The translations under genes and the position numbers were made by a program. The notes under the pieces were generated by a model, which made no database searches, was not told the DNA's origin, and saw nothing but the letters and a program-made list of their open reading frames with translations. Positions 1 to 64,000 of a stretch of DNA of 64,000 nucleotides are shown here, in pieces (the stretch's first letter is position 1; each line of letters starts with the position of its first letter). The DNA is from Pectinatus sottacetonis (GTDB lineage Bacteria; Bacillota; Negativicutes; Selenomonadales; Selenomonadaceae). The DNA is taken from NCBI RefSeq assembly GCF_015732155.1, contig NZ_WIQK01000001.1, positions 530,501 to 594,500 of the forward strand, written 5' to 3'.

Positions 1-2
1 GA

Positions 3-296
3 CAAAAAAACACCTATCTTAATACTATGGATATTACTGTGCGGCGTAATGCATACGGAAGTCAGCTGGATAGTTTTATAACCCAAAAATTAATTTCCAG
101 TATAGCACCATATGAATTACCATTAGTGTTTATCCGGGCTCCGTATATCGAGTCAGTTACTGATAGTGTGAGCATTCTGGCAAAAGTAAACAGTAACATA
201 GTTGCTGCCCGACAGAAAAATATGCTGGCAACATCATTTCATCCTGAACTTACAGATGATACCAGCTTTCATAAATACTTTTTGTCAATGTGCTGA
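3..296 (+). CDS. pdxT: PdxT, glutaminase subunit of pyridoxal 5'-phosphate synthase (3' end only)
   Basis: The window opens inside this gene; the frame is already open at position 3, ahead of the first in-frame ATG at 27, so the real start lies upstream. The visible ~97 residues are the C-terminal part of a class I glutamine amidotransferase: [13 protein letters not shown], then [14 protein letters not shown] and SFHPELT. In this family the His and Glu of the last motif complete the Cys-His-Glu triad; the Cys lies outside the window. PdxT releases ammonia from glutamine and passes it to PdxS, which builds pyridoxal phosphate, so pdxS is expected just upstream. The protein ends at a normal place for the family. 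Confidence 0.93.
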
Positions 297-306
297 TAAA
301 AACTTA

Positions 307-430
307 AGGGAGCTGCCGCATTAATGACATTAATTTCATAAAATGCTAAACATCTCAAAACTCTTATAAGCAGACTGGGATAATATACTGCATATTTATG
401 ACTAAAAATGTTCGTGGGCGACAGCTCCCT
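307..430. repeat. Intergenic inverted-repeat element, copy A (124 bp)
   Basis: The two ends are inverted copies: AGGGAGCTGCCGC at 307-319 against the complement of GCGACAGCTCCCT at 418-430, one mismatch. Past the tips, the left arm continues with TGACATTAATTTCATAAAATG, almost the same as an arm of the element at 40231-40360. It has no coding capacity and sits between convergent pdxT and the MFS gene. It may be a MITE-like repeat or a structured transcript end; no clear target duplication is visible. Confidence 0.6.
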
Positions 431-583
431 GGTTTTTACTGCCTATTAATTAAACAAGATACATACTCTGTTCTGATATCTCCCATTAGTGGCCATGGTA
501 TATCTTTATTAGTGTGGTGATAAATCAATCGTGCTGTTTTTAGAACCACATTATTTTCTCCATATTTTTTAATACATATAACT

Positions 584-1966
584 TTACTGCTTAGTAAGCG
601 TAAACTGACCAATACTTTTAGGAAGCAAAAACACTTCACATACAGGTGGAATCATTAATAATCCAAGAAATATAAATCCTAATTTATAAGCTACACTGAT
701 AGAAACAATTATCTGTAAAAGATTAATAACCACAGTGATAAGGGATATCCCCAAGCCTTGTGATAATGTCTGGATAACAGCATTCAGGGTGTTAGCACTA
801 TTTCTGTCTTCTGGACTAACTTCAGAAAAACATAAGCCACTGTAATTAGTTAAAGCCAATGAACGACCTGCCCCTGAAATCACTGCAAGTACTATTATAT
901 ACCCGGCAATAGTATCATTAGTGATAAATGCCAAAGCTATCGAAGTAATAAATATCATTCCAAATGAAACTAACAGGGAACTCCGATAACCAATCCTACG
1001 AATAATAAAGTTTGTAAAAGGTTTTATGCCTATATTTCCGATAAAAATAAACAAAACATAACTGCCTGCTTTTATGGCAGACCAATGAAAGATCGTCTGC
1101 AAAAAAATAGTAAGAATATATGGCAGTGCTCCGACACACAGCCATAAAACAGAGCCACTCGTCTGGCAAATCCTAAAAGAAGTTATCTTCAGTGCATTGA
1201 CAGAAAACAAGGGAACAGATGTTTTTTGCAAGTGCCTGTAAACAATAAAGCCCAATACTATACCTGCTATAACCAGGCCTAAAGCTGCATACCAATAATT
1301 TCTGCCATGTGTAGCCAGCTCTGCCCCTAATAATATTATACCAGATGAAACAGCAATTTCTATAAAACCTAAAAGGTCAAAACCAGTTTGGGAATTTACT
1401 TCATCAGCATCAATTAATACAATTCCCAGCAAAATTATCACCAATCCTATAGGAATATTAATAAGGAATATCCACTGCCAACTCCAGTATGTAATAATGA
1501 AGCCTCCTACCAGAGGTGCTATTACCGGTGCTATCAACGCCGGCCATATAAGATAACTCACCATTTCCAATAATCTTGCTGTCGGTGCTTTTTCTAATAC
1601 TATCAATCGCGCTGTTGGCAGCATAAGCGAGCTGGATATTCCCTGGATAATTCTAGTCAGCAATAAAAAACAAAAATTGGGAGCCACAGCATTAGCCAGT
1701 GAACTTAAAGTAAAAATAAACACAGCAGCAAGCCAGATCTTTTTCTTGCCAAATTGGCTTACCATCCATGCACTTAGTGGAATAAAAATAGCCGATGTAA
1801 TTAAATAAGCACTTATAAGCAACGAAACCGTAGCCATACTCATATTAAAATACTGTGCCATTCTCGGCAGGGCAGTAATCACTATTGTTCCATCCAGCAT
1901 TGCCATAAAAAGACTGGCCGCCATCAATAAAGCTGTTTTTATTTCTTTCGGAATCATATTTAACAA
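584..1966 (-). CDS. DHA2 (EmrB/QacA) family MFS drug efflux transporter
   Basis: This 460-residue, highly hydrophobic protein has the family's N-terminal signature MLDGTIVITALPRMA in the first membrane segment, followed by the loop WMVSQFGKKKIW (MFS motif A) and the segment GGFIITYWSWQWIFLINIPIG typical of EmrB/QacA-type exporters. It is expected to expel toxic compounds across the inner membrane using the proton gradient. The start is a TTG codon at 1966, chosen because AGGAGG lies 8 bases upstream; the next in-frame ATG (1957) is 17 bases away. It is a single gene preceded by its own promoter and a terminator-like hairpin in the leader, which suggests control by attenuation. The substrate cannot be read from the sequence. 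Confidence 0.9.
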   Translation of the reverse strand: MLNMIPKEIKTALLMAASLFMAMLDGTIVITALPRMAQYFNMSMATVSLLISAYLITSAIFIPLSAWMVSQFGKKKIWLAAVFIFTLSSLANAVAPNFCFLLLTRIIQGISSSLMLPTARLIVLEKAPTARLLEMVSYLIWPALIAPVIAPLVGGFIITYWSWQWIFLINIPIGLVIILLGIVLIDADEVNSQTGFDLLGFIEIAVSSGIILLGAELATHGRNYWYAALGLVIAGIVLGFIVYRHLQKTSVPLFSVNALKITSFRICQTSGSVLWLCVGALPYILTIFLQTIFHWSAIKAGSYVLFIFIGNIGIKPFTNFIIRRIGYRSSLLVSFGMIFITSIALAFITNDTIAGYIIVLAVISGAGRSLALTNYSGLCFSEVSPEDRNSANTLNAVIQTLSQGLGISLITVVINLLQIIVSISVAYKLGFIFLGLLMIPPVCEVFLLPKSIGQFTLTKQ

Positions 1967-2011
1967 ATTAAGAACCTCCTGATAATAATTATTGATTTCT
2001 AGGGGGAGGGT

Positions 2012-2053
2012 TAAAAAAACGCACTCTCCACCCTATGGGTTAGAAAGTGCGTT
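2012..2053 (-). terminator. Terminator-like hairpin in the leader of the MFS gene
   Basis: On the minus strand AACGCACT (2053-2046) pairs with AGTGCGTT (2026-2019), with an inner ACCC/GGGT pairing, and runs straight into a tract of T. It lies between a good promoter (2088-2116) and the MFS start codon (1966), so it would stop transcripts before the gene unless relieved. It may instead be read as the symmetrical operator of a regulator. The distant Lrp-type gene ends at 2372, so the hairpin could also serve as its terminator. Confidence 0.65.
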
Positions 2054-2087
2054 GATTATTGTTAACGCGTACTGTGCAATTTGTTAT

Positions 2088-2116
2088 ATTATATGTTTTT
2101 TTTACTTCAAAGTCAA
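2088..2116 (-). promoter_or_regulatory. Promoter of the MFS efflux gene
   Basis: On the minus strand TTGACT (2116-2111) and TATAAT (2093-2088) are separated by exactly 17 bases, a near-consensus housekeeping promoter. The transcript would start near 2080 and contain the hairpin at 2012-2053 before reaching the coding region. The remaining spacer up to 2371 is AT-rich and I see nothing else in it. Confidence 0.7.
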
Positions 2117-2371
2117 TAAAACATAATTTCTATAATCACTGCTATATAATATATTATATATTGTTACAGCATAACAAAGTAATTTATTAATTTTTTCTGT
2201 TTTATTTATGTCGACCAGCATCGCTATTTAATCATCTACCTTTTAAGGCTAGACAAAAGCAGCATTTTTTGCATGTTTACGTTTGACAAACTCTTTTTAT
2301 AACTTCTATTTAACTATAGTTATCCTGACTAGCAGATACCAACTTACATTTACTAAAAGTGCCGAAAAATT

Positions 2372-2827
2372 TTAAATCAATAAGCTGTCACGTTCTTTAT
2401 AGCGTGTTAAAAGCAGTTCTGTTTCCACTGAAACAATTCCTTCCGTTTTTTTCAGCGTCTGCATAAACTTTGCTGCATGTTCCTGAGTATCCAATAATGC
2501 ATGTACATGCAGATGCGGTTTTCCACTCATCGCATAAACATTTGTAACTTCTTCCGTTGCTAGAAGTTTCTCCGCTACACTATCAAGATAACTCCATTCT
2601 ACTGCAATATCAAAAAATAATGACAACTGTTTACCCGCTTTTAATGGATTGACTACAATCGTAAAATGTTCAATGATCCCACGTTTGACAAGTTGATTGA
2701 CTCGTTCTCGTACAGCAGCTCTTGTAAGTCCTACACTGCGGCCAAGTTCAGCATTAGTCATACGTCCATTTTCAGAAAGATATTGTAAAATTTTTTCATC
2801 TATTTCATCCAAGTTTTTAAATTTCAT
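2372..2827 (-). CDS. Lrp/AsnC family transcriptional regulator
   Basis: The 151-residue product starts LDEIDEKILQYLSENGRMTNAELGRSVG and VRERVNQLVKRGII, the AsnC-type helix-turn-helix, followed by an RAM/AsnC ligand-binding domain (FTIVVNPLKAG, NVYAMSGKPHLHVHALL). I start it at 2827 rather than at the upstream ATG at 2929, because the first 34 residues of the longer frame are hydrophobic, lie across the promoter and fit no family member. It is divergent from the chromate-transporter pair, and a perfect 15-bp inverted repeat covers the -35 boxes of both promoters, so it probably represses itself and controls the transporter. Confidence 0.9.
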   Translation of the reverse strand: MKFKNLDEIDEKILQYLSENGRMTNAELGRSVGLTRAAVRERVNQLVKRGIIEHFTIVVNPLKAGKQLSLFFDIAVEWSYLDSVAEKLLATEEVTNVYAMSGKPHLHVHALLDTQEHAAKFMQTLKKTEGIVSVETELLLTRYKERDSLLI

Positions 2828-2867
2828 AAATAACTCTTTATTCTCCTTGCAACTTTGTAAAAAATAT

Positions 2868-2951
2868 TTTATACTTATGGCAAATATATTAGTCAAATAT
2901 ATTATACATGTATATAATATATTTGACAATTGTAAAACAATATTTTAATTC
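2868..2951. promoter_or_regulatory. Divergent promoters with a long perfect operator dyad
   Basis: A 15-bp arm at 2892-2906 (GTCAAATATATTATA) is repeated in perfect inversion at 2913-2927, with 6 bases between. The left edge contains the minus-strand -35 box TTGACT (2896-2891), 17 bases from TATAAA (2873-2868) for the Lrp gene. The right edge contains the plus-strand -35 box TTGACA (2923-2928), 17 bases from TAATTC (2946-2951) for the chromate transporter. One bound regulator could thus shut both promoters. Confidence 0.72.
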
Positions 2952-2980
2952 TACATTAAAAACAGGAATGGAGTCTTATT

Positions 2981-3562
2981 ATGATCACTAAAAAATTTGC
3001 TAATAAAAAACCTGATCTGCATTTTTATTGGCAGCTATTTAAATCCACTTTTCTGATCAGTGCCTTTACTGTCGGTGGCGGATATGTAATTATCCCGCTG
3101 CTAAAAGCAAAATACGTTGACGAATACGGCTGGCTCGATGACAAAGAAACGCTCAGTCTTGTTGCCGTCAGTCAATCCATGCCAGGAGTCGTAGCAGTCA
3201 ATGCATCAATTATTCTAGGTTATCGCATGGCAGGCATCAAAGGGACACTAACGGCTCTATTGGCCACAGTTTTACCTCCATTAGTAACATTATCCATTAT
3301 TGCATATTTTTATAATTTTTTTGCAGCCAACCGATATATACAGTATATATTAAAAGGAATGCAATGCGGTGCAACAGCTCTGATAGTTAATGTAGCTATT
3401 AACATGATAAAAAAAGAAATAGAGAAAAAACTGCTAATTCCCTTACTGATTTTGACGGGTACTTTTATCGCCGCATTATTTTTTAATATAAATATTATGT
3501 ATTTAGTCTTTATAGACGGACTTATCGGCTTATTTTTTTTACGGGCAAAAAAATATAATTGA
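2981..3562 (+). CDS. Chromate transporter, first half (CHR family, short chain)
   Basis: The 193-residue membrane protein carries the CHR-domain hallmarks FTVGGGYVIIPLL, SQSMPGVVAVNAS and GYRMAGIKGTL. In this family short proteins of about 190 residues occur as adjacent pairs that correspond to the two halves of long ChrA; the second half follows directly. The pair is expected to form an inner-membrane transporter; chromate efflux is the family function, but the native substrate in an anaerobe may be another oxyanion. The start ATG at 2981 is preceded by GGAGT. Transcription starts at the divergent promoter shared with the Lrp-type gene. Confidence 0.9.
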   Translation: MITKKFANKKPDLHFYWQLFKSTFLISAFTVGGGYVIIPLLKAKYVDEYGWLDDKETLSLVAVSQSMPGVVAVNASIILGYRMAGIKGTLTALLATVLPPLVTLSIIAYFYNFFAANRYIQYILKGMQCGATALIVNVAINMIKKEIEKKLLIPLLILTGTFIAALFFNINIMYLVFIDGLIGLFFLRAKKYN

Positions 3563-3576
3563 CAGGAGCTTTTATA

Positions 3577-4152
3577 ATGATCTATTTAGAACTTTTTACA
3601 GAATTTGTTAAAGTAGGCCTTTTTTGTGTTGGCGGCGGCTATGCATCAATGCCTCTTATTCAGGCACAGGTAGTTGATATTCATCACTGGCTGAGTATGA
3701 GCGAATTCGTTAATATATTCACCATCTCCCAAATGACACCGGGACCAATTGGTATAAATGCCTCAACATTTGCAGGCATGAAAATTGCCGGGATCAGCGG
3801 AGCAATAGCTGCTACAGCCGGCTTTGTCACTCCATCATTGATTATCGGCATCATACTGGCACGACTTTTCTTAAAATACGGCGATATCGGTATAGTAAAA
3901 GGTGCTTTGAATGGACTGCGCCCTGCTGTAATTGCGCTGATCTGCGCAGCCGGTATAAGTTTTATTGTGCTGGCACTCTGGAATACTGAAGGTATACCAA
4001 ATAAGCTCCTGGCTTTTGACTTCAGCGGACTAATAATCCTAACCATATCCATTATCGCAGTAAAGAAAAATATTGGTGTAATACTTGTCCTGATCGGTTC
4101 GGGTATTTTAGGTCTCTTCATGGGAATAGGAGAAACAATGTTCTTTCATTAA
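3577..4152 (+). CDS. Chromate transporter, second half (CHR family, short chain)
   Basis: This 191-residue protein has the second-half version of the CHR motifs: FCVGGGYASMPLIQ, SQMTPGPIGINASTF and FAGMKIAGISGA. The PGPIGIN form differs from the PGVVAVN form of the partner, as usual in paired short-chain CHR proteins. The frame can be extended to a TTG at 3559, but AGGAGCT lies six bases before the ATG at 3577, which I take as the start. The upstream gene stops at 3562, so the two are tightly coupled in one operon. No terminator hairpin is evident after 4152. Confidence 0.9.
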   Translation: MIYLELFTEFVKVGLFCVGGGYASMPLIQAQVVDIHHWLSMSEFVNIFTISQMTPGPIGINASTFAGMKIAGISGAIAATAGFVTPSLIIGIILARLFLKYGDIGIVKGALNGLRPAVIALICAAGISFIVLALWNTEGIPNKLLAFDFSGLIILTISIIAVKKNIGVILVLIGSGILGLFMGIGETMFFH

Positions 4153-4297
4153 TTAAAAGGGGAAATATACTAATAATATTTATTATAGATAAGCTTTTCT
4201 ATTTTACTGATTTCCATAAAATTCTCCATACACGATGGTTATTAATAGTTGATAACCATTATCATATACAATAAAAGAAAAATATGCAATAACCATA

Positions 4298-5842
4298 TTA
4301 CTTATTTAATGCCCACCAAATTTGTTCCAGCAGCTGTTTTTCATTTGTATTTCCAATTAATATATATTTTTTCCCATGTTTTTTAGCATAATTTTTTGCC
4401 TTGAGTGTCTGACTATGTCCAGCATGTTTAACATTTATGACTACTATATCGGCATTATCCAGCAAATTCATGTCAAACGCAACATCAGTTGCACTTATAA
4501 ATACAAATTCAGGGTTTTTGACTTTTATCCTTTGCTGCCATTCTAAAAACCCTGCTATAATAACTATTTTCTTTTTTGTTAATTCTTTTCTTATTTTCTC
4601 TATACCAAGCCTATCTATAAATGGTATCTGTACTTGTTTTATTACCCTGCATTGTTTCAATTTCCATTGCAAAGAAGAAATTTTTTTTCGCAGTGACACA
4701 ATTATTTTATCTGAATCCTTTAACTGCTGTTTATATGAAAAAATCAGCTTATCTGCATCAGCATTTCTCACAGCAAACTTTCTTTTTGCAGTAAAAAGTT
4801 CTTTTTCTAATGCATGTAATTTTTTTTCTCTTAAATCTGGATCGGTTTTTTCCTTTATTTTGGGCTGGGATTTCTCTGCTTTTTGCATAATATCTTTTTT
4901 TATATATTTTATACTGCTGCTGCGCAAAGCAGCATATTCCTTGGCGCAGGCCCTGCTAAAAAATCCAATATATATAAACTTCATTATAAAATCTTCATAC
5001 TGTGGTGTTATTTCTACTTTTTCAGGATAATATATATCACATACTAATAATTTCAGCATTTCCTGTATATAACTCTGACTTATTAAAATATTACTAATAC
5101 TTCCAAAAGGAAATTCACTGAAATATTTTTTATAATAAAGACGTAGTATATTATCAGGTTTCATAGTATTATGAGAAAAAAGCTCATCCAGATTATGTGG
5201 TATATATTGCAGTTTATCTTTAAGAACCAATTGTATTTTTTTTAATAATTCTTTTTGTTTTGCATTAAGCTCTATCGATTCAAACGTACTTACCTTTTTT
5301 GTTTCATCAAGTTTTCCATGATATAGTGATAAGAAACCTTCACTATATCTTCCAGGTGGTTTAAATTTCTTTCCCAATAAATTTGTTATTAGCAAAAATA
5401 CACTAAACGATACTTTATTTATGTTCATAACTCGACATGCTATACAATGAAAATCCTGAGGTATATTTGCTGGATAGTCTTTTCTATCCAAGTTAAAAGA
5501 ATGGGTTAATTCCTCATAAAAAAATTCATCAAAAGATACATACTCATCTGCAGCAGCAATGTAATTATAGATATTTTTATAGCATTTTTTTAAGACTTTT
5601 TTCATACATTCCATGATATCCGGCTTTTTCGTTTCAATTACAGAAAAAATAAGTGCTATTTTGTAACAATATATTTCCGTCCAAAGAGTATTATCTTTAA
5701 AAAATATTTTATACTCTTTAGGTAAAGAAAACATTTTTTTATTTAACTGCGGATTTTTTTGCAAAATTTTATCAATTTCACGACAAAATTTTTTATTCTT
5801 AGCTAATTCATTGATAGTAAGCCCTTTAAGATTATGCACCAT
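4298..5842 (-). CDS. DUF2325 domain protein with helical N-terminal region
   Basis: The 514-residue product has three visible parts: an alpha-helical N-terminal region of ~320 residues that I cannot place, a Lys/Glu-rich coiled coil (about 330-400), and a C-terminal ~90-residue domain matching DUF2325: IVIIAGFLEWQQRIK, then DADIVVINVKHAGHSQTLK (here NADIVV) and AKKHGKKYILIGNTNE. DUF2325 has a Rossmann-like look, with a conserved His in the AGHSQT stretch, and no established activity. The gene stands alone, transcribed toward the chromate transporter. The start at 5842 follows a short GAGGG-containing leader. I do not assign a function. Confidence 0.75.
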   Translation of the reverse strand: MVHNLKGLTINELAKNKKFCREIDKILQKNPQLNKKMFSLPKEYKIFFKDNTLWTEIYCYKIALIFSVIETKKPDIMECMKKVLKKCYKNIYNYIAAADEYVSFDEFFYEELTHSFNLDRKDYPANIPQDFHCIACRVMNINKVSFSVFLLITNLLGKKFKPPGRYSEGFLSLYHGKLDETKKVSTFESIELNAKQKELLKKIQLVLKDKLQYIPHNLDELFSHNTMKPDNILRLYYKKYFSEFPFGSISNILISQSYIQEMLKLLVCDIYYPEKVEITPQYEDFIMKFIYIGFFSRACAKEYAALRSSSIKYIKKDIMQKAEKSQPKIKEKTDPDLREKKLHALEKELFTAKRKFAVRNADADKLIFSYKQQLKDSDKIIVSLRKKISSLQWKLKQCRVIKQVQIPFIDRLGIEKIRKELTKKKIVIIAGFLEWQQRIKVKNPEFVFISATDVAFDMNLLDNADIVVINVKHAGHSQTLKAKNYAKKHGKKYILIGNTNEKQLLEQIWWALNK

Positions 5843-5958
5843 AGCAATAACCCTCTTTATAATTATTTATAATAATATAATAACACATAATTATTCGATT
5901 ATAAATTACTTGTATTTTTATGCCGCCCTGCTATAAAATTAATCTAATAGGAGGCATT

Positions 5959-6744
5959 ATGAAAGAAATTATAAAAAATATCAATTTACTGGGCCAATTC
6001 TGCGGCGAACGTAATTTAAAAGCTTTAACTGCATCTGAATTAAATGATAAATACGGTTTACTGCAAGCTGATATAATGGTTCTTTTTGGCGGCAGCATTA
6101 TATCAGGCGGTGACATAATGGCGGCCGCCATAAAAAATAAAATTGCCAAGAAATACATCATTGTCGGTGGTGCCGGCCATACAACAAATAATTTGCGCCA
6201 TCAGGCAGAGATAGTCTGCCCTGGTATACAAACAGCAGAGCTATCGGAAGCCGAAATCTTTACGTTATATTTAAAATATAAATATAACGTAACACCCGAT
6301 TTATTAGAATGCAGATCAACAAATTGTGGTAATAATATAACTTACCTATTGTCATTACTCCAAACCCACAAAATCCCGTTTAATAATATGATCATTACAC
6401 AGGATGCTACTATGCAAAAACGCATGGAAGCGGGTCTTAGAAAATATTTAAAAACCGATATAACCATTATCAATTTTGCTGCTTATACAGCAAATATCAC
6501 TATAAAAAACGGCCAGCCTGCTTTTGAACACAATATTCCTGGTATGTGGTCCATAGAACAATATATTACCTTATTGATGGGCGAAATTCCCCGACTATCT
6601 GATAACAAAACAGGTTATGGTCCAAGGGGAAAAAACTATATTGCCCATGTAGATATCCCATTGGAAGTAGCCACCGCTTTTACTCAATTAAAAAAAACAT
6701 ATGGCTCTATGATCAGAAAAGCAAATCCATTATACTCATCGTGA
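5959..6744 (+). CDS. ydcF: YdcF-like protein (DUF218, ElyC/SanA/YdcF family)
   Basis: The 262-residue protein follows E. coli YdcF from end to end: IIVGGAGHTT, a CRSTNCGNN motif, ITQDATMQKRM, then a C-terminal block MWSIEQYITLLMGEIPRL, TGYGPRGKNYIAHVDIP. Family members bind nucleotide-like ligands, and YdcF was reported to bind S-adenosylmethionine, but no reaction is established. There is no signal peptide or membrane segment, so it is cytoplasmic. I use ATG 5959 because GGAGG sits just before it; the frame is open further up to 5920 but that part has no ribosome site. A terminator hairpin follows at 6751. Confidence 0.88.
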   Translation: MKEIIKNINLLGQFCGERNLKALTASELNDKYGLLQADIMVLFGGSIISGGDIMAAAIKNKIAKKYIIVGGAGHTTNNLRHQAEIVCPGIQTAELSEAEIFTLYLKYKYNVTPDLLECRSTNCGNNITYLLSLLQTHKIPFNNMIITQDATMQKRMEAGLRKYLKTDITIINFAAYTANITIKNGQPAFEHNIPGMWSIEQYITLLMGEIPRLSDNKTGYGPRGKNYIAHVDIPLEVATAFTQLKKTYGSMIRKANPLYSS

Positions 6745-6750
6745 CAAGAT

Positions 6751-6795
6751 AAAAAACAGGGACAAGAATATTTAAAATTCTGCCCCTGTTTTTTA
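6751..6795. terminator. Bidirectional terminator after ydcF
   Basis: AAAAAACAGGG (6751-6761) pairs with CCCTGTTTTTT (6784-6794), with further AGAAT/ATTCT pairing inside. It has A and T tracts on opposite sides, so it can end both ydcF (+) and the transposase remnant (-). Confidence 0.8.
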
Positions 6796-6828
6796 TTAAA
6801 CAGCCATTTACAAAATACTTTTTGGCAT

Positions 6829-7170
6829 CTATATAAAGAAATGACACAATAATGTTTCACTTCCATGCGGCATAGTAAAATATAGTTTTTGGTAGTCTAT
6901 TGTTTTATCTATGTCGCTGAAAACCTTCGGCCATAAATTATACTTTTTACTTTTCACAAAAAAGTCATATGCTGTTTCCCAGTCACCATATTCAGCAGGC
7001 ATTTCCCGCCACGGTAAATTACTACTGGCAACCCATACAATACCGCTTACAATTCTGTAGACATCTCTAGAATTACTGAATTCATTTGTTGTCAGCTCCG
7101 TAGGAAAATATTTACTTATCTTACGCCATTTTGCTTTTGTTAATTTATAAATCTTCTTAGAACTATTCAC
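6829..7170 (-). pseudogene. IS5-type transposase, N-terminal fragment
   Basis: The 113-residue frame begins with a GTG at 7170, six bases after GGGAGG, and reads LTKAKWRKISKYFP and IVSGIVWVASSNLPWREMPAEYGDWETAYDFF, the N-terminal DUF4096 helical domain of IS5-family (IS427-like) transposases. The similarity fades near residue 85 and the frame ends with unrelated sequence, so the DDE catalytic domain of about 150 residues is missing. No terminal inverted repeats were found. It is a decayed insertion, although its intact start signals leave open that a short DNA-binding protein is still made. Confidence 0.8.
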
Positions 7171-7272
7171 TTCTATCCTCCCGAATATCTATGTAATTAC
7201 AATACATTTTCATTTCGGAAAGTTTTACGCATAAAAGCCACCTTCTTTTAAATCAAAAAATCATTATTACTT

Positions 7273-7998
7273 TTAATTTATCTTGGCAAGCATATCGTCA
7301 AAAAATTTATTGGCATGTTTTATATAAACTTCATCGGGTATAAATTTCTTTGATAATTTCTGCTTTGTTTCCTCAGAAATTTCTCCTCTGGTTACAGCTT
7401 CTTCCCCTGCTTTTGCCATATTTTTAAAATAGCGGTATAGTATAGGTTTTAACATGAATGTATGGTTCTGTAATAGGCTCCCCTGTGAAGTATAAAATTC
7501 TCCCAAAATTTCAGCTTTCATATTTAAAGCTGCCCTTTTTATCCAAAGTGAAACTGCCTGAAAATGAGACCGTTCCGGAAAACCACAATTAGACATAAAA
7601 ATAAGCTTTGGTGCCTTATAGTTCGCTCTCTTAAAATGACGGCACTCGCCATTATTATCTTTGTTAAAATGAGGGTCAGCATTCATTACCCGGCGATCTA
7701 TAAAATCTTTCATTAGTCCCGTTATATTATCAACATAAAGTGGGGATGCCAGTAATAAAATATCCGCATCAGCACACACAGCATTTATTTCTTCCATATC
7801 ATCTTTTATGATACATTTTCCTGGTGTCTTAAACCAGCAGTTAAAACAACCCCGGCAATGTCCAATCTTTTTTTCAGCTAAAAATATATGTGTCACCTGG
7901 GCACCAGCTTTTTCTGCCCCAGCTGAAAAAGCTTTCACCATTTGGTGGGTATTTCCTTTTTCTCCTCTGGGACTGCCGTTAATAGTTAGAATTTTCAT
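7273..7998 (-). CDS. Flavodoxin-fold NAD(P)H-dependent oxidoreductase
   Basis: The 241-residue protein starts MKILTINGSPRGEKGNT, the phosphate-binding loop of flavodoxin-like FMN reductases, followed by CRGCFNCWFKTPGKCIIKDDM, a Cys-containing block common in the iron-sulfur flavoprotein-like branch, and LLLASPLYVDNITGLMKDFIDR. It probably binds FMN and reduces a small electrophile or quinone. The start lies two bases after the stop of the padR gene, so both are one operon, and the pair resembles PadR/flavodoxin modules that respond to toxic aromatic compounds. A C-terminal helical tail (residues 170-241) is longer than in minimal family members. Confidence 0.85.
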   Translation of the reverse strand: MKILTINGSPRGEKGNTHQMVKAFSAGAEKAGAQVTHIFLAEKKIGHCRGCFNCWFKTPGKCIIKDDMEEINAVCADADILLLASPLYVDNITGLMKDFIDRRVMNADPHFNKDNNGECRHFKRANYKAPKLIFMSNCGFPERSHFQAVSLWIKRAALNMKAEILGEFYTSQGSLLQNHTFMLKPILYRYFKNMAKAGEEAVTRGEISEETKQKLSKKFIPDEVYIKHANKFFDDMLAKIN

Positions 7999-7999
7999 A

Positions 8000-8560
8000 T
8001 TATTTTTCTCCTTTTTTTCCTAATATATATTCTTTTATTTTGTTTAGACAATCTTCTGCCCACAAAATATCAGCTTCAGCAGATTTAATACCACGCTGTA
8101 AAGTCATATTCCCAAATAAATATAATTTATCATCACATTTTCCTTTGATACATTCTTCTATATCACTATATCCTTTTAATTCATTTTGCTTGTCCTTGAT
8201 AAATCGTTTAAATTCATATTTCAATTGTTCCATTTCCATATTTTCAGCAAAAAATATCTTTGTCAATAATTCACTTTTAATAGTTTCTTCTGGTCTATTG
8301 GAAAAATCCCGGATCCACTGTATAAATTCTTCTTTTCCCGAAGAAGTTATAGAATAAATTTTTTTATCAGGTTTTCCTGACTGGGGTTCAATTATAAATG
8401 ATACCCAATGTTTTTTTTCCATCTTATTAAGTTCTCTATAGATCTGGCTTATATGTGCATTCCAAAAAAATATAATTGATGACTCAAATTTCTGCTTGAG
8501 CTGATAACCAGTCATCGATTTACGCATCAACATTCCCAGTAGAGCATAATGTAAAGACAT
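8000..8560 (-). CDS. PadR family transcriptional regulator
   Basis: The 186-residue protein has the PadR winged helix (LHYALLGMLMRKSMTGYQLKQKF, HISQIYRELNKMEKKHWV, GKPDKKIYSITSSGKEEF) and the C-terminal Vir_act-type helical dimerisation domain. It is the first gene of a two-gene operon with the flavodoxin-like oxidoreductase, separated by one base from the next start. A 50-bp dyad with perfect 18-bp arms covers its own promoter (8599-8648), which is strong evidence of autorepression. AAGGAG precedes the start. Confidence 0.9.
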   Translation of the reverse strand: MSLHYALLGMLMRKSMTGYQLKQKFESSIIFFWNAHISQIYRELNKMEKKHWVSFIIEPQSGKPDKKIYSITSSGKEEFIQWIRDFSNRPEETIKSELLTKIFFAENMEMEQLKYEFKRFIKDKQNELKGYSDIEECIKGKCDDKLYLFGNMTLQRGIKSAEADILWAEDCLNKIKEYILGKKGEK

Positions 8561-8598
8561 AATATAAGTTTCTCCTTAAAGTGTAATCAAATTATTTA

Positions 8599-8648
8599 TA
8601 TATTATCATATTTATATATGCAAAGTCAAATATAAATATGATAATATA
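8599..8648 (-). promoter_or_regulatory. padR promoter inside a perfect 18-bp operator dyad
   Basis: The arm TATATTATCATATTTATA at 8599-8616 is repeated in perfect inversion at 8631-8648, with 14 bases between. On the minus strand TTGACT (8629-8624) lies in the centre and ATAATA (8606-8601) 17 bases downstream, so the operator encloses the promoter of padR and the flavodoxin gene. Both arms contain the symmetric kind of half-site expected for a PadR dimer. Confidence 0.72.
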
Positions 8649-8753
8649 TAAAAGTTTATTTTTTTTTATTTGCAAATAACATAAATAGTATTAGAATAGT
8701 ATTATATAATGAGATTATTATTATAAATAAATCTAAAAATCAAGGAGATACTT

Positions 8754-9347
8754 ATGAATGAATTGTCCCTTTTTAAAGTAGATAATGCTATTGGCGGCAA
8801 TCAAGACTGGTTTACAGACTATTGGATGAAACTCGGCGGCTGCGGTGCAGTAACAGCCTGCGATATTTGTATATACTTTGCCATGTTTTTTCAAAAAAAA
8901 ATTTTATATCCTTATAACACAGACAATATCACTCAAAAAGATTATATACATTTCTCCAACATAATGAAGCCATATTTATCACCACGTATCCGCGGTATAG
9001 ATACTTTAGAAATATTTATCAATGGCTTTAAAGAATATCTTCACGATAACCACGAAGAAAATATAAAATTTCAAGGCATTTACGCTAATTGCCCTTTGGA
9101 AAAATATAAAGCATTGGTGCGTCAGCAGATTGATAAAAAAATGCCTGTTCCGTATTTAAATCTCAAGCATAAGAACCCTGTTCTCAGTGATTATGTATGG
9201 CATTGGTTCTGGCTGGCCGGTTACAAAGAACTGGGGAATATACTCATGGTAAAAGCAGTAAGCTACGGTAATTACCGCTGGTTGTCTTTAGATCAACTCT
9301 GGGACACAGGCTACACAAAAAAAGGCGGTATTATCTTGATAGGGTAG
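8754..9347 (+). CDS. Unknown protein with possible papain-like (C39-type) cysteine peptidase features
   Basis: The 197-residue protein has no signal peptide or membrane segment. Near its N-terminus it reads IGGNQDWFTDYW and then GGCGAVTACD with Cys at residue 30, and later YVWHWFWLAGY with a His near residue 146. A Gln ahead of a GCG-type Cys at the start of a helix, and a His in an aromatic strand, recall the C39/papain-like fold, but this is pattern-based and I cannot name a family. It ends 31 bases before the rsmH-like gene on the same strand, so the two may be cotranscribed. AAGGAG lies upstream of the start. Confidence 0.6.
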   Translation: MNELSLFKVDNAIGGNQDWFTDYWMKLGGCGAVTACDICIYFAMFFQKKILYPYNTDNITQKDYIHFSNIMKPYLSPRIRGIDTLEIFINGFKEYLHDNHEENIKFQGIYANCPLEKYKALVRQQIDKKMPVPYLNLKHKNPVLSDYVWHWFWLAGYKELGNILMVKAVSYGNYRWLSLDQLWDTGYTKKGGIILIG

Positions 9348-9378
9348 TTACCATAAAATATATCAAAGGAAGTTTACA

Positions 9379-10443
9379 ATGACTGACATAATAAATTCTA
9401 ATGACTCTCTCCCACATAAACGACGCATAAGATATAAAGGAAAATATCCACGCCAGTTTAAGGAAAAATACAAGGAACTTCATCCTGAAAAATACTCCGG
9501 CATAGTGGAAAAAGTTATCAATAAGGGCAGTACACCAGCAGGTATGCATATTCCTATAATGGTAAACGAAATATTGGATTTCTTACAAATACATCCTGGA
9601 ATGATTGGCTTGGATGCTACACTTGGCTACGGCGGACATACACTGCAAATGTTAAAAAAGCTTAATCACCATGGACATATTTATGCCTGCGATGTTGATC
9701 CGCTAGAATCAGAAAAAACAAAAAAACGTCTGTACAAAGAAGGATTTGACGAAAATACACTGACTGTTAAATTAATGAATTTTTCATGTATAGATGAGCT
9801 TTCCCAATCAGCTGGACTATTTGATTTTGTCCTTGCTGATCTAGGCGTATCTTCTATGCAGATAGATAATCCTGATAGAGGTTTCTCTTATAAAAATGAC
9901 GGCCCCCTTGATCTGCGATTAAATCCCCAGACAGGAATTTCTGCCGCTGAACGCCTGCAAGACATTACACAACCTGAACTTGAAGGAATGCTCATTGATA
10001 ATGCCGATGAACCATTTGCCTATGAAATATCCCAAGTCATAACTGAAGATATCCGACAAAATCAAGTTATAGATACAACTAAAAAATTACATAATGAAAT
10101 AAAAAAAGCTTTGGCTCATCTGCCTTATAAAGACAGAGAACTTGCCATAAAAAAAGCAAGTGCGCGAACTTTTCAGGCTTTACGCATTGACGTAAATCAT
10201 GAATATGAGGCATTATATGATTTTTTGGCAAAACTTCCCCATGTATTAAAACCAAAAGGACGAGTTGCCATTTTAACTTTTCATTCCGGTGAAGACAGAT
10301 TAGTAAAAAAAGCTTTTAAAGAATTCTATCATCGTGGAATCTACAACCAAATTGCTAAAGATGTACTCCGCCCGTCTAAAGAAGAATGTATTCGTAACAG
10401 TCGCGCCCATTCTACAAAAATGCGCTGGGCCATAAAAGCCTGA
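9379..10443 (+). CDS. RsmH-like (MraW family) SAM-dependent methyltransferase, paralogous type
   Basis: The 354-residue protein matches 16S rRNA (cytosine-1402-N4)-methyltransferase from residue ~56: HIPIMVNEILDFLQ, the SAM loop DATLGYGGHT, ADLGVSSMQIDNPDRGFSY, GPLDLRLNP, ARTFQALRIDVN and FHSGEDRLVKKAF. It differs from housekeeping RsmH by a basic N-terminal extension of ~55 residues, and it is not in a division/cell-wall cluster, so I think it is a second copy with a modified role. The canonical gene should be elsewhere. It follows the unknown gene at 8754-9347 on the same strand. AAAGGA precedes ATG 9379. The 160 bases that follow it show nothing I can name. Confidence 0.8.
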   Translation: MTDIINSNDSLPHKRRIRYKGKYPRQFKEKYKELHPEKYSGIVEKVINKGSTPAGMHIPIMVNEILDFLQIHPGMIGLDATLGYGGHTLQMLKKLNHHGHIYACDVDPLESEKTKKRLYKEGFDENTLTVKLMNFSCIDELSQSAGLFDFVLADLGVSSMQIDNPDRGFSYKNDGPLDLRLNPQTGISAAERLQDITQPELEGMLIDNADEPFAYEISQVITEDIRQNQVIDTTKKLHNEIKKALAHLPYKDRELAIKKASARTFQALRIDVNHEYEALYDFLAKLPHVLKPKGRVAILTFHSGEDRLVKKAFKEFYHRGIYNQIAKDVLRPSKEECIRNSRAHSTKMRWAIKA

Positions 10444-10604
10444 TATCCAGACCAACATCTAGCAGGAGGAGCCATTTACTTTGCAAGATTTTATCAGCTG
10501 AAATTTATACCCAAACAATATATTTCACTAAATAAACATAATTTATAATAGTAACATACAAAATTACTTTATTATTTTTTTACTCTGCAAAAAATAATAT
10601 ATAC

Positions 10605-11714
10605 CTATATTTTATCCTTGCTGACTAATTCAATGATCTTATCGACAAGTAATCTATCGTCTGATTTATATTCTTCTAATATTGGAGATATTTTGTCCAA
10701 AGTAAGTTCTGGATCAATCGTCGTTATCTTACTTTGTAACCACTGTGGACTCTTTTCATATCCATTACCCCGTAATGAAATACGATCTTCATATTCTTTT
10801 TTAAGTGCTACAGCGACTCTCGTTTTATCGACATATGTTAAATCATTTGACTTAAATACCGCCAGTATTGCCGCGCGAATAACAGCATCACCTGCAGTTT
10901 TATCAGTTATGCCTTTTTCAATTGCCATATCAAGCAGTCCATCATATTCGTCAAAATAACGAAAATCATCACGGTGCAGTGCAGCCTCTATGCTGAACAG
11001 CATATAATCATATCCTGTAAGCGGCTTAGCCGATGCTGCATCATCACCAAACTGCAACTGTGAATTTTTTACGAACAATTTTTTTGTAGCAAAATTATTT
11101 GCATCCGTCCCAATAATTACAAAATAGCCATTTGATAATGATACTCCTCCCAAGCTATCCGTCCCAGAATAAGTATTGTGAAATACCAAACGAACATCCT
11201 TATCCCCACCATCAAGCAGATCCTGAATGGCCCGAACTGTACTATCCACCACTTTTAATGTAGTAGATAGTTGTCCAATTGTCAGCAAACTGGAAATACC
11301 ATTAGCAAGGTTCAGAAAAGATTGCAAATAATCTTTTCTGCAATAGGATAGTAATGCAGCACTTATAGATACAGTACCACCGCGATAGGGTACTAAATTA
11401 GTCAGAGGATAATTAAGCTCCACCCCTTTTCCCAATGAATTTTCACTGAGGCTTAACGATAACGGTCCCGCAACATTAGGTAACTGTTGTGCAGCATTAG
11501 AACCAAATTGCAATTCTACAACAGAAGAAACAACAGGAACATAGGTACGAAATAGTTTACGATCATCTTTCAGAAACATCTCTGCCAGACGCAAGCGAAA
11601 ATATTGCTGTCCTTCTTTAAATTCAATTTTTTCCACATCAGAAGGAACTGACGTAAAAACGTAATGCTTAGATTCTCTTACGAACAAACTAGTAAACCAA
11701 TCGATTAAACTCAT
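10605..11714 (-). CDS. Unrecognised 369-residue protein
   Basis: I do not recognise this family. The protein is soluble in appearance, with no signal peptide and no membrane segment. The N-terminal third is strand-like (YVFTSVPSDVEKIEFKEGQQYF, VVSSVVELQFG), the middle is rich in Ser/Leu/Gly (GPLSLSLSENSLGKGVELNYPL, SLLTIGQLSTTLK), and the last ~120 residues are helical and charged. It is alone on its strand, with convergent rsmH-like gene downstream and a decayed gene upstream. AGAGAGGGA precedes the ATG at 11714, so translation looks real. Its isolated position beside remnants suggests acquisition, but there is no direct mark of a mobile element. Confidence 0.6.
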   Translation of the reverse strand: MSLIDWFTSLFVRESKHYVFTSVPSDVEKIEFKEGQQYFRLRLAEMFLKDDRKLFRTYVPVVSSVVELQFGSNAAQQLPNVAGPLSLSLSENSLGKGVELNYPLTNLVPYRGGTVSISAALLSYCRKDYLQSFLNLANGISSLLTIGQLSTTLKVVDSTVRAIQDLLDGGDKDVRLVFHNTYSGTDSLGGVSLSNGYFVIIGTDANNFATKKLFVKNSQLQFGDDAASAKPLTGYDYMLFSIEAALHRDDFRYFDEYDGLLDMAIEKGITDKTAGDAVIRAAILAVFKSNDLTYVDKTRVAVALKKEYEDRISLRGNGYEKSPQWLQSKITTIDPELTLDKISPILEEYKSDDRLLVDKIIELVSKDKI

Positions 11715-11874
11715 ATATATCCCTCTCTTTCACCATAACAATTCTATCCATTGTTATTTTGGAAATAAAGCTAACTTGCCTTTAACCGTTTCATATTAGA
11801 ATAACCAAAACCAGTCATCAGGTTTAAGTTTATTTGCAATTTCTGTTGTACCAATTATAATTTAAAACTAATTT

Positions 11875-12033
11875 TTATAAAGAAATTCCCCGTTCATCGA
11901 ACACTTTTTTTGCTGTAAACACTGCATTAAGAACTTTAGGAAATCCTGTATATGGTATACATTGCAAAAAAGTTTCAATTATTTTTGATCTCACAAAGAT
12001 AAATCTTGCAATTTCTATATTTGTGATAAATAA
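11875..12033 (-). pseudogene. Carboxymuconolactone decarboxylase (CMD) family, C-terminal remnant
   Basis: On the minus strand an open stretch without a start codon reads RSKIIETFLQCIPYTGFP followed by KVLNAVFTAKKVFDERGISL and a stop at 11875-11877. This is the typical C-terminal helix pair of CMD/AhpD-like proteins (Y-x-G-x-P, then A-L-N-A). An in-frame stop lies at 12034-12036 and there is no sign of the N-terminal part with the CxxC or catalytic His region, so this is a 50-residue relic. It occupies most of the gap between 11715 and 12158; the rest of that gap shows nothing clear. Confidence 0.65.
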
Positions 12034-12158
12034 TTATATTTGTGAATATATCAATGAATTGCAAATATAATGTCAATATAATCATTATAGCATTTCATTT
12101 TATTATATAAAATAACATCTTACACCCGTCGAAACATTAATATAAGGAGTTTTTAAAT

Positions 12159-13025
12159 ATGATAAAGCTCATAGCTGCTGATATGGATGGCACTTTAATA
12201 AACAGAAAACATATTCTTTCTCCAGAAAATTGTGCTATGATCCATGCTGCACAAAAACATGGCATTCGTTTTGTAGTAGCCACCGGACGATTCTATAAGG
12301 AAGTACATACTATTCTCAGTAAGTATAATATTTCGTGTGAATGCATAACCATGAACGGTGCCGAATACTATAACAAAGATGGGCAATGTATCAATGGTAT
12401 TTATTTTTCTAAGGAAAAAGCCAGAGAAATCCTTGATTTTATGAAAGCGGATGGTAAATTTGCTATTGAAATGTATACAAATAGAGGTTGCTATACCGCT
12501 GATTCGCGCTTGAAGTTTTTTTTCGGTTTTATGAAACGGGCACATGTCTATCATGCTGATTACAGTTTATTGCAAAGGATTTTTTATACTCTCTGCAATA
12601 CTCATTTTCATCAAATACACTATATAAAAGATATGAATGACTTAATAATGCAGAATATTAATATAGCAAAATTTATCAGCTACAGTGATAATCCTTTGTC
12701 TATCCATAACTTAAAAGAAAAACTCAAAATTATTGACGATATTGCTGTTTCTGGCAGTTTTACAACTAATGTAGAAATTAATGAAAAAACAGCAACCAAA
12801 GGAAATATTCTTCACAAAATTGCAGAACAGGATAATATCCAGGAAAATGAAGTCATGGTTATTGGTGACGGACTCAACGATTTGAGTATGTTTCAAGAGT
12901 TTCCTACCAATTCTGCTGCTATGGGAAATGCTGCTCCCGAAGTAAAAAATATTGCATCATTTATAACAACAGATTGTGATCACTCTGGCGTAGCAAAGGC
13001 AATCAACAATGTTCTTACCTGTTGA
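12159..13025 (+). CDS. Cof-type HAD-IIB family phosphatase
   Basis: The 288-residue protein has the HAD motifs in order: AADMDGTLI (motif I, nucleophile Asp), VVATGR (motif II), a Lys in TATKGNIL (motif III) and VIGDGLNDLSMF (motif IV). The cap between motifs II and III is the large IIB type. Members dephosphorylate sugar phosphates, nucleotides or flavin and pyridoxal phosphates; the substrate cannot be inferred here. It is monocistronic, with AAGGAG before ATG 12159, and is divergent from the CMD remnant. Confidence 0.9.
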   Translation: MIKLIAADMDGTLINRKHILSPENCAMIHAAQKHGIRFVVATGRFYKEVHTILSKYNISCECITMNGAEYYNKDGQCINGIYFSKEKAREILDFMKADGKFAIEMYTNRGCYTADSRLKFFFGFMKRAHVYHADYSLLQRIFYTLCNTHFHQIHYIKDMNDLIMQNINIAKFISYSDNPLSIHNLKEKLKIIDDIAVSGSFTTNVEINEKTATKGNILHKIAEQDNIQENEVMVIGDGLNDLSMFQEFPTNSAAMGNAAPEVKNIASFITTDCDHSGVAKAINNVLTC

Positions 13026-13218
13026 CAATTTGTGATTGTACTGTTATATTGCAGAATATATAGTATTACAATTTCTGTAACGTTAGTATTGCATAAACTT
13101 TACATGCGGTATCCTATAATATAAAGCTTTCAGTACATAATTATTAATTTCCGATTATCTTGTATATTACTAATATATATCAAAATATATTATACTAACA
13201 ATACTCTTTCTAAACACT

Positions 13219-14157
13219 ATGCTGCAGTTACATAATCGGAACAATTTATCTATAAGCGAGGTGAGAACAGCTAACATCCGACAGAGATGTTCTGCTGTAA
13301 ATATGGCTAAAAATATTATAAAAATCAAGGGACAGGAAAATCCCCATATACAAATGCAGCTTTCATGTCAGGAACAAGTTGTGCTTGAAGAACATGAACG
13401 TTTATCCCCACATTTATTATTTGAAATTATCCGCCGCGATGGCGATGAAGAACTGGCAAGACCAACAAAATCATTAGTCTATTCCGGTTTTGCTGCTGGT
13501 ATCGTAATTTCTTTTTCTTTTTTGTTCAAAGCTGTTTTAACTATGTATCTTCCCCATGCTCCATGGAGTAACTTAATAACCAGTATTGGCTATACAGCAG
13601 GTTTTATTATTGTTATCCTAGGCCGCATGCAGCTTTTTACAGAAAATACTATCACAACAGTTATTCCTCTTTTCAAGGATTTTTCTGGCAGAAAAATTGT
13701 GCAAATACTTAGGCTATGGGGATTAGTATTCTTGTCAAACCTCTTAGGAACATTACTCGCTGCCTTATTTTTATCCAGTCCTGCTTTCATATCACCGGAA
13801 CTTACGGCATCGCTTCATTCTATTGCCCTGCATGTTGTTCATATGGCTCCAATGCAAAATATAGTCCAGGGGATACCTGCTGGTATTCTAATTGCTGCTA
13901 TTGTTTGGATGATGCCTATGTCCCAAAGCTTTAGCTTTTTCCTAATTTTATTTTTCACTTATTTTATTTCTCTCGGCGGATTTGCTCATGTTGTAGTCGG
14001 CTCATGTGAATTAGCCTATGAAGTATTGCATGGTGGTGCCAATTTATATGATTATTTTTTCCGGTTCCTCATTCCTACAGGAATAGGTAATATAATTGGA
14101 GGAACCATCGTATTTACCCTGCTGGTTTATGCTCAGGTAAGCAGAGAACTTAAATAG
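13219..14157 (+). CDS. Formate/nitrite transporter (FNT) family channel, YfdC-like
   Basis: The 312-residue protein has a ~85-residue cytoplasmic N-terminus (LEEHERLSPHLLFEIIRRDGDEEL) followed by six membrane segments with FNT features: RPTKSLVYSGFAAGI, LGRMQLFTENTI, FLSNLLGTLLAALF and PTGIGNIIGGTIVF. The N-terminal extension and LFTENT motif are those of the YfdC branch rather than FocA or NirC. It should conduct a small monovalent anion such as formate or acetate-like acids. The start is uncertain: neither ATG 13219 nor ATG 13303 has a clear ribosome site, while GAGGTGAG lies at 13258-13265. It is convergent with the LysR gene. Confidence 0.85.
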   Translation: MLQLHNRNNLSISEVRTANIRQRCSAVNMAKNIIKIKGQENPHIQMQLSCQEQVVLEEHERLSPHLLFEIIRRDGDEELARPTKSLVYSGFAAGIVISFSFLFKAVLTMYLPHAPWSNLITSIGYTAGFIIVILGRMQLFTENTITTVIPLFKDFSGRKIVQILRLWGLVFLSNLLGTLLAALFLSSPAFISPELTASLHSIALHVVHMAPMQNIVQGIPAGILIAAIVWMMPMSQSFSFFLILFFTYFISLGGFAHVVVGSCELAYEVLHGGANLYDYFFRFLIPTGIGNIIGGTIVFTLLVYAQVSRELK

Positions 14158-14247
14158 AATTATCTTGACCGTATGATATACATCCCGCAGCCACTGCATA
14201 TTATATATATTGCGTACAACAAATTTTTTATCAACAAAACCATTTTA

Positions 14248-15132
14248 CTATTGATGTTTAGTAAAAAAATTACGTAGTTTTTCAATAAGTTCCAATGATG
14301 CCGCCGACATATGGCGGCCTTTTTTATAGACAATTCCAATAGTTCGCTCGATGCTGGTATTTTTGAAAGGAACTGCTTTAATACTGCGCCGGCTGCACAT
14401 GCTTTGTATATACAGATGTGGCAATACACTGATTCCTATGTTTTGTTCAACCATTTCCCGCAAGTCATCCATTTGACTTAATTCCAGAATGGGTGTAAAA
14501 GTACAACCTTTTTTTTGGCATATTTGATCAAAAATCTGCCGTATAATAAAATTTTCCGACATTAATATCAAGGAAGTATCTCCCAATCGTTCAAAATCTA
14601 TGCTTTTTTCCTTGGCAAAAGGATGATTTTTTGCCACCATCGCTACCATTTTTTCCTGATATAAAGGAATACTTTCCAATTCCCGATCAGCTAATGGCAA
14701 AAAAACCACACCAAAATCCAATTCGTTCTGGAGTAATTTATAACGAATCTGTTCTGTAGATAATTGCTCCAGTTCTATATGAATTTTGGGATATTGTTTA
14801 TGAAAAGCTATCACTGTTTCCATCGCCAGATAAGTACCTAAGCAGGCAACTTTTATCTGACCGCGTTCCAGACCATTGAGCTGGCTTATTTCTGCAAGGG
14901 CCTGTTCAACGGTATCAAAAATGCGCATACTATGGCGGAACAATATTTCGCCTGCCGGTGTAAGCAAAACTTTTTTTCCTACCCGGTCAAAAAGCTGCGC
15001 GCCTATTTCCTGTTCCAATACGTGTATCTGCTGACTCAGGGTAGGCTGTGCTATATTAAGACTTTCTGCTGCTTTAGTAAAATGCAGATATTTGCAAACT
15101 GCAACAAAATATTGTAAGTGCCTTATTTCCAT
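14248..15132 (-). CDS. LysR family regulator, probable regulator of alsSD
   Basis: The 294-residue protein opens with MEIRHLQYFVAVCKYLHFTKAAESLNIAQPTLSQQ split over the usual LysR winged helix (HLQYFVAVCKYLHFTKAAE, IAQPTLSQQIHVLEQEIG), followed by a two-lobe effector-binding domain (DFGVVFLPLADRELESIP, VEQNIGISVLPHL). It is divergent from alsS across a 468-bp spacer, the arrangement seen for AlsR and alsSD in bacilli, where AlsR activates the operon in response to acetate and low pH. Here the role is inferred from position; overall the sequence looks as much like the CynR branch as like AlsR. Confidence 0.85.
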   Translation of the reverse strand: MEIRHLQYFVAVCKYLHFTKAAESLNIAQPTLSQQIHVLEQEIGAQLFDRVGKKVLLTPAGEILFRHSMRIFDTVEQALAEISQLNGLERGQIKVACLGTYLAMETVIAFHKQYPKIHIELEQLSTEQIRYKLLQNELDFGVVFLPLADRELESIPLYQEKMVAMVAKNHPFAKEKSIDFERLGDTSLILMSENFIIRQIFDQICQKKGCTFTPILELSQMDDLREMVEQNIGISVLPHLYIQSMCSRRSIKAVPFKNTSIERTIGIVYKKGRHMSAASLELIEKLRNFFTKHQ

Positions 15133-15600
15133 TTATCTTACTCCTGTGTAATCTAATAATATATTAATACTTCTTTGTATATAAGTATATCACTATAATA
15201 GTTTATATCTATCATAATAATCGAAAAATGTTAATTGAACAATCATTTTCTACATGTTATATTATATTTATAGAAAAGGTAAAAATCAATTAATAATATT
15301 TATAGTTACTTTTCTAAATTTAAGCTGTTTTTTAAGTTTTCTCTGGCCGGAGAAATTTATTCTTAGTCCGCAACACCAAGATATTTCACCATAAGTGATA
15401 TATTTGTTTTTTTATAAATCAATTCATATTACATTTATAATATATCTATCCAGTACCTGACTTGTTTTTGATCCTTCATTATCACTTTATAGACAATTTC
15501 ATGGATATTATTGATTTATTAAAAATAGTTTCTTTTAATTGTATCATTTATAGAAATTTTACTATATAAATAACAGGCGATTGCAAAAGAGGGAGATTTT
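15133..15600. promoter_or_regulatory. Divergent spacer between the LysR gene and alsS
   Basis: This 468-bp gap holds no credible reading frame. A near-perfect dyad TTTCTCTGGCCGGAGAAA lies at 15338-15355 and is the only GC-containing symmetric site. A possible alsS promoter is TTGTAT at 15539-15544 and TATATA at 15563-15568, 18 bases apart, about 30 bases before the start of alsS. AT-rich symmetric stretches near 15190-15220 could hold LysR-type T-N11-A sites, but I cannot choose among them. Confidence 0.45.
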
Positions 15601-17307
15601 ATGAAACCGTTAACTTTAGAATTACAAAAGAAAAAAGCAAATAAAATAAACATTTTGACTGGAGCTGAACTTGTCGTAGACAGTTTAGAAAAACAAGGCG
15701 TAAAATATATATTTGGCATCCCCGGAGCAAAAATTGATAAAGTCTTTGATGTTCTGCAAGATCATGGACCTGAGCTTATTGTGTGCCGTCATGAACAAAA
15801 TGCTGCATTTATGGCTGCTATGGTTGGCCGTCTAACTTGTAAACCGGGTGTTTGTCTTGTAACATCAGGTCCCGGGGCAACTAATTTAGCCACGGGGATT
15901 GCTACTGCAAATGTTGAAAATGATCCAATTGTTGCTATTGTTGGCAATGTAAGCCGCGATGATAAATTAAAAAAAACGCATCAAGCTTTAGATAATGTAG
16001 CCGTTTTTAGACCCATAACTAAGTTTAGTGCCGAAGTTATTGATGCTAATACTATTCCTGAAGTTATGACAAATGCTTTCCGGTCAGCACAATCTTCTAA
16101 GCAAGGTGCCGCTGTCGTAAGCTTTCCCCAGGATGTATTATCCGATACGGTATCAGTAAAACCTCTTAATCCGCTGTCAAACACTGAATTAGGGACTGCT
16201 TCAATCAGTTCCATTGAAAAAGCTGTCGATTCTTTGAAACATGCTAAAATGCCTGTAATTCTGGCTGGTATTCGTGCCAGCAGGTTTTCTGTAGTAAACG
16301 CAGTAAGAACTTTACTGCGAAAATGCAGTATTCCTGTTGTCGAAACATTTCAGGCATCCGGACTAATTTCACGTGATTTAGAAAAAAACTTTCTCGGACG
16401 CGTCGGTTTATTCCGTAACCAGCCAGGTGACCATGTACTGGAAAAAGCCGATGTACTACTTACTATAGGCTATGACCCAGTAGAATATGATCCTAAATTC
16501 TGGAATCAGGACAGCAACCGTACCATAATCCATCTTGATGAAAGCTCTCCTGATATAGATAACTGCTATCAGCCTGATATTGAATTAATCGGCAATATAG
16601 AATCAACTATAAATGAATTGGAAAAGCGTTTGGACAATTTATCTGCCAGTCCAGAAAATATTATATTTTTGGATGATATGCGAAAACAGCTGTCCAGCAA
16701 TGACACTTTAATAAAATTACGCCATGACAATCTGGTACATCCATTAGAATTTATCCATACACTACGCAGAATGATTACTGATAACACCACTGTCACCTGT
16801 GATGTGGGTTCACATTATATTTGGATGGCACGTCATTTCCGCACTTATGAACCAAAAACACTTTTATTCAGCAATGGCATGCAGACACTAGGAGTTGCTC
16901 TTCCCTGGGCTATGGCAGCCAGCTTGGTAAATAATCGTGCTAAAACAATTTCCATTTCTGGTGACGGTGGTTTCTTATTCTCTGCTATGGAACTAGAAAC
17001 AGCTGTACGCTTAAAACTGCCAATCGTCCATTTTGTTTGGAGAGATGGCTCATATAATATGGTAGCTTTTCAACAGATGATGAAATATAACCGTACTTCC
17101 GGCGTAGATTTTGGTGCTATAGACATTGTTAAGTATGCTGAAGCTTTTGGTGCCAAGGGACTGCGCGTTGATTCACCTGATAAGTTAAAATATATTATCT
17201 CAGAAGCCCTCGCTTATAAGGACGGCCCCGTAGTAGTAGATATTCCTATTGACTACAGTGATAATATTGAACTTGGTCAGAAGATGCTACCAAATCAGTT
17301 AAATTAG
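15601..17307 (+). CDS. alsS: Acetolactate synthase, catabolic (AlsS)
   Basis: The 568-residue protein aligns with Bacillus AlsS over its whole length (about 570 residues): [28 protein letters not shown] with the ThDP-activating Glu upstream, [36 protein letters not shown] and the C-terminal ThDP/Mg motif [19 protein letters not shown]. It joins two pyruvates into acetolactate with loss of CO2, using thiamine diphosphate and no FAD. The identity as the catabolic rather than biosynthetic enzyme rests on the FRNQPGD and HQALDN features and on the next gene, alsD. GAGGGAG precedes the start. The divergent LysR gene is the likely activator. Confidence 0.96.
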
Positions 17308-17350
17308 TTTTTACTACTATGTTTAAACAATTTTGAAAGAGGTGCTATAA

Positions 17351-18076
17351 ATGAATGAAAAGTCCTGCTCCAAAAATTATGGAGAAATTTATCAGGTTTC
17401 AACAATGAGTGCATTATTAGACGGCGTCTATGACGGGGTGTTAACATATAATCAAATAAAGCAACATGGTGATTTCGGTATAGGTACATTTGATCATCTT
17501 GATGGTGAATTACTTGCTTTTGATGGTAAATTTTATCGTCTGCGCGGCGGTTCGGCAATTCCTTTGACAGAAAAAGACAGTACACCCTTTTGTACCGTAA
17601 CTTATTTTAACCCGCAGACAAAGTATAACATTGACCAGCCTATGGGAAAGGAATCATTTGAAACACTTTTAAAAGATCTTGTTCCCAGCGAAAATCTATA
17701 TTATGCGTTTCGCATCGAAGGAACTTTTAAAAAGATAAGCACCCGCACTGTAAGTTATCAGGAACATTATGTTCCTATGACACAAGCAGTAGCTGAACAG
17801 CAGTCAATTGAATTTGAAAATACTAAGGGAACTATTGTCGGATTCTGGACTCCCCCCTATGCTCAGGGTATAGCAGTTGCTGGTTATCATTTCCATTTCA
17901 TTGATGCTAATCAACAAAAAGGCGGCCATGTATTTGATTATGTAATAGATTCCGCTGCTGTATTTATTGACCAAAAGTCACATATGAATTTATATACTCC
18001 GACTACAAAGGCGTTTCTTAATGCCCGGCTCTCACGTAAAAATTTAATAAAAGAAATTAATCTTACTGAAGGCTGA
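17351..18076 (+). CDS. alsD: Alpha-acetolactate decarboxylase (AlsD)
   Basis: The 241-residue protein has the family landmarks YQVSTMSALLDGVYDG, GDFGIGTFDHLDGEL and the metal site YHFHFIDANQQKGGHV, in which the three His are the zinc ligands. It converts acetolactate to acetoin and completes the pathway begun by AlsS 43 bases upstream. There is no secretion signal. Together the pair drains pyruvate to a neutral product during fermentation, which limits acidification. A GC-rich hairpin follows at 18103. GAGGTG precedes the ATG. Confidence 0.96.
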   Translation: MNEKSCSKNYGEIYQVSTMSALLDGVYDGVLTYNQIKQHGDFGIGTFDHLDGELLAFDGKFYRLRGGSAIPLTEKDSTPFCTVTYFNPQTKYNIDQPMGKESFETLLKDLVPSENLYYAFRIEGTFKKISTRTVSYQEHYVPMTQAVAEQQSIEFENTKGTIVGFWTPPYAQGIAVAGYHFHFIDANQQKGGHVFDYVIDSAAVFIDQKSHMNLYTPTTKAFLNARLSRKNLIKEINLTEG

Positions 18077-18102
18077 TAAAAATATACAAATTCCTATTAA
18101 AC

Positions 18103-18147
18103 TGCCCCCCATGAGTCGGACTTTAATTAGTCGATTTATGGGGGGCA
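18103..18147. terminator. Hairpin after alsD
   Basis: TGCCCCCCAT (18103-18112) pairs perfectly with ATGGGGGGCA (18138-18147), with additional partial pairing inside (GAGTCG against TCGATT). It closes the alsSD operon. The following T tract is weak, so it may act as a processing-resistant stem, or belong to a repeat family as an inverted-repeat unit. Confidence 0.65.
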
Positions 18148-18329
18148 ATTTATATATTTACCATACTGAAACACAATTTATAAAATTTTTTATTCATCTT
18201 GAATATAGCAACAAAAACAGTTATATTTTGATCACAATAATACAAATTATAATTTGATAGGATTTTTGTTTTTTTTCTTGAAGTGATATAAATATATATA
18301 ATTTTTTTTAAATAAAAGAGGCTTTTTTT

Positions 18330-19100
18330 ATGAAAATCGCAATAATTACCGGTGCTTCAAGCGGTTTAGGACAAGAACTTGCCTATCTGCTTGATAAAAA
18401 GGAAACACTGGATGAAATCTGGCTTATAGCACGGTCAGAAGAAACTATGAAAAAAATGCAGTCATCCATGAAAACATCTGTGAGAGTTCTTGCTTACGAC
18501 CTTACTAAAGATGTATCACTTCATATCCTTCAAAATATTATTCAAACGGAAAATCCTGCCATAAAGTTTTTTATCAACGCCGCAGGATTCGCTAAAATAG
18601 GACGATATAACAATATATCTTTAACTGCCTGTGCGGCTATGATTGACTTAAATTGCCGCAGCTCAGTACTACTTACCCAAATAGTCATTCCTTATATGCC
18701 GCCAAACAGTCATATAATGGAAGTTTGTTCCACTGCTGCCTTTCAGCCTCTGCCATATATAAATATATATGCTGCCAGTAAAACTTTTCTCTACCATTAC
18801 AGCCGTGCTCTGAACAACGAGCTCCATAGTTGTAATATTTCTGTAACAGCAGTATGTCCCTATTGGATAAAAGATACCAATTTCATAAAAACTGCTGTTA
18901 AAACTCCCAATAGCAGTTATATAAAAAATTTTTACTTTGCCTCACACAAAAAAACTATTGCCAAAAAAGCGTTAAAAGATATGATAAATAACAAAGCAGT
19001 ATCCACTCCTGGAATTATATGCACCCTGCACCATTTTGCTGCCAAATTTATTCCATATGAAATTATGATGTGTTTATGGAACTTCATCCGTAAATTTTAA
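18330..19100 (+). CDS. Short-chain dehydrogenase/reductase
   Basis: The 256-residue protein has the Rossmann nucleotide loop TGASSGLGQELA, NAAG (FFINAAGFAKIG), the catalytic Ser in CSTAAF and the YAASK pair. This is the classical SDR fold of the DltE/YqjQ-like kind, with a C-terminal hydrophobic stretch (HHFAAKFIPYEIMMCLW) that may touch the membrane. It should use NAD(P)H to reduce a carbonyl group; the substrate is unknown. Nearness to alsSD could hint at acetoin reduction, but the sequence does not resemble acetoin reductases in the substrate loop and the terminator at 18103 separates them. Confidence 0.88.
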   Translation: MKIAIITGASSGLGQELAYLLDKKETLDEIWLIARSEETMKKMQSSMKTSVRVLAYDLTKDVSLHILQNIIQTENPAIKFFINAAGFAKIGRYNNISLTACAAMIDLNCRSSVLLTQIVIPYMPPNSHIMEVCSTAAFQPLPYINIYAASKTFLYHYSRALNNELHSCNISVTAVCPYWIKDTNFIKTAVKTPNSSYIKNFYFASHKKTIAKKALKDMINNKAVSTPGIICTLHHFAAKFIPYEIMMCLWNFIRKF

Positions 19101-19225
19101 TATGATGTTTTTTCTTTTTTCTGTTAATATTTAATAATATATAATATATTTTTATAGGATTTTCTTTATTTTATGTTATTATAATCTTATTCAGCTAAAT
19201 AAACATAATATGGAAGTGATTCTCT

Positions 19226-21007
19226 ATGAAAGAAAAAAATCTAATTATTCCGTATGATACAATTAAGGAATGGCAGAAAATTTTAAATCTTGTTGTCCAT
19301 ATAACAAAAGTAAAAGCAGCTCTTATTATGCATTTAAACAGTGATGATTATCTCGAAGTATTTTTGCGCAGTGAAAACAAGAGCAATCCTTATACTGTCG
19401 GCAATAAAAATTATTGTCCGGATTCTGGTTTATATTGTGAAAATGTAATAAAAAATCAGAAAATGCTTTTAGTTCCCAACGCTACAAAATCAGAACTATG
19501 GAAAAATAATCCCGACATAGAACTAAACATGATATCTTACCTAGGTCTTCCTATAAGATCAGCTAATGGTGCTCCTTTCGGTACAATCTGCCTGCTTGAC
19601 GATAAAGAAAACCAATTTTCGCCTGATTTTATTCAGCTTATGGAAAAAATGCGCGATCTTATTGAAAATAGCCTCGTAATAGAAGAAAAATTTTGGAATC
19701 AGCAATATCTTACAAGTAAATCGTTTTTACGCCGGGTTCTTGATAACATTCCTACAGCTATCGGACTAGGAATTTTTGCTCCCAATTATAGACTCATATA
19801 TGTAAATGATTATTTTACTAAAATGTTTGGCTATGTACTCAAAGATATCAATGTTTTAGCTCATTTATTTACTTCAACCAATAGTCTTTATGACGCTAAA
19901 AATAATTTATATGCATGGAATGAATTAGTAAAAACGGCTAAACATCAGCGCGGTATATCCACTGAGCCAGCAGAATTCAAAATAAAGTGCAAAAACGGCC
20001 AAATAAAATATATATTAGTCACTACAGTAGTTCTCGAAGATATGCTTCTGACATCTTTAATAGATATTACAAAAATGAAATATTCAGAAAAAAAACTACG
20101 TATAAGTGAAAGAAGACATCGTTTGCTTGCCGATAACATTTCTGACATTATATGGACTTTAAATATAGAAAATAATAAGCTAACTTATATTAGCCCATCT
20201 ATTAATAAATGTACTGGCTATACTCCTGATGAATATCTCAAACTTCCTCTGGAAAAAATGTTTACTCCCGACTCTTTTTCCCAAATAAAATCCTATTTAC
20301 TAGATGTGCATAACTGCGTAAAATCCAATCTTCCTATAAACACATATCGGAGCGAACTGCAAGGAATACGTAAAGATGGCTCAAAAGGCTGGGCCGAGAT
20401 AACAATAAATGGCATCTACAATAAAGAAAATAAATTGATCGAATTAGTCGGTATAACACGTGATATAACAAGCCGTAAACAGATGGAGAAAAAAATCTTT
20501 CACCTGGCTACGCACGATCCCTTGACAAATCTTCCTAATGTACGCCTGATTACTAACCATTTGCAAAAATCAATACAAAAAACAAATTGCACTAAGGGAT
20601 TACTAATTGCTGCCATATTTATTGATTTAAATGGGTTTAAAAAAATTAATGATACCTATGGTCATGCCATTGGTGAGCTTGTTCTGCGCCACTCCGCAGA
20701 TAAAATAAAACAATGCTTGTCTGCAAATGATATGGCTTCACGCATAGGCGGTGATGAATTTTTAATAGTAGCAGCTAATTTAACTGCTAAGAGCGATGCC
20801 GCAGAATTAGCAAAAAAAATTATTACAAATCTAACACGCCCTTTTTGCCTGCAAAAAAAATATATATCTGTGGGTGCCAGCTTAGGTATTTCTTTTTATC
20901 CCCATGACAGTAAAAATATGGAAGAACTCATAAAAATGGCTGATAAGGCTATGTATTATGTAAAAAAGACACACTGTAGTGATTATAATTTTTTCAGTAA
21001 CTGCTAA
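19226..21007 (+). CDS. Diguanylate cyclase with GAF and two PAS domains
   Basis: The 593-residue protein is soluble. A GAF domain fills about residues 10-150 (ISYLGLPIRSANGAPFGTICLLD), PAS-1 about 165-285 (NYRLIYVNDYFTKMFGY), PAS-2 about 295-420 (YISPSINKCTGYTPDEYL, ending with VGITRDITSRKQME) and GGDEF about 425-590. The active loop SRIGGDEFLIV is intact, so cyclic di-GMP synthesis is expected. The inhibitory I-site (RxxD five residues before GGDEF) is changed: SAND replaces it, with Ser for Arg, so product inhibition at this site is probably lost. No EAL domain follows. GGAAGTG precedes the start. Confidence 0.93.
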   Translation: MKEKNLIIPYDTIKEWQKILNLVVHITKVKAALIMHLNSDDYLEVFLRSENKSNPYTVGNKNYCPDSGLYCENVIKNQKMLLVPNATKSELWKNNPDIELNMISYLGLPIRSANGAPFGTICLLDDKENQFSPDFIQLMEKMRDLIENSLVIEEKFWNQQYLTSKSFLRRVLDNIPTAIGLGIFAPNYRLIYVNDYFTKMFGYVLKDINVLAHLFTSTNSLYDAKNNLYAWNELVKTAKHQRGISTEPAEFKIKCKNGQIKYILVTTVVLEDMLLTSLIDITKMKYSEKKLRISERRHRLLADNISDIIWTLNIENNKLTYISPSINKCTGYTPDEYLKLPLEKMFTPDSFSQIKSYLLDVHNCVKSNLPINTYRSELQGIRKDGSKGWAEITINGIYNKENKLIELVGITRDITSRKQMEKKIFHLATHDPLTNLPNVRLITNHLQKSIQKTNCTKGLLIAAIFIDLNGFKKINDTYGHAIGELVLRHSADKIKQCLSANDMASRIGGDEFLIVAANLTAKSDAAELAKKIITNLTRPFCLQKKYISVGASLGISFYPHDSKNMEELIKMADKAMYYVKKTHCSDYNFFSNC

Positions 21008-21271
21008 CAGTATTGAGTAAAATTTATTCTATCCCAAATAGGAAAATAATTTATTTTAAGCTTTTCATATTTTTTTATGTTATTAATACAAAAAATTCAT
21101 ATTATATGGTAAAATAATAGTGTATATATTACTCGAGAATAATATTCTCTTAGTTTATCTAATAAGATAAGCTATACAACCATTGCACAAATATTTTTTC
21201 TAGTATTTATTATCCATTATTCTACGGCAATTTATATTAATAGACTAAAATGATTTTAATCTGAGGTGTGA

Positions 21272-21901
21272 ATGCTAATGAAAGCTTACCAAGTACGAAT
21301 TAAATTGCTCGATTTTCACCATGATATCTGGCGCGAAGTAATAATTCCTGCAGATATTAATTTTAAATTACTTCATAATACTATCCAAACTTCAATGGGA
21401 TGGTATAACAGCCATTTATACGAATTTAATTTACCTGATGAAAAACTACGGATAACCAATGATGAAGAAAGCTTTAGTAATTTTAAAACAGCCAGGAAAA
21501 AATATACTAAAATTTCCCCTGCTGACAATAATAACAAACTAATCTATGAATTATTAAAAACTACTATAAAACGGCCCCAGGACCTAAAAATAGAAAATTA
21601 CATGGAAAAATATAAATTTCTTAATTATATTTATGATTTTGGGGACAACTGGGTTCATAGAATATTTCTCAGAGAAATATTAACTGACTATCAATATTCT
21701 TATCCCACAATTATTTCTGGAATTGGTGCATGTCCACCAGAAGATGTTGGTGGAACAGCTTGTTATGATGAGTTTCTTACTGCATGGAGCGATCCCAATC
21801 ACCCTGAACATAATGATACTGTAAAATGGGGAAACACTCAGCATTATCATAGTTTCAATCAAAAAACTGCTAACAATCAATTAAAAAATTGCTTCAAATA
21901 A
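21272..21901 (+). CDS. Plasmid pRiA4b ORF-3 family protein
   Basis: The 209-residue protein carries the pRiA4b ORF-3 domain: YQVRIKLLDFHHDIWREVIIPAD, HNTIQTSMGWYNSHLYEF, YIYDFGDNWVHRIFL and ACPPEDVGGTACYDEFL. The family is widespread, linked to plasmids and mobile DNA, and has no proven function. The start is either ATG 21272 or ATG 21278; GAGGTG at 21263-21268 favours the first only slightly. The AlkD-like gene begins 17 bases after the stop and is likely cotranscribed. Confidence 0.88.
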   Translation: MLMKAYQVRIKLLDFHHDIWREVIIPADINFKLLHNTIQTSMGWYNSHLYEFNLPDEKLRITNDEESFSNFKTARKKYTKISPADNNNKLIYELLKTTIKRPQDLKIENYMEKYKFLNYIYDFGDNWVHRIFLREILTDYQYSYPTIISGIGACPPEDVGGTACYDEFLTAWSDPNHPEHNDTVKWGNTQHYHSFNQKTANNQLKNCFK

Positions 21902-21918
21902 AATAATAAGGTATTATA

Positions 21919-22605
21919 ATGCGAATAAAAATAAAGCAGCTTTTATATGAAAAAATTGATCCTGATTACAAAAATTTTATTTCTAAATTACTGCCTAACA
22001 TTAATGATAATATTTTAGGCATACGTATTCCGTTGCTTCGTAAAACAGCCAGGAATATTATTAAAAAAAATGATTTTAGAAAATATTTAAGATCAGCTTG
22101 TAATGATTCTTTTGAGGAAATTTTATTACAAGGCCTTGTTATCGGTTATGCTGACTGTTCATTTGCAGAAAAGATTTTTTATATAAAAAGCTTTATTCCT
22201 AAAATAAACAATTGGTCTACATGTGACAGTTTCTGCACTAGCTTAAAATTTACTAAAAATCACCTAGAGGAAACATGGCAATTCCTCCAGCCTTATTTTT
22301 CCAGCGATTCTGAATTTAAAGTAAGATTTGCGCTCGTTATGCTAAAAACATATTATATAAAAACTACCTACGTTGACAAAATTTTTACTATACTAAATAA
22401 TATTAACCATAATGGATATTATGTAAAAATGGCCACAGCCTGGACAATTTCAGAATGTTATATAAAACTGCCTGTCCAGACTATGCCTTTTCTACATAAT
22501 AACAATCTGGACAAATTTACTTATAATAAGGCTCTGCAAAAAATTATTGAATCATATCGTATAAATAAACAGGAAAAAATATTATTAAAAAAAATGAAAA
22601 AATAA
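21919..22605 (+). CDS. AlkD-like DNA alkylation repair protein
   Basis: The 228-residue, Lys-rich, helical protein has the signature steps of the AlkD HEAT-repeat family: IRIPLLRKTARNI, EEILLQGLVIGYA, INNWSTCDSFC, FKVRFALVMLKTYY and YYVKMATAWTISECYIK. AlkD-type glycosylases remove bulky or cationic N3/N7-alkylpurines without base flipping. The conserved Trp-Asp pairing (NWSTCD) and Trp of TAWTISE are in place, so activity is plausible. It sits 17 bases behind the pRiA4b ORF-3 gene and before a long dyad at 22665. Confidence 0.87.
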   Translation: MRIKIKQLLYEKIDPDYKNFISKLLPNINDNILGIRIPLLRKTARNIIKKNDFRKYLRSACNDSFEEILLQGLVIGYADCSFAEKIFYIKSFIPKINNWSTCDSFCTSLKFTKNHLEETWQFLQPYFSSDSEFKVRFALVMLKTYYIKTTYVDKIFTILNNINHNGYYVKMATAWTISECYIKLPVQTMPFLHNNNLDKFTYNKALQKIIESYRINKQEKILLKKMKK

Positions 22606-22664
22606 TAATATTTTTACAGCTACTAATAAAAATAAAAGCCTTGTAAAAATAATCTATATAATTT

Positions 22665-22712
22665 AAAATATAACATATGATTGCATATATATACAATCAT
22701 ATGTTATATTTT
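22665..22712 (+). promoter_or_regulatory. Perfect 19-bp dyad over the likely promoter of the ArsC-like gene
   Basis: The arm AAAATATAACATATGATTG (22665-22683) is repeated in perfect inversion at 22694-22712, with 10 bases between. TTGCAT (22681-22686) and TTATAT (22704-22709) lie inside it, 17 bases apart, and could be the promoter of the gene at 22790. The symmetric site would suit an ArsR-like or other dimeric repressor. It could also act as an AT-rich hairpin at the end of the AlkD gene. Confidence 0.55.
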
Positions 22713-22789
22713 ATTTACATTAATTTATTTTTTAATATATTAAATATTTCTTATAACTACAATACATTTCAAATCAAGGGAGAAATAAT

Positions 22790-23182
22790 TTGAAAAATAT
22801 TGCATTTGTTTGTATTCATAACTCATGTCGTTCTCAAATAGCAGAGGCTTTCACCAGAATCATAGGTTTAGGAGTTTGCCGAGCCTATTCTGCGGGTACA
22901 GAAAAAAGAGATAATATAAATCCTGCAGCTGTAAAAATAATGAAAGAATTAGGCATAGATATGGAAATCCTACAAAAACCAAAACTACTCAATACCCTGC
23001 CTCCTATAGACATTTTGATAACAATGGGCTGTAACGTAAACTGTCCTTATATTCCTTGTCAACACCGCGAAGACTGGGGAATTGAAGACCCATCGGGCAA
23101 ATCTGATGTTGAATTCCGTAAAACACGTGATTTAATAAAAAGTAAAGTAGAAATATTGGTAAATCAACTAAAAAAAGAGTAA
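22790..23182 (+). CDS. ArsC-type arsenate reductase (low-molecular-weight phosphatase family)
   Basis: The 130-residue protein starts with a TTG at 22790 behind GGGAG and has the catalytic loop CIHNSCRSQ (CX5R), followed by YSAGTE and a second Cys-rich stretch CNVNCPYIPCQHREDWGIEDPSGK. The paired Cys after residue 80 and the DWGIEDPSG motif indicate the thioredoxin-coupled arsenate reductase rather than a tyrosine phosphatase. The enzyme reduces arsenate to arsenite. It is an orphan: no arsR, arsB or acr3 is next to it, so arsenite would need an exporter encoded elsewhere. A strong terminator follows. Confidence 0.87.
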   Translation: MKNIAFVCIHNSCRSQIAEAFTRIIGLGVCRAYSAGTEKRDNINPAAVKIMKELGIDMEILQKPKLLNTLPPIDILITMGCNVNCPYIPCQHREDWGIEDPSGKSDVEFRKTRDLIKSKVEILVNQLKKE

Positions 23183-23228
23183 TTATTTATGCATAATATA
23201 TTATATTATTTTAGTAATATATCTAAAC

Positions 23229-23261
23229 AAATCTCCCACAGAAATAAACTGTGGGAGATTT
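23229..23261. terminator. Bidirectional terminator between the ArsC-like and XRE genes
   Basis: AAATCTCCCACAG (23229-23241) pairs perfectly with CTGTGGGAGATTT (23249-23261) around a 7-base loop, with T on one side and A on the other. It serves both convergent genes. Confidence 0.88.
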
Positions 23262-23314
23262 TATAACATAAATTCTCATAAAAACATCTGTACTGCTAAA
23301 AATCATCAAAATTT

Positions 23315-23665
23315 TCAGTTTTTATATTCACATTTTGGCTGCCAATATACGGCTTCGATAATCTTTATAAGTCTTTGCCGTTCCTGAAATGGTATCACCC
23401 TCCCATGTATCGTATACTCATCTTCTGCAATAATTTTAGTCAACTCCTTAGTCTTGGAAAAATTCATGGCAACATCATCACAACGACCCAATAAATAATC
23501 TATTGTTACTTCAAAATAATTTGCCAATTTTTTCAGCATTTGTGGATCTGGTTGGTATCTCTCAGTTTCATAACCGGATAAGGCACCTTGTGATATGTTT
23601 AATATTTTTGCTAAGTCTTTTTGGTATAAACCTTTTTTCCTACGTAATTCTTTTAGTCTATTCAA
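23315..23665 (-). CDS. XRE family helix-turn-helix regulator (116 aa)
   Basis: The N-terminal 65 residues form a Cro/CI-type domain: LKELRRKKGLYQKDLAKILNIS, QGALSGYETERYQPDPQMLKKLANYF, VTIDYLLGR. The last ~50 residues (TKELTKIIAEDEYTIHGRVIPFQERQRLIKIIEAVYW) are probably for oligomerisation. It is divergent from a second XRE protein; related half-sites face each other in the spacer (23683-23800), so the two may cross-regulate like a switch. There is no nearby prophage or toxin gene. Confidence 0.88.
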   Translation of the reverse strand: MNRLKELRRKKGLYQKDLAKILNISQGALSGYETERYQPDPQMLKKLANYFEVTIDYLLGRCDDVAMNFSKTKELTKIIAEDEYTIHGRVIPFQERQRLIKIIEAVYWQPKCEYKN

Positions 23666-23682
23666 AATTGTGCCCCCTAATA

Positions 23683-23800
23683 ATAGGCTAACTAATATGT
23701 ATTAAAAATATCATAGCAATTTTATCAATATTTTTCTATTAAGTTATTGACATATTAGATATCCTATTATATTATGATATATAATATTAGTTTAGCTAAT
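23683..23800. promoter_or_regulatory. Divergent spacer of the XRE pair with two inverted related sites
   Basis: The site TAGGCTAACTAATA (23684-23697) is matched, in inverse orientation, by TATTAGTTTAGCTA (23785-23798), 12 of 14 positions in common. One lies close to each gene, as expected if each promoter has a similar operator for one of the two XRE proteins. Confidence 0.5.
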
Positions 23801-23832
23801 TTATGTATCTTATTGTTTAGGAGAGGTTTATT

Positions 23833-24060
23833 ATGAACATAAAAAAATATCGAGAAAAGCTAAAAATTACTCAGGCAAATTTAGCCAAACGAATGAATGT
23901 GACACAAGGTGCTGTAGTTCAATGGGAGGCAGGGATTTGTCTACCTCGAGCTGATAAGCTGCCTATGCTTGCTAAAATATTGAATTGTACTATTGATGAG
24001 CTTATTATTTCTAATAATCGTCCTTCTCGCAAGAAAAAACCAACAAGTAAAAAGTGCTAA
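23833..24060 (+). CDS. Small XRE family helix-turn-helix protein (75 aa)
   Basis: Almost the whole protein is one Cro/CI-type domain (YREKLKITQANLAKRMNVTQ, GAVVQWEAGICLPRADKLPMLAKIL, CTIDELI), followed by a Lys/Arg-rich tail (SRKKKPTSKK) that may strengthen DNA binding. GGAGAGG precedes the start. It is divergent from the 116-residue XRE gene. An AT-only symmetric stretch lies just after the stop (24061-24087) and could be a weak transcript end. Confidence 0.85.
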   Translation: MNIKKYREKLKITQANLAKRMNVTQGAVVQWEAGICLPRADKLPMLAKILNCTIDELIISNNRPSRKKKPTSKKC

Positions 24061-24297
24061 TATAATATTAGCAAACATAATATTATATCAGTTACTATAT
24101 TTACATAAGTAGTAACTAAGCTTATAAACACTTTACTAAAATTTAACTATGATATAATATTTAAATTAAATATTTTTATCGAAATTCTATGGCGTATTGA
24201 GTATTTTATTATGTTTTATTTCATTTTTTATGATAATTGTTTTTAGCATGAGCAGAATTATTGCAAACACATTTTATCAATAACAAGGAGATTTATT

Positions 24298-25440
24298 ATG
24301 CCGGGCAGAAAAAAATTCATAGTAATTCCTGATTCATTTAAAGGAACACTTTCTTCCTATGAAATATGTGCCATTATGAGTAAAAAAATTACTGCTTATT
24401 TTCCTTGTGCCAACATAGTGACTATCCCTATAGCTGACGGTGGTGAAGGGACAACAGACGCTTTTATAGCCGCACTGGGAGGTCAAAAAATAATAACAGA
24501 AGTAAATGGTCCTTATCAGAAAAGGATCACTTCATTTTTTGGTATTCTGCCTGACAAAACAGCTGTTATTGAAATGGCAGCAGCAGCAGGACTGCCCTTA
24601 GTAAAAGATAATCTGCATGTCGAATATGCCAGCACTTTTGGCGTAGGTCAATTAATAAAAAAAGCTGTTGACTGCGGCTGTAAAAAAATTATTCTGGGAC
24701 TAGGAGGCAGCTGTACTAATGATGGAGGCTGTGGTATGGCCGCGGCTTTAGGCGGTATTTTTAAAGATATTGCTGGCAATGCTTTTCTTCCAGTCGGTAA
24801 TACGTTAAAGGATATTGCCACCATAAATTTATCTTCCATAAAAAGCAATTATTCTAATATTAAATTTTATGCTATGTGCGATATTGATAACAAATTATAT
24901 GGAAAAAATGGTGCAGCTTTTATCTTCGCCCCGCAAAAGGGTGCTGATGACGCAACTGTAGAATTACTCGATAAAGGACTTATGCATCTATCAAGCGTTA
25001 TAAAAGCGTCCTTGGGTATGGACATAGCTGATTTAAAAGGCGGTGGAGCTGCCGGCGGTATGGGAGCCGGTGTTGCCGCATTTTTAAATGGTTCACTATC
25101 CAGTGGTATAAATACAATTCTTGATTGTGTAAATTTTGATAAAATTTGTCGCGATACTGATTTCATTTTTTCCGGTGAAGGAAAACTTGACCACCAATCA
25201 CTACAAGGAAAAGTATTAGACGGAATATGCCAGCACGCCAGGCAATTTTCTGTACCAGTAATTGCCGTGGTCGGCGCAGTTGAAGGTGATATAAGTGAGA
25301 TGTACAATAGAGGTATTACCGCTATTTTTAGTATAAACCAAAATCCTTTGCCTTTTTCGCAAAGTGCCCCATTAACTGCTAAAAATTTACAAATAACTAT
25401 GGATAATATTCTGCGATTACTGATTTGTTCTGCAAAATAA
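24298..25440 (+). CDS. Glycerate kinase (GarK/GlxK family)
   Basis: The 380-residue protein has the family's ordered blocks: IPDSFKGTLSSYEI, IADGGEGTTDAF, GLGGSCTNDGGCGMAAALG, and FSGEGKLDHQSLQGKV. It phosphorylates D-glycerate to 2-phosphoglycerate with ATP, feeding lower glycolysis. The gene stands alone, with AAGGAG before ATG 24298, so the source of glycerate is unclear; no tartronate semialdehyde reductase or glucarate genes are nearby. Length is normal for the family. Confidence 0.93.
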   Translation: MPGRKKFIVIPDSFKGTLSSYEICAIMSKKITAYFPCANIVTIPIADGGEGTTDAFIAALGGQKIITEVNGPYQKRITSFFGILPDKTAVIEMAAAAGLPLVKDNLHVEYASTFGVGQLIKKAVDCGCKKIILGLGGSCTNDGGCGMAAALGGIFKDIAGNAFLPVGNTLKDIATINLSSIKSNYSNIKFYAMCDIDNKLYGKNGAAFIFAPQKGADDATVELLDKGLMHLSSVIKASLGMDIADLKGGGAAGGMGAGVAAFLNGSLSSGINTILDCVNFDKICRDTDFIFSGEGKLDHQSLQGKVLDGICQHARQFSVPVIAVVGAVEGDISEMYNRGITAIFSINQNPLPFSQSAPLTAKNLQITMDNILRLLICSAK

Positions 25441-25596
25441 TGCTATTATATAATAAATTTATCTAAAATAGGATTTTTTTTCGTAAAAATTAATATATTT
25501 TACTTTTTTTCTTATATTCTTATGAATTTTTAATAAATACCTGTAAAATATATTATAAACTACTAGACAAAAGTACGCAGATATGCTAAGATATGA

Positions 25597-25687
25597 AACG
25601 TAAAGATGTTAACAAGGCAATGGAGCCATATGATTACCTGATTTCTGCATATTATCGTAGGGGTTAGTTCATTCATATGGTTTTTTT
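25597..25687 (+). promoter_or_regulatory. Probable transcription attenuator before glutamine synthetase, possibly ANTAR-controlled
   Basis: A terminator pairs CCATATGA (25626-25633) with TCATATGG (25673-25680), followed by seven T. Its 5' arm overlaps the 3' side of a small hairpin GGC-AATGGA-GCC (25616-25627), whose six-base loop has A at position 1 and G at position 4, the pattern read by ANTAR antiterminators. The two structures exclude each other. A weaker upstream hairpin (AACG-TAAAGA-TGTT, 25597-25610) could be the second ANTAR stem, but its loop begins with T. A terminator-type leader is well supported; the ANTAR link is an inference. Confidence 0.5.
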
Positions 25688-25723
25688 ATTGCTTAATTTC
25701 TAAAATATAAAGGTGGTTTTCTT

Positions 25724-27610
25724 ATGGACGATTTACTTTTCGTTATCCCTGCGAATTCTAAAAAAGAAGATATTCTGTGCAAATTGAAAGAACACCCTGA
25801 AATTAAATTTGTTTCATTAGTCGGTATTGACCTTGCTGGTAATGATACTGATGAAAAAATACCTATGCAGATTTTTCTGGATGATATAGACAAATTTTAT
25901 GAGGGATCAGCAGTTCAGACAGATGGTTCTTCTGTAGTTTTAACTAATATTGCTACCTTAAATAATGCCAAAGTTGATATGCCAGTAGATCCATCTGTTA
26001 ATTGGTTTATTGATTATAATATGGAACATTATGATGCTGAATTAGATAAACCTATTGGTACACTCCGCATCCCAGCATTTCTTATTCATGAAGGTAAGCG
26101 TGTTGATTCTCGTGCTGTTCTTACTGATACTCTTTCTTATGTCAAAAAAGAACTTCTTGGCCTATTTGCACAAAACGAAACAGTTTCTGGCCTTGAACAT
26201 ATTAAAAGCAGTGATGTGGAAGATATTCTCTTTACTTCTGCCACTGAACTTGAATTTTGGGTAAAAACACCATTAAGTGAAGCTGACATTTCCGAAATGA
26301 GTGCATCCCAGGTCATGCAGGAACAATATTGGCAGCGTACCCGTGGGGCAGTTCGTTCCGCGCTGGAAGAAACAATTCTAGCCATGGAAGACTACGGTTT
26401 GGAACCAGAAATGGGTCATAAAGAAGTTGGCGGCATGAAAGGACACATGGATTCATCAGGTCATATGAACCATGTTTGTGAACAAATCGAAATTGACTGG
26501 AAATTTGCTAATGCTGTACAAGCCGCAGATAATGAATTACTCGTCCGTACCATTGCTAAAGAAGTATTTCGCGCTAATGGACTTGAAGTTAACTTTAAGG
26601 CAAAACCCATGATTGGTCTGGCTGGTAATGGAGAACATACTCATATAGGTATGGCTGCTAAACTAAAAAGTGGTAAAATAATAAACTTATTCTCGCCCAA
26701 GGAAATGACAAAAGATTTCATGAGTTCCATAGGTTATGGTGCAATAATGGGACTTTTGAAAAATTATGAAGTAATCAATCCATTCGTTTCTTCTACAAAT
26801 GATTCACTCAATCGTCTTAAGCCAGGATTTGAAGCACCTGTATGTATAGTTACATCACTTGGGCATGATCCTAAAATTCCTTCACGTAACCGTACTATAC
26901 TAGCCGGCCTTGTTCGTGATATAAACAGCCCTATGGCTACGCGTTTTGAATTACGCGCCTGCAACCCATATACAAATACATATATCGCATTGTCAGCTAT
27001 TTATTCAGCTATTTTAGATGGTGTTAAATATTCTATTACAAAAACTACCACTGAACTTGTTTCTGAACTTTCAAAAGAAGCTGGTTCATCTGCTGGTTAT
27101 TTAGAAAAAGACCGCGCATATCGCAGTGAAAACGATGTATTTGAAGATTATACCCAAGAAGAGCGTGATCATCTCTTCTCTGTACCACCTGCTACTGTAT
27201 GGGAAAACATGCAGGCATTGAAAAATTATCCGGAAAAACGTTCTGTTATTACTGCTAGCGGTGCTTTGCGTGACCAAATAATTGATGCTTTTGTTGCTGG
27301 CGAACTCATTCGCTGGAAAACAGAACTTATCAGTCGTATAATTCCAGAAAATCGCGCTATAGTAAGCGCATGCCAGGAAATAAAATCTAATTATGTTACT
27401 GACCAGGATTCTTATAATTGGAACAAAATTAACAGTATGCGTTGTTATCTTGCTAAAGACAGTATTGACGAAAAATCTTTATTTACCTTATTGATAAAAG
27501 CTCTGAATGAAAATGATTTTGCTACAGCTTCTGGTCTGCAGATCGAAATGTATGATAAAGTTGAAGAATTAAAAACCCTTTATGCTGCTTATAAAATGAA
27601 TATGATTTAG
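25724..27610 (+). CDS. glnA: Glutamine synthetase, long (628-residue) form
   Basis: Glutamine synthetase motifs occur in order: TELEFWVKTP (active-site Glu pair), GMKGHMDSSGHMNHVCEQIEID in place of the usual metal-binding loop, a stretch ending FKAKPMIGLAGNGEHTHIGM (family KP...G..H.H), LNRLKPGFEAP, SRNRTILAGL and ATRFELRACNPYTNTY. It makes glutamine from glutamate, ammonia and ATP. At 628 residues it is longer than GSI (about 445) and shorter than GSIII (about 700+); the extra length is an N-terminal part and a helical ~120-residue tail. It is monocistronic, bounded by an attenuator and a strong terminator. Glutamine synthetase activity is likely, though the odd metal loop leaves a small chance of a related ligase. 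Confidence 0.88.
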   Translation: MDDLLFVIPANSKKEDILCKLKEHPEIKFVSLVGIDLAGNDTDEKIPMQIFLDDIDKFYEGSAVQTDGSSVVLTNIATLNNAKVDMPVDPSVNWFIDYNMEHYDAELDKPIGTLRIPAFLIHEGKRVDSRAVLTDTLSYVKKELLGLFAQNETVSGLEHIKSSDVEDILFTSATELEFWVKTPLSEADISEMSASQVMQEQYWQRTRGAVRSALEETILAMEDYGLEPEMGHKEVGGMKGHMDSSGHMNHVCEQIEIDWKFANAVQAADNELLVRTIAKEVFRANGLEVNFKAKPMIGLAGNGEHTHIGMAAKLKSGKIINLFSPKEMTKDFMSSIGYGAIMGLLKNYEVINPFVSSTNDSLNRLKPGFEAPVCIVTSLGHDPKIPSRNRTILAGLVRDINSPMATRFELRACNPYTNTYIALSAIYSAILDGVKYSITKTTTELVSELSKEAGSSAGYLEKDRAYRSENDVFEDYTQEERDHLFSVPPATVWENMQALKNYPEKRSVITASGALRDQIIDAFVAGELIRWKTELISRIIPENRAIVSACQEIKSNYVTDQDSYNWNKINSMRCYLAKDSIDEKSLFTLLIKALNENDFATASGLQIEMYDKVEELKTLYAAYKMNMI

Positions 27611-27627
27611 TATTAGTAATTGTTACT

Positions 27628-27667
27628 AAAATATTGAGGCGAATAGAATTATTTTGCCTCAATATTT
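27628..27667 (+). terminator. Terminator of glutamine synthetase
   Basis: AAAATATTGAGGC (27628-27640) pairs perfectly with GCCTCAATATTTT (27655-27667), and T continues to 27671. Confidence 0.88.
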
Positions 27668-27705
27668 TTTTATCTAAAATTAATATAAAATAAACTACAT
27701 TATTA

Positions 27706-27766
27706 TTGCTATTTTTCTCTTTTTAATTTATAATCATTTATGGAATTGGTTCCATAAATGATTATA
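27706..27766 (+). promoter_or_regulatory. Promoter and operator of the sucrose operon
   Basis: TTGCTA (27706-27711) and TATAAT (27729-27734) are 17 bases apart. Starting at the -10 box, a perfect 17-bp dyad runs from TATAATCATTTATGGAA (27729-27745) to its inverse at 27750-27766, with TTGG between. A repressor bound there would block the promoter. The LacI-type regulator encoded in the same operon (29681-30646) is the obvious candidate. Confidence 0.78.
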
Positions 27767-27806
27767 ATATAAACAATTTTCTATTTTTAGAAAGGATTTG
27801 CACAAT

Positions 27807-29669
27807 ATGAAAAACTTATCTTTTATGCTGCCAATAAAAGGCAGTATTATTAATCTAAGTGATGTTGAAGATCCCGGATTCAGCAGTGGCTCCATGGGAC
27901 CTGGTATTGCTATAAAACCACTTGAAGGCAAAGTTTACGCACCATTTGATGCAACAATAAGTGTACTTTTTGCTACTAAGCATGCTATAGGTTTGACAGG
28001 AAAGAACAATGATGCTGAACTCTTGATTCATATCGGAATTGACACGGTTAATACGAAGGGAGAAGGATTCAAAACTTACGTTAAGCAGGGAGATAACATA
28101 AAAAAGGGGGATCTTCTGCTTGAATTCGATATTGATTTATTGAAAAAGAATGGTTATGATGTGACAACACCAGTTATAATTACTAATGCTGATAAATTTT
28201 CTCATATTTCTGTAAAAGATGAGGAAAATTCTGTTATAATAAAAGATGATATTAATACTATTATTCCTTCTCCACCTAATAATATTGTATCTTCTGCAAA
28301 ACATGCTGAACTTTCAGCTGACGAACGTGTTGCCGGGGAAATTCTCGCTAATATTGGTGGAAAAGAAAATATCCGGTCCGTAGAACACTGTGCAACACGT
28401 CTTAGACTAATATTAAAAGACAAAACAAAAATAAATGAAAAGGCTATAGAAAATATCGACGGCATAAAAGGACAGTTCTTTGCTGCAGCCCAATACCAGA
28501 TAATTCTGGGAACCGGCTTTGTTAATAAGGTCTATGCAGTAATAATCCGCGGTTCTGACTCATTATCCCAAAGCAACAATAAAGACACTGCCTATGCTGA
28601 TATGACTTTACTTCAAAAAGCTTCACGTATTTTAGGTGATATTTTTGTGCCAATAATCCCTGTACTAGTGGCTACAGGACTATTTATGGGACTACGCGGT
28701 ACCCTTATCAGCCTAGGCGTTAAATTCAGTCCTCATTTTATGCTGATGTCACAAATTTTGACTGATACGGCATTTGCTTTTCTGCCAGCTCTCGTAACAT
28801 GGTCGGCCATGAAAAAATTTGGTGGTACCCCAGTTATAGGTATTGTTTTAGGGCTTATGCTAGTTGCCCCGCAGCTACCGAATTCTTATTTAGTAGCTAA
28901 TGGCTCCAGCCAACCATTAATGCTCAATATATTTGGAGCATCTATTCCGGTAATTGGTTATCAAGGTTCTGTACTTCCTGCATTGATATTAGGAATTTTT
29001 GCATCTAAACTGCAGCTTGGTCTGAAAAAAATCATTCCTGATGTTCTCGACCTTATTCTTACACCCTTTTTAACATTGTTTATTTCCATGATTTTAGGTA
29101 TACTTATTATTGGGCCTGTGATGCACCATATTGAATTATTTATTTTTAACGCTGTACGCATGTTTCTAGAATTGCCTTATGGCATAGGTGGTTTTGTTGT
29201 AGGCGGTTTACAGCAGGTAATAGTTGTAAGCGGCGTGCATCAAATTTTTAATGCATTGGAAATAGAATTATTGAGTTCTACTGGCAAGGATATGTTCAAC
29301 GCAATAATAACCGGTGCTGTAATTGCTCAGGGTGGTGCGGCTCTAGCAGTAGCCATACGTACTAAAAATCCTAAAAAGCGTTCTTTATATATTTCTTCAG
29401 TAATTCCCGCCTTTTTGGGCATTACTGAACCAGCTATTTTTGGCATAAATCTACGTTTCATCAAACCTTTTATCTGTGGTCTGGCAGGCGGAGCTTTATC
29501 TGGAATGGCTGCAAGTTGGATGCATCTTGCAGGAACAGGGATGGGTATTACAGTTATTCCTGGAACTCTTTTATATATGCACCAGCTGCCCCAATATTTA
29601 TTAGTTAATGCTATAGGCCTTATAGTTGGATTTGGCCTTACTATTATATTTTTTAAACCAGAGGAATAG
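27807..29669 (+). CDS. scrA: PTS permease, sucrose type, EIIA-EIIB-EIIC in one chain
   Basis: The 620-residue protein begins with a Crr-like EIIA domain (residues 1-140; ELLIHIGIDTV carries the phospho-His), then EIIB (about 175-250; SVEHCATRLRLIL carries the phospho-Cys), then a ~360-residue EIIC with about ten membrane segments. It imports and phosphorylates a sugar at the expense of PEP. Sucrose is inferred from the following GH32 hydrolase. The A-B-C order is less usual than B-C or B-C-A. I start at ATG 27807, since the AAAGGA site fits it and not the upstream TTG at 27798. Confidence 0.9.
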   Translation: MKNLSFMLPIKGSIINLSDVEDPGFSSGSMGPGIAIKPLEGKVYAPFDATISVLFATKHAIGLTGKNNDAELLIHIGIDTVNTKGEGFKTYVKQGDNIKKGDLLLEFDIDLLKKNGYDVTTPVIITNADKFSHISVKDEENSVIIKDDINTIIPSPPNNIVSSAKHAELSADERVAGEILANIGGKENIRSVEHCATRLRLILKDKTKINEKAIENIDGIKGQFFAAAQYQIILGTGFVNKVYAVIIRGSDSLSQSNNKDTAYADMTLLQKASRILGDIFVPIIPVLVATGLFMGLRGTLISLGVKFSPHFMLMSQILTDTAFAFLPALVTWSAMKKFGGTPVIGIVLGLMLVAPQLPNSYLVANGSSQPLMLNIFGASIPVIGYQGSVLPALILGIFASKLQLGLKKIIPDVLDLILTPFLTLFISMILGILIIGPVMHHIELFIFNAVRMFLELPYGIGGFVVGGLQQVIVVSGVHQIFNALEIELLSSTGKDMFNAIITGAVIAQGGAALAVAIRTKNPKKRSLYISSVIPAFLGITEPAIFGINLRFIKPFICGLAGGALSGMAASWMHLAGTGMGITVIPGTLLYMHQLPQYLLVNAIGLIVGFGLTIIFFKPEE

Positions 29670-29680
29670 ATTTACAAATT

Positions 29681-30646
29681 ATGGCAAAAAAGGTAACTAT
29701 CAGTGATATTGCTAAAATGGCCGGTGTTTCTAAAAGTACTGTCTCCCGCTACTTAAATAACGGTTATATAAGTGAGAAAAAGTCGGCTATTATCAGCCAG
29801 TTAATAAGAGATACTGGTTTCAAGTCAAACTTTTTTGCTTCACGCCTAAAAACAAAATACAGCCGGCTTATTGGTATTGTCCTGCCGCGTATTGATTCTT
29901 ATGCTGTAGGACAAATGCTGGCCGGTATAACACAAATATTAAATGAACAATCCTATCAGGCTATTATTATAACCAGTGATCTTGATCATGAAAAAGAAAT
30001 TCGTGCGATCCATCAATTTAATGAACAAGGTGTAGATGCCATCATTGTGATTTCTATTGGAATTACAGAAAAACAAATAGAAATAGTCCATCAATATTCT
30101 ACACCTATAGTTTTTGCTGGACAGTATGATAAAAGATTGTCTTGTATAAAATTCAACGACAAAAAGGCCGGCAGCATCTTGGGAGAATATCTTCGGCAAA
30201 AAGGCTTTAAAACATGTGTATATCTTGGTGTTCCTGATTCCGATAAAGCTGTAGGAATTGAGCGCCGCAACGGTTTTATCAAGGCCTTTAAAAATAAAGT
30301 TATTCTTATTCACACTGATTTCAGTTTTGAACAAGCTTATGCACAGGGTGACAAAATAATGAGCTATACTCCGTCAGTTGTTGTCGGAGCAACGGATAAT
30401 ATTGCTTTAGGTTTTTTAAAATATCTGCATCAAAATAAAATAAACGTCCCGCAAAAAATCGCCTTAGCAGGCTTTGGCGGTTATTCCATGGGAGAAGTTT
30501 CCTCACCATCACTTACCAGTATCTTCTTTAATTTTAAAGCTCTAGGCAGAAAAATAGCTTTTTTTACATTCAAAAGACTTTCCGGAGAAACATTTTCTTC
30601 TTATTTTGAAGATGATTTCAAATTATTAATAAGAGAAAGTACATAA
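29681..30646 (+). CDS. scrR: LacI family repressor of the sucrose operon
   Basis: The 321-residue protein has a LacI helix-turn-helix at its N-terminus (VTISDIAKMAGVSKSTVSRYLNNGYISEK) shown here in parts VTISDIAKMAGVSKSTVS and RYLNNGYIS, followed by a periplasmic-binding-like effector domain (GIVLPRIDSYAVGQMLAGI, VVVGATDNIALGFLKYL, IALAGFGGYSMGEVSSPSLTS in part). It lies 11 bases after the permease gene and before the hydrolase. It probably binds the 17-bp dyad over the operon promoter at 27729-27766 and is released by a phosphorylated sugar. Confidence 0.9.
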   Translation: MAKKVTISDIAKMAGVSKSTVSRYLNNGYISEKKSAIISQLIRDTGFKSNFFASRLKTKYSRLIGIVLPRIDSYAVGQMLAGITQILNEQSYQAIIITSDLDHEKEIRAIHQFNEQGVDAIIVISIGITEKQIEIVHQYSTPIVFAGQYDKRLSCIKFNDKKAGSILGEYLRQKGFKTCVYLGVPDSDKAVGIERRNGFIKAFKNKVILIHTDFSFEQAYAQGDKIMSYTPSVVVGATDNIALGFLKYLHQNKINVPQKIALAGFGGYSMGEVSSPSLTSIFFNFKALGRKIAFFTFKRLSGETFSSYFEDDFKLLIREST

Positions 30647-30700
30647 TTATTCTGTTATCTGACTAAAAAACATCGCAGTAAAATGAATTCAGGTGATTTT

Positions 30701-32134
30701 ATGAAAACAATAAATAATAATGACCTATTAACAATTTGGCAAAAAAGTAGAGCTAAAAATGACATCTGGAGAAATAATTTCCACATTGAAATGCCATTTG
30801 GCCTTGTAAATGATCCCAACGGACTATGTTTTTTCAATAATGAATATCATATATTTTATCAATGGAATCCCTTCAACTGCGAACATAAATTTAAGCATTG
30901 GGGATATATTCGCACAAGGGATTTCTTAAACTACAGTATTCCCCAATTAGCTTTAGCTCCCATTGATTCATTTGACAAAGATGGCTGTTATTCCGGCAGT
31001 GCTTATGTAAAAAATGATAATTTATATTTAATTTACACTGGTAATGTAAAAAATCGACGTAATGCCCGTTCCTCCTGTCAGATATTAGTCAAAAAAAATT
31101 CTGATGGCACTTTTTCTAAAGAAAAAATTATAATTCCTCATCAACCACCAAATTATACTGCTCATTTTCGCGATCCATATATATTTAAAAAACGTAATAA
31201 AAACTACATTATCCTAGGAGCACAGCGCAGTAATTTGACAGGCTGTACTTTGATCTACCGGGAACAGCTTACAGGAGAGTGGACCTTCACCGGAGAATTA
31301 CAAACTAATTATGACAATTTTGGTTATATGTGGGAATGTCCTAATTTAATAACACTAAACGGCAATGATATTTTATTGTTTTGTCCACAAGGTTTAAAAA
31401 GCAGCGGTCATCAATATAATAATCTTTATCAAAGTGGCTATATTGCTGGTAAGCTCAATAATAATGTCAGCACACTGTCACATGGGAAATTTACGGAGCT
31501 TGATAATGGCTTTGATTTTTATGCTCCGCAAGTTCTATCAGAAGAAAAAAGATCTATATTATTCGGCTGGGTCGGTATGCCTGAGCAGGAAAAAGACTAT
31601 CCTAGCAGCGAAAATGGCTGGCTGTTTTCGCTTACTCTTCCCCGCCAGCTTCATTATAAAAACAATCGTTTATATCAATATCCTGTGGTAGAACTACAAA
31701 AACTTCGCAAAAAGAAAATAACTTATCAGGGAAAAACAAACAATTTTTCCGGTATTTTACCAGCAGCCTGTGAAATACATTTTGAAATACTGCCAACTGA
31801 TACTGATACTTTTTCATTAACTCTGGGTTTTGGTAATGAAGCTATCATAATTTCCTATAAAAAAGACACCCAGGAAATATGCATAGACCGCAGCAATATG
31901 CTGCTGGGCGGCAAAGGAAAGCGTTATTTGCCTGTTCATAAAACCAGTGGTCTTGTTATTGATTTATTTATTGACAAATCAATAATGGAATTATATGCCC
32001 AAAAAGGATATTCTGCCGCTACATGGACTTATTATCCCCAGCATGAATCAACTCCTATTCTTCAAATATTCATGGAGAAAAAAGTTGATTTAAATTTAAC
32101 TATTTACGAACTGGGATCTATAAAATATTCCTAA
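30701..32134 (+). CDS. scrB: Sucrose-6-phosphate hydrolase (GH32)
   Basis: The 477-residue enzyme has the three GH32 acid blocks: FGLVNDPNGLCF (nucleophile Asp), HFRDPYIF (transition-state Asp) and MWECPNLI (acid/base Glu), on the N-terminal five-bladed propeller, and a C-terminal beta-sandwich (VIDLFIDKSIMELYA). It splits sucrose 6-phosphate made by the PTS permease into glucose 6-phosphate and fructose. No signal peptide is present, as expected for an intracellular enzyme. I start at ATG 30701 because AGGTGA precedes it; the frame is also open from ATG 30683. Confidence 0.94.
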   Translation: MKTINNNDLLTIWQKSRAKNDIWRNNFHIEMPFGLVNDPNGLCFFNNEYHIFYQWNPFNCEHKFKHWGYIRTRDFLNYSIPQLALAPIDSFDKDGCYSGSAYVKNDNLYLIYTGNVKNRRNARSSCQILVKKNSDGTFSKEKIIIPHQPPNYTAHFRDPYIFKKRNKNYIILGAQRSNLTGCTLIYREQLTGEWTFTGELQTNYDNFGYMWECPNLITLNGNDILLFCPQGLKSSGHQYNNLYQSGYIAGKLNNNVSTLSHGKFTELDNGFDFYAPQVLSEEKRSILFGWVGMPEQEKDYPSSENGWLFSLTLPRQLHYKNNRLYQYPVVELQKLRKKKITYQGKTNNFSGILPAACEIHFEILPTDTDTFSLTLGFGNEAIIISYKKDTQEICIDRSNMLLGGKGKRYLPVHKTSGLVIDLFIDKSIMELYAQKGYSAATWTYYPQHESTPILQIFMEKKVDLNLTIYELGSIKYS

Positions 32135-32156
32135 AAAAATAATTATGTATGTATAA

Positions 32157-32210
32157 TAAAACAAGGTTATTGATAAAATGAAATATAGTTTTATCAATAA
32201 CCTTGTTTTA
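32157..32210. terminator. Bidirectional terminator between scrB and the hyp operon
   Basis: A perfect 22-bp arm at 32157-32178 (TAAAACAAGGTTATTGATAA and two more bases) is inverted at 32189-32210 around a 10-base loop. It closes scrB from the left and the hydrogenase operon (ending with hypE) from the right. Confidence 0.9.
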
Positions 32211-32244
32211 AATTTTAACTTTTCAATTAAACGGACCTTTTATT

Positions 32245-32966
32245 TTAACAAATCCTGGGGATCTGCTCTCCAGATGGCATATCAATTATCCGTATGCCGC
32301 CTATTATTGTATGCAGCCCTACTTCTCCTGGTGACTGGCTGTTAGTTTTACCTATTACACAAGCATCTCTGCCATATTTATCTTCATGCATTATTTTCAA
32401 TATTTTATCCGTATCTTTTTTAGCAGCAAAAACAACAAACTTTCCCTCATTTGCCAAATACAACGGATCAAATCCCAATATATCACAAAATCCTGCTACT
32501 TCTTTTCTTACGGGAAGTTCAGCTTCATCAATAATAATGCCTGTCGCAGATTGAGCCGCTATCTCATTTAATACTGCTGCCGTCCCACCCCGGGTAGCAT
32601 CTCGCATTACTGCTATATCCGGAACAGCGTGCAGTATTTTATAAATAAGCTTATTTAACGGTGCACAATCACTTTTCAGTGTATCCGGCAGAGCAAGGCT
32701 ATGCCTTGCTGCCATAATACAGGCGGCATGATCACCTATATTACCACTTATTATTACATCCATATCCTCTTTTACATTTTGCGGCGCAATATTACTGCCC
32801 GTTATTATTTCTCCTATTCCCGCTGTATTGATAAAAATACCATCGCCATGGTTTTTATCAACTACTTTTGTATCTCCAGTAACAATATATATTTCAGCTT
32901 CCTGCGCTGCATCATGCATCGTATTAACGATTTTCTGTAAATCCTTTACAGGAAATCCTTCTTCTA
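32245..32966 (-). pseudogene. hypE: HypE, 3' part (interrupted by a group II intron)
   Basis: From the intron junction at 32966 the minus strand reads EEGFPVKDLQKIVNTMHDAA, VTGDTKVVDKNHGDG, FINTAGIGEI, GNIGDHAACIMA, RDATRGGTAAVLNEIA and ends IPRIC. This is HypE from about residue 96 to the C-terminal Cys that carries the thiocarbamate/thiocyanate later used as cyanide ligand for the NiFe site. A start codon supplied by the intron (minus strand, ATG near 32979) could make a C-terminal fragment only. There are no other frameshifts or stops, so the break is recent. Confidence 0.93.
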
Positions 32967-34844
32967 GTGTGCCCGGCATGGGCGCAGTCTAACGGGTGAA
33001 AGTCCCGAGTGCAGGTTAATAGTGCCAAGCACATAGCTTAAGGCAAGGGTGTCCATCGCGAGGTGGAATCTAAAGGAAGCCAGCGGCAAATCTCTGGTCT
33101 GACGAACAGAAATCACATATAAGGCAGGAGTAACCGGGTAAGGTTGCTAGACAAACCAAAGCCCAAAACTATTCGAGGCCAATCCTGTAAATGTGGCAGA
33201 TGGATGGAGAGAAAGACTGCGTTCTTACCCGGGGAGGTCTCGCGGACATGCAGAAATAAAATTGAAACATGGTTGAAATAAGATTTATCGTGAGAAGTCA
33301 GCTGAGGTCATAGTACTGGAAGAAATCCAGGAAGGACCGAACAATAATAGCGTTCTTGGGCAGAGGGAGGAGAAGTCATGCAAAGAAAGCAGAAAACCAA
33401 TAAAATGGACTGCCCTTGTAAGGGTATGTTGGAAACAGATAGTAGCAAGGGAGCGCAGAGCATGACATCGCTGGGAACTGCAACAAAGAACCGTGTGAAC
33501 CTGTTAGAAATAATCCTAAGTCCGGCAAATCTCAATGAAGCCTATCTCAGGGTAAAGCGAAAGAAAGGCGCAGCCGGAGTAGATGGCATGAAAGTTGACG
33601 AAATGTACGGATGGTTAAAAGAACATAAGGAAGAATTCCTTGAATCGCTAAAGAACGGGAAATATAAACCACAGCCGGTACGGCGGGTAGAAATACCTAA
33701 GCCAGACGGAGGGAAAAGAAAGCTTGGCATACCAACAGTACTGGACAGAGTAATACAACAAGCAATAATGCAGGTACTACAGCCAATTTTCGAACAGACA
33801 TTCTCAGACAACAGTTATGGATTCAGACCGGGAAAGAGTGCGCACCTGGCCATAAAACAGGCGGAAGCCTATTATAAAGAAGGATACACTAAAATAGTGG
33901 ACCTTGACCTTGCACAGTACTTTGACACGGTAAATCATGACATGCTCATAAACATGCTCCGAGAAGAAATACAGGATGAGCGCGCAATAGCACTCATCCG
34001 AAAATATTTAAAGAGCGGAGTAATGGAAGGCGGAATAATAAGCCCGACAATGGCAGGAACGCCGCAGGGAGGAAACCTGTCACCATTACTGTCTAACATC
34101 TATCTTACAAAATTTGACAAACTGCTAGAAAGCAGGGGACATAAATTTGTAAGATACGCCGATGACTGTAACATCTATGTAAAAACGCCAAGAGCGGCAA
34201 AACGTGTAATGGAGAGCTGTATAAACTATCTTGAAGGAAAACTGAAACTAAAAGTCAACCGGAAGAAAAGTAAAATAGGCAGCCCATTGCGGGAAAAGTT
34301 TTTAGGATTTTCTCTGCACAAAGTAGTAGGGAAAATAGGAATCAGGCCACACCAAAATGTAATCCGGAAATTCAAGCAAAAGGTGAAAGAAATAACCGGC
34401 CGCAGTCGCGGCCGGTCAATAGAAAGCATCTTGCTTGAATTAAAAAATTATACAATAGGCTGGCTTAATTACTTTTCCATAAGCGATATGCGCAGCAGAA
34501 TACAAGATTTAAACCAGTGGATTAGGCGTAGATTGAGAATGTATCTGTGGAAACAGTGGAAGAAAATTTCCGCGAGATTTAAAAATCTGAATCGATTAGG
34601 ATTGTACAAAGGCAAGGCGTGGGAGTATGCCAATACAAGACTGGGGTACTGGCGCATCGCAAACAGTCCAATATTAGGCAAAACACTAACAGATAAATAT
34701 CTTGAGTCGCTTGGTTATATGAATATAGCCAAGAAATATGAGATGTTTCATTCACGTTAAATTATTGAACCGCCGTATACTGAACAGTAAGTACGGTGGT
34801 GTGAGAGGTCGGTCATTCAATTAATGAGTGACCTCCTACTCGAT
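32967..34844 (+). mobile_element. Group II intron, 1,878 bp, inserted antisense in hypE
   Basis: The 5' end is GTGTG (32967-32971), the group II consensus, and the 3' end is CTACTCGAT (AY end). Domain V is a 34-nt-type hairpin in 34766-34802 (ACCGCCGTA against TACGGTGGT around GAAC), and domain VI pairs GAGGTC with GACCTC (34804-34835). The RNA domain I lies in 32967-33377, the maturase frame in domain IV. The ends are fixed independently by the target: joining 32966 to 34845 restores a 336-codon hypE frame (1,008 bases with stop). No target duplication is expected or seen. The intron runs opposite to hypE. Confidence 0.96.
33378..34760 (+). CDS. ltrA: Group II intron reverse transcriptase/maturase (LtrA family)
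   Basis: The 460-residue protein has the group II RT blocks: NLNEAYLRVKRKKGAAGVDG (RT0-1), KLGIPTVLDRVIQQAI (RT2), FSDNSYGFRPGKSAHLAI (RT3), VDLDLAQYFDTVNHD (RT3-4), GTPQGGNLSPLLSNIYL (RT4) and KFVRYADDCNIYV with the catalytic YADD (RT5), then the maturase X domain (GRSIESILLELKNYTIGWLNYF). No HNH endonuclease domain follows. It is complete, so intron splicing and mobility are plausible. GGAGGAG precedes ATG 33378. It is read on the strand opposite to the hydrogenase genes. Confidence 0.95.
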   Translation: MQRKQKTNKMDCPCKGMLETDSSKGAQSMTSLGTATKNRVNLLEIILSPANLNEAYLRVKRKKGAAGVDGMKVDEMYGWLKEHKEEFLESLKNGKYKPQPVRRVEIPKPDGGKRKLGIPTVLDRVIQQAIMQVLQPIFEQTFSDNSYGFRPGKSAHLAIKQAEAYYKEGYTKIVDLDLAQYFDTVNHDMLINMLREEIQDERAIALIRKYLKSGVMEGGIISPTMAGTPQGGNLSPLLSNIYLTKFDKLLESRGHKFVRYADDCNIYVKTPRAAKRVMESCINYLEGKLKLKVNRKKSKIGSPLREKFLGFSLHKVVGKIGIRPHQNVIRKFKQKVKEITGRSRGRSIESILLELKNYTIGWLNYFSISDMRSRIQDLNQWIRRRLRMYLWKQWKKISARFKNLNRLGLYKGKAWEYANTRLGYWRIANSPILGKTLTDKYLESLGYMNIAKKYEMFHSR

Positions 34845-35130
34845 TTATCATTCCCACGGATATATACTTAGGAACAGCTCCTGTTACCGCTAAATCATTA
34901 ACAGTACCGCAGACTGCCAATTTTCCTATATTACCACCATTAAAAAACAAGGGCTGTACTACATAAGAATCAGTAGTAAACGCAATATTGTTTTGTATGG
35001 TTATTTTTGCTCCGTCATGCATTTGCCGCAAATAATCATTATCAAATGCCGGCAGCATTATATCTTCAACTAATTCGCGGCTTTTTAACCCACCGGCCCC
35101 ATGTGCCAATGTTATAAACTTATCTTCCAT
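34845..35130 (-). pseudogene. hypE: HypE, 5' part (interrupted by a group II intron)
   Basis: The minus strand reads MEDKFITLAHGAGGLKSREL, then NIAFTTDSYVVQPLFF, GNIGKLAVCGTVNDLAVTGAVPKYISVGM, the N-terminal AIRS-like ATP-binding half of HypE. At 34845 the frame enters the intron and stops about 15 codons later. HypE dehydrates the carbamoyl group transferred by HypF to give the cyanide ligands of NiFe hydrogenase. I start at ATG 35130, since the longer frame from 35166 only overlaps hypD; the start overlaps the hypD stop by a few bases, so the gene is translationally coupled. Confidence 0.93.
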
Positions 35131-36214
35131 AGTGATATCTCCCCTGCCCATATTTATACCATGCATGGCATGCTCCTTCCACTGAAACCATACATGCTCC
35201 TGCTGGTTTATCCGGTGTACAGATTTTTTTAAATAAAGGACACTGCGGTGGTTTTATTATTCCCCGCAATACATCACCACAACAGCAGGCGGGATTTTCT
35301 TTTGATATTTCCTTATCCCCTTTTATACATTTTAATGCATCATATTCACTATATTCATCCTTAATAGACATACCCGACTGTTCTATTAAACCAAAACCAC
35401 GCCAAGTTGCTGCTGTTTTATCAAATACTTCCATTATAGCTTTCTGGGCAATAATATTTCCATTATATTTAACTACACGTTTATAAGCATTTTCTATCTC
35501 TGCTCGTTTTTCATGAATTTGTTTTGCCAGCATATATACGGCCTGTAATATATCCAGAGCTTCAAAACCAGTAACAACTGCTGATTTTTTATATTTTTCT
35601 GCCACAAAAGAAAATGGACCCTCTCCAGTAATAACACATACATGTCCCGGAAGTAAAAATCCATCCACATTAACTTTATCATCACTAAGTAATGCTTTAA
35701 CTGGTGCATCGGTCCATTTATGTGAGGTCAAAACAAAAAAATTTTTAATATTCTCCTGTCTTGCTGCCTGTATAGTAGCCGCAGTTAATGGTGCTGTAGT
35801 TTCAAAACCTACTCCCAAAAAAATAATATTTCTTGACGGATTATCTCTGGCCATCTGTAAAGCATCAAGTGGCGAATAAATGATTCTTATATCCGCCCCC
35901 CGCGTATTTGCTTCAATCAAACTTGATGTTGTCCCAGGAACTTTTAGCATATCCCCGAAAGTAGCAATAATATTATTTTCCTCTTTGGCATAGGCAATAG
36001 CCATATCCATATAATCATTCGGTGTAACACATACAGGGCATCCCGGACCACTTACCAACTCTACCTTTTCCGGCAGAAGCTGTCTTATGCCTGAACGAAA
36101 TATTGCTACTGTATGGGTTCCGCAAACTTCCATAAATCTTACTGGATGATCAATATATTCATCTATCTTCCGCAAAAAAAATTCTGCCGCTTTTCTACTT
36201 TCTTCAGGCGTCAT
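35120..36214 (-). CDS. hypD: HypD, hydrogenase maturation Fe-S protein
   Basis: The 364-residue protein carries FMEVCGTHTVAIFRSGI (Cys for the Fe(CN)2CO site), LVSGPGCPVCVTPNDYMD, LLPGHVCVITG and the C-terminal [4Fe-4S] Cys set in ENPACCCGDVLRG, PPQCPLFKKICTP and EGACHAWYKY. With HypC it assembles the Fe(CN)2CO group that is handed to the hydrogenase large subunit. It overlaps hypC upstream (36204-36214) and hypE downstream, as in a tightly coupled operon. Confidence 0.97.
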   Translation of the reverse strand: MTPEESRKAAEFFLRKIDEYIDHPVRFMEVCGTHTVAIFRSGIRQLLPEKVELVSGPGCPVCVTPNDYMDMAIAYAKEENNIIATFGDMLKVPGTTSSLIEANTRGADIRIIYSPLDALQMARDNPSRNIIFLGVGFETTAPLTAATIQAARQENIKNFFVLTSHKWTDAPVKALLSDDKVNVDGFLLPGHVCVITGEGPFSFVAEKYKKSAVVTGFEALDILQAVYMLAKQIHEKRAEIENAYKRVVKYNGNIIAQKAIMEVFDKTAATWRGFGLIEQSGMSIKDEYSEYDALKCIKGDKEISKENPACCCGDVLRGIIKPPQCPLFKKICTPDKPAGACMVSVEGACHAWYKYGQGRYHYGR

Positions 36215-36425
36215 CTAAAGATACCTCTTTTAGGAGCTGCGTTGTAATTTCCGCCTCTTGTTTATCTATAAGCTGAATAGCGAACCCTGCATGCATCAGC
36301 ACAAAATCACCCGTTTGTGCATCAGGCAGAAGCATAAGGCTGATCTGCCTCTTTATTCCCTCAACATCTACTGTTGCCATCATGTTGTTTTTTTCTATTA
36401 TTTTTGCCGGAACAGCAAGACACAT
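36204..36425 (-). CDS. hypC: HypC, hydrogenase maturation chaperone
   Basis: The 73-residue protein begins MCLAVPAKI, the required start of HypC in which Cys2, exposed by removal of Met, contacts iron and the large subunit, and continues with VDVEGIKRQISLMLL and GDFVLMHAGFAIQLID. The frame is open nine codons further up (36452), but the family always begins at this Met and GGGAGAAGAG lies before it. It overlaps hypD by 11 bases and follows hypF by 23 bases. Confidence 0.97.
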   Translation of the reverse strand: MCLAVPAKIIEKNNMMATVDVEGIKRQISLMLLPDAQTGDFVLMHAGFAIQLIDKQEAEITTQLLKEVSLDDA

Positions 36426-36448
36426 CTTAATCTCTTCTCCCTTTAATA

Positions 36449-38713
36449 TCAAATGTCATTTATTATATTCGCTGCTACTGCTGCCTGTCCAAATGATAAA
36501 CCGCCATCATTAGCAGGAACTTTCCGATTTATATAAATAATAAACTCTGTTTGCAATAATTCCAATATCAATTCCAATAATACTTTATTCTGACATACAC
36601 CACCTGATAAAACAATTTTATTTATCCCTGTCAGCTCTTTCAAACGTTCTGTCATTTCTTTAATTGCAACAGCCATAGTCACATGAAAATCAGCTGCCTT
36701 TTCTGCAATATTTCTATTATTTTCAACCAGGCACTTAAAAACTGGCAGAAAATCTAATACATACATCCCATTATCATGTTTTATATCATAAGGAAGTATT
36801 TTCCCACTGCTTTTTGCAGCTATTTGTTCTAATTCTACTGCGGCCTGTCCCTCATAATTTATTTTGCCTCTTATTCCAAGAATAGCCGCCGCTATATCAA
36901 ATAAGCGTCCTGCACTAGAAGATAATGGTGAATTAAAATTCTTTCTGGCTATTTGTACTGCCAACTGCCAATTAGCCGGTGTAACACCCCATAAGCCGCA
37001 TTTTTGCTTCTGGGCATTTTTACCATACAAGGTATCCATAACATATACCGCCGGCCGCCATGGTTCTTTTATTGCCATACTGCCGCCAGGCAATGGGATA
37101 TAGGAAAAATGGCCGGCCCGTTTATATTCCTTGCAGTCACATATGAAAAATTCACCACCCCATAAGCAGCCGTCATCACCATAGCCTGTTCCATCCAGTG
37201 CTATTCCTATTACCTTAGTAGTTATATTATTTTCTGCCAAAACTGAAGCAATGTGGGCATGATGATGCTGTACTTTAACAAGCGGTAAATTCAGCGATTC
37301 AGCATATTTAGTAGAAAAATATTCCGGATGCATGTCGCAGGCAACAATCTGCGGTTTTATGGCAAAAATTTTTTCATAATGGATAATAGCCTCTTTATAA
37401 GCATCATTAGCTGCTTTATTTTCTAAATCACCTATATGATGACTTAAAAATGCTTTGTCATTTTTAAACAGACAAAAAGTGTTTTTTAACTGGCTTCCTA
37501 CTGCCAATATTTCTTTGCTGCTGTTTGAAATTTTTATGGGAGATGGTGCAAATCCCCTGCTGCGCCTTATATAAAAAACAGCCTTTTCCATGACGCGTAT
37601 AACAGAATCGTCAATACGCATATTTATATCACGGTCATGTATTAAAAAATAATCTGCCAAACTACATAATCTTTTCTGCGCATCAGCATTTAAATAAGCT
37701 ATTGGTTCTTCACTTATATTAGCACTAGTCATTACAAATATATCATCAGATTGCAATAGCAGGCAGTGAATAGGTGCATATGGTTGCATAACACCAAGAA
37801 ATTGAGTACCTGGGGCTATCACTTCAGGCAAATTATATTTCTTTTTTTTCTTCAATAATACTATGGGTGCTGCCGGGCTAAGCAATAAATTTTTTTCCAG
37901 TCTGCTTATTTCACATATTTTCTCCGCTGCCTGTATACTCCCAGCCATTACGGCCAGTGCCTTGTCAAAACGTTTTTTCCTGTGCCGCAGTATATCAACC
38001 GCATTTTTATTACAGGCATCACAGACGAGATGATAGCCACCAATTCCTTTTAGTGCAATAATCTGGCCCTGTTTTATAAGCTGGTGTGCCTGCCGAAGCA
38101 TTGTTTCGTTATCAGCAGTAATCAATCGTCCCGTATTATCCTGCAACTCATAACGTGGTCCGCATTTACCACAGGCATTGGGCTGAGCATGAAAACGTCT
38201 GTCAGATGGATCATCATATTCTTTCTGACATTGCTCGCACATAACAAATTTTTTCATTGTCGTATTTTCACGATCATACGGAATATCTTTTACTATCGAG
38301 AACCGCGGACCACAATTAGTACAATTAGTAAAAGGATAATGGTATCTTCTGTTGTTTTTATTTCTTATTTCCTGCTGACAATCTGGGCATATTGCCAAAT
38401 CCGGTGAAATATAAGTTTCATGTTTTTTAGTTGCCGGACTTTTTTTTATAACAAATTCTTCATTGTCTTTTTCTAATTGTGTTTCTCTAATAATAAGCTC
38501 ATTTATTACTGCCGCTGGTGGCAATTCATTTTTAAGGACAGCCACAAATTGTTCCAATTTGGCGTTTTCTCCCTGTGCTTCAATGAATACTCCCTCGCCA
38601 TCGTTAAAAACGAATCCATGTATACCATATTTATAAGCCAGTCGATAAATAAAAGGACGAAAACCTACGCCTTGTACTATTCCCTTGACACGTATCGCTA
38701 ATCTTTTTATCAT
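36449..38713 (-). CDS. hypF: HypF, carbamoyltransferase for hydrogenase maturation
   Basis: The 754-residue protein has four parts: an acylphosphatase domain (VKGIVQGVGFRPFIYRLA), two zinc-finger sets (CPDCQQEIRN, FTNCTNCGPRFS; CEQCQKEYDD, NACGKCGPRYE), a YrdC-like domain (about 200-390; SANISEEPIAYL) and a Kae1-like domain (VQHHHAHIASVLAEN, GIALDGTGYGDDG, LSGGVCQN). It makes carbamoyl-adenylate from carbamoyl phosphate and transfers the carbamoyl group to HypE. Its partner HypE is broken in this genome copy. It lies 12 bases after the maturation protease gene. Confidence 0.97.
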   Translation of the reverse strand: MIKRLAIRVKGIVQGVGFRPFIYRLAYKYGIHGFVFNDGEGVFIEAQGENAKLEQFVAVLKNELPPAAVINELIIRETQLEKDNEEFVIKKSPATKKHETYISPDLAICPDCQQEIRNKNNRRYHYPFTNCTNCGPRFSIVKDIPYDRENTTMKKFVMCEQCQKEYDDPSDRRFHAQPNACGKCGPRYELQDNTGRLITADNETMLRQAHQLIKQGQIIALKGIGGYHLVCDACNKNAVDILRHRKKRFDKALAVMAGSIQAAEKICEISRLEKNLLLSPAAPIVLLKKKKKYNLPEVIAPGTQFLGVMQPYAPIHCLLLQSDDIFVMTSANISEEPIAYLNADAQKRLCSLADYFLIHDRDINMRIDDSVIRVMEKAVFYIRRSRGFAPSPIKISNSSKEILAVGSQLKNTFCLFKNDKAFLSHHIGDLENKAANDAYKEAIIHYEKIFAIKPQIVACDMHPEYFSTKYAESLNLPLVKVQHHHAHIASVLAENNITTKVIGIALDGTGYGDDGCLWGGEFFICDCKEYKRAGHFSYIPLPGGSMAIKEPWRPAVYVMDTLYGKNAQKQKCGLWGVTPANWQLAVQIARKNFNSPLSSSAGRLFDIAAAILGIRGKINYEGQAAVELEQIAAKSSGKILPYDIKHDNGMYVLDFLPVFKCLVENNRNIAEKAADFHVTMAVAIKEMTERLKELTGINKIVLSGGVCQNKVLLELILELLQTEFIIYINRKVPANDGGLSFGQAAVAANIINDI

Positions 38714-38725
38714 AATTATTTTCCG

Positions 38726-39214
38726 TTATATGATTGGCTGTACATGCCATTTTTTTAACTGGATAATTATTTTCTCCACCGTTTCATCAATTTTAGCTTC
38801 TATATTTTTCGTCATACTTACACCTAAATCAACTACTGCTGGTTTTACTCCCATGATAATTGTTTCTTTTATTGGTTTATTAGTTATTGATAATGCAGCC
38901 AGTAAATCATTCAAACCTAAATCATGTACTGAAATCTTATGGGAAAAATATGCATTAACTTCTTCTCCTGCAAAAGAAAAAAAATCACCGGCCTTACCAT
39001 CAGCACTTATTGCATCAACTATAAGCAGTCTGGTAGTTCCCTCTAAATATGGCAGAAGCCCCATCCCTAATGTTCCTCCGTCAAGGAATTTTATATTATC
39101 AGGCCACTTCATTTCCTGCATTTTTTCTATTACATGCACTCCGAAACCATCGTCCTGCATGATCGTATTTCCTACACCTAGTACTGTTATATCATCCATT
39201 ATTGTTACATCCAT
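38726..39214 (-). CDS. hyaD: HyaD/HybD-type hydrogenase maturation protease
   Basis: The 162-residue protein shows ITVLGVGNTIMQDDGFGVHVIE (nickel-sensing Glu/Asp region), LDGGTLGMGLLPYLEG, LLIVDAISADG and KISVHDLGLNDLL with the third metal ligand His. It clips the C-terminal peptide of the large subunit after the DPCLACAAH motif once nickel is loaded. Two starts are possible, ATG 39214 and ATG 39199; both overlap the end of hypB and neither has a strong ribosome site, so translation is probably coupled to hypB. Confidence 0.94.
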   Translation of the reverse strand: MDVTIMDDITVLGVGNTIMQDDGFGVHVIEKMQEMKWPDNIKFLDGGTLGMGLLPYLEGTTRLLIVDAISADGKAGDFFSFAGEEVNAYFSHKISVHDLGLNDLLAALSITNKPIKETIIMGVKPAVVDLGVSMTKNIEAKIDETVEKIIIQLKKWHVQPII

Positions 39215-39866
39215 TTTTCTTTGAATTTATTCTTTCCTTAATCCAGCTGCACCATTCATTTATACCCCTGCCAGTCTGACAAGATGTTTCTAATATTGTT
39301 ACTCCGGGATTTAAACAATTAATATCATGCCGCGCTGAAACCATATCAAAGTTAGTGAACTTTAATATATCAACTTTATTTAATACCGCCACAGCTGCTT
39401 CTTTAAATATAAGTGGATATTTAAGCGGTTTATCATCACCTTCAGTAATACTCAATACTACTGCCTTTGTATCTTCTCCGATATTAAACTCTGCCGGGCA
39501 GACTAAGTTCCCCACATTTTCAATTATAACAAGATCTAACTCGGATAAATCTAATTGTGGCAGCACTTTTGCTACCATCATGGCATCAAGATGGCAACCG
39601 CCGCTCGTGTTTATCTGAATAACTGGCACATTATATTTGGCTATGCGGTCAGCATCCTTATTAGTAAATAAATCTCCCTCAATAACTGCCATTTTTACTT
39701 GATCACTTAAAACATCAATAGTTTTTTCTAATAATGAAGTTTTACCTGCTCCAGGAGAACCAATTAAATTCAGCGCAAATATTTTATTTTTAGCAAAAAT
39801 TTTCTTATTTTCCGCAGCTTTTTTGTCATTGCTGCTTAAAATATTTTCCATTACAGGTACTTCCAT
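39192..39866 (-). CDS. hypB: HypB, GTPase for nickel insertion
   Basis: The 224-residue SIMIBI GTPase has the P-loop GSPGAGKTSLLE, VIEGDLFTNKDADR, QINTSGGCHLDAMM (metal-binding Cys-His), ENVGNLVCPAEFNIGE and NKVDIL. It works with HypA to deliver nickel to the large subunit. It has neither the His-rich stretch nor the N-terminal CxxCGC site found in some HypB proteins, so it should not store nickel. The start overlaps the hypA stop (TGATG). The end overlaps the maturation protease start. Confidence 0.96.
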   Translation of the reverse strand: MEVPVMENILSSNDKKAAENKKIFAKNKIFALNLIGSPGAGKTSLLEKTIDVLSDQVKMAVIEGDLFTNKDADRIAKYNVPVIQINTSGGCHLDAMMVAKVLPQLDLSELDLVIIENVGNLVCPAEFNIGEDTKAVVLSITEGDDKPLKYPLIFKEAAVAVLNKVDILKFTNFDMVSARHDINCLNPGVTILETSCQTGRGINEWCSWIKERINSKKNGCNNNG

Positions 39867-40207
39867 CAGTCTACCTCCAAATATTCAACACGTAATTCCC
39901 GCCCTGAAATAATATCGACTTTAGCTGAACCGCATTCAGGACAGAAAAAATTATAATTTTCAATATGTCCCTGCCAACCACAGTTGTTACAATGACCTAC
40001 AAGTGGAACTTTCTTCAATTTTATTTCAGCATCTTCAGCAATAGTCCCTTTTGCTAATGCCGAAAAACAAAATTCCAATGACTCAAAAACTACTCCGGCC
40101 ATTTCTCCTATGAGCAGTGATATAGTACAGACCTTTTTCGCATTACTCCTATGGGCATAATCTTCTACTATTTCCATGACGCCCTGTGCCATTGCCATTT
40201 CATGCAT
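39866..40207 (-). CDS. hypA: HypA, nickel metallochaperone
   Basis: The 113-residue protein begins MHEMAMAQGVMEIV, in which His2 binds nickel, and has the zinc loop CNNCGWQGH... and CPECGSAKV. I start at this Met (40207) rather than at the open frame's first ATG (40243), because the nickel site requires MHE at the very N-terminus. It brings nickel with HypB. It is separated from hyaC by a 250-bp gap that contains inverted-repeat element B, so the maturation genes may depend partly on read-through. Confidence 0.96.
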   Translation of the reverse strand: MHEMAMAQGVMEIVEDYAHRSNAKKVCTISLLIGEMAGVVFESLEFCFSALAKGTIAEDAEIKLKKVPLVGHCNNCGWQGHIENYNFFCPECGSAKVDIISGRELRVEYLEVD

Positions 40208-40230
40208 TTTTTCTCCTATTATTTCTAAAC

Positions 40231-40360
40231 AAAAAGCTGTCACACATGAGCATTTTTACTCATAAAACAAACACATCTTTCCTTCAAAAACTGGGAAACC
40301 GCATAGCGGTGATAGATTGCATCTTTATGAGGTTAATGTCATTCATGTGACAGCCCCTTT
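40231..40360. repeat. Intergenic inverted-repeat element, copy B (130 bp)
   Basis: Ends: AAAAAGCTGTCACACATGA (from 40231) against the complement of TTCATGTGACAGCCCCTTT (to 40360). The right arm read inward gives GAATGACATTAACCTCATAA, nearly the same as the left arm of copy A. It lies between hyaC and hypA within the hydrogenase operon, without coding potential. Confidence 0.62.
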
Positions 40361-40457
40361 TATTTCACATAGCTGTGCTGACAGATTTCCCTGCAAAACA
40401 TAAAATCATGTCCTGCCTGATAATAACTTTCACACTTACAATAATCTTCTTTATGGT

Positions 40458-41219
40458 TCAACCTTTTATTATCCGCCCGCTTTTATCCCTGATATCATTA
40501 ATATCATCTGGCAAATGTGCTAAAACTTTTGTTCCCGAAATCATGCTTGATATTTCTCCTTCACGTTCCATAAAGTCAGCCCGGACAACCATATATACGT
40601 GGATAGCAGCAAATAGGAAAATCCCCCATGCAACAACATGATGGACAACATGTAAGGCCATTTCTCCATAAGGGATTGTCAACCAACCAAAAATAGTTGC
40701 CCCTACTCCTGTAGGATTAACTTGAAAATACATAGCAAAACCTGTAAGCATTTCCACAAATATCAAGCCATATATTGCCAGATAAGACATACGTGCCATT
40801 GGATTACGCAAAAACTGCTTATGTGAATATTTCAGCAAACAATAATGCAGCATTACTTCAACTAAATCATCCCAAAATTTCATTTTGAAAAAATTTGGTA
40901 AAAGTCTATCTCCTTTATTTATTATATAACCATATATTCTGAATAAAAATGCTGCTGTCAAAATAAAACCTGCGAGGAAGTGGAGATTTCTTATCCAATC
41001 GACTGACAAATGCCATTCATTGAGCGCAACATACTGTCCCTCCCCCATTGACATAGGTGTCATAATAACTATTCCTGTTGCAAATAAAATAACTATACAA
41101 ACAACCATTGTCCAATGAAAAATCCGTAAAAATGGACTGAAGATATAATACCGCGACAAATGCACCTGCTTGCCTTCGGGGATATATGTTTCCAAAAAAT
41201 CTCTTTCCTTAACTGTCAT
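40458..41219 (-). CDS. hyaC: Cytochrome b subunit of NiFe hydrogenase (HyaC type)
   Basis: The 253-residue protein has four membrane segments with haem-binding His: PFLRIFHWTMVVCIVILFATG, LHFLAGFILTAAFLFRIYGY (in part), a third around YLAIYGLIFVEMLTGFAMYF and LHVVHHVVAWGIFLFAAIHVY. It anchors the hydrogenase dimer and passes electrons to the quinone pool. It overlaps the end of hyaB by four bases. The C-terminal tail (KVLAHLPDDINDI) is typical of Hya/Hup cytochromes. Confidence 0.95.
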   Translation of the reverse strand: MTVKERDFLETYIPEGKQVHLSRYYIFSPFLRIFHWTMVVCIVILFATGIVIMTPMSMGEGQYVALNEWHLSVDWIRNLHFLAGFILTAAFLFRIYGYIINKGDRLLPNFFKMKFWDDLVEVMLHYCLLKYSHKQFLRNPMARMSYLAIYGLIFVEMLTGFAMYFQVNPTGVGATIFGWLTIPYGEMALHVVHHVVAWGIFLFAAIHVYMVVRADFMEREGEISSMISGTKVLAHLPDDINDIRDKSGRIIKG

Positions 41220-43114
41220 GCTTTACCACTCCCTCCTATATATGGATCAGTATCAACCATGCTAAGCGTTTTCTTCTTACTGTCATACACATGTGCTGCA
41301 CAAGCCAGACATGGATCAAAAGATCTTATTGCCCTGACAATTTCAAGCGGTTTATCAGGAATCTGCAGTTGCGTATCAATCATTGACATTTCATAAGCAC
41401 CGTTTCCAGCCTTATCATCACGTGGACATGCATTCCATGTTGTAGGGACAACAGCCTGATAATTTTTTACCTTTTTATTTTTAATGACAATCCAATGTGA
41501 CAAAGCGCCGCGTGGTGCTTCAAAAAGCCCTACACCTTTAAATTCTCCATCAGTCCATGACGAGGGATCCCATTTCAGGGTATTGGCAATATTAGTATCC
41601 CCTGTACCAATATTTTTTACTAATTTATCAAAGAAATATTTCTCCATTATAGCTGCCAGCTGTGCATCAAGAGCACGTGCCATAGTACGACCGGCAGTAG
41701 ACGGAAGCCATTTTTCCGGCGACAAATTTAAAACATTTGACACTTTAGCAATTTGGTCCATCATGATCTGCTCAGCCCATGTCGGTTTTATAATACCTTT
41801 TTTTATCTTAGTATAAACTATTATATATCTTGCCAGTGGACCTACTTCACAAACTTTTCCCCGCCATTTGGGTGTTTTAATCCATGAATACTTTTTATCT
41901 TTATCAAGCTCATCCCATTTTTCCTTACTACCATTTTTATCACCTGTATAATCAGGATTTGTTTTTCCCTTCCATGGATGAAGAGCTTCATTATCTTTAT
42001 ACCATGCATGCTTTGCACTTTCAGTTATAACTACACTATCCTCAAGATCTTTACCTGTTAATGGAATATACGCAGCATTGTCTATTCCCTGTGCAAAATT
42101 TTCTACAACTCCATCACAGCGGACTAATGCTGCCGATGCAAAATCCCGATGCGACACAAATGGTTCATCTGGATATGAACCAAACCCCAATACACGTACT
42201 TTTGATAATCCACCTCCATCTAAGGCACTGCCATGCTGAGCATGAATATGTGCTATAGCCATTACATCAGGCACATAAAACTGATTAGTCATATTAATAG
42301 TCGAATCTATTGCTTTTTCTACTCTGGCCAGACGCTGACTATTAATAGGCGCATTCATTTCATTCATGGAGATAGCACATGACATTCCACCAACTACATA
42401 ATGAGGATGTGGATTTTTTCCGCCAAATACGACATGAGGTGTAACTATTTCGCGTTGTTTGTCAAGCATTTCCAGGTAATGTGCAATTCCCATTAAATGT
42501 ACTTCTGGCGGTAATATTTTATATGCAGGATGATCCCACCAGTTAGCCGCAAATATTCCCAGCTGATTAGTATCCACCAATTCTTTTATTTTACTTTGAA
42601 TATTTTTATAATAAGCTGCTGTCCCCTTGGGAGATACCTTGGGATAGGCACTAAAATCAAAACCATCCGGCCCTTTTACCGGTATTGTATAATTATCCAG
42701 AACAGCATTTTGCAACGAAGCCGTAGCAACAGGATTAGCTTTTAATGCTTCAATAGGACTAACCCAGTCAAGTGCATGCAGATGATAAAAATGAACTATA
42801 TGATCATGTACTAATATTGCTCCCGCCATAATATTTCTTACATAGTGTGCATTTTTAGGAATTTTTATTCCCAGGGCATCTTCAACCGCACGTACTGCTA
42901 CTAATGCATGAGCACTCGTACATACACCGCATATTCTTTGGACAAAAGCCCATGCATCACGGGGATCACGATTTTTTACTACAGTTTCAATACCCCGCCA
43001 TGCCGTACCGCTTGACAAAGCATCTTTTACCTTCCCTGTTCCTTCATCAACCTCAACTTCTAAACGCAAATGACCTTCTATTCGAGTAACAGGATCAACT
43101 ATAACTCTTTTCAT
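41216..43114 (-). CDS. hyaB: NiFe hydrogenase large subunit (group 1, membrane-bound)
   Basis: The 632-residue catalytic subunit opens VDPVTRIEGHLRLEVEVDEG and carries both Cys pairs for the NiFe site: RICGVCTSAHA near the N-terminus and SFDPCLACAAHVYD at the C-terminus. The chain extends 24 residues past the cleavage His, so it is made as a precursor for the HyaD-type protease. It lies eight bases after hyaA. Without HypE-derived cyanide ligands the precursor would stay immature, and the protease would not cut it. Confidence 0.97.
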   Translation of the reverse strand: MKRVIVDPVTRIEGHLRLEVEVDEGTGKVKDALSSGTAWRGIETVVKNRDPRDAWAFVQRICGVCTSAHALVAVRAVEDALGIKIPKNAHYVRNIMAGAILVHDHIVHFYHLHALDWVSPIEALKANPVATASLQNAVLDNYTIPVKGPDGFDFSAYPKVSPKGTAAYYKNIQSKIKELVDTNQLGIFAANWWDHPAYKILPPEVHLMGIAHYLEMLDKQREIVTPHVVFGGKNPHPHYVVGGMSCAISMNEMNAPINSQRLARVEKAIDSTINMTNQFYVPDVMAIAHIHAQHGSALDGGGLSKVRVLGFGSYPDEPFVSHRDFASAALVRCDGVVENFAQGIDNAAYIPLTGKDLEDSVVITESAKHAWYKDNEALHPWKGKTNPDYTGDKNGSKEKWDELDKDKKYSWIKTPKWRGKVCEVGPLARYIIVYTKIKKGIIKPTWAEQIMMDQIAKVSNVLNLSPEKWLPSTAGRTMARALDAQLAAIMEKYFFDKLVKNIGTGDTNIANTLKWDPSSWTDGEFKGVGLFEAPRGALSHWIVIKNKKVKNYQAVVPTTWNACPRDDKAGNGAYEMSMIDTQLQIPDKPLEIVRAIRSFDPCLACAAHVYDSKKKTLSMVDTDPYIGGSGKA

Positions 43115-43122
43115 TTATAAAA

Positions 43123-44247
43123 TCAGTCCTTTCCTCTATTTTCCCGTTCTTTTTCTTCTTCTTTTCTCTTTATTTCTTCTAATTCTTTGTGATCACGTTT
43201 TTTCTTTTGGACAGCTGATGTAGCCAAATGAGCTGTTATTCCTATGGCTAAACCACCAGTAACCGCTGCCCCTATTTTATCTATATTTCCCAACCCGAGT
43301 CCTGCTACTTCAGGAAGTCTTTGATAAAAAGGATCATTATCCCAAAAATCCTTGCTGGTACAACCAATACAGCCATGACCTGATTGAATAGGATACGATA
43401 ATCCATTCCACCACCTCATATTACCACATGATGCATATGTTTCTGGGCCTCTACAGCCAAGTTTATATAAGCACCAGCCGGCTTTTGCTCCTGCATCATT
43501 AAAATCATTAGCAAACATTCCTGCATCAAAAAATGGTCTACGGTAACAAGTGTCATGTATACGATTACCAAAAAATTGTTTTGGACAATTTCTATTATCA
43601 AGCGGCGGTAAATTGCCAAACATTGCATAATGGGCAATAACCCCCGTCATAACTTCTGGAATAGGAGGACAACCTGGAACATTTATAACTGGTTTGTTTT
43701 TTATAATTTCATTGACAGATACAGCTTGTGTCGGATTAGGACGAGCTGCCTGGATTCCACCCCATGTGGCACATGTACCATAAGCAATTATTGCAGCTGC
43801 CCCTTCAGCTGCTTCTTTAAGCTGATCGACAAACGGTTTTCCACCAACCATACAAAAGCCACCTTTGGGATCAGGCGGAGCAGCCCCTTCTACAGCTAAA
43901 ATATATTTTCCTTTATAATTCTTCATTACTTCCTGAAGATGATGCTCAAATGGTTCTCCTGAGGCCGCCCCCAACGTATCATCATATTCCAGGGCAATCA
44001 TATTAAGTATTACATCAGACGCCATTGGTGCCGTAGAACGCAAAAAAGATTCACTGCATCCCGTACATTCATGTCCGTGCAGCCATATAACCACTGGTAG
44101 TCTTTTTTCTGCTGCTTCAACTACCTTAGGCAACATCGCCGGTGCCAATCCCAGCAGTGCCGTCATTGCCGTACATGTTTTAATAAAACTGCGGCGACTG
44201 ATGCCTTTTTTTTGGTACATGTCCCAGATAGAATTATATTTTTCCAT
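43123..44247 (-). CDS. hyaA: NiFe hydrogenase small subunit with Tat signal
   Basis: The 374-residue subunit starts at ATG 44247 behind AGGAGG and has a twin-arginine signal (ISRRSFIKTCTAMTALLGLAPAML), cut near VEAAEK. Iron-sulfur ligands appear as WLHGHECTGCSESF, GTCATWGGIQA, GCPPIPEV and CRGPETYASCGNMRWW. A C-terminal anchor helix (AAVTGGLAIGITAHLA) is followed by a charged tail. The proximal-cluster motif is CTGC, with Gly where oxygen-tolerant enzymes have an extra Cys, so this is a standard, oxygen-sensitive cluster. The mature dimer faces outside the inner membrane and is held by HyaC. Confidence 0.97.
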   Translation of the reverse strand: MEKYNSIWDMYQKKGISRRSFIKTCTAMTALLGLAPAMLPKVVEAAEKRLPVVIWLHGHECTGCSESFLRSTAPMASDVILNMIALEYDDTLGAASGEPFEHHLQEVMKNYKGKYILAVEGAAPPDPKGGFCMVGGKPFVDQLKEAAEGAAAIIAYGTCATWGGIQAARPNPTQAVSVNEIIKNKPVINVPGCPPIPEVMTGVIAHYAMFGNLPPLDNRNCPKQFFGNRIHDTCYRRPFFDAGMFANDFNDAGAKAGWCLYKLGCRGPETYASCGNMRWWNGLSYPIQSGHGCIGCTSKDFWDNDPFYQRLPEVAGLGLGNIDKIGAAVTGGLAIGITAHLATSAVQKKKRDHKELEEIKRKEEEKERENRGKD

Positions 44248-44305
44248 ATTAGACCTCCTAAACATACTATTAATATAATATAATAATATTGCTTTATATG
44301 CGTTT

Positions 44306-44335
44306 ATTATAAGCCCTATTTATTTTGTTAGTCAA
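44306..44335 (-). promoter_or_regulatory. Probable promoter of the hya-hyp operon
   Basis: On the minus strand TTGACT (44335-44330) is followed after 18 bases by TATAAT (44311-44306), about 60 bases ahead of the hyaA start and 115 bases inside of the ISAs1 copy at 44451. The insertion sequence therefore lies just upstream of the promoter, where any distal activator site would be displaced. The next 100 bases are AT-rich and show nothing else. Confidence 0.62.
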
Positions 44336-44450
44336 GGAAAAGCCTATTTACCTATAATTGTATTATGTTTAATATTCTATGCTTCCAATGATTTAATACT
44401 GCAAAAATAAACCTAATTATAAAAAAAGCAATACCCCTTATATCTATATA

Positions 44451-45692
44451 CACGTTCGTTTCATAAACAAGATAATTGTTCTTAAATAAGAAATGTTAGT
44501 TTATAAGTCAGCGACCTCACATAACAGTTGGCTATTCATAAGACATTTTAACAGATTAGCTTTAATGCTACATTTTTTAAGCTGCTTAGCTAAATATCTT
44601 TTATGTAGCAGTAATGCCAATTTTCTAAGGCTGTTTAAAGTTTTTTGCCCATTTTCAGATATAATAGAGCACTCATCTTCCGAAAAGGTTACATCTAACA
44701 GCCAATGCATGCTTTCAATTTTCCAATGTTCACGGCAAATATGTAAAAGCTCTTTGGCATCTGTATCCTTACTTGTTATATAATAACCAGTTTCATTACT
44801 GGTTCCACGGTTCGTTGTTGTAATACGCTTAACTGCAAATATTGAACTCAGTCCTGCCCATTCTTTATATCCATTCAGCCATTTAATATCTGAACATTTT
44901 TTGCAGATGCGTTTCTCAATTCTTCCTCCATTTTTTTCAACTGTCGTATAAGAATCTAATGTTTTGCTATCGAATTCTTCATCAAAGAAAAATTTAACAT
45001 CATCGTGCAATGTCTTTTGGTTTTCCTTAAGCCCAAAAACGTAATTGCCATGCTTGGCTATAATTTTCTTGCAGGTTTCTTTTTGACAATGCATCGCATC
45101 AGCCGTTACTGTCTTGTCCTTAATGTTTAGATTATCCAATAGCTGCTGGAATACAGGAATCTCGTTCGTCTTTTCATGTATAGATTTTTGCCCTAAAACG
45201 ATGCCGCTTTGTGTTAAATATACAGTTAATATTTGCAGTGCTGAATGCGGTGTACCTTTTTTAGAGGTACTACGGATTGCCTTCCCGTCTACAGCAATAA
45301 CATCGCCCAAGTCACAGTATGCTGCATCATGCATTATTTCAATAATTACACTGGCTACTTTATCTGCGTCCATCATATTTAATATACGGCTGAAAGTAGC
45401 TTTAGAAGGGATTTTAGTGATATTAAATTTCTTTTTTAAAAATTTTGCATTGCTTTGTGCATAAGTTGTTATATCTGCCAGTTCATCTAATCCACACAAT
45501 ACGGCACACATTATTATAATAAGTATATCTGTTAAACTATGTTCTACATAGCTTGAATGTCTGTTATCTTCTATTATTGCAAATTTTTCTTTGATATAAT
45601 CCATTTTTTCACCTATACTTTTTTACTTTGGATTATATCATTTATTTCCTTTTTTTGTTAATATTTATTTTCCGGTTTATGAAACGAACGTG
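44451..45692 (-). mobile_element. ISAs1-family insertion sequence, copy 1 (1,242 bp)
   Basis: The ends share an 18-bp perfect inverted repeat, CACGTTCGTTTCATAAAC. The 10-bp TATCTATATA is duplicated directly on both sides (44441-44450 and 45693-45702), proving a clean insertion. The length and the encoded transposase are identical to the copy at 47306-48547. It lies between the hya promoter and dfx. Confidence 0.95.
44501..45604 (-). CDS. ISAs1-family transposase (copy 1)
   Basis: The 367-residue protein has an N-terminal helical domain (HSLTDILIIIMCAVLCGLDE), then a DDE nuclease core: VIAVDGKAIRSTSKKG (first Asp), TVTADAMHCQKETCKKI (second Asp) and HWKIESMHWLLDVTFSEDEC (Glu), with the YREK-like HWKIE arrangement of IS4-related enzymes. 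It resembles the H-repeat/ISAs1 group. The frame is intact and identical in sequence to the copy at 47394-48497, so both insertions are recent. Confidence 0.95.
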   Translation of the reverse strand: MDYIKEKFAIIEDNRHSSYVEHSLTDILIIIMCAVLCGLDELADITTYAQSNAKFLKKKFNITKIPSKATFSRILNMMDADKVASVIIEIMHDAAYCDLGDVIAVDGKAIRSTSKKGTPHSALQILTVYLTQSGIVLGQKSIHEKTNEIPVFQQLLDNLNIKDKTVTADAMHCQKETCKKIIAKHGNYVFGLKENQKTLHDDVKFFFDEEFDSKTLDSYTTVEKNGGRIEKRICKKCSDIKWLNGYKEWAGLSSIFAVKRITTTNRGTSNETGYYITSKDTDAKELLHICREHWKIESMHWLLDVTFSEDECSIISENGQKTLNSLRKLALLLHKRYLAKQLKKCSIKANLLKCLMNSQLLCEVADL

Positions 45693-45741
45693 TATCTATA
45701 TACTGATATTATATAAAACATAAGAAATATTACTTAATATA

Positions 45742-46182
45742 TTATCTATTCTTTCCGCTAGTCCATAAGCCATGCAAATTACAGTATGCATAAGCCTTAA
45801 CATTTGCGATGTCACCAACACAAAAAACAGCTTCCGGTTTATCACCTGGTTCTAATTCTATGCGCTGTATCCTTGAATTATACAAAATTGCTATCCATTT
45901 TATATAATGTTCCGGTATCATTGGATGCTCTACACTGCCAACCCTTACTACTATTTTATCTCCTATAAATTCAATAACGGGCACATGCTTTTCATTAGAA
46001 GCATCCACTGAATTTGCTTCCAGAAGGCTCATTTCTTTGCCACAGCAGATTAATTTTGCATCAGCTACAGTAAGACTTCTTGTATAACCAGAACCACTTT
46101 CAATAAGCTTTCTTTTACCTACATCTATAACTTCTAAAACATAACCGCAAATATTACATTTGTAAACCAATAATTTTTTCAT
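45742..46182 (-). CDS. dfx: Desulfoferrodoxin / superoxide reductase
   Basis: The 146-residue protein has an N-terminal desulforedoxin-like domain with CNICG and ICCGKEM for the FeS4 centre, and a superoxide reductase domain with EKHVPVIE, VEHPMIPEHYIKWI and AYCNLHGLW, whose His and Cys bind the catalytic iron. It reduces superoxide to peroxide in anaerobes without making oxygen. It lies 44 bases after dhaM on the same strand and just before ISAs1 copy 1, so it is probably the last gene of the dha transcript. Confidence 0.93.
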   Translation of the reverse strand: MKKLLVYKCNICGYVLEVIDVGKRKLIESGSGYTRSLTVADAKLICCGKEMSLLEANSVDASNEKHVPVIEFIGDKIVVRVGSVEHPMIPEHYIKWIAILYNSRIQRIELEPGDKPEAVFCVGDIANVKAYAYCNLHGLWTSGKNR

Positions 46183-46226
46183 TACACTTTTCCTTCCTAA
46201 TATATATTGTTATCTACTAATTTTCT

Positions 46227-46622
46227 TCATAATGATTTATCCATTTTATTTGCATCTTGTGCTGTCTGCAATACTTTCTCACAGGAACTACCTAAAGATG
46301 CTTCAACGGCAGCTGCGACTACTCCTTCGACAATGGGTGCATTAGCTAAATATACACGTTTAGCTAATGTAGGATTAAGCATTTCTTTAGCTACTCCTAT
46401 GCTCATTATTGCACTTCCAAGATCAGCAAAAACTACAATTCCCTCTCCCTGATCAGCTTTTTCAATAGTTTCCTGAATGCGTACAGGATCTGTTCCTATT
46501 TCCCCTGTTTCTGTTCCACCGACTGCAAATATAGACTGATCGCCAGCCGCCATTTGAGATGCCAATTCTTTTATTCCTTCAGCAATTTTAATACTATGTG
46601 AAACTATTACTATGCCTACCAT
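46227..46622 (-). CDS. dhaM: DhaM, phosphotransfer subunit of dihydroxyacetone kinase
   Basis: The 131-residue protein is a mannose-type EIIA domain: GIVIVSHSIKIAEGI (phospho-His9), GGTETGEIGTD, GIVVFADLGSAIMS and YLANAPIVEGVVAAAV. It takes phosphate from HPr and re-phosphorylates the ADP bound to DhaL. It starts 14 bases after dhaL. Unlike E. coli DhaM it has no HPr or EI-like extension. A second DhaM is encoded at 57003-57389. Confidence 0.94.
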   Translation of the reverse strand: MVGIVIVSHSIKIAEGIKELASQMAAGDQSIFAVGGTETGEIGTDPVRIQETIEKADQGEGIVVFADLGSAIMSIGVAKEMLNPTLAKRVYLANAPIVEGVVAAAVEASLGSSCEKVLQTAQDANKMDKSL

Positions 46623-46636
46623 CCCATCATCCCTTT

Positions 46637-47257
46637 TTATTTCAAATAATTATAAAGTGCCTCCAACATAATAGCAGATGAAACTGCTCCAGGATCTTCA
46701 TGTCCTATGCTTCGTTCTGCAAGGTAACTGGCTCTTCCCTTAGTTGCAATAATTGTTTTCGTATATTCTACACCTTTTTGTGCTGCCTTAACAGCATCAT
46801 TTAAGCATTGAAGTATATTTTTCTTATTCTTAGTACCTGCTGAAAAAGCTTCGGAAGCAGGAATAAGCGCATCCAGCATCGTTTTTTCTCCTTTTTGCGC
46901 TTTTCCTCGGTCTTGAATTCCCTTAATAGCTGCATCCAGCATTGCCTGTGCCGTTGCTAAATCAATTTCACTTTTATTTTTACATACAGCCGAAGCGCGT
47001 AAAAATGCCGTACCATACAAAGGACCAGCTGCTCCACCAACGCTAGAAATCAAACCCATACCAACAGTTTTTAAAATCAATGCAGCATCCGTATTTTCCT
47101 CTAACAAATCAATTTTTTTTAAAACACTTTCAAAACCACGCGCCATATTTATTCCATGATCTCCATCACCAATAGCTTGATCAAGATCCGTCAATAATAT
47201 TTTCTTAGCAATAACAGCTTTACTTACAACTCTTACAGCTTCCCTTATACTTGCCAT
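46637..47257 (-). CDS. dhaL: DhaL, ADP-binding subunit of dihydroxyacetone kinase
   Basis: The 206-residue helical-barrel protein has LDQAIGDGDHGINMARGF (Mg-binding Asp residues), GGAAGPLYGTAFLRA, KTMLDALIPA and RASYLAERSIGHEDPGAVSSA. It transfers phosphate from its bound ATP to dihydroxyacetone held by DhaK. I start at ATG 47257 (AAAGGGA upstream); the frame is open to 47308, but that longer part would run to the edge of the insertion sequence. ISAs1 copy 2 separates it from dhaK, with its left end only 49 bases upstream. Confidence 0.93.
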   Translation of the reverse strand: MASIREAVRVVSKAVIAKKILLTDLDQAIGDGDHGINMARGFESVLKKIDLLEENTDAALILKTVGMGLISSVGGAAGPLYGTAFLRASAVCKNKSEIDLATAQAMLDAAIKGIQDRGKAQKGEKTMLDALIPASEAFSAGTKNKKNILQCLNDAVKAAQKGVEYTKTIIATKGRASYLAERSIGHEDPGAVSSAIMLEALYNYLK

Positions 47258-47305
47258 CAATATCCACATCCCTTTACTGATTGTCCACACTATCAAGCAA
47301 TATAC

Positions 47306-48547
47306 CACGTTCGTTTCATAAACCGGAAAATAAATATTAACAAAAAAAGGAAATAAATGATATAATCCAAAGTAAAAAAGTATAGGTGAAAAAATGGATT
47401 ATATCAAAGAAAAATTTGCAATAATAGAAGATAACAGACATTCAAGCTATGTAGAACATAGTTTAACAGATATACTTATTATAATAATGTGTGCCGTATT
47501 GTGTGGATTAGATGAACTGGCAGATATAACAACTTATGCACAAAGCAATGCAAAATTTTTAAAAAAGAAATTTAATATCACTAAAATCCCTTCTAAAGCT
47601 ACTTTCAGCCGTATATTAAATATGATGGACGCAGATAAAGTAGCCAGTGTAATTATTGAAATAATGCATGATGCAGCATACTGTGACTTGGGCGATGTTA
47701 TTGCTGTAGACGGGAAGGCAATCCGTAGTACCTCTAAAAAAGGTACACCGCATTCAGCACTGCAAATATTAACTGTATATTTAACACAAAGCGGCATCGT
47801 TTTAGGGCAAAAATCTATACATGAAAAGACGAACGAGATTCCTGTATTCCAGCAGCTATTGGATAATCTAAACATTAAGGACAAGACAGTAACGGCTGAT
47901 GCGATGCATTGTCAAAAAGAAACCTGCAAGAAAATTATAGCCAAGCATGGCAATTACGTTTTTGGGCTTAAGGAAAACCAAAAGACATTGCACGATGATG
48001 TTAAATTTTTCTTTGATGAAGAATTCGATAGCAAAACATTAGATTCTTATACGACAGTTGAAAAAAATGGAGGAAGAATTGAGAAACGCATCTGCAAAAA
48101 ATGTTCAGATATTAAATGGCTGAATGGATATAAAGAATGGGCAGGACTGAGTTCAATATTTGCAGTTAAGCGTATTACAACAACGAACCGTGGAACCAGT
48201 AATGAAACTGGTTATTATATAACAAGTAAGGATACAGATGCCAAAGAGCTTTTACATATTTGCCGTGAACATTGGAAAATTGAAAGCATGCATTGGCTGT
48301 TAGATGTAACCTTTTCGGAAGATGAGTGCTCTATTATATCTGAAAATGGGCAAAAAACTTTAAACAGCCTTAGAAAATTGGCATTACTGCTACATAAAAG
48401 ATATTTAGCTAAGCAGCTTAAAAAATGTAGCATTAAAGCTAATCTGTTAAAATGTCTTATGAATAGCCAACTGTTATGTGAGGTCGCTGACTTATAAACT
48501 AACATTTCTTATTTAAGAACAATTATCTTGTTTATGAAACGAACGTG
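47306..48547 (+). mobile_element. ISAs1-family insertion sequence, copy 2 (1,242 bp)
   Basis: It has the same 18-bp terminal repeats as copy 1, in the opposite orientation, and is bounded by its own direct repeat GCAATATAC (47297-47305 and 48548-48556). Removing it with one repeat leaves a 198-bp spacer between dhaK and dhaL. The transposase reads against the dha genes. Confidence 0.95.
47394..48497 (+). CDS. ISAs1-family transposase (copy 2)
   Basis: This 367-residue frame is identical in protein sequence to the copy at 44501-45604, with the same DDE residues and flanking terminal repeats. It faces against dhaL-dhaM, so its transcript could interfere with, or its outward signals could drive, the neighbouring genes. 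Confidence 0.95.
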   Translation: MDYIKEKFAIIEDNRHSSYVEHSLTDILIIIMCAVLCGLDELADITTYAQSNAKFLKKKFNITKIPSKATFSRILNMMDADKVASVIIEIMHDAAYCDLGDVIAVDGKAIRSTSKKGTPHSALQILTVYLTQSGIVLGQKSIHEKTNEIPVFQQLLDNLNIKDKTVTADAMHCQKETCKKIIAKHGNYVFGLKENQKTLHDDVKFFFDEEFDSKTLDSYTTVEKNGGRIEKRICKKCSDIKWLNGYKEWAGLSSIFAVKRITTTNRGTSNETGYYITSKDTDAKELLHICREHWKIESMHWLLDVTFSEDECSIISENGQKTLNSLRKLALLLHKRYLAKQLKKCSIKANLLKCLMNSQLLCEVADL

Positions 48548-48706
48548 GCAATATACTTTCTGCTCTAGCGTTTATTTATTAGGTGGGAATTTTTTATTCT
48601 ATATGACTATTACCATAAAACTTTATATATTTCACAGTTTTACATTTTCTTCGTGGTGATTACCATTTCATTGCTCTAGAAGCAAGGACATTCTCAGCAT
48701 AATATA

Positions 48707-49702
48707 TTAAAATTGCACTAATGCTGGTGTATCTGCAGGAGCTAGTAATAACTCTTTCAATTCTTTATCGAGTTTAAGTAGACTTATTGAACATCCTGCC
48801 ATTTCCAGTGAAGTCATATAATTTCCTACAAAAGTTTTTACAATTCTTATACCTCTTTCTCCTAACATTGCCTGCACTTTGCCACTTAATATATAAAGTT
48901 CCATTAATGGTGTAGCACCTAGTCCATTGATAAGAACAGCCACTTGATCCTTATTCCCATAAATATTTTCCGCTAAAATTTTATCCAGAAGCTGTGCTGC
49001 TATTTCATCAGCGGTTCTTATTTTTTCACGATGTGTTCCCGGTTCTCCATGTATTCCTATACCAATTTCCATTTCATTTTCTGCCAATGTAAAACTCGGT
49101 TTGCCAGCAGCTGGAATAGTACAAGAGGAAAGCGCCATTCCCATAGATCGAACATTACTAATAACTTTTTCGGCAATACTCTTTACTGCCTGAAGAGATT
49201 CACCTTGTTCGGCCTTAGCTCCAGCAATTTTGTGAACAAAAATTGTCCCCGCTATTCCTCGTCTGCCAGTTGTCCATGTACTGTTTTCCACTGCAACATC
49301 ATCGTTAGTTATGACTTTTTCAACGGAAATCCCATCAGCAGCAGCCATTTCAGCAGCCATTTCAAAATTCATAACATCACCACTGTAATTTTTAATTACA
49401 AGCAAAACACCTTTTCCTGTATTAACTGTTTTTATTGCTTCATAAATCTGATCGGGTGTAGGTGAGGTAAATACCGCCCCAGCAACTGCTGCATCAAGCA
49501 TTCCTTTTCCAATAAATCCTGCGTGAGCGGGTTCATGTCCACTACCGCCACCACTTACTACAGCAACTTTACCATCTTTCTTATTTGTTCTTACTAAAAC
49601 GTCAAAATTTTCAAGTTTTTTCAAATATTGGGGATGTGACAATGCCATGCCTTTCAACATTTCTTCTACTACATTATCCGGATTATTAATAATTTTTTTC
49701 AT
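48707..49702 (-). CDS. dhaK: DhaK, dihydroxyacetone-binding subunit
   Basis: The 331-residue protein carries VVSGGGSGHEPAHAGFIGKG, KNYSGDVMNFEMAAEMA and GIGIHGEPGTHREK, in which the His of IHGEPG binds the substrate covalently as a hemiaminal. With DhaL and DhaM it phosphorylates dihydroxyacetone with PEP as donor. It is the first gene of the dha set, with AGGAGG before ATG 49702, but the operon is cut after it by ISAs1 copy 2. Glycerol dehydrogenase, the usual source of dihydroxyacetone, is not in the window. Confidence 0.95.
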   Translation of the reverse strand: MKKIINNPDNVVEEMLKGMALSHPQYLKKLENFDVLVRTNKKDGKVAVVSGGGSGHEPAHAGFIGKGMLDAAVAGAVFTSPTPDQIYEAIKTVNTGKGVLLVIKNYSGDVMNFEMAAEMAAADGISVEKVITNDDVAVENSTWTTGRRGIAGTIFVHKIAGAKAEQGESLQAVKSIAEKVISNVRSMGMALSSCTIPAAGKPSFTLAENEMEIGIGIHGEPGTHREKIRTADEIAAQLLDKILAENIYGNKDQVAVLINGLGATPLMELYILSGKVQAMLGERGIRIVKTFVGNYMTSLEMAGCSISLLKLDKELKELLLAPADTPALVQF

Positions 49703-49832
49703 AATTTACTGTCCTCCTATTATTGTAGTTTTATATTGTATATATATTATACTTTACCAGAAAAAATTCCTTTAAAACACTTCCAATTATATTTTTTATT
49801 TTATTCCCAATATTTTACGTTCTATCATGGGA

Positions 49833-49874
49833 GATAAAAAAATGGCACCTTAATATTAAGATGCCATTTTTATC
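49833..49874. terminator. Bidirectional terminator after glpC
   Basis: GATAAAAAAATGGCA (49833-49847) pairs with TGCCATTTTTATC (49862-49874), and the loop holds its own palindrome CTTAATATTAAG. It ends the glpABC transcript on the minus strand and insulates dhaK. Confidence 0.85.
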
Positions 49875-49891
49875 AAAGTAACATGCCATTC

Positions 49892-51106
49892 TTACAAACC
49901 GTATGCACGTCTTAAAACAGTAAGAGGATGTATTGCCTCCACACCACTGCCATTTTCCATTTGCAGACGGCAAGTGCCACACTCAGAAACGCCTAAATCT
50001 GCTCCTGAATCTTTAATTCTTGCAAATAACTTAGAACCAACTTTCATCGCTATTTCATGCTTATCAGCTTTAAATCCATAGCTGCCTGAAATACCACAGC
50101 AACCAGCATCAGCCTCTTCTATTTTTATACCAGGAATAAGTGGCAACAGCTCCATTGAAGGTCTTCCTATAGCTTGTACCTTTAAATGACAGGGGGCATG
50201 ATAAATATATTTTTTGTTGATTGGAGTAAAATCCGTATTAAAGCTACCTTCATCATTCAACTTAGCCAAGTACTCGATAGAATCATACATATGCGCTGCA
50301 TATTCGGACATTCCCGCAAAATCAAATAACTCCTGATATTCCTGCTTAAGCATAAGCCCGCAACTTGTACATGCCGTAACAATATCATATCCTTTATCTA
50401 CCCATGCTTTTAATATAGCTGTATTTTTGGCTGCATTTACACGGGCATCATCTATATAACCACCTGACACCATTGGCGACCCACAGCAAACAAAATTTTC
50501 ATCAATAGCAACTTCTATCTTATTTTTCTGATAAACTTTTACCAAATCAACGCCTACTTCCGGTTGATTATAATTAATATAACAACCGGAAAAAAACACT
50601 ACTTTTCGTGGATACGAAGTCTGCTTAATTTTCTTAAATTTACTGATAAATGACTCACTAGCATAAGAAGGCATTTTAGCGTCCTTAGTTATACCCATAG
50701 CTCCCATCATATTAAAAGCCTTACCTATTGACACTCCTAAATTCGCAAAAGTAGACCCTAATGGAAGTGCCGTTATCAATTTTCCCATTTTTTCACTGTG
50801 AGCCAGCATATCATCAGCTTTTGACTTACGCGGATGGGTCTTATAATATTCATTCTTGGCCATCATATTAAGTGTCGAAATCGGAACTCCTGATGGGCAT
50901 ACCAAATCGCAGGTTTTACAATTGGAACAGTAATCCAGCATTGGATCATCATCTGATACCAGCTTTCTTAATCGCGTAAGAGCCGGTCCTGTCATTTTAG
51001 GTCCCCGAAATTTTCTGGTAGCTGCGGTCACTGGGCATGCAGTAATACATATAGTACAAGCTGTACATTTATCAGGATCTATCGCATGTTGTTTATTTAT
51101 TGCCAT
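49892..51106 (-). CDS. glpC: Anaerobic glycerol-3-phosphate dehydrogenase subunit C
   Basis: The 404-residue protein has two ferredoxin-type Cys sets (CTACTICITACPVTA; CSNCKTCDLVCPSG) and two CCG domains (FFSGCYINYNQPEVG...FVCCGSPM; APCHLK...GCCGISGSYG) that can bind non-cubane clusters. It anchors GlpAB at the membrane and passes electrons to menaquinone. I start at MAINKQ (51106), three bases after the glpB stop, as the longer frame from 51124 only overlaps glpB. A terminator follows. Confidence 0.95.
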   Translation of the reverse strand: MAINKQHAIDPDKCTACTICITACPVTAATRKFRGPKMTGPALTRLRKLVSDDDPMLDYCSNCKTCDLVCPSGVPISTLNMMAKNEYYKTHPRKSKADDMLAHSEKMGKLITALPLGSTFANLGVSIGKAFNMMGAMGITKDAKMPSYASESFISKFKKIKQTSYPRKVVFFSGCYINYNQPEVGVDLVKVYQKNKIEVAIDENFVCCGSPMVSGGYIDDARVNAAKNTAILKAWVDKGYDIVTACTSCGLMLKQEYQELFDFAGMSEYAAHMYDSIEYLAKLNDEGSFNTDFTPINKKYIYHAPCHLKVQAIGRPSMELLPLIPGIKIEEADAGCCGISGSYGFKADKHEIAMKVGSKLFARIKDSGADLGVSECGTCRLQMENGSGVEAIHPLTVLRRAYGL

Positions 51107-51108
51107 CT

Positions 51109-52374
51109 TTATGCCTCCCCACAAAATGCGGCAGCTGCTTTATACGCCGTAATAAGCGCTACACCATTGCCGGATTTTTCATAACAAAAATCATATCCAG
51201 CAAGACTTCTGCCTACAACTTTTACATTAGATGCTACTTGTTTTCCTTCTGCTGTAAGTGGTATCAAATTCTCATCAACACTGACACCATATTGAGCAAA
51301 AATCTGCTTTTTATCAGCAAATAACTGTTTATGTGACCATTCAGTTTGTACCTTAGGAACATCTATAGCAATATTAAAAATAGGTTCTGTAAGTGCCCCT
51401 ATTTTAGCAATAATACCTCCACCGTATATACCGCCTGTAGCTAAGATGAATTGATCAGCATAAAATTCTCTCTGTCGATCAAATCCCTCGGTTATTACTG
51501 ATTTACATTTTCCATTAACAACTTTGGCACCAACGACATGTGCTTTTTCAATTACCTGCACACCACGTTTTTTAGCATAGGAATTAAGCATTTTGGTCAA
51601 ACGTGTTCCCGTAACTGCCGGTGGCAGAGAAGATACTTCTACTAATGAGCATGATAAATCCTTTTCTAATGAATCTAATACCTTATAATTAGGATCAAGA
51701 CCTAAAACAGGTGGCAATATGATAACTGTATCCTTTTTTATATGTGGTTTTACTTGTTCGACAAAAGATACATGTCCCTGTTCTGTTTCCAGCCATCTAG
51801 CAACATCCATCGCTGATATGTCACGTAAATCCTTGCCATATTCAAAATTTAATGTTACCGTAAATTCTTTTATGCTTTTATCACTATCTAAACGTTTTTT
51901 CAGATTTTTTGTCACCATATTAGCATAAAAATCCTTCATTGTATCAAAACCTATTACTAATATATTAGAAGTTTTAAATACAACATCAGAATCCATTGTA
52001 CGTGGTACCAGACAGCTCGGTTTAAAATTGCCTATTGCCGTTGGTATCCATTTATTCTTATTTGGTGAGCCAATATAGGGAAAACCTTCTTCATTTGTTA
52101 TTTTAAGGAAAGTATTCAAAGCTTTTTTTGCTGTATCACTACCAACTTTAGCATATGGATGAGTGGGATTAACTTGTCCCATAGCTTGTACTGGATCAGT
52201 AACCGGTCTGCCTTCATCGGTATACCCTAAAACATCTATTATACCGCCGCCGATAGTCAGCGTACCCGCACCATAGGACAGTATTTGGACCTTTTTACCT
52301 CTATCCGCAGCAATACAGGCTGCAAATAAACCAGAGATACCATTTCCTATAATTAAAACATCACTTTTTTTCAT
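51109..52374 (-). CDS. glpB: Anaerobic glycerol-3-phosphate dehydrogenase subunit B
   Basis: The 421-residue flavoprotein starts SDVLIIGNGISGLFAACIAADRG, the FAD/FMN dinucleotide fold, then LSYGAGTLTIGGGIIDVLGY, CLVPRTMDSDVVF and FILATGGIYGGG. GlpB links the GlpA catalytic subunit to the Fe-S subunit GlpC. The start overlaps the glpA stop by four bases and its stop touches the glpC start, so glpABC is one coupled operon. Confidence 0.95.
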   Translation of the reverse strand: MKKSDVLIIGNGISGLFAACIAADRGKKVQILSYGAGTLTIGGGIIDVLGYTDEGRPVTDPVQAMGQVNPTHPYAKVGSDTAKKALNTFLKITNEEGFPYIGSPNKNKWIPTAIGNFKPSCLVPRTMDSDVVFKTSNILVIGFDTMKDFYANMVTKNLKKRLDSDKSIKEFTVTLNFEYGKDLRDISAMDVARWLETEQGHVSFVEQVKPHIKKDTVIILPPVLGLDPNYKVLDSLEKDLSCSLVEVSSLPPAVTGTRLTKMLNSYAKKRGVQVIEKAHVVGAKVVNGKCKSVITEGFDRQREFYADQFILATGGIYGGGIIAKIGALTEPIFNIAIDVPKVQTEWSHKQLFADKKQIFAQYGVSVDENLIPLTAEGKQVASNVKVVGRSLAGYDFCYEKSGNGVALITAYKAAAAFCGEA

Positions 52375-53978
52375 TTTATCTCTTCCACCCCGCTTAAATT
52401 TAAGGCTGCATCATAAATTGCCCGCGTAAGTTCAATATCACGAAGCATATTACCCCATAATACAGGACGGATGCCCTTCCAGCGCGTTTCCAAAAATTCT
52501 TTGAATAAATATACTGTATCTTTCGCCCACGGCATCTCTTCTTTATCGACTGCTCCTACACTGCGGTAGGCACAAAATGTACCCTGGCAGGTTCCCATAC
52601 CCAGCCGTGTACGTCTTCTTAAATCACTCACAGTATGGCTTGTCGGTTCTGCTGCTATCTCTTCAATTTCCGCTAATGTAACATTTTCACATTCACATAC
52701 CAGCTCTCGCATCTCCGGCTTGCTTTCAATACGTTCTATTACATGTTCTAATTTTCTATTTCCCAAACGGGATGCTGCAAGCTCGGCACCATAACTCGGA
52801 AATACTGCTTTAGCCCGTCCCATTAACTCAGGTGAAGGATCTTCAACCAAATTTTCATCAGCAGTATGGCACTTTTCATTTACGCCTAATTGCTCGCATA
52901 CCATATCACATACCTTTTCTGCCATTAAACGGTATGTGGTAAATTTGCCACCGCATACGCTCATAAAATGCTTAATACCATCATGCGCATGATCCAAGGC
53001 AACAAAACCACGTGATGCACTACGTCCCTTAGCATTAGGATCTGCACTGTATAACGGTCGTGTTCCGGCAAATACACGCAGAATACGATAATCATAAATA
53101 TGTTCAAATGTTAATTTACCTATTTCCATCATTGCCGTAACTTCAGCTGTTTCTGTACTTGTATCATCTGGGGCACTGTCGATAGAACTTGTTCCCAAAA
53201 TAGTTATTGATCCATGTGGTACAAAAATATCTGCATCGGAAGATTTGTGAAGACGATGTATTACACGATTGCAGATTCTATGGTTAAAGGCAATAAGTGT
53301 TCCCTTACTTGGTTTTACATTAACAGTCAGCCCGGCCATATGAGCTACCTGTCCAGCGAATGAACCTGCTGCACTTATAACAAAATCGCAGGCTATTTTG
53401 TCTTCCCTGCCTGTCCATTTATCACGTATTTTTACACCACTTACAGTACCATTAACTGTTTCGATACCCGTAACTTCAGTATAAGTCATTGTCTTACCGC
53501 CATATTTATCAGCTGATGCTACTGTCTGCCATAGAAGACGAAAACCATCTATGGCTGCACCAGGACAGCGATATGCCGATAATATCTTATGACTTAAGTT
53601 TGGTTCAAGTTCAAAGGCTTTATCCATAGGAAGCGGTATAGCTGATATACCACATTCCTTACATGATTTTACCCATTCTTGTTCAAACTCCTCACTGTCT
53701 TCCGGGGTACGAACAAAAATACTTTCCGTAGCTTCTACACAATGATGTCCTATTCTGCGCAAAATAGTATTTTCTTGTATGCATTCCTTAGCAGCTTCCT
53801 TGTCCTTCACCGCATATCGCCCACCGCTGTGAAGTAGTCCATGAAATCTTGAGCTGGTCCAATAACCAAGATCATCACGCTCTACTAAAATAGCTTTTAT
53901 GCCACGCATGGATAAATCCCGCAGGATACCTACCCCGGTAGCACCGCCACCTATAACGACCACTGTTGTCTTTAACAT
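52371..53978 (-). CDS. glpA: Anaerobic glycerol-3-phosphate dehydrogenase subunit A
   Basis: The 535-residue protein has an N-terminal FAD domain (VVVIGGGATGVGILRDLSMRG, SSRFHGLLHSGGRYAV) and a C-terminal BFD-like [2Fe-2S] domain with CECENVTLAEI and GMGTCQGTFC. It oxidises glycerol 3-phosphate to dihydroxyacetone phosphate. It is the first gene of glpABC; its 462-bp upstream spacer probably holds the promoter and the sites at 54322-54370. GGAGG lies upstream, with AAGGGA nearer to the ATG. Confidence 0.96.
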   Translation of the reverse strand: MLKTTVVVIGGGATGVGILRDLSMRGIKAILVERDDLGYWTSSRFHGLLHSGGRYAVKDKEAAKECIQENTILRRIGHHCVEATESIFVRTPEDSEEFEQEWVKSCKECGISAIPLPMDKAFELEPNLSHKILSAYRCPGAAIDGFRLLWQTVASADKYGGKTMTYTEVTGIETVNGTVSGVKIRDKWTGREDKIACDFVISAAGSFAGQVAHMAGLTVNVKPSKGTLIAFNHRICNRVIHRLHKSSDADIFVPHGSITILGTSSIDSAPDDTSTETAEVTAMMEIGKLTFEHIYDYRILRVFAGTRPLYSADPNAKGRSASRGFVALDHAHDGIKHFMSVCGGKFTTYRLMAEKVCDMVCEQLGVNEKCHTADENLVEDPSPELMGRAKAVFPSYGAELAASRLGNRKLEHVIERIESKPEMRELVCECENVTLAEIEEIAAEPTSHTVSDLRRRTRLGMGTCQGTFCAYRSVGAVDKEEMPWAKDTVYLFKEFLETRWKGIRPVLWGNMLRDIELTRAIYDAALNLSGVEEIK

Positions 53979-54440
53979 ATTTTATCCCTTTTCCTCCTTA
54001 ATATTATATCCCTGTTATCCCGGGATTACTCTTTTCTAATGACCTATTAATATGGTTTTCAACAAGCTTTTCATATTACCTTGTTAAGTCTAATTTGTCC
54101 ATACCTATACTATATATTAATACAGCAATAATAACAGATACCATTCCATTAACTATTATTATTTATAAATATAGTATATCTCCCTGTTTATAATAAATAT
54201 ATATTTTATAAATAATGTTAGATAATATGAATCTATACTATATAGGAGAAGTTTATTATTATTATAAAGCATTATATGCTTTATAGCAATAAATACAGCA
54301 TACATAAATAAACATTTTTATTTTCGTATGAATGTAATATTATTTCGTATGGCGAGTTACCATAGTAACTTTAGGAAATAATAAAAGCCGCAGAAAACAA
54401 ACTCTCTGCAGCCTTTTATCAAACCATGTATCTCACTAAA
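53979..54440. promoter_or_regulatory. Spacer before glpA with direct repeats and a small dyad
   Basis: No reading frame is credible in this 462-bp AT-rich gap. TTTCGTATG occurs twice in direct order (54322-54330 and 54343-54351), 21 bases apart, i.e. two helical turns, a spacing suited to a regulator binding one face. Just beside it AGTTAC-CATA-GTAACT (54355-54370) forms a dyad. Together they may be the control region of glpABC, though they lie ~350 bases from glpA. I could not choose a promoter. Confidence 0.4.
54381..54419 (-). terminator. Terminator of glpK
   Basis: On the minus strand ATAAAAGGCTGCAGA pairs with TCTGCGGCTTTTAT (54419-54381), one bulge and one wobble, followed by T-rich sequence. 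It ends the glpK transcript before glpABC. Confidence 0.72.
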
Positions 54441-55964
<1,524 letters not shown>

Positions 55965-56080
55965 TTATTTGATAAAATAACTTACTCCACCTTTTATTAT
56001 CATTAAATAAATATAATTGATATTATAACAAAAATAATAATTATTATTTTCAATATGATAAAAATAAATAATTTAAAATC

Positions 56081-56806
56081 TTAAATAATTCCAATCATTT
56101 TTGCAAATAAATAGGCAGCAAAACCTCCGGCTAGTGGCCCCAATATCGGTACCCAACTATATGCCCAATCCGAATTACCCTTACCTGCTATAGGTAAAAT
56201 TGCATGTGCTATACGCGGTCCAAGATCACGGGCAGGGTTTATTGCGTATCCTGTTGGTCCTCCTAAGCTCAAGCCCAGTGCCCAAATTAACACTCCAACA
56301 AGATAGGGTCCTACACCAGCGGGAAATTTACCATTATTAGCATGAAACATCGCAAAAATCATTACAATAAGCATGAATGTACCAATAAATTCACATAAAA
56401 AATTCTTTCCATAGCTTCTTATTGCTGGTATAGTCGAGAAAACTCCCAATTTTGTTGCCTTATCTTCTGTAGTTTCCCAATGGGGCAGATAAGAAAGATA
56501 TACTACGATTGCCCCTACTATTCCACCAAATATCTGTGCTCCCATAGTTGCTACAGCCTGTCCAGGAGAATAAACACCGTTTAATGCTTTTGCCAGAGTA
56601 ACTGCCGGATTCAAATCTCCCTGCGGTGCTCCTAATGATGTTGCTGTAAAAACTCCCAACATAACAGCAAATCCCCATCCGGCAGTTATTACAATCCAAC
56701 CACTGTTTTCACCTTTTGAGCCTTTTAAGCACACATTGGCAACAACACCACACCCAAAAATTATAAGCACAGCAGTTCCTAAAAATTCTCCAAATAAATT
56801 ATCCAT
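56081..56806 (-). CDS. glpF: Glycerol facilitator (aquaglyceroporin)
   Basis: The 241-residue MIP-family protein has both half-helix motifs, GDLNPAVTLAKAL and YAINPARDLGPRI; the NPA and NPARD forms and the following Asp are those of glycerol channels rather than water channels. Six membrane segments are visible. I start at MDNLFGEFLG (56806), behind GGAGGAATTTATA; the frame from 56824 is weaker. It lets glycerol enter by diffusion, and GlpK traps it. A long dyad lies 100 bases upstream (56910-56946). Confidence 0.96.
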   Translation of the reverse strand: MDNLFGEFLGTAVLIIFGCGVVANVCLKGSKGENSGWIVITAGWGFAVMLGVFTATSLGAPQGDLNPAVTLAKALNGVYSPGQAVATMGAQIFGGIVGAIVVYLSYLPHWETTEDKATKLGVFSTIPAIRSYGKNFLCEFIGTFMLIVMIFAMFHANNGKFPAGVGPYLVGVLIWALGLSLGGPTGYAINPARDLGPRIAHAILPIAGKGNSDWAYSWVPILGPLAGGFAAYLFAKMIGII

Positions 56807-56909
56807 TATAAATTCCTCCTCCATATGAAATTATCCCCGTGTAATATAGTCTTTATTAATAATAATATCCCTCCTTTTATTTATATTACACTTTGGTATG
56901 TATCAGTAT

Positions 56910-56946
56910 AAAATTAATATTATATATATCATATAATATTAATTTT
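56910..56946 (-). promoter_or_regulatory. Perfect 16-bp dyad upstream of glpF
   Basis: AAAATTAATATTATAT (56910-56925) is inverted perfectly at 56931-56946 with five bases between. It lies about 100 bases before the glpF start and after the terminator of the upstream gene, hence in the likely promoter region. The pure AT content makes a chance dyad less improbable than elsewhere. Confidence 0.4.
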
Positions 56947-56988
56947 TATTATTTTTCAGAATAATCAGTTTAACATTACATAACAGAT

Positions 56989-57029
56989 AAAAAAAGCAGA
57001 TATTACACTGCCGTTTCTCTGCTTTTTTT
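56989..57029. terminator. Terminator overlapping the end of the second dhaM
   Basis: AAAAAAAGCAGA (56989-57000) pairs perfectly with TCTGCTTTTTTT (57018-57029). The stop codon of the second dhaM (57003-57005) lies in the loop, so the gene's last codons are part of the terminator. Confidence 0.82.
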
Positions 57030-57389
57030 AATTACAGCCATAATTTCATCTAAATCCGCATTTTTTAAAAATTTAGCAACAGCTAATGCTCCTTCTAAAA
57101 TAGGAGCATTAGCAATTTTTATTTTCTCCTGCAGTTTCATATCCATGAATTCAATTGCCATAGATGCACTCATAACAGAACTACCTAAATCAGCAAAAAC
57201 TATTACCCCATCCGGTTGGGCAACTTTTTCAATTGCCTTCCTAATTGCTACAACATTTGTCCCTAATGTTCCATCAATTGCACCACCAACTGCCTCAATT
57301 AACTCACAGTTGCCAACCTTATTTATCAGTAAATCTCTAATTCCATCAGCAATTTTTTTGCTGTGCGAAACAATAACTAAACCGACCAT
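57003..57389 (-). CDS. Second DhaM-like phosphotransfer protein
   Basis: The 128-residue protein is again a mannose-type EIIA domain: VGLVIVSHSKKIADGI with the phospho-His, AVGGAIDGTLGTN, GVIVFADLGSSVMSASMA and IANAPILEGALAVA. It differs clearly from DhaM at 46227-46622. It lies 21 bases behind the YitT-type gene rather than with a DhaK/DhaL pair, so it may serve as a spare phosphate donor for DhaKL or in a regulatory role. I start at MVGLVIV (57389) instead of 57404, since family members begin there. Confidence 0.88.
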   Translation of the reverse strand: MVGLVIVSHSKKIADGIRDLLINKVGNCELIEAVGGAIDGTLGTNVVAIRKAIEKVAQPDGVIVFADLGSSVMSASMAIEFMDMKLQEKIKIANAPILEGALAVAKFLKNADLDEIMAVIKKSRETAV

Positions 57390-57410
57390 AATTATCCTCG
57401 CCATAAAAAC

Positions 57411-58295
57411 TTATTTTTTAAATCGTCCACCAATTATATCATTAACCTGATAAATTGTAACAAACGCCTGATCATCAACATTAAGAACCGTCGTTTTTAA
57501 TTTATCTATTTCTAATCGTGTCACTACACAGTACAAAATTTTCTTAGGATCTCCCGAATAGCCGCCCTCTCCGTGCAGCAGCGTAACACCACGCCCTAAT
57601 TCATTGACCAGCTTATCAGATACATCGTTATAACAGGATGTCACTATCATAACAGCATATGATTCTTCCAGTCCCTGTATTACAGCATCAATAGTTTTAG
57701 CTATAACAAAGTACGCTACTAGTGAATACATCGCGTTATCCCAACCAAATATCAACCCAGCACTGCTTAGTATAAACAGGTTAATAAACATTACTATTTC
57801 ACCAACGGAAAAAACAGTTTTTTTATCAAGAATAATTGCTACCATCTCTGTTCCATCAAGTGAACCACCGTTCCTGATTATTATGCCTACACCAAAACCG
57901 GTAATAATACCACCAAACACTGCAGCCAAAAATGGTGTACCCGTTATTTCTCGAACCGGCACAAATACGGCTGTCCATATTGACAAGGATATTATAGAGA
58001 ATACACTGGCAGCTACAAAAGCCTTACCAATACTACGATATCCCAAATATAAAAATGGTATATTAAGTCCTATTAAAAAAACACCCAATGGTACTTTTAC
58101 TAAATAACTTCCCATTATTGACAGTCCCACTACACCTCCGTCAATAATATTATTGGGAACTAAAAATAATTCCAAACCTGCCGCTGTTATTATTGTGCCA
58201 ATAAACAATAGCAAGTATTTTCGTAAATATCCTAGATATCGATACCCAGAAACTGTTTTTTTATTGTTTAAACCATCTATTTCTGAATTCTCCAA
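57411..58295 (-). CDS. YitT family membrane protein (DUF161/DUF2179)
   Basis: The 294-residue protein has five or six membrane segments in the first ~210 residues (LLLFIGTIITAAGLELFLVP, GGVVGLSIMGSYLV, GGIITGFGVGIIIRNGGSLDGTE) and a C-terminal soluble DUF2179 domain (GRGVTLLHGEGGYSGDPKKILYC, VDDQAFVTIYQVNDIIGG). The family is common in Firmicutes; function is unproven. It is cotranscribed with the second dhaM. A promoter candidate lies at 58313-58341. Confidence 0.9.
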   Translation of the reverse strand: MENSEIDGLNNKKTVSGYRYLGYLRKYLLLFIGTIITAAGLELFLVPNNIIDGGVVGLSIMGSYLVKVPLGVFLIGLNIPFLYLGYRSIGKAFVAASVFSIISLSIWTAVFVPVREITGTPFLAAVFGGIITGFGVGIIIRNGGSLDGTEMVAIILDKKTVFSVGEIVMFINLFILSSAGLIFGWDNAMYSLVAYFVIAKTIDAVIQGLEESYAVMIVTSCYNDVSDKLVNELGRGVTLLHGEGGYSGDPKKILYCVVTRLEIDKLKTTVLNVDDQAFVTIYQVNDIIGGRFKK

Positions 58296-58312
58296 ATAAA
58301 TAACTAACCTCG

Positions 58313-58341
58313 TTTTTATCCTGCCTCATTGTGTAAGACAA
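58313..58341 (-). promoter_or_regulatory. Probable promoter of the yitT-type gene
   Basis: On the minus strand TTGTCT (58341-58336) and TAAAAA (58318-58313) are 17 bases apart, just ahead of the start at 58295. The rest of the 312-bp gap up to 58607 is very AT-rich and I see no gene or clear structure in it. Confidence 0.45.
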
Positions 58342-58607
58342 ATTATAAATGAAATTTTTAATTTATGCAAATAAAAAATTTTTATATAAAAATTTTTTTA
58401 TTATAATTGCAATATATTATTGATTAATCATATTAAATTAAAGAAACTAAACAAGTAAACTATATTTTTTCCGTAAGCATTACTGTTTTCAAATGCATTT
58501 TTTATACTGCCAAACTCATTTTTAATATAATAATTCTTATAAAAATAAACTATTTTGTTTATATTATGTACAAGCACATAAACTTTTGTTGCTACCTATT
58601 AATGTCT

Positions 58608-59291
58608 TTAATTGCTTAATGTGCTAATACTATTTGCTATAATGTCCAATAACTGATTTTTAAAAAATCCCCATACATTTTTATTTTCAACATATTCTTC
58701 ATGTACTTTTTTTTGCAATGAATCAGTTTTTCCTCTCATTGTATTTAATTGCTCTGTTCTCTTGTTTATTCCTTCTATCAAATTTTGAATTTGCGCAAGT
58801 CTTGTGTTAAATTGTGCTTTTTCTGCATTTCTCTTGTCTACTTCTTTTTGCTTTTGTCCTGTAAATGTGTCCCAAACATTTTCCAACCACGATACTTTCT
58901 CCGTTAGTAATTTTTCCTGACTTTTTAAATGATCTTTTTCTTCTTCCAACTGCTGCTTCTGACTTTCTAAGTCTTTTTGTTCATTGCTTATTTGTATTTG
59001 CTCTTGCTTTAATTTTTGTTGCTCTGATATATTACTGTTCTGAACCTGCTGCATTTTATTATTATAATATGATGACAACATGAATCCACCTGATAAAGCA
59101 CCTACAAAAACTATAATAAAAAAACTTATTAATAAATATTTCTTATACTTTCTATTTTTTTCTACTTTTTTCTTATTACCGCCTGTATCTTGTATTTCAA
59201 TATCTTTTCTGGTATCTATTATTATTTCTTTTGGTTTTACAGGTTGCATTTCATGCGTTATATTTAATTTAGAATCGTTTTCTCCTGACAT
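58608..59291 (-). CDS. Unknown single-pass membrane protein with a coiled coil
   Basis: The 227-residue protein has a charged cytoplasmic N-terminus (~50 residues), one membrane helix (YLLISFFIIVFVGALSGGFML) and then a long Gln/Glu/Lys-rich coiled coil (about residues 80-200) outside the membrane, ending in a short amphipathic tail (VWGFFKNQLLDIIANSI). I recognise no family. It lies three bases after the DUF3783 gene and is probably cotranscribed. A structural or scaffolding role at the cell envelope is possible but unproven. Confidence 0.65.
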   Translation of the reverse strand: MSGENDSKLNITHEMQPVKPKEIIIDTRKDIEIQDTGGNKKKVEKNRKYKKYLLISFFIIVFVGALSGGFMLSSYYNNKMQQVQNSNISEQQKLKQEQIQISNEQKDLESQKQQLEEEKDHLKSQEKLLTEKVSWLENVWDTFTGQKQKEVDKRNAEKAQFNTRLAQIQNLIEGINKRTEQLNTMRGKTDSLQKKVHEEYVENKNVWGFFKNQLLDIIANSISTLSN

Positions 59292-59294
59292 TTG

Positions 59295-59696
59295 TTACTC
59301 ATTTCTTTTCTTATCCAGAAAAAAACCATGTTCTTTCTGCATAGAAAGACATAGTCTTTGTAATGACCAAAATCGGTTTAAGGGAGTCACTACAGCCTTA
59401 TAGGCTATATTTATATTTGCTTGCCTCATCTTTTGCAAAACTTCATCTAAACGCTTATTTTTGATATTATAAAAAACTATTACTTTTTGACAAAAATAAA
59501 AATTTGCATTATTAGTTTTTTCAACTCGGGAAAAGCCTGTAATTCCCAACAAAAATCCGACCTTTTGGCAAAAAGCATCTGGGCTCAGCACAATTGTTTT
59601 TATATGCAGTGATTGGAAAAAATCACATGCTTTTTCTTCATCAGAAACCTCATTAAAATTATATATTAATACTTTTTCCTGCCTTTTTATCTTCAT
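59295..59696 (-). CDS. DUF3783-like protein
   Basis: The 133-residue protein reads EKVLIYNFNEVSDEEKACDFF, then VGFLLGITGF, KVIVFYNIKNKRLDEVLQKM and AYKAVVTPLNRFWSLQRLC near the end; the order (F/YNF start, gyLlG, lD-lL, K-A-v-T-x-N-x-x-W) fits DUF3783. The function of this family is unknown. It is followed by the coiled-coil membrane protein three bases later. Confidence 0.65.
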   Translation of the reverse strand: MKIKRQEKVLIYNFNEVSDEEKACDFFQSLHIKTIVLSPDAFCQKVGFLLGITGFSRVEKTNNANFYFCQKVIVFYNIKNKRLDEVLQKMRQANINIAYKAVVTPLNRFWSLQRLCLSMQKEHGFFLDKKRNE

Positions 59697-59781
59697 GAAT
59701 ATTTTACACCTCTACTCCTATTATTATAAGTGATGCCCTATAATATCTCAATAGAAGCACTAAGATATTATTACAAAAACA

Positions 59782-59909
59782 AGAGACTGCCCACAAGAAA
59801 TTCATTTTATATCATCAACAGCCTAACTTCTATAGGAAATTGTTCCTTATAAAAACAGACAAGGGAAATGGCATATCATGAATAAAATGGCTATGTGCGG
59901 ACAGTCTCT
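59782..59909. repeat. Intergenic inverted-repeat element, copy C (128 bp)
   Basis: AGAGACTGCCCACA (from 59782) faces the complement of TGTGCGGACAGTCTCT (to 59909). Reading inward, both arms reach a CATTTTAT stretch and then TCAT, as in copies A and B. It lies between two minus-strand genes, immediately after the end of the DUF2939-like gene, where it may also form its transcript end. Confidence 0.6.
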
Positions 59910-59914
59910 GCTAT

Positions 59915-60967
59915 TCATTGTGTTAAATTTCTTTTTATAATATTTGTTAAGTTCCTCTCATTATCCTCTAAAATTTTTGCCTTTTTTAAATTATCATTAG
60001 CTGCATGCAGACTGTTGATATTTTTATCATCAAGCCATTTTGCATAATTTTGATAATAGGCAATATACGCATCACACACACGCAGACGCAATTTTTGCAG
60101 CGTTACTGCTGACTGAGGTGCATTTATAGCTGACAATGCCGTCTTGAGCATTTGCCAGTGAGGAATCATATTTGTATTTATGATTACCTTTAGCTTATTT
60201 CTCACTTCGTCACTGCCGATATTTCCCGACCTTATTATAGACTGAATTTGATCTTGAATACTTATAAAGGTTTCCCTATGCTGATTCATCAATGAATCTG
60301 TTTTATTTACATATAAGTACATATATTGTCGTCTATCCTGATTCAACATGACAAAAAAATCAGAAAAGTTAGCTATACGGACTATTTTCCAATGTCCATC
60401 TAACTGTCTAAGCAATATTATTTTAAAAGGAAAAGCTTTTTTTAATTCATTCTGCACCACATTTATTTGAAAAACAGCCTTGCCTGCCTTTTTGTCTACA
60501 CTAATCATTTTATAATCCTTGACCGTGAGATTATTTAATCCTAAATTTTCCAGCAAAGCATTATACTGAGTAATTGATTCATTTTGCTGTTTAGCATTGT
60601 TCTGCCATTTGCCATTTTTAACGTAAAAGTCTAAAGCATCACTTAATTCTTTGGTAAAAGCTTCCTTAAATATACCAGAATATTCCTGCATAGTAGCTGG
60701 CATTCCATTTGGTGTTTCCTGATTAGAATTAATTAAATTATTGACCACATCACTTGAAAGCTGGTCAATCAAAGCTTTTTTATCTACATATTCTGCAAAC
60801 TTTTCCTCATTATGATTTTTTATTGCTTTTTCTGTCATCTGCAATGTATATTCAGGAGTTTTTACATAATAACCAAAATACCAATATAAGGTACCACACC
60901 CCATTAATAATAAAATAATACCTGTAATAAAAATTTTTATTTTTAAGTTTTTAGAAATCATTTTCAT
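59915..60967 (-). CDS. DUF2939-like membrane-anchored protein
   Basis: The 350-residue protein has one N-terminal membrane segment (IFITGIILLLMGCGTLYWYF), then TPEYTLQMTEKAIKNHNEEK and FAEYVDKKALIDQLSSDVV, the pattern of DUF2939, in which a Y-x-L-x-x-x-x-x-A-I stretch is followed by YVD. A later part (200-350) is helical. LLMGC looks like a lipobox, but the residues after Cys are hydrophobic, so a plain membrane anchor is more likely. Function is unknown. It lies upstream of and reads away from the AmmeMemoRadiSam genes. Confidence 0.65.
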   Translation of the reverse strand: MKMISKNLKIKIFITGIILLLMGCGTLYWYFGYYVKTPEYTLQMTEKAIKNHNEEKFAEYVDKKALIDQLSSDVVNNLINSNQETPNGMPATMQEYSGIFKEAFTKELSDALDFYVKNGKWQNNAKQQNESITQYNALLENLGLNNLTVKDYKMISVDKKAGKAVFQINVVQNELKKAFPFKIILLRQLDGHWKIVRIANFSDFFVMLNQDRRQYMYLYVNKTDSLMNQHRETFISIQDQIQSIIRSGNIGSDEVRNKLKVIINTNMIPHWQMLKTALSAINAPQSAVTLQKLRLRVCDAYIAYYQNYAKWLDDKNINSLHAANDNLKKAKILEDNERNLTNIIKRNLTQ

Positions 60968-61212
60968 TTCAACACCTTCTTCCCTTGCACCAATTTAACT
61001 CATATTATGACATCATGTTAGTTTTTACGCAATACCTGAACAATAAATTTTATGTCACTAAAAATTATTATACATCTATAAAAATAATAGATTTGATAGT
61101 ATAATTTAAGTAAACTCTTATAAGTATATTATTTTGTATTAATATATCTAAATTATTTTTACTTTATCTTATCATATGGACCAAATATCCTGTTAGTAAT
61201 GGAGGTTTTTAT

Positions 61213-62559
61213 ATGAACTATTTTCTTGGGGGAGCTCTTATGCCACATCCTCCCATAATGCTGCCGGAAATTGGCAAAAATGAATTAAATAAAATTACTA
61301 CTACTGTAACAGCTGTTAAAAATATAGCAAATGAAATATCCGCTCAAAAACCAGATACCCTTGTTATCATTTCTCCCCATGCTCCTGTTTTCTCAGATTG
61401 TGTTGGTATAAGTGCGGCAGAAAAATTAACGGGAACTATGGCTGAGTTCGGCTATCCTGAGCTATCTTTAACTTATAAAATAGATATTGAGCTTGTCGAA
61501 AAAATTGCTTTATTGTGTGAAGAAAATAACTTACCCTTAAAAATTATCACTAAATCATTCTGCCAAAAAAATAATATTTCTTTCAATATAGATAAAGGAG
61601 CTTTTGTTCCTTTATATTATCTTTATAAAGCAGGATTTAATGGGAAAATTGTCCATCTATCAATGGGCTTTATTCCTTATAAAAAGATGTTCTCCTTTGG
61701 CACTATTATCTATAATGCGATACAAGCCACTGGAAGGAAGACTTTTGTTCTAGCTTCCGGAGATTTATCACATCGTTTGACAAAGTATTCCCCCAATGGT
61801 TATTCGGCAGAAGGCCAAGTATTCGATGAAAAAGTAATGCAGGCATTATGCAGTATGAATCCTTCTCCTTTATTTAAAATGAAACAAAGCTTTATCGATG
61901 CTGCCGGTGAATGTGGACTGCGTCCTATATTTTTTCTTTTTGGTGCCTTATATAACAGTGAATCTACTCCTCAGTATTTATCACATAAAGGTCCATTCGG
62001 TGTGGGCTACGGAACAGCTTTATTTTTGCATAAAGCCAATAAAAAAATCCTGCATAGCCGGGAAAGCGCCTTGGCAAAAAAGTCCCTTACCCACTATTTA
62101 AATACTGGCAAAATTCTTTCCATTCCCAATAACCTGACTGAAACTTTTACCAGAAAAGCCGGTGTATTTGTTTCTTTAAAAAAGTGGGGGCAACTGCGTG
62201 GCTGTATTGGCACAATCACGCCTGTATATAAAAACATTGCTGCAGAAATAATCCACAATGCCGTTGCCGCAGGAACTGCAGATCCTCGTTTTCCTCCAAT
62301 GAATTCAGATGAATTAGCTGATATAACTATCTCTGTAGATATATTAAGCACCCCCGAAATAACTACCAGGAATAATCTAAATCCCCAGAAATACGGTATA
62401 ATAACCGCTATGGCTGATGGACGAAAAGGTCTTCTGCTGCCCATGCTTGATGGAATTGAATCAGTTGATACTCAAATATCAATAGCCATGGAAAAAGGTA
62501 ATATTGCACGATGGGAAAAACCTGTTTTATATAGGTTTACAGTAACTCGTTATTATTAA
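61213..62559 (+). CDS. amrA: AmmeMemoRadiSam fusion protein: LigB/Memo-like domain plus AMMECR1
   Basis: The 448-residue protein is a natural fusion. Residues 1-265 are a class III extradiol dioxygenase (LigB/Memo-like) domain: GGALMPHPPIMLPEIG, VIISPHAPVFSD, DKGAFVPLYYL and LASGDLSHRLTKYSPNG with the His of the metal site. Residues 280-448 are AMMECR1: GVFVSLKKWGQLRGCIGTI, AAAGTADPRFPPM (as AVAAGTADPRFPP) and ISVDILSTPE. The set AMMECR1, Memo and radical SAM is a conserved three-part system with a proposed but unproven chemistry. The third gene follows 17 bases later. Confidence 0.93.
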   Translation: MNYFLGGALMPHPPIMLPEIGKNELNKITTTVTAVKNIANEISAQKPDTLVIISPHAPVFSDCVGISAAEKLTGTMAEFGYPELSLTYKIDIELVEKIALLCEENNLPLKIITKSFCQKNNISFNIDKGAFVPLYYLYKAGFNGKIVHLSMGFIPYKKMFSFGTIIYNAIQATGRKTFVLASGDLSHRLTKYSPNGYSAEGQVFDEKVMQALCSMNPSPLFKMKQSFIDAAGECGLRPIFFLFGALYNSESTPQYLSHKGPFGVGYGTALFLHKANKKILHSRESALAKKSLTHYLNTGKILSIPNNLTETFTRKAGVFVSLKKWGQLRGCIGTITPVYKNIAAEIIHNAVAAGTADPRFPPMNSDELADITISVDILSTPEITTRNNLNPQKYGIITAMADGRKGLLLPMLDGIESVDTQISIAMEKGNIARWEKPVLYRFTVTRYY

Positions 62560-62576
62560 ACTATTGAGGTATAAAA

Positions 62577-63092
62577 ATGCATGAAGCTTTATATTATCAC
62601 CACGAAAAAAATTCTATTATTTGTGATTTATGTCCACACAATTGCAAAATCAATCCTGGAGATACTGGACTTTGCCATGTACGTTTAAATAAACAACATA
62701 AATTATATAGCCTTAATTACGGCATGTGTTCCACCTTATCCATTGATCCCATAGAAAAAAAACCATTATATAAATTTTTTCCCCAGCACAACATATTATC
62801 AATAGGCAGCTGGGGATGTAACTTAAAATGTAAATTTTGCCAAAACTATGAAATATCACAGAAATCCCCTTCAGTAAAATATATATCCTCTGATACTATT
62901 ACCAAAATTGCCCTTGCCAGCGGTGATAATAACCTTGGTCTTGCCTTTACCTACTCTGAACCTCTCGTTTGCTATGAATATGTTTATGATACCGCTGTTA
63001 TGGTTCATAATACCAAATTAAAAACAGTCTTAGTAACTAACGGTTTTCTTAACAGTATTCCTTTTAAAAATCTTATAAAACTTTTTGATTAA
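62577..63092 (+). CDS. amrS: AmmeMemoRadiSam radical SAM enzyme, 5' exon interrupted by an IStron
   Basis: The visible 171 residues have an N-terminal Cys pair region (CDLCPHNCKINPGDTGLC), then GYGMCSTL-like NYGMCSTLSIDPIEKKPLY, and the radical SAM site GCNLKCKFCQNYEIS (CxxxCxxC). The frame is AmmeMemoRadiSam radical SAM (PflA-like). Full-length members have about 330 residues; here the frame stops at the first codon of an inserted element, right after LIKLFD, where homologues continue into the conserved NIDLK region. The insertion is in the same direction, so splicing could restore the message. The rest of the gene lies beyond the window. Confidence 0.92.
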   Translation: MHEALYYHHEKNSIICDLCPHNCKINPGDTGLCHVRLNKQHKLYSLNYGMCSTLSIDPIEKKPLYKFFPQHNILSIGSWGCNLKCKFCQNYEISQKSPSVKYISSDTITKIALASGDNNLGLAFTYSEPLVCYEYVYDTAVMVHNTKLKTVLVTNGFLNSIPFKNLIKLFD

Positions 63093-63662
63093 ATGGGAGC
63101 CGCACACTCGTGACTTCAGTCAGAGTTAGGCGACCAAACTAGTCAGTATGTATAGAATATGCATATAGAGATTGGCAAAGACCAATCCAATACTGCCTGA
63201 AATGCTGGAAACTCCTAAAGACAGCATAGCCACAACGCTAAGATGAAACAAGCTCAAACGTGACGGCGACGAAAGTAAAAAAAATATGCTGTATGGTGCA
63301 AGGTTAAACCCTAAACACTAAGAAAATGGACAATCAGCAGGAAAGCTCCGAACAGGAGAATCCCCAACGACTATTCCTCTTGAGGGAAGTACAGCCAAGC
63401 GGCTGGAAGTGGGCAGACCTTAACGGATAATGCCGAAGGACAAGATATAGTCTGTGCTTTATGGAAACATAAAGGAGTTCATAAGAGAACCGCATAGGAA
63501 GCAGCGAGCCCGTGTGAACGACACCTCCCCCATACGACTAAAAAAGAACTTACGACTCTTATATAGAGTTACTGCAAAGAACTTGCTTTTCTAAAGCCTG
63601 CATGTTAAGTTTAAAATAATCAGGCAATAATCTTGTAAAGATAAAAAGAAAAGTGAGCAATC
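63090..63662 (+). ncRNA. Group I intron RNA core of the IStron
   Basis: Conserved pieces of group I introns are visible: the S element AAGATATAGTCTG (63442-63454), whose GTCTG (63450-63454) pairs with CAGAC (63414-63418) of R to form P7, the guanosine-binding helix; and a P-like stretch AAATGCTGGAAACTCCTAAAG split as AAATGCTGG and AAACTCC at 63200-63216. The region is compact, has many GC helices and no reading frame, in strong contrast with its AT-rich host. The exact splice sites were not derived; the 3' splice site is outside the window. Confidence 0.85.
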
Positions 63663-64000
63663 ATGGAAAAAGTCTTCAAATTTAGGATATACCCCAACAA
63701 AACACAGGAACTACTGCTGCAAAAAACATTTGGCTGCGTAAGATATGTTTTTAATCACTATCTCGACATGCGAATCAAAGCATACAATAATGATAAAACC
63801 ACACTTACCTATACCAAATGTTCCAGTAATTTAACGCAGTTGAAAAAAGAAAACACCTGGTTAAAAGAACCAGATAAATGTTCCTTACAAAACGCGTTAA
63901 AAGACCTCGATACAGCTTACCAGAACTTCTTTAAACATAAAAAAGTTGGCTTTCCTAAATTCAAGACCAAAAAAAACAGGCATAAATCCTACAAAACAAA
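63663..64000 (+). CDS. tnpB: TnpB, RNA-guided nuclease of the IStron (N-terminal part)
   Basis: The frame is open to the window end. Its first 112 residues show the IS605 OrfB helix-turn-helix region: KVFKFRIYPNKTQELLLQKT, FGCVRYVFNHYLD, KEPDKCSLQNALKDLDTAY and KKVGFPKFKTKK. TnpB proteins use a guide RNA from the element end to cut DNA next to the target motif (TTGAT here), which keeps the element in place. The RuvC residues and zinc finger are outside the window. GTGAG precedes ATG 63663. Confidence 0.93.
   Translation, partial: MEKVFKFRIYPNKTQELLLQKTFGCVRYVFNHYLDMRIKAYNNDKTTLTYTKCSSNLTQLKKENTWLKEPDKCSLQNALKDLDTAYQNFFKHKKVGFPKFKTKKNRHKSYKT

Follow-up and report, generated by a model that had tools for sequence, protein, structure and literature searches.

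The window, by which we mean the whole 64,000-nucleotide stretch of Pectinatus sottacetonis DNA analysed here, carries a glutamine synthetase gene (glnA) whose leader contains a promoter, a small hexaloop hairpin and an intrinsic terminator in close succession:

25564-25592, + strand: sigma-70-type promoter, TAGACA-17-TAAGAT, with a TGn extended -10 (from the sequence)
25597-25610, + strand: AACG-TAAAGA-TGTT, the sole candidate for an upstream hairpin (P1), not an A1/G4 hexaloop, 5 nt 5' of the hexaloop hairpin
25616-25627, + strand: hexaloop hairpin GGC-AATGGA-GCC (P2-type), the proposed ANTAR-binding antiterminator (from sequence, conservation and covariation)
25626-25687, + strand: intrinsic terminator, predicted to compete with the hairpin (from sequence and folding)
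25724-27610, + strand: glnA, encoding a 628-aa glutamine synthetase (PF00120, E 6.4e-36)

The GlnA protein shows 89% identity to its P. cerevisiiphilus counterpart and 90% to the one from P. frisingensis. From the promoter sequence, transcription is predicted to start at about 25599, and a promoter of like kind is also found 5' of the hairpin in 4/4 Pectinatus congeners. The hairpin consists of GGC (25616-25618), the loop AATGGA (25619-25624; A at position 1, G at position 4, closed by a C:G pair) and GCC (25625-25627). Its last two C's (25626-25627) are common to the 5' arm of the terminator, which is made of CCATATGA (5' arm, 25626-25633), TCATATGG (3' arm, 25673-25680) and a run of seven T's (T7, 25681-25687); the overlap is exactly as the first-pass annotation of this DNA had described it. 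The region 25561-25700 folds at -38.4 kcal/mol, compared with -23.6 ± 3.3 kcal/mol in shuffled sequences (z -4.5; 0/200 as good). In the window the terminator alone gives -20.8 kcal/mol, the hairpin alone is weak (-2.8 kcal/mol) and enforcing the hairpin costs ~6 kcal/mol (from -25.3 to -19.4 kcal/mol), whereupon two C's are taken and the terminator keeps its upper 6-bp and 11-bp helices. Because of this cost, and because just the base of the terminator is freed, a protein would have to hold the hairpin, as in the EutV model. Rfam covariance models (glutamine riboswitch, T-box and others) gave no match in 25440-25730, either at gathering thresholds or at E values up to 10. A leader peptide (ATG TTA ACA ... 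TGA) that is open in the window from 25606 was considered and rejected: its start codon is absent in one congener (L004), and the transcribed stretch before the ATG would be just ~7 nt. Elsewhere in the window, Rfam marks group II intron parts and a group I intron (33052-34844 and 63142-63474).

The conservation of the hairpin was assessed in 138 Negativicutes glnA leaders, 59 of them taken from relatives, with the window's own counted in, and the others from 79/80 named loci, a set that contains duplicates and a few shortened leaders. A C:G-closed R1/G4 hexaloop on a stem of at least 3 pairs is present in 95/138 of them compared with 6.9% of shuffled leaders, although at least 6 of the 95 are just CGC-GAAGGA-GCG, which resembles a ribosome site and lies next to the start codon. 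When overlap with a T-tailed terminator was required and G-U stem pairs were allowed, the hairpin was found in 89/138 leaders, 75 of them distinct. Conservation in relatives had been named beforehand in the first-pass annotation as one of two tests on which its reading would stand or fall, and the hexaloop is kept in 5/5 Pectinatus genomes and in much of the Negativicutes. Among the 75 distinct leaders, the loop begins with A in 68 and with G in 7, and the stems are GGC/GCC (63), GGC/GCT (2) and GTC/GAC (10); R1, G4 and the C:G closing pair were all imposed in the scan and so are not independent observations. At the centre of the 5' arm, the stem base, the base paired with it and the terminator base opposite read G/C/G in 64 leaders and T/A/T in 10, with no pairing in 1. 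This three-way covariation is the pattern expected of a mutually exclusive antiterminator and terminator. For 58 distinct hairpins, in just part of which the two outer stem pairs form, the covariation score lay above 500/500 shuffles, a level that related sequences can also reach without any structure; 38 cells were changed on both sides compared with 15.3 in shuffles, and pairs with a change on both sides showed no excess (3 compared with 2.8). A loop-length test without the loop rule placed 6 nt in 96/138 leaders (11 of these 96 being without a C:G-closed NNNG loop), 5 nt in 29 and 7 nt in 30; it carries no weight, because loops of 4 nt (73/138) and 8 nt (68/138) are also frequent and the separation is poor. 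In Sporomusa acidovorans (L187), with two ANTAR matches in its genome, the hairpin is shrunk to AAGTC-AAT-GACTT over a terminator-like stem. Were the leader a constitutive terminator or a processing element, unregulated and with its hexaloop kept merely through the shared terminator arm, the weakness of the hairpin in the window would be no surprise; however, the hairpin's 5' arm and loop, which the terminator does not need, are conserved all the same, and the arm also covaries, and we consider this explanation very improbable.

The genome encodes one ANTAR response regulator (family search, E 1.1e-19), the gene that the earlier reading had called for. It is a 194-aa REC-ANTAR protein, and its gene adjoins that of a GAF_PdtaS-HisKA_2 kinase, so that the pair has the architecture of PdtaS/PdtaR and EutW/EutV. 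The closest solved structures are 1s8n (E 4e-55), which we take to be Rv1626, and EutV 6wsh (E 8e-44). The RNA contacts of EutV are described as R142, K143, K147 and Y164 (PMC8934654). R142 and K143 are kept in 46/46 distinct ANTAR proteins, the K147 position holds R in 45/46 and K in 1/46, and the Y164 position holds Y in 38/46 and F in 8/46; four second ANTAR proteins that did not fit the motif search were left out of this count. A receiver domain is present in 59/64 ANTAR reading frames of the examined loci, and the five that lack one, a duplicate among them, belong to four genomes. These receiver-less ANTAR proteins are 331-345 aa long (L106 2713-3708, L207 628-1662, L316 1581-2588 and L317 1523-2545), and the one in L207 matches GAF_PdtaS, which suggests a sensor fused directly to ANTAR. 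In one locus (L107) an ANTAR regulator gene comes after glnA, then two more ORFs and a Glu_synthase gene, and a second (L108) shows a like glnA-ANTAR-glutamate synthase arrangement when read by eye; in Pectinatus the regulator gene and glnA lie apart, adjacency being found only in some relatives.

We compared the presence of the hairpin before glnA with that of an ANTAR gene across genomes. Both occur in 53 of 95 distinct genomes, the hairpin alone in 1, ANTAR alone in 7 and neither in 34 (Fisher P 1e-17), and the corresponding counts in the 57 genomes from the relatives set with a glnA leader are 47, 1, 6 and 3 (P 0.01); a genome-by-genome P value is not independent evidence here, because the GlnA tree (80 rows), with two changes in ANTAR and five in the hairpin, offers just two independent pairs, of which one agrees with ANTAR and the other is without a hairpin difference. 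One genome that is 99% complete (G033; leader L029) keeps hexaloop and terminator before glnA, and the family search found no ANTAR in it. The REC-ANTAR query gave 8 matches there, none reaching beyond residue 137 of 194 (ANTAR being residues 135-186), and a sensor-ANTAR query gave no match in a search without its own positive control; among the matches listed for the REC-ANTAR query in ten other genomes, most cover the receiver part and four weak ones reach residues 150-174. Conversely, seven ANTAR-bearing genomes are without such a hairpin before glnA, one of them (L047) having a 7-nt loop. A reader other than an ANTAR protein, be it another RNA-binding protein or a small molecule, would accommodate both G033 and these seven genomes. 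Such a reader is nevertheless rather improbable: the published signature of ANTAR targets is just such a hexaloop, C:G-closed with A1/G4 and lying over a terminator, attenuators stand before ANTAR kinase genes themselves (see below), a 12-nt hairpin is small as a ligand pocket and the Rfam search was empty up to E 10.

To find further sites, a 16-nt hairpin model, trained on these hairpins including the window's own, was run on the window's genome, where the glnA site came top of 14 (23.7 bits, E 0.11). A strong terminator also overlaps two more of these sites, both of them before Ammonium_transp genes (L271, L274); three others with a weaker terminator were left out. In 4/4 congeners there is a site ahead of a gene for a sensor kinase, confirmed by Pfam in L256, and the ABC-transporter genes that come next look urea-type by eye (L256-L259). 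Sites found in single congeners stand before a xanthine/uracil permease (L261), a sodium:solute symporter (L262), a family-3 solute-binding protein (L264) and an amino-acid-type permease followed, by eye, by eutA, eutB and eutC (L263). Other genomes have sites before ammonium transporters (L283, L306), ABC transporters (L288, L292), an M20 peptidase (L285) and PdtaS-type kinases (L286, L294), and also before genes whose tie to nitrogen is not evident (carboxyltransferase, L280; DUF3100, L310). Among 8 relatives with a second ANTAR gene, 6 have an attenuator directly 5' of the kinase gene of the second pair (three of these kinases confirmed by Pfam, three by eye), and none was found before that kinase gene in the other two (G045, G057). 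In all, 46 non-glnA sites out of 55 sites were kept; those dropped (L266, which is glnA itself, L268, L273, L275, L283 +638, L286 -2652, L302, L305 and L308 +2582) were weak, coding-looking, without a clear gene or duplicate (L308 +2582 being the L309 site). Promoter placement is poor at several kept sites (e.g. L263, L284, L286), and 31 regions were picked by eye for a visible terminator among the pattern matches listed. Overall, the idea of the first-pass annotation that glnA is subject to nitrogen-linked antitermination is supported, as a prediction from gene content, by the ammonium-transporter sites, the sites before other permease and ABC-transporter genes and the glnA-ANTAR-glutamate synthase cluster.

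Two further leaders deserve description. In a Pectinatus relative (L260, 2160 onward) an attenuator stands before a RACo gene, followed by ORFs that by eye resemble pyl/pyrrolysine genes; methylamines as a nitrogen source would fit these ORFs. A single leader in L297 carries tandem hexaloop attenuators (308 and 386, minus strand), and the next gene is ammonium-transporter-like by eye.

The first-pass annotation had envisaged twin A1/G4 hairpins competing with the terminator, while finding the first of the pair unconvincing. One hexaloop over a terminator is indeed present; the second is not, and the doubt about it was justified. The candidate at 25597-25610 has U1 and A4 in its loop and starts at about the predicted transcript start, and its four-pair stem is kept in 1/4 congeners (L003; not L004, L005 or L006). 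More generally, between the predicted transcript start and the hairpin, 5/75 distinct glnA leaders have an A1/G4 hexaloop (one of the five, L155, being C:G-closed) compared with 3.6 in shuffles (300 rounds, maximum 10). Within 30 nt of the hairpin, the counts were 6/75 compared with 4.9 before glnA, and 3/46 compared with 2.7 at the other sites, none of these three C:G-closed. Between the best -10 match and the hairpin lie 21-32 nt in 66/75 leaders, 11 and 15 nt in two and 38-89 nt in seven; with the short spacings, only 4-8 nt would be transcribed before the hairpin in a few leaders, as judged from predicted starts. A positive-control scan outside the class yielded 7 candidate sites: two, in eut-region leaders, with a C:G-closed P1 (one before eutA in Cetobacterium, with an 8-bp stem and a linker of 8; the other close to the Acetoanaerobium ANTAR gene, where the linker is longer) and five without, four of them inside reading frames.

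Two glnA leaders, L155 and L265 (the latter not among the 75), do carry, respectively 32 and 41 nt upstream of the glnA hairpin, an A1/G4 hexaloop closed by C:G. Both genomes encode a receiver-less ANTAR protein; in the other two genomes with such a protein (leaders L014 and L023) no P1-like hexaloop was found before glnA. It could be argued from these two leaders, despite their distances, that the Pectinatus leader is a classical dual-hexaloop target whose P1 (AACG-UAAAGA-UGUU) has drifted past recognition and still serves as the recruitment hairpin, all the more as the candidate lies 5 nt from the hairpin, inside the 5-12 nt described for the linkers between the two hexaloops of eut leaders (PMC3369931). 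We regard this as unlikely in view of the U1/A4 loop, the poor retention of the stem, the chance-level occurrence of P1 in the 75 glnA leaders and 46 other sites, and the mere ~4-8 nt from predicted start to hairpin in L059, L017, L257 and L306, which have good promoter matches.

Overall, we put the probability that the glnA leader is an ANTAR-type transcription attenuator with a single hexaloop at about three in four. RNA polymerase would initiate ~17 nt 5' of the hairpin; by default the terminator would fold and the transcript would stop in the T7 run, and glnA expression would therefore be low. Upon nitrogen shortage the PdtaS/EutW-like kinase (GAF_PdtaS-HisKA_2) would phosphorylate the PdtaR/EutV-like REC-ANTAR protein, a dimer of which would grip the hexaloop via A1 and G4 and hold the GCC arm, leaving the terminator without G:C pairs beside the T run and allowing glnA to be transcribed. 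We infer the binding, the antitermination, its direction (activation under nitrogen limitation), the kinase signal and the sufficiency of one hexaloop; default termination and antitermination in nitrogen limitation are proposed because of the anatomy of the leader and the kind of genes controlled. Counted against the single-hexaloop model are the G1 in 7/75 leaders, G033 without ANTAR and the seven ANTAR genomes without a glnA hairpin, as is the predicted fold, in which the window hairpin would take two C's and the upper terminator helices would stay. Moreover, one hexaloop may not suffice, because deletion of the EutV P1 is described as abolishing induction in vivo (PMC3369931). With somewhat less assurance, we favour the wider view that the Negativicutes as a class have a PdtaSR/EutVW-type nitrogen regulon that operates through single 5'-proximal hexaloop attenuators without P1, and that one hexaloop is enough in nature. 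ANTAR control of nitrogen genes is already known, and a regulon that spans the class and relies on one hexaloop would be a new architecture; among the papers listed, no title or opening of an abstract dealt with ANTAR in Negativicutes or with ANTAR leaders of one hexaloop, and Tables S1 and S2 of Ramesh et al. may contain Negativicutes leaders.

With regard to known systems, the protein architecture resembles that of PdtaS/PdtaR (Rv1626), 1s8n being the best solved match and the kinase matching GAF_PdtaS. In contrast to the single Pectinatus hexaloop, actinobacterial ANTAR RNAs are described as dual stem loops (PMC8164766). The leader shares with the EutV/EutW system of Enterococcus faecalis an A1/G4 hexaloop over a terminator, a REC-ANTAR protein with a partner kinase and nitrogen-linked genes, whereas EutV leaders have two hexaloops that are reported to be both needed in vivo (PMC3369931, PMC8934654). 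Like the nasF leader of Klebsiella it has a C:G-closed A1/G4 hexaloop, a C:G pair having been found to close the loop in NasR SELEX; unlike it, it lacks a second hairpin, and NasR, which answers to nitrate and nitrite, is reported to bind the single P2 hairpin with poorer affinity, about 12 uM (PMC7496416). The ANTAR regulator beside glnA and glutamate synthase in relatives recalls NitR of Clostridium acetobutylicum and the ANTAR-glnA-GOGAT cluster of C. thermocellum (PMC4676874, PMC9888227), although the Pectinatus regulator lies apart from glnA.

ANTAR antitermination of nitrogen genes, glutamine synthase among them, was proposed in silico by Ramesh et al. 2012 (PMC3369931; commentary PMC3369936) with a search model described as demanding two hairpins. 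Measured against that family, the Pectinatus leader has a P2 A1/G4 hexaloop at the terminator base, a C:G closing pair, an ANTAR protein in the genome and a hairpin and terminator that exclude each other (in the window through 2 shared bases, so that the upper helices can remain), and it has no upstream P1 with a 5-12 nt linker. It is classed as working like an ANTAR target but kept out of the published dual-hexaloop family, because the published model required two hairpins. Searches for dual motifs would tend by design to miss one-hexaloop sites (PMC3369931, PMC8164766), and ANTAR regulons may therefore be undercounted. In the EutV structure the ANTAR dimer is described as touching one hexaloop at a time, and the minimal binding motif was redefined as one hexaloop, both still being needed for antitermination in vivo; the same report asks why two are needed (PMC8934654), a question that natural one-hexaloop leaders, set beside the two-hexaloop eut leaders, would make directly testable.
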